DNA from: Alphaproteobacteria bacterium
GTDB taxonomy: Bacteria > Pseudomonadota > Alphaproteobacteria > JAEULC01
Length of the DNA: 8,381 bases
Reading direction: 5' to 3'
Assembly (NCBI GenBank): GCA_020851015.1
Contig: JADZDN010000295.1
Span: 1-8,381 of the forward strand
The notes under the pieces were generated by a model that saw only the letters and a list, made by a program, of their open reading frames with translations, made no database searches and was not told where the DNA came from. How positions within the stretch are numbered: position 1 is the first letter of the stretch; each line of letters opens with the position of its first letter. A program made the position numbers and the translations under genes. Of this stretch, positions 1 through 8,381 are shown one piece after another.

Positions 1-578
1 CGATCCTCAAGGTCTATGACGGGCGCTTCAAGGACCTGTTCCAGGAAGTGTTCGACAAGGAGTTCAAGGACCAGTTCAAGGCCAAGGGCATCACCTACGA
101 GCACCGGCTGATCGACGACATGGTGGCCTCGGCCCTGAAGTGGGAAGGCGCCTATGTGTGGGCCTGCAAGAACTACGACGGCGACGTGCAGTCCGACACC
201 GTGGCCCAGGGCTTCGGCTCGCTCGGCCTGATGACCTCGGTGCTGATGACCGCCGACGGCAAGACGGTCGAGGCCGAGGCGGCGCACGGCACCGTTACGC
301 GGCATTACCGCGACCACCAGGCCGGCAAGCAGACCTCGACCAACCCGATCGCGTCGATCTTCGCCTGGACCCAGGGCCTGTGGTACCGCGGCAAGTTCGA
401 CAATACGCCCGAGTTGCAGCACTTCGCCAAGACGCTCGAGAAGGTCTGCGTCGATACGGTGGAATCGGGCAAGATGACCAAGGACCTGGCGATCCTGATC
501 GATCCCAAGGCGCCGTTCCTGCAGACCCAGCAATTCCTCGACGCGATCGACCAGGGCCTGAAGAAGGCGCTCGCCTAG
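1..578 (+). CDS. icd: NADP-dependent isocitrate dehydrogenase, C-terminal part (5' end outside window)
   Basis: This is the C-terminal 191 residues or so of a type II (eukaryote-like, homodimeric) NADP isocitrate dehydrogenase. The enzyme oxidatively decarboxylates isocitrate to 2-oxoglutarate in the cytoplasmic TCA cycle. The reading frame is open from base 3 and ends at TAG 576-578. Recognisable family blocks, in order, are [11 protein letters not shown], the metal-binding stretch RLIDDMVA with its acidic residues, the near-invariant [25 protein letters not shown], the NADP-contacting [11 protein letters not shown], and [12 protein letters not shown]. The complete protein is usually about 400 residues, so roughly half is missing, cut only by the window edge. 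No frameshift is seen. It runs towards, and is convergent with, the long - strand array. A strong hairpin 46 bases after the stop may end its transcript. The identification is secure. Confidence 0.97.
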
Positions 579-623
579 ACCCAGCCCGAACCAGGCGTTT
601 ACCTTTCCGTCATCCGCCTGCCA

Positions 624-655
624 CGCGAGCGTAGCCCAATCGGGCTACGCTCGCG
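624..655. terminator. Perfect 14-bp inverted repeat, candidate bidirectional terminator
   Basis: The arms 624-637 (CGCGAGCGTAGCCC) and 642-655 are exact reverse complements around a 4-base AATC loop, giving a very stable hairpin. It lies 46 bases after the icd stop and about 170 bases after the stop of the last - strand gene, between converging transcription units, which is where a shared terminator is expected. No T-tract follows on either strand, so a classical intrinsic terminator is not proven. It could instead stabilise the icd mRNA 3' end or act as an RNA-processing barrier. Confidence 0.6.
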
Positions 656-658
656 GAC

Positions 659-859
659 ATGATGGCATCGGCGGACAGCGCCATGGCGCGCAATCTGGCG
701 AAGGTGGCAAGCGAGCTGCGCGAGCTGGTCACCCATCCGCCCTATCTCGCCGATCGCGCGCCCTACGCGGCGGGACGCCTGCTGGCGGCGGCCGACCGGC
801 TGGACAGCCTGGCCGAGCGCGCGCTCAACCCCCCTGCGCCGACGGGCCCGGCGGGCTGA
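659..859 (+). CDS. Small hypothetical protein, 66 aa
   Basis: I do not recognise this family. The frame opens with two consecutive ATGs (659, 662), has another in-frame ATG at 683, and ends at TGA 857-859. Third codon positions are almost all G or C, as in the neighbouring genes, which argues for real coding. The product is Ala/Leu/Arg-rich and looks mostly helical, with a KVASELRELV stretch and later LLAAADRLDSLAERAL, then a Pro/Gly-rich tail. No signal peptide or membrane helix is evident. There is no convincing ribosome binding site: the 14-bp hairpin ends only 3 bases before the first ATG. The last 35 bases overlap the 3' end of the hydrolase gene on the other strand. It may be a genuine small gene or a chance frame opposite the hydrolase end. 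Confidence 0.45.
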   Translation: MMASADSAMARNLAKVASELRELVTHPPYLADRAPYAAGRLLAAADRLDSLAERALNPPAPTGPAG

Positions 860-1832
860 GGCTGGGCGTCACGCCCAGGAACCCGTCGATCTGCTGCCAG
901 ACCAGGGCCCGCACCGAATCGCGCTCGCGCAACAGCTCGTGCGCGGCGTCGGTGAACTCGATATGCGTGGCATTGGGCAGCTCCTTGGACACGCGCCGGG
1001 CGGCCTCGATCGACACCACGCGGTCGACGGCGGCCGCCAGCACCAGGATCGGTACGCGGATGTCGCGGCAATAGCCCGGGCGCTCGGTGGTCGCGATCGA
1101 GTGCTGGGCCGCGCGCAGCCAGCCGAAGGTGGGGCCGCCGATCGACAGTTCAGGGTTTCGCCCGATCCAGGCATGCGGTTCGAGGAATCGGACGCGGTCG
1201 CTCGTCAGGCGGTTGCCGTCGAACCGCACGCGCCGGCGATCGTAGTCGCGGGCGCCGAACACATAGGCGCGCGACAGGCCGAGCGCGCAGACGCCGCCGA
1301 CGATCGCGCGCGCCAGCCATCGCGGCAGGCGACCGTAGTTGATGTCGAGCATCGGTGACGAAAGCAGCACCACGTCAAAGGCGCGTGGATGGTCCTTCAG
1401 GTAGCGCAGCAGCAGGTGCGCGCCGAGCGAATGAGCGATCGCCAGGCGCGGTCGTGACCCGTCGCGCGGCGGCAGCACGGTATCGACCATGCGGCCGAGA
1501 TCGACCAGGTAGCGCGCGAAATCCGGCACGTGCACCTTGTCGTGGTTGCGCAAGGGCCGCGTCGACAGGCCCTGGCCGGACCATTCCATCACGTAGACGT
1601 CGAAGCCGCGCGCCAGTAGGTCGGCGGCGGTCTCGTGGTACTTCTCGATGAACTCGCCGAAGCCCGGCAGGACCAGCGCGGTGCCGATGCCGGGCGAACG
1701 CAGCGCGCGCCAGTGCATGTAGCGGATCGTGCCGCCGGCGGGCGAGGTCAGGCGCTGCGCATGGCCGCCCGGCGGCGACGGCGGAACCGCCGTCGTTTCA
1801 GGCCGCGCGGCGACCTTGTGCGCGGCCGTCAG
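825..1832 (-). CDS. Alpha/beta hydrolase, lysophospholipase / monoacylglycerol lipase type
   Basis: This is a serine hydrolase of the PldB/monoacylglycerol-lipase group (Hydrolase_4), probably acting on lysophospholipids or other acyl esters; the true substrate is unknown. Counting from the internal ATG at 1718, the family blocks are LPGFGEFIEKYHETAADLLARG (given here only as a landmark, residues about 18-39), WSGQGLS, the nucleophile elbow AHSLG with Ser97, SPMLD, the acid Asp232 in AAVDRVVS, and His260 in DAAHELL. The triad is therefore complete. The start is uncertain. The only ATG downstream of the preceding gene is at 1718; it has no ribosome binding site and would delete the expected first strand (SPAGGTIRYMHW). 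I favour CTG at 1832: it overlaps the upstream stop as CTGA and sits 8 bases after a GGGAG. ATG 1937 is a third option but would overlap the VWA gene by about 109 bases. No signal peptide is evident. It is the last gene of the array. Confidence 0.85.
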   Translation of the reverse strand: MTAAHKVAARPETTAVPPSPPGGHAQRLTSPAGGTIRYMHWRALRSPGIGTALVLPGFGEFIEKYHETAADLLARGFDVYVMEWSGQGLSTRPLRNHDKVHVPDFARYLVDLGRMVDTVLPPRDGSRPRLAIAHSLGAHLLLRYLKDHPRAFDVVLLSSPMLDINYGRLPRWLARAIVGGVCALGLSRAYVFGARDYDRRRVRFDGNRLTSDRVRFLEPHAWIGRNPELSIGGPTFGWLRAAQHSIATTERPGYCRDIRVPILVLAAAVDRVVSIEAARRVSKELPNATHIEFTDAAHELLRERDSVRALVWQQIDGFLGVTPSLSPPGPSAQGG

Positions 1833-3004
1833 CGGTTCAACTCCCGCATCGCCGCGTCGAGCCCGCCCAGGGTCAGTGGATGCATGCGGCCGGCGGTCGC
1901 GGCGCGCACCATCGCGATCGAGCGGTGATACGGCCATTCCGCCTCGGGCTGGGGATTGAGCCATGCGGCGTGCGGATAGGTGGCGAACAGGCGCGACAGC
2001 CACACCTCGCCCGACTCCTCGTTGAAATGCTCGACGCTGCCCCCGGGCTGCGCGATCTCGTAGGGACTCATCGTGGCGTCGCCGACAACGATCAGCTTCC
2101 AGTCCGAGGGATAGGTGTGCAGCACTTGCCAGGTCGGCAACGTCTCGTCGTGCCGGCGCCGGTTGTCGCGCCACAACCGCTCGTAGGGGCAATTGTGGAA
2201 ATAAAAAGTCTCCAGATGCTTGAACTCGGTGCGCGCCGCCGAGAACAATTCGGCGCAGGCCTTCACGTGCTCGTCCATCGATCCGCCGATGTCGAGCAGC
2301 AGCAGCACCTTCACCGTGTTGTGCCGCTCCGGCACCATCTTCAGGTCGAGATAGCCGCCGTTGTGCGCCGTGGAGCGGATCGTATCGGGCAGGTCGAGTT
2401 CGGTCGCCGCCCCCTCGCGCGCGAAGCGCCGCAGGCGCCGCAGCGCCACCTTGATGTTGCGGGTGCCGATCTCGACGTCGTCATCGAGGTTCTTGAACTC
2501 GCGCTTGTCCCACACCTTGACGGCGCGGAAGTTGCGGTTGCCTTCCTGGCCGATGCGGATGCCCTCGGGGTTGTAGCCATAGGCCCCGAAGGGCGAGGTG
2601 CCGGCCGTGCCGATCCACTTGCTGCCGCCCTGGTGCCGGCCCTTCTGCTCGGCCAGGCGCTGGCGCAGCGTCTCCATCAGCTTGTCCCAGCCGCCCAGCG
2701 CCTGGACCTGCTTCTTCTCCTCCTCGGTCAGGAAGCGCTCGGCCAGCTTGCGCAGCCATTCCTCGGGAATGCCGACCTGCGTGATGTCCACGCCTTCGAG
2801 CCCCTCGAAGCACTTGGCGAACACGCGGTCGAACTTGTCGAGGTTGCGCTCGTCCTTCACCAGCGCCGAGCGGCTGAGGTAGTAGAATTCCTCGACGTCG
2901 TAGCTGGCGCAGCCCGCCTGCATCGCCGCCATCAGCGACAGGTACTCGGTGAGCGAGACCGGGACACGCGCGTCCTTCAGGGCCAGGAAGAAGGCGGTGA
3001 ACAT
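1829..3004 (-). CDS. CoxE-like VWA domain protein, MoxR partner
   Basis: A 391-residue protein of the CoxE-like VWA family. These proteins work with MoxR AAA+ ATPases; CoxE with CoxD in CO dehydrogenase maturation is the best-known pair. The N-terminal part (about 1-120) is helical and begins MFTAFFLALKDARVPVSL, typical of the family. A conserved Gly-rich linker (TSPFGAYGYNPEGIRIGQ, about 136-153) follows. The VWA fold starts near residue 231, with a metal-site loop DIGGS at 238-242 and the later GDATMSPYE at 308-316. The loop is DxGxS instead of canonical DxSxS; to my recollection that is common in this subfamily. It is cytoplasmic, with no signal peptide. The ATG at 3004 overlaps the vapC stop by one base (TGATG), with only a weak upstream ribosome site, so translation is probably coupled to vapC. 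The cognate ATPase is at 4216-5079, separated by a phosphatase and vapBC. Confidence 0.9.
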   Translation of the reverse strand: MFTAFFLALKDARVPVSLTEYLSLMAAMQAGCASYDVEEFYYLSRSALVKDERNLDKFDRVFAKCFEGLEGVDITQVGIPEEWLRKLAERFLTEEEKKQVQALGGWDKLMETLRQRLAEQKGRHQGGSKWIGTAGTSPFGAYGYNPEGIRIGQEGNRNFRAVKVWDKREFKNLDDDVEIGTRNIKVALRRLRRFAREGAATELDLPDTIRSTAHNGGYLDLKMVPERHNTVKVLLLLDIGGSMDEHVKACAELFSAARTEFKHLETFYFHNCPYERLWRDNRRRHDETLPTWQVLHTYPSDWKLIVVGDATMSPYEIAQPGGSVEHFNEESGEVWLSRLFATYPHAAWLNPQPEAEWPYHRSIAMVRAATAGRMHPLTLGGLDAAMRELNR

Positions 3005-3414
3005 CAGGCGCCGACCGGCACGAGGCCGAATTGCGCCAACGCGGCGACCGCTTTGTGATCGAAGGTCCGCGTCAGGTCGCAGCCCCTCCGTTCGTTTGTC
3101 AACGCGATCACGCAGTCCGCAAAGTCGGTGTCGGAATGCCGGTACCGCTCCAGCGCGATCTCCACGAGGTCTTCGTCCTCGACAGTCAGGCTATCGGCAT
3201 GCAGGATCTTGTCGAGGACCCCGGCAACCTGGGCGCGCTCGATTCGATAGACGCGGGTCAGCACCCAGACGAATTCGCAGAGCACCACGCGATTGACAAA
3301 TCCGGGCGATTGAGGCGTGCACTCTGTCCGCAGGCACTGACGCGCGGCTTCAAGCTGGGCAACGTCGTCCTTCACGAAGAACCGCACCAGAACGTTGGTA
3401 TCGATGCCGATCAC
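3004..3414 (-). CDS. vapC: VapC-type PIN-domain toxin (ribonuclease)
   Basis: A 136-residue PIN-domain protein, the RNase toxin of a type II toxin-antitoxin pair. VapC toxins cleave tRNA or rRNA using Mg2+ held by a cluster of acidic residues. Here the cluster is Asp5 (in IDTNVLVRFF), Glu47 (in VLCEFVWVL), Asp97/Asp100 (in DTDFADC) and Asp119 (in TRTFDHKA), all in the expected order and spacing, so the toxin looks intact and catalytically competent. The start is GTG at 3414. It overlaps the vapB stop by four bases (GTGA), the usual coupling of antitoxin and toxin. The stop in turn overlaps the start of the VWA gene. Codons use more A/T in third position than those of the surrounding genes, suggesting a separate origin. 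The target RNA cannot be told from sequence. Confidence 0.93.
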   Translation of the reverse strand: MIGIDTNVLVRFFVKDDVAQLEAARQCLRTECTPQSPGFVNRVVLCEFVWVLTRVYRIERAQVAGVLDKILHADSLTVEDEDLVEIALERYRHSDTDFADCVIALTNERRGCDLTRTFDHKAVAALAQFGLVPVGA

Positions 3415-3680
3415 GATTTGCGCTTGCCCCGCACGCTCTTCAGGAACTGCTCGCCCGCTTCCTCGGCAATTGCCTCATTCATTTCGTCGATGGTCACCGA
3501 ACGATCCGCGCGCAAGAGGCCAGCCAGGGCTTCGATCTTCACGTTCTTCGCCACCATCCGCACCGTGCCATCGGGTTCCTTGACGAAGATTACGCGATCG
3601 CCCGGTTGTAGCTTCATATGCCGCCGGATCTCCTGCGGAATGGTCGTCTGGCCCTTTGCGGTAACCGTCGATTGGGACAT
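3411..3680 (-). CDS. vapB: VapB-type antitoxin, AbrB/SpoVT fold
   Basis: An 89-residue antitoxin with an N-terminal swapped-hairpin AbrB/SpoVT/MazE DNA-binding domain, about residues 4-46 (TVTAKGQTTIPQEIRRHMKL, then PGDRVIFV). The C-terminal half is helical and acidic (IDEMNEAIAEEAGEQFL) and is the part that usually wraps the PIN toxin. It neutralises VapC and, with it, normally represses its own promoter. The ATG at 3680 follows a strong GAAGGAG four bases upstream. It overlaps vapC by GTGA. Base composition is lower in GC than the neighbours, with many A/T-ending codons. A promoter and three 19-bp-spaced repeats lie immediately upstream and are the likely operator. Confidence 0.92.
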   Translation of the reverse strand: MSQSTVTAKGQTTIPQEIRRHMKLQPGDRVIFVKEPDGTVRMVAKNVKIEALAGLLRADRSVTIDEMNEAIAEEAGEQFLKSVRGKRKS

Positions 3681-3684
3681 GGAA

Positions 3685-3691
3685 CTCCTTC
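3685..3691 (-). promoter_or_regulatory. Ribosome binding site of vapB
   Basis: GAAGGAG read on the - strand, four bases before the vapB ATG at 3680. It is one of the strongest Shine-Dalgarno matches in the window and fixes the antitoxin start. Confidence 0.75.
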
Positions 3692-3694
3692 GTG

Positions 3695-3739
3695 TCCTTA
3701 CTTTGTATTTTATTCCTTACTTATCGTCAATCCCCTTAC
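3695..3739 (-). repeat. Three direct repeats at 19-bp period, candidate VapB(C) operator
   Basis: On the + strand CCTTAC occurs at 3696-3701, 3715-3720 and 3734-3739, spaced exactly 19 and 19 bp. The first two copies match over nine bases (TCCTTACTT at 3695-3703 and 3714-3722); the third is shorter (CCCTTACAC from 3733). The copies flank and interleave with the -35 and -10 of the vapB promoter, as expected for an autorepression site. Copy 2 overlaps the stop of the upstream phosphatase gene and copy 3 lies inside its coding sequence. Confidence 0.6.
3702..3730 (-). promoter_or_regulatory. Candidate sigma70-type promoter of vapBC
   Basis: Read on the - strand: -35 TTGACG (3730-3725, one mismatch to consensus), a 17-base spacer, and -10 TACAAA (3707-3702, four of six). 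It lies in the most AT-rich patch of the window. Transcription would start near 3695, leaving a short leader that carries the vapB ribosome site. The -35 lies within the last codons of the upstream phosphatase gene. Confidence 0.6.
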
Positions 3740-4196
3740 ACGCCCGCACATGCCCTTCCTGCTCCGCTGTCTCGATCGAGCCGGGCCGCGCGGCGCGCAC
3801 GGCGGCGATCGCCTGGTCCGGCGTCATGCCCAGCTCGACCAGCAGGCGCGCGGCGATCATGCCGGTGCGTCCCAGGCCGGCGCGGCAGTGCACGATGATC
3901 TTGCCGCCACCCCGCAGCGTCCTGCGCAGGACCGGGCCGGATTTGGCCCAGAGCTGCTCGAAGGCCAGGTCGGGCTCGCCCATGTCGGGCACCGGCAGGT
4001 GGTGCCACGCGATGCCGGCCGAGGCGACCATCTTGCCGAGGTCCTTGCTGCCGAGGAACATCAGCTCCCGCGTCTCGACCAGGGTCACCAGCGCGGTCAC
4101 GCGCCAGAAGCGGAAATCCTGCAGCTCGTGAAGCTGCGGAAAGGCGCTGAGCCCGATCGTGCCACCGCCCGGCGTCTTGACGACATGCGGCACCAC
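3717..4196 (-). CDS. Dual-specificity / protein tyrosine phosphatase-like protein
   Basis: A 159-residue cysteine-based phosphatase. The signature HCRAGLGRTG gives the CX5R loop with Cys104 as nucleophile and Arg110, followed by MIAARLLVELGMTPDQAI, the helix typical of cyclin-dependent-kinase-inhibitor-3-like and bacterial dual-specificity phosphatases. The upstream LPVPDMGEPD supplies the likely general acid Asp71. The conserved region is complete and no signal peptide is seen, so a cytoplasmic phosphatase of Tyr/Ser/Thr phosphoproteins, or of another phosphoester, is likely; the substrate is unknown. The start is GTG at 4196 (a second GTG follows directly), preceded by AAGGAAG at seven bases. 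It lies 19 bases after the MoxR gene. The 3' end carries part of the vapBC promoter and repeats. Its link to the NHase/MoxR/VWA genes is by position only. Confidence 0.88.
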   Translation of the reverse strand: MVPHVVKTPGGGTIGLSAFPQLHELQDFRFWRVTALVTLVETRELMFLGSKDLGKMVASAGIAWHHLPVPDMGEPDLAFEQLWAKSGPVLRRTLRGGGKIIVHCRAGLGRTGMIAARLLVELGMTPDQAIAAVRAARPGSIETAEQEGHVRACKGIDDK

Positions 4197-4203
4197 GGCC
4201 GTG

Positions 4204-4210
4204 CTTCCTT
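4204..4210 (-). promoter_or_regulatory. Ribosome binding site of the phosphatase gene
   Basis: AAGGAAG on the - strand, seven bases before GTG 4196, lying in the 19-base gap after the MoxR gene. It supports the non-ATG start. Confidence 0.6.
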
Positions 4211-4215
4211 TCCCG

Positions 4216-5079
4216 TCAGCTGCCGCGCTGGCGTCGCGCCAGGAAGGCCAGGCGCTCGAACAACTGCAGGTCCTGCTCGCTCTTCAGCAGCGCGCCATGC
4301 AGCGGCGGGATCACCTTGTCCGGGTCCTTGGCGCGCAGCGCCTCGGGCGGCAGGTCCTCGACCATCAGGAGCTTGATCCAGTCCAAAAGCTCCGAGGTCG
4401 ACGGCTTCTTCTTCAGTCCCGGCACGTCGCGCAGGTCGTAGAACACGTTCAGCGCGTCGCGCACCAGGTCCTTGCGGATGTCCGGATAGTGCACGTCGAC
4501 GATGCGCTTCATCGTGTCGCGCTCGGGAAACTGGATGTAGTGGAAGAAGCAGCGCCGCAGGAAGGCGTCGGGCAGTTCCTTCTCGTTGTTCGACGTGATG
4601 ACGACGATCGGGCGCCGCTTGGCGACGATGGTCTCGCGCGTCTCGTGTACGTGGAACTCCATGCGGTCGAGCTCCAGCAGCAGGTCGTTGGGAAACTCGA
4701 TGTCGGCCTTGTCGATCTCGTCGATCAGCAGGACCGGCGCGTCCTCGGCGGTGAAGGCCTCCCACAGCTTGCCGCGCAGGATGTAGTTGCGGATGTCGTG
4801 GACCTTCTCCTCGCCGAGCTGGGAATCGCGCAGGCGGCTGACCGCATCGTACTCGTAGAGCCCGTGCTGCGCCTTGGTGGTCGACTTGATGTGCCATTCG
4901 ATCAGGTTCTTGCCCAGCGACCGCGCGATCTCGCGCGCAAGCACGGTCTTGCCCGTGCCGGGCTCGCCCTTCACCAACAACGGGCGCTCGAGCGCGATCG
5001 CGGCATTGACCGCGACCATCAGGTCCTTGGTGGCGACATAGGATTCCGTGCCCGCGAACCGGGCCGACGCCGCTTTCAT
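4216..5079 (-). CDS. MoxR-family AAA+ ATPase (CoxD-like)
   Basis: A 287-residue AAA+ ATPase of the MoxR group. These cytoplasmic chaperone-like ATPases, with a VWA partner, activate metalloenzymes or other complexes. It has Walker A GEPGTGKT (38-45), Walker B VLLIDEID (116-123), sensor 1 ITSNN (161-165), an arginine-finger region AFLRRC (172-177), and the C-terminal helical lid with STSELLDWI (227-235). The length is normal for the family and all key residues are present. I chose ATG 5079, which gives the usual N-terminus (RFAGTESYVAT) and has GAGGGA ten bases upstream. ATG 5097, six codons earlier, overlaps the alpha-subunit stop as ATGA but has no ribosome site. It directly follows the NHase-like alpha gene; its probable VWA partner is at 1829-3004. 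Confidence 0.94.
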   Translation of the reverse strand: MKAASARFAGTESYVATKDLMVAVNAAIALERPLLVKGEPGTGKTVLAREIARSLGKNLIEWHIKSTTKAQHGLYEYDAVSRLRDSQLGEEKVHDIRNYILRGKLWEAFTAEDAPVLLIDEIDKADIEFPNDLLLELDRMEFHVHETRETIVAKRRPIVVITSNNEKELPDAFLRRCFFHYIQFPERDTMKRIVDVHYPDIRKDLVRDALNVFYDLRDVPGLKKKPSTSELLDWIKLLMVEDLPPEALRAKDPDKVIPPLHGALLKSEQDLQLFERLAFLARRQRGS

Positions 5080-5093
5080 CGAACCGTTGTCCC

Positions 5094-5741
5094 TCATGCG
5101 TTGGCGCGGGGCTGCGTGACGCCGATCATCGTGTCGCGCGTCACGATGGCGGCAAGCTTCTCCTCGCTCCAGCCCTCGGTCCCGGCCGGCCGCATCGGCA
5201 GCACGAGGTAGCGCATGTCCGCCGTGGAATCGTGCACCCGCACCTCGACATCGTCGCCGAGCACGGTGCCGAACTCGGCAAGGACCGCGCGCGGCTCGCT
5301 GACGGCGCGGCTGCGGTAGGGCCGGCTCTTGTACCAGTCGGGCGGCAGGCCCAGCACGTTGCGCGGGTAGCACGAGCAGAGCGTGCAGACGATCATGTTG
5401 TGCAGCCCGGGCTTGTTCTCCACGACGATCAGGCGCAGCGGCGCCACGGTGATGTCCAGCAGCTCCTCGGCGGCGGCGCTGCCATCCTTCAAAAGACGCG
5501 CCTTGTAGGCCGGATCGACCCAAGCCCGCGCCACCATGCGCGCGCCCAGCGCGGGGCTGCGCGCATCCATGCGCTCGATCTGCTCGCGGAACTCGTCGGC
5601 GGTGATGACGCCCTTCTCGACCAGCAGCTGGCGCATCGCCTCGGCCATCAGCGCATACTCGCCATCGCCCTTCTCCTCGACCGGCGTATGCGGATGGCCG
5701 TGATCGTGGTGGTCTTGACCGTGGGTATGCGGATCGGTCAT
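5094..5741 (-). CDS. Nitrile hydratase / thiocyanate hydrolase-type alpha (metal-binding) subunit
   Basis: A 215-residue homologue of NHase alpha, equivalent to SCNase gamma. This subunit holds a non-corrin Co(III) or Fe(III) centre that hydrates nitriles to amides or hydrolyses thiocyanate. The metal claw VCTLCSC has Cys119, Cys122 and Cys124; Thr after the first Cys is the cobalt-type signature (iron enzymes have Ser). The flanks RMVARAWVDPAYKARLL, LPPDWYKSRPYRSRAV, RAVLAEFG and RPAGTEGWSEEKLAAIVTRD (the last about 184-203) are typical of the family. The claw is followed by YPRNVLG, where typical NHases have YPWPVLG. The N-terminus has seven His within residues 5-18, a possible metal-handling tail seen in other cobalt-type alphas. 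ATG 5741 has a strong GGGGAGG site seven bases upstream. The two genes before it encode the split beta subunit. Nitrile, thiocyanate or another substrate cannot be decided from sequence. Confidence 0.92.
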   Translation of the reverse strand: MTDPHTHGQDHHDHGHPHTPVEEKGDGEYALMAEAMRQLLVEKGVITADEFREQIERMDARSPALGARMVARAWVDPAYKARLLKDGSAAAEELLDITVAPLRLIVVENKPGLHNMIVCTLCSCYPRNVLGLPPDWYKSRPYRSRAVSEPRAVLAEFGTVLGDDVEVRVHDSTADMRYLVLPMRPAGTEGWSEEKLAAIVTRDTMIGVTQPRANA

Positions 5742-5748
5742 CTGCCTG

Positions 5749-5755
5749 CCTCCCC
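5749..5755 (-). promoter_or_regulatory. Ribosome binding site of the alpha subunit
   Basis: GGGGAGG on the - strand, seven bases before ATG 5741. It overlaps the last base of the stop codon of the preceding beta C-terminal gene. It indicates efficient translation of the catalytic subunit within the operon. Confidence 0.75.
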
Positions 5756-6039
5756 TAAGCCGGTTCCAGCCAATGCTGGTAGATTTCGATCTCGACCGTG
5801 TCGCTCAACGGCCCGCGATAGACGGGCCACAGCTCGGTCTGGCGGAAACGCACGCGGTAGAGCGGCCGCGGCGGGTCGCCGGACAGTCCATAGGCGAGCT
5901 GCTCGGGATTCCCGAACGCGCCGCAGACCCGCTCGACCTCGCCGACATGGCCGCGGCAATACCACGGCGCGCGCACGTGGCCGGGCGGATAGGCGGCGCG
6001 GACGCGCACGCGGTCGCCCGGCTTGAACTCCGGCGTCAC
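5755..6039 (-). CDS. NHase beta C-terminal (SH3-like) domain as a separate subunit
   Basis: A 94-residue protein matching only the C-terminal SH3-like barrel of NHase beta. FKPGDRVRV opens the domain. PPGHVRAPWYCRGHVGEVER (residues 18-37) matches the conserved PPGHxRxPxYxRGxxG block, with Arg24 and Arg29 at positions that in NHase approach the metal claw. AFGNPEQLAYG, LYRVRF, ELW and the terminal YQHWLEPA are also typical. A whole NHase beta is over 200 residues; here its N-terminal half is the preceding gene. The same split occurs in SCNase and in toyocamycin NHase. The start is GTG 6039 in a GTGA overlap, with GGAGGAG just upstream, so it is a distinct, well-translated gene and not a frameshift remnant. 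It should assemble with the neighbouring alpha and beta-N products. Confidence 0.9.
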   Translation of the reverse strand: MTPEFKPGDRVRVRAAYPPGHVRAPWYCRGHVGEVERVCGAFGNPEQLAYGLSGDPPRPLYRVRFRQTELWPVYRGPLSDTVEIEIYQHWLEPA

Positions 6040-6350
6040 TTCTCCTCCGCCGCGCGCAATTTCGCCATGCGCTGGTCCAGTTCGGCCTTCGTCACCACCC
6101 CGCGTTCCTGCATCATCGTGGCGATCGAGTGCATCCAGCGCTCGTAGTAGCTCATGCGGTCATAGGCGCCGGCCGGCAGGGATTCGATGCCGCGCCGAAG
6201 CATGTCGGTGTTCATCAGCCGGCGCTTCTTGTCCGACAGCAGCACCATCATGGCGTCCACGCGCTTTTCCCAGGCGGCGTAGTCGTGCTCGGCCTTCTCC
6301 ACCTTGCTGGCGGGCAGGCCGCCCATGTCGTGGTGGGGGCGCGTGGGCAT
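6036..6350 (-). CDS. NHase beta N-terminal domain as a separate subunit
   Basis: A 104-residue protein matching the helical N-terminal half of NHase beta. HHDMGGLPA near the start corresponds to the conserved HDMGG of beta. AAWEKRVDAM, the LRRGIESLP block (Arg52/Arg53 near the position of an active-site beta Arg) and MSYYERWMHSIATMMQERG (66-84) followed by VVTKAEL are family landmarks. ATG 6350 starts only three bases after the alaS stop, with no strong ribosome site, so translation may be coupled to alaS. The 3' end overlaps the next gene by GTGA. Cobalt NHase activators (P14K/NhlE type) share ancestry with this domain, so a maturation role is possible, but the HDMGG motif and gene order favour a structural subunit. 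Confidence 0.88.
   Translation of the reverse strand: MPTRPHHDMGGLPASKVEKAEHDYAAWEKRVDAMMVLLSDKKRRLMNTDMLRRGIESLPAGAYDRMSYYERWMHSIATMMQERGVVTKAELDQRMAKLRAAEEK
6042..6048 (-). promoter_or_regulatory. Ribosome binding site of the beta C-terminal subunit
   Basis: GGAGGAG on the - strand, two bases before GTG 6039 (the GGAGG core is four bases away), inside the end of the beta N-terminal gene. It decides the GTG start and shows that the split is translated as two proteins. Confidence 0.7.
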
Positions 6351-6353
6351 CGC

Positions 6354-8381
6354 TCAGGCCGCCTTGGCCGTCGCCGCGAGCGCGGCCTCGATGGCGCTGA
6401 GCGCCGCGTCGATCTTGTCGGCATCCGGCCCGCCGGCCTGGGCCATGTCAGGCCGGCCGCCGCCGCCCTTGCCGCCCACCGCCGCCGCGCCGATGCGCAC
6501 CAGGTCGACGGCGCTGACCCGCTTGGACAGGTCATCCGTGACCGCGACGACCAGCGAGGCCTTGCCGTCGCCATTGGACGCCAGCGCGACCACGCCGCTG
6601 CCCAGCTTCCGCTTCAGCTCGTCGGCCATGCCCTTCAGCTCCTTTGCCGGCATGTCGCCGAGCGCGCGCGCCAGGTAGGCGATGCCCGCGACCTGGCGTG
6701 CCGCCGGCTCGACCGCTGCGCCCCCGCCGGCCGCGCCGCCCATCGCGAGCTGCTTGCGGGCGGCGGCAAGCTCGCGCTCGAGCTTCTTGCGTTCCTCCAG
6801 CAGCGCGGCGACGCGCGCCGGAAGTTCGGACGGCGCGGCCCTCAGCTCGGCCGCGACCCTCGCGATCACGCTTTCCTCCTCGTTGACGTAGTCGAGCGCC
6901 GCCTGGCCGGTCAGCACCTCGATGCGCCGCACGCCGGCGGCCACCGCCGACTCGCCGACGATCTTGAACAGGCCGATATCGCCGGTACGCTTCACGTGCG
7001 TGCCGCCGCACAGCTCGGTCGAATAGTGCTTGCCGCCGTCGGCCTCGTCGAGCGGATCGCCCATGGAGACGACGCGCACCTCCTCGCCGTATTTTTCGCC
7101 GAACAGGGCCAGCGCGCCCTTCTCGACCGCCTGCTCGGGCGACATCAGCACGGTTTCCACCGCCCCGTTGCCGCGGATGCGGTGGTTCACATCGGCCTCG
7201 ACCACGCGGATGTCCTCCGGCGTCAGCACCTTGGGATGCGAGATGTCGAAGCGCATGCGGTCGGGCGCCACCAGCGAACCCTTCTGCGTCACGTGGCCGC
7301 CCAGCCGCCGGCGCAGCGCCTGGTGCAGCAGGTGCGTCACCGAATGGTTGGCGCGCAGCTTGGTACGGCGCTCGTGATCGACGGTCAGCTCGACCGCGTC
7401 GCCGAGCTTCACCGTGCCGCCCGCGACCTTGCCCAGGTGGACATGCAGGTCGCCCAGCTTTTTCAGCGTGTCGGTGACCGTGACCACCGCGCCGCCGGCC
7501 GCCTTGATCGTGCCGGCATCGCCCATCTGGCCGCCGGACTCGCCGTAAAACGGCGTCTGGTTGACCAGCACGGCGACATTGGCGCCCGGGCCGGCGCTGT
7601 CCACCGGCTTGCCGTCCAGCACCAGCGCCGCGACCTTGCCCTCGGCGGTCTCGGTGTCGTAGCCCAGGAACTCGGTCGCGCCGAGCTTCTCGCGCAGCTC
7701 GAACCACACGCGCTCGGTCGCGGCCTCGCCCGAGCCCGCCCATTTCTTGCGCGCCTCGGCGCGCTGGCGCTCCATCGCGGCGTCGAAGCCGGCATTGTCG
7801 ACCGGCCGCCCCTGCCCCTTCAGCACGTCCTGGGTCAGGTCGAGCGGGAAGCCGTAGGTATCGTAGAGCTTGAACGCCACCTCGCCCGGCAGCGGCGCCT
7901 TCACGGGCAGCTTCGCGGTCTCCTCCGCCAGCAGCTTCAATCCGCGGTCGAGCGTCTGCTTGAAGCGCGTCTCCTCGAGCTTCAGCGTCTCGACGATCAG
8001 GGGCTGCGCGCGGCCAAGCTCGGGATAGGCGGCCCCCATCTGGCCGACCAGCGCCGGCACCAGCTTCCACATCAAGGGCTCGGTCACGCCCAGAAGGTGG
8101 GCGTGGCGCATCGCGCGGCGCATGATCCGGCGCAGCACGTAGCCGCGCCCCTCGTTCGACGGCGATACGCCATCGGCAATCAGGAAACAGGACGAGCGCA
8201 GATGATCGGCGATCACATTGTGGCTCGGCGCGCGATCGCCTTCGGCCTTGGTTTTCGTCAGCTCTTCAGACTTGGCGATCAGCGCGCGGAAGAGATCGGT
8301 GTCGAACACCGAGTGCACGCCCTGCAGCACGCAGGCGATGCGTTCGAGCCCCATGCCCGTGTCGATCGACGGCTTTGGCAG
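6354..8381 (-). CDS. alaS: Alanyl-tRNA synthetase (5' end outside window)
   Basis: The C-terminal 675 residues of cytoplasmic AlaRS, which charges tRNA-Ala and edits mischarged Ser/Gly. The frame is open to the right edge ([15 protein letters not shown] continues past the internal ATG at 8354), so about 200 N-terminal residues of a protein of roughly 880 are missing. The visible blocks are the end of the class II catalytic domain, then [20 protein letters not shown] (tRNA recognition domain), GESGGQMGD, the editing-site HSVTH (HxxxH) and CGGTH motifs that bind Zn2+, and a coiled-coil linker ([19 protein letters not shown]). It ends in the C-Ala (DHHA1) domain with [13 protein letters not shown]. 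All key motifs are intact. TGA at 6354-6356 is followed after three bases by the NHase-like genes, with no visible terminator or promoter between them. Confidence 0.97.

Follow-up and report, generated by a model that had tools for sequence, protein, structure and literature searches.

Our analysis points, with a probability that we put at about 0.88, to a cobalt nitrile hydratase (NHase) of the AnhDEA kind, whose genes were inserted a single time, in one lineage, next to an older MoxR-VWA gene pair adjoining alaS. The window, i.e. the whole stretch of 8,381 nucleotides analysed here (alphaproteobacterial contig JADZDN010000295.1), carries separate genes for the N- and C-terminal halves of the beta subunit (beta-N and beta-C) and for the alpha subunit, followed by the gene of a MoxR-type ATPase. 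The enzyme is unremarkable within a widespread family of three-subunit NHases of the cobalt type, and its split beta is shared by other loci; the ATPase appears to belong with the downstream VWA protein as an older pair located beside alaS and unrelated to the NHase. A tight operon with overlapping start and stop codons can suggest a machine that does not exist: in some of the enzyme-free genomes the ATPase gene is found directly behind alaS.

Organization of the locus

The genes on the (-) strand of the window follow the order alaS (cut), beta-N, beta-C, alpha, MoxR, a phosphatase-like gene, an AbrB/PrlF-like gene with a PIN gene, a CoxE-type VWA gene and a lysophospholipase-like hydrolase gene, while icd on the (+) strand converges on this run from the opposite side of the window (Table 1). 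The alaS stop ends 3 nt ahead of the beta-N ATG, the GTG start of beta-C overlaps the beta-N stop (by 4 nt), and a gap of 13 nt separates beta-C from alpha. The ATG of MoxR at 5097 and the alpha stop share the letters ATGA; a second MoxR ATG is present at 5079. The preliminary description of the window was right as to the separate beta-N, beta-C and alpha genes, their overlap, short gap and coordinates, and as to the MoxR start overlapping the alpha stop, and the same gene order was found in a close relative, G442. The NHase genes are probably co-transcribed with alaS. The MoxR protein possesses the Walker A (GEPGTGKT) and Walker B (VLLIDE) motifs, and its gene does lie near a VWA gene, three genes (phosphatase-like, AbrB/PrlF-like and PIN) standing between the two.

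Table 1. Genes and gene parts of the window discussed in the text.
Feature	Position	Strand	Evidence
beta-N (NHase beta N-terminal half, own gene; AnhD/ScnB-like)	6036..6350	-	PF21006, E 3.1e-19
beta-C (NHase beta C-terminal half; AnhE/ScnA-like)	5755..6039	-	PF02211, 4.4e-23
alpha (NHase alpha)	5094..5741	-	PF02979, 9e-81; TIGR01323
MoxR-type AAA+ ATPase	4216..5097	-	PF07728/PF00004; Walker motifs
Dual-specificity/tyrosine phosphatase-like gene, between MoxR and VWA	3717..4196	-	PF22784/PF05706
AbrB/PrlF-like antitoxin	3411-3680	-	PF15937/PF04014
PIN-domain gene	3004-3414	-	PF01850
VWA protein, CoxE type	1829..3004	-	PF05762, 1e-11
alaS, 3' part, cut by window end	6354..8381	-	ORF, name given from sequence
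icd, 3' part, convergent outer flank	3..578	+	ORF, name given from sequence

Four genomes of one order were examined, and three of them (G442, G401 and G289; the fourth is G441) have the locus. In G442 (locus L199) the alpha and MoxR proteins are 95% and 96% identical to those of the window, and the gene order from alaS through the hydrolase gene is the same; no icd match was found on its contig, which ends shortly past the hydrolase gene. G401 and G289 possess alaS, the NHase genes, MoxR, the phosphatase, VWA and hydrolase genes and icd. Since the three genomes share the arrangement (G401 and G289 without the AbrB-PIN pair), it is not an accident of one assembly. G441 harbors neither a MoxR orthologue nor alpha, and a search with alaS gave two weak matches only; this genome was left out as evidence because its assembly probably lacks the locus. 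The distance from the alpha stop to the MoxR match is 66 nt in G401 and 25 nt in G289, and the overlap of the two genes, present only in the window and G442, is therefore not a conserved feature.

Family assignment and predicted chemistry

The alpha subunit scores above the cut-offs of the NHase-alpha model TIGR01323 (256.3 bits vs 249.85) and of PF02979 (270.1 vs 27.2), and its Co-type metal motif CTLCSC (residues 119-124, then YPR) is present in all 112 aligned relatives. The NHase-beta model is matched in its first part by beta-N and in its last part by beta-C, and both halves exceed their own Pfam cut-offs. Taken singly, the halves (60.7 and 79.1) stay under the NCBIfam whole-beta cut-off of 152.2, because the gene is split and each half covers only half of the model; a whole-beta score is not required of split-beta members. 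Arg52 of beta-N (in DMLR) and Arg23 of beta-C (in GHVR) fall in columns occupied by arginine in 110 of 110 aligned relatives each, and we take them to correspond, by position in the Rhodococcus enzyme, to the two catalytic beta-arginines of NHases. Among solved structures, alpha is matched best by the Co-NHase of Pseudomonas putida (216.7 bits; thiocyanate hydrolase (SCNase) gamma, 181) and beta-C by an NHase beta (57.6), the SCNase chain being the lowest of the 25 rows for beta-C (33.7). For beta-N there was no decisive match: the SCNase score of 21.7 is inside the NHase range, and the highest-scoring row is a repeat protein that lacks a passing stretch.

Judging from the sequence, the most likely chemistry of the enzyme is nitrile hydration at a cobalt centre. 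The alpha subunit should bind cobalt through the CTLCSC claw, whose cysteines would be oxidised, and beta-N and beta-C would close the active site, contributing one catalytic arginine apiece, so that nitriles would be hydrated to amides. In addition, beta-N probably acts as a self-subunit-swapping and cobalt chaperone, as does AnhD of Streptomyces canus. A domain-model search of the ten window proteins scanned found no activator gene among them. The beta-N reading frames of G289 (L150, 3800-4388) and G401 (L149, 2885-3466) extend upstream into a lysine/alanine-rich stretch that is missing from beta-N of the window.

The split-beta clade

The search with alpha gave at least 8000 scored relatives, metagenomic ones with roughly 75-90% identity among them, and at least 593 stretches of the genome collection encode such relatives, the best 80 of which (L001-L080) were analysed. 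Beta genes are present on the contig in 78 of these 80 loci, and they are split in all 78, the order being beta-N, beta-C, alpha in 72 loci and beta-C, alpha, beta-N in 6; the other two loci, both at contig ends, have no visible beta gene. In a second set, drawn from 199 genomes that belong to another order, the 30 best loci are all split, 29 of them with the common order beta-N, beta-C, alpha, and a third set of 30 loci, taken from 398 genomes of the phylum, comprises 20 with a fused beta and 10 without. Weak cross-matches between beta-N and alpha were left out of these counts.

In the alpha tree, which has 146 rows (L069, the same record as L068, was dropped) and includes no SCNase sequence, one 100/100 branch parts 122 rows (120 split, 2 without beta) from 24. 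The smaller side consists of 20 fused rows, three solved fused-beta structures and L211, the sole row there that counts as split; when L211 is included, a single change on the tree no longer accounts for the split label. The window is placed inside the well-supported split clade: its alpha groups with those of its three kin from one small order (100/99) and then with L001 (95/87), in whose 14.7 kb there is no MoxR. The clade takes in Pseudomonadota, Streptomyces, Rubrobacteraceae, Chloroflexota, Binatota, Rokubacteria and SAR324. Alpha relatives were also found in 179 of 72,556 plasmid records; in the two of them that were examined, the unfused genes precede an aquaporin gene and the gene of a transporter of the nickel/cobalt type, which is HoxN/NixA in one record and CbtAB in the second. 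Three-subunit NHases thus form a large clade that extends across several phyla and onto plasmids, and few of its members, to our knowledge, have been assayed so far.

The order beta-C, alpha, beta-N was observed in L006, L008, L013, L014, L019, L028 and L096, which form one group in the tree, adjoining the Streptomyces member L007 with its common order. Inspection of L001-L080 by eye placed the NHase genes near an aconitase-like gene in 17 loci and near an acyltransferase-like gene in 17, possibly a stable chromosomal block; among the 22 clusters listed in the neighbour clustering of these loci, no common partner gene of the NHase was obvious.

Comparison with known enzymes

The closest parallel is the NHase of S. 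canus CGMCC 13662, which is encoded in the order anhD, anhE, anhA, with AnhD and AnhE matching the N- and C-terminal parts of NHase beta, respectively. The purified complex is reported to contain 0.84 mol of cobalt per mol, complexes devoid of AnhD or AnhE to retain at most about 4% of the activity of the full complex, and AnhD to act as a metal and self-subunit-swapping chaperone; the same report states that no activator gene was found and mentions TNHase of S. rimosus as another three-subunit enzyme (PMC7329996). The window shares with this system the gene order beta-N, beta-C, alpha and the assignment to NHases (with cobalt in S. canus and, by prediction, here), no activator gene being known beside the S. 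canus genes or seen among the ten window proteins scanned. The likeness is drawn from gene order and from the Streptomyces relatives L007 and L290 rather than from direct sequence comparison, and the window differs from S. canus in belonging to another phylum and in having its NHase genes between alaS and MoxR.

The Co-NHase of P. putida (PDB 3qxe) has a single beta gene and a separate activator. Its alpha subunit is of the same family as that of the window, with CTLCSC, and presumably the catalytic beta-arginines are common to both; however, the window lies on the other side of the 100/100 branch of the alpha tree. The proposal of the preliminary description that the genes represent a distinct three-subunit cobalt lineage is therefore borne out as regards the Co-type motif, the split beta and the separation from the sampled fused-beta NHases, but not as regards an unusual or uncharacterised nature: the lineage is very widespread, and the S. 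canus enzyme was purified and assayed (PMC7329996). Since a purified three-subunit NHase with the same gene order exists, the statement that the combination had not been characterised could apply at most to the pairing with MoxR.

Distribution of the MoxR and VWA genes

MoxR orthologues (at least 68% identity) were found in 98 of 240 alphaproteobacterial genomes, and the regions around all 98 were examined. In 88 of these loci a VWA gene follows MoxR in the same orientation at a distance of no more than 6 kb. The alaS gene precedes MoxR in the same orientation in 20 loci and stands nearby on the opposite strand in 7, and icd forms a convergent downstream flank in 9. NHase genes are present at two of the 98 loci, those of G401 and G289, both close kin of the window. 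Out of the 20 loci with alaS upstream, 18 are free of NHase genes; the alaS and MoxR matches abut within 10 nt in five of these 18, and a VWA gene is present in 14, together with a convergent icd in six, no VWA being within reach in the remaining four. The six NHase-free loci with alaS, MoxR, VWA and convergent icd represent the frame of the locus without the enzyme. The four NHase-linked MoxR proteins form one clade (SH-aLRT 99) amid NHase-free ones.

The reverse search gave the same picture: at E 1e-3 MoxR was found in none of the 80 NHase loci, which span 3.6 to 20.6 kb and reach at least 1 kb past alpha in 77 cases and 3 kb in 72, and the most sensitive setting gave a best E of only 0.65. 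In L055 a VWA gene lies 2.8 kb past alpha, without MoxR; we take this as chance. The MoxR protein of the window reaches no NCBIfam cut-off, its best score being 119 of the 475 bits of NF047784. The usual metal-site motif of VWA proteins is DxSxS. In the family of the window VWA protein this site (residues 238-242) instead reads D[VI]GGS, as seen in 85 of 90 VWA relatives.

Alternative interpretations

The preliminary description called the enzyme NHase/SCNase-like and allowed for an unusual substrate. The enzyme might hydrolyse thiocyanate or take another small substrate rather than organic nitriles, although we regard this as improbable. Thiocyanate hydrolase (PDB 2dd4), which we take to be a cobalt-containing relative of the window enzyme on the alpha/gamma side, has the same plan of a beta divided into two proteins, and its chains score within the range of the NHase chains for both alpha and beta-N: against the window alpha, SCNase gamma and the alpha of the Co-NHase 1ire reach 181 and 179.7 bits, respectively, and 236.6 and 233.6 in a second comparison. 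Despite this overlap, SCNase identity was rejected on the model cut-offs, for the alpha subunit, which passes the NHase-alpha model, scores below the cut-off of the SCNase-gamma model TIGR03887 (217 vs 291.45 bits), and NHases are the best matches of alpha and beta-C. In the 398 genomes of the phylum no SCNase gamma exceeded the cut-off; weaker matches occurred in 58.

The preliminary description credited the enzyme with its own AAA+ machine. On this view, members of this bacterial order would have taken over MoxR and VWA as a device dedicated to cobalt insertion or remodelling in an activator-less NHase, in the manner of NorQD or CoxDE; it would be the first AAA+ machine for the NHase family and would imply ATP-driven cobalt insertion. 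Such a role would fit the close ATGA overlap of alpha and MoxR, seen in the window and in G442, and the linkage of NHase and MoxR in every genome of the order that carries the genes (three of three). It would also fit the MoxR-VWA pairs that serve metal-centre assembly elsewhere (PMC9976466, PMC13036017, PMC3471820). However, the overlap is absent from G401 and G289, and the linkage is no stricter than that of the flanking alaS and hydrolase genes, which likewise survive in the order. The window resembles the CoxD/CoxE and NorQ/NorD systems in having a MoxR ATPase and a VWA protein, but differs from them in a MoxR below every NCBIfam cut-off and in the absence of a recurrent link, here to NHase. 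MoxR and alpha do co-occur in genomes beyond chance: 59 of the 240 genomes have both, 39 MoxR only, 26 alpha only and 116 neither (odds ratio 6.7, p 4e-11; alpha in 59 of 98 genomes with MoxR vs 26 of 142 without), where alpha stands for any matched NHase alpha, not split-beta alone, MoxR for a best E < 1e-100, and the statistic ignores kinship, genome size and completeness. As support for the machine this uncorrected co-occurrence is outweighed by the missing linkage: MoxR occurs widely and has no NHase genes next to it at 96 of its 98 loci, it is absent from the NHase loci searched, and 26 of the 85 genomes with alpha have no MoxR orthologue, 39 showing the reverse. Moreover, the S. canus enzyme is reported to mature without an activator gene (PMC7329996). 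None of the literature matches listed pairs NHase or SCNase with maturation by MoxR, AAA+ or VWA proteins. Given NHase genes at two of 98 MoxR loci, both in close kin, and MoxR at none of 80 NHase loci, the claim of an own machine is unsupported, the linkage being confined to one lineage, and we consider this reading highly improbable.

History of the locus

The reading that we prefer, a cobalt NHase inserted beside an older MoxR-VWA pair, implies that the NHase genes entered once between alaS and MoxR, presumably in the ancestor of one small alphaproteobacterial order. The phosphatase-like gene is present in the window, G442 (L199), G401 and G289 and in none of the other 96 MoxR loci. The AbrB/PrlF-like and PIN pair, which separates the phosphatase gene from the VWA gene both in the window (3004-3680) and in L199 (11176-11849) and is absent from G401 and G289, is probably a later, recent insert. 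The simplest and most likely history is a stepwise insertion into an old locus composed of alaS, the MoxR-VWA pair and icd: the NHase genes, the phosphatase gene and, later, the AbrB-PIN pair.
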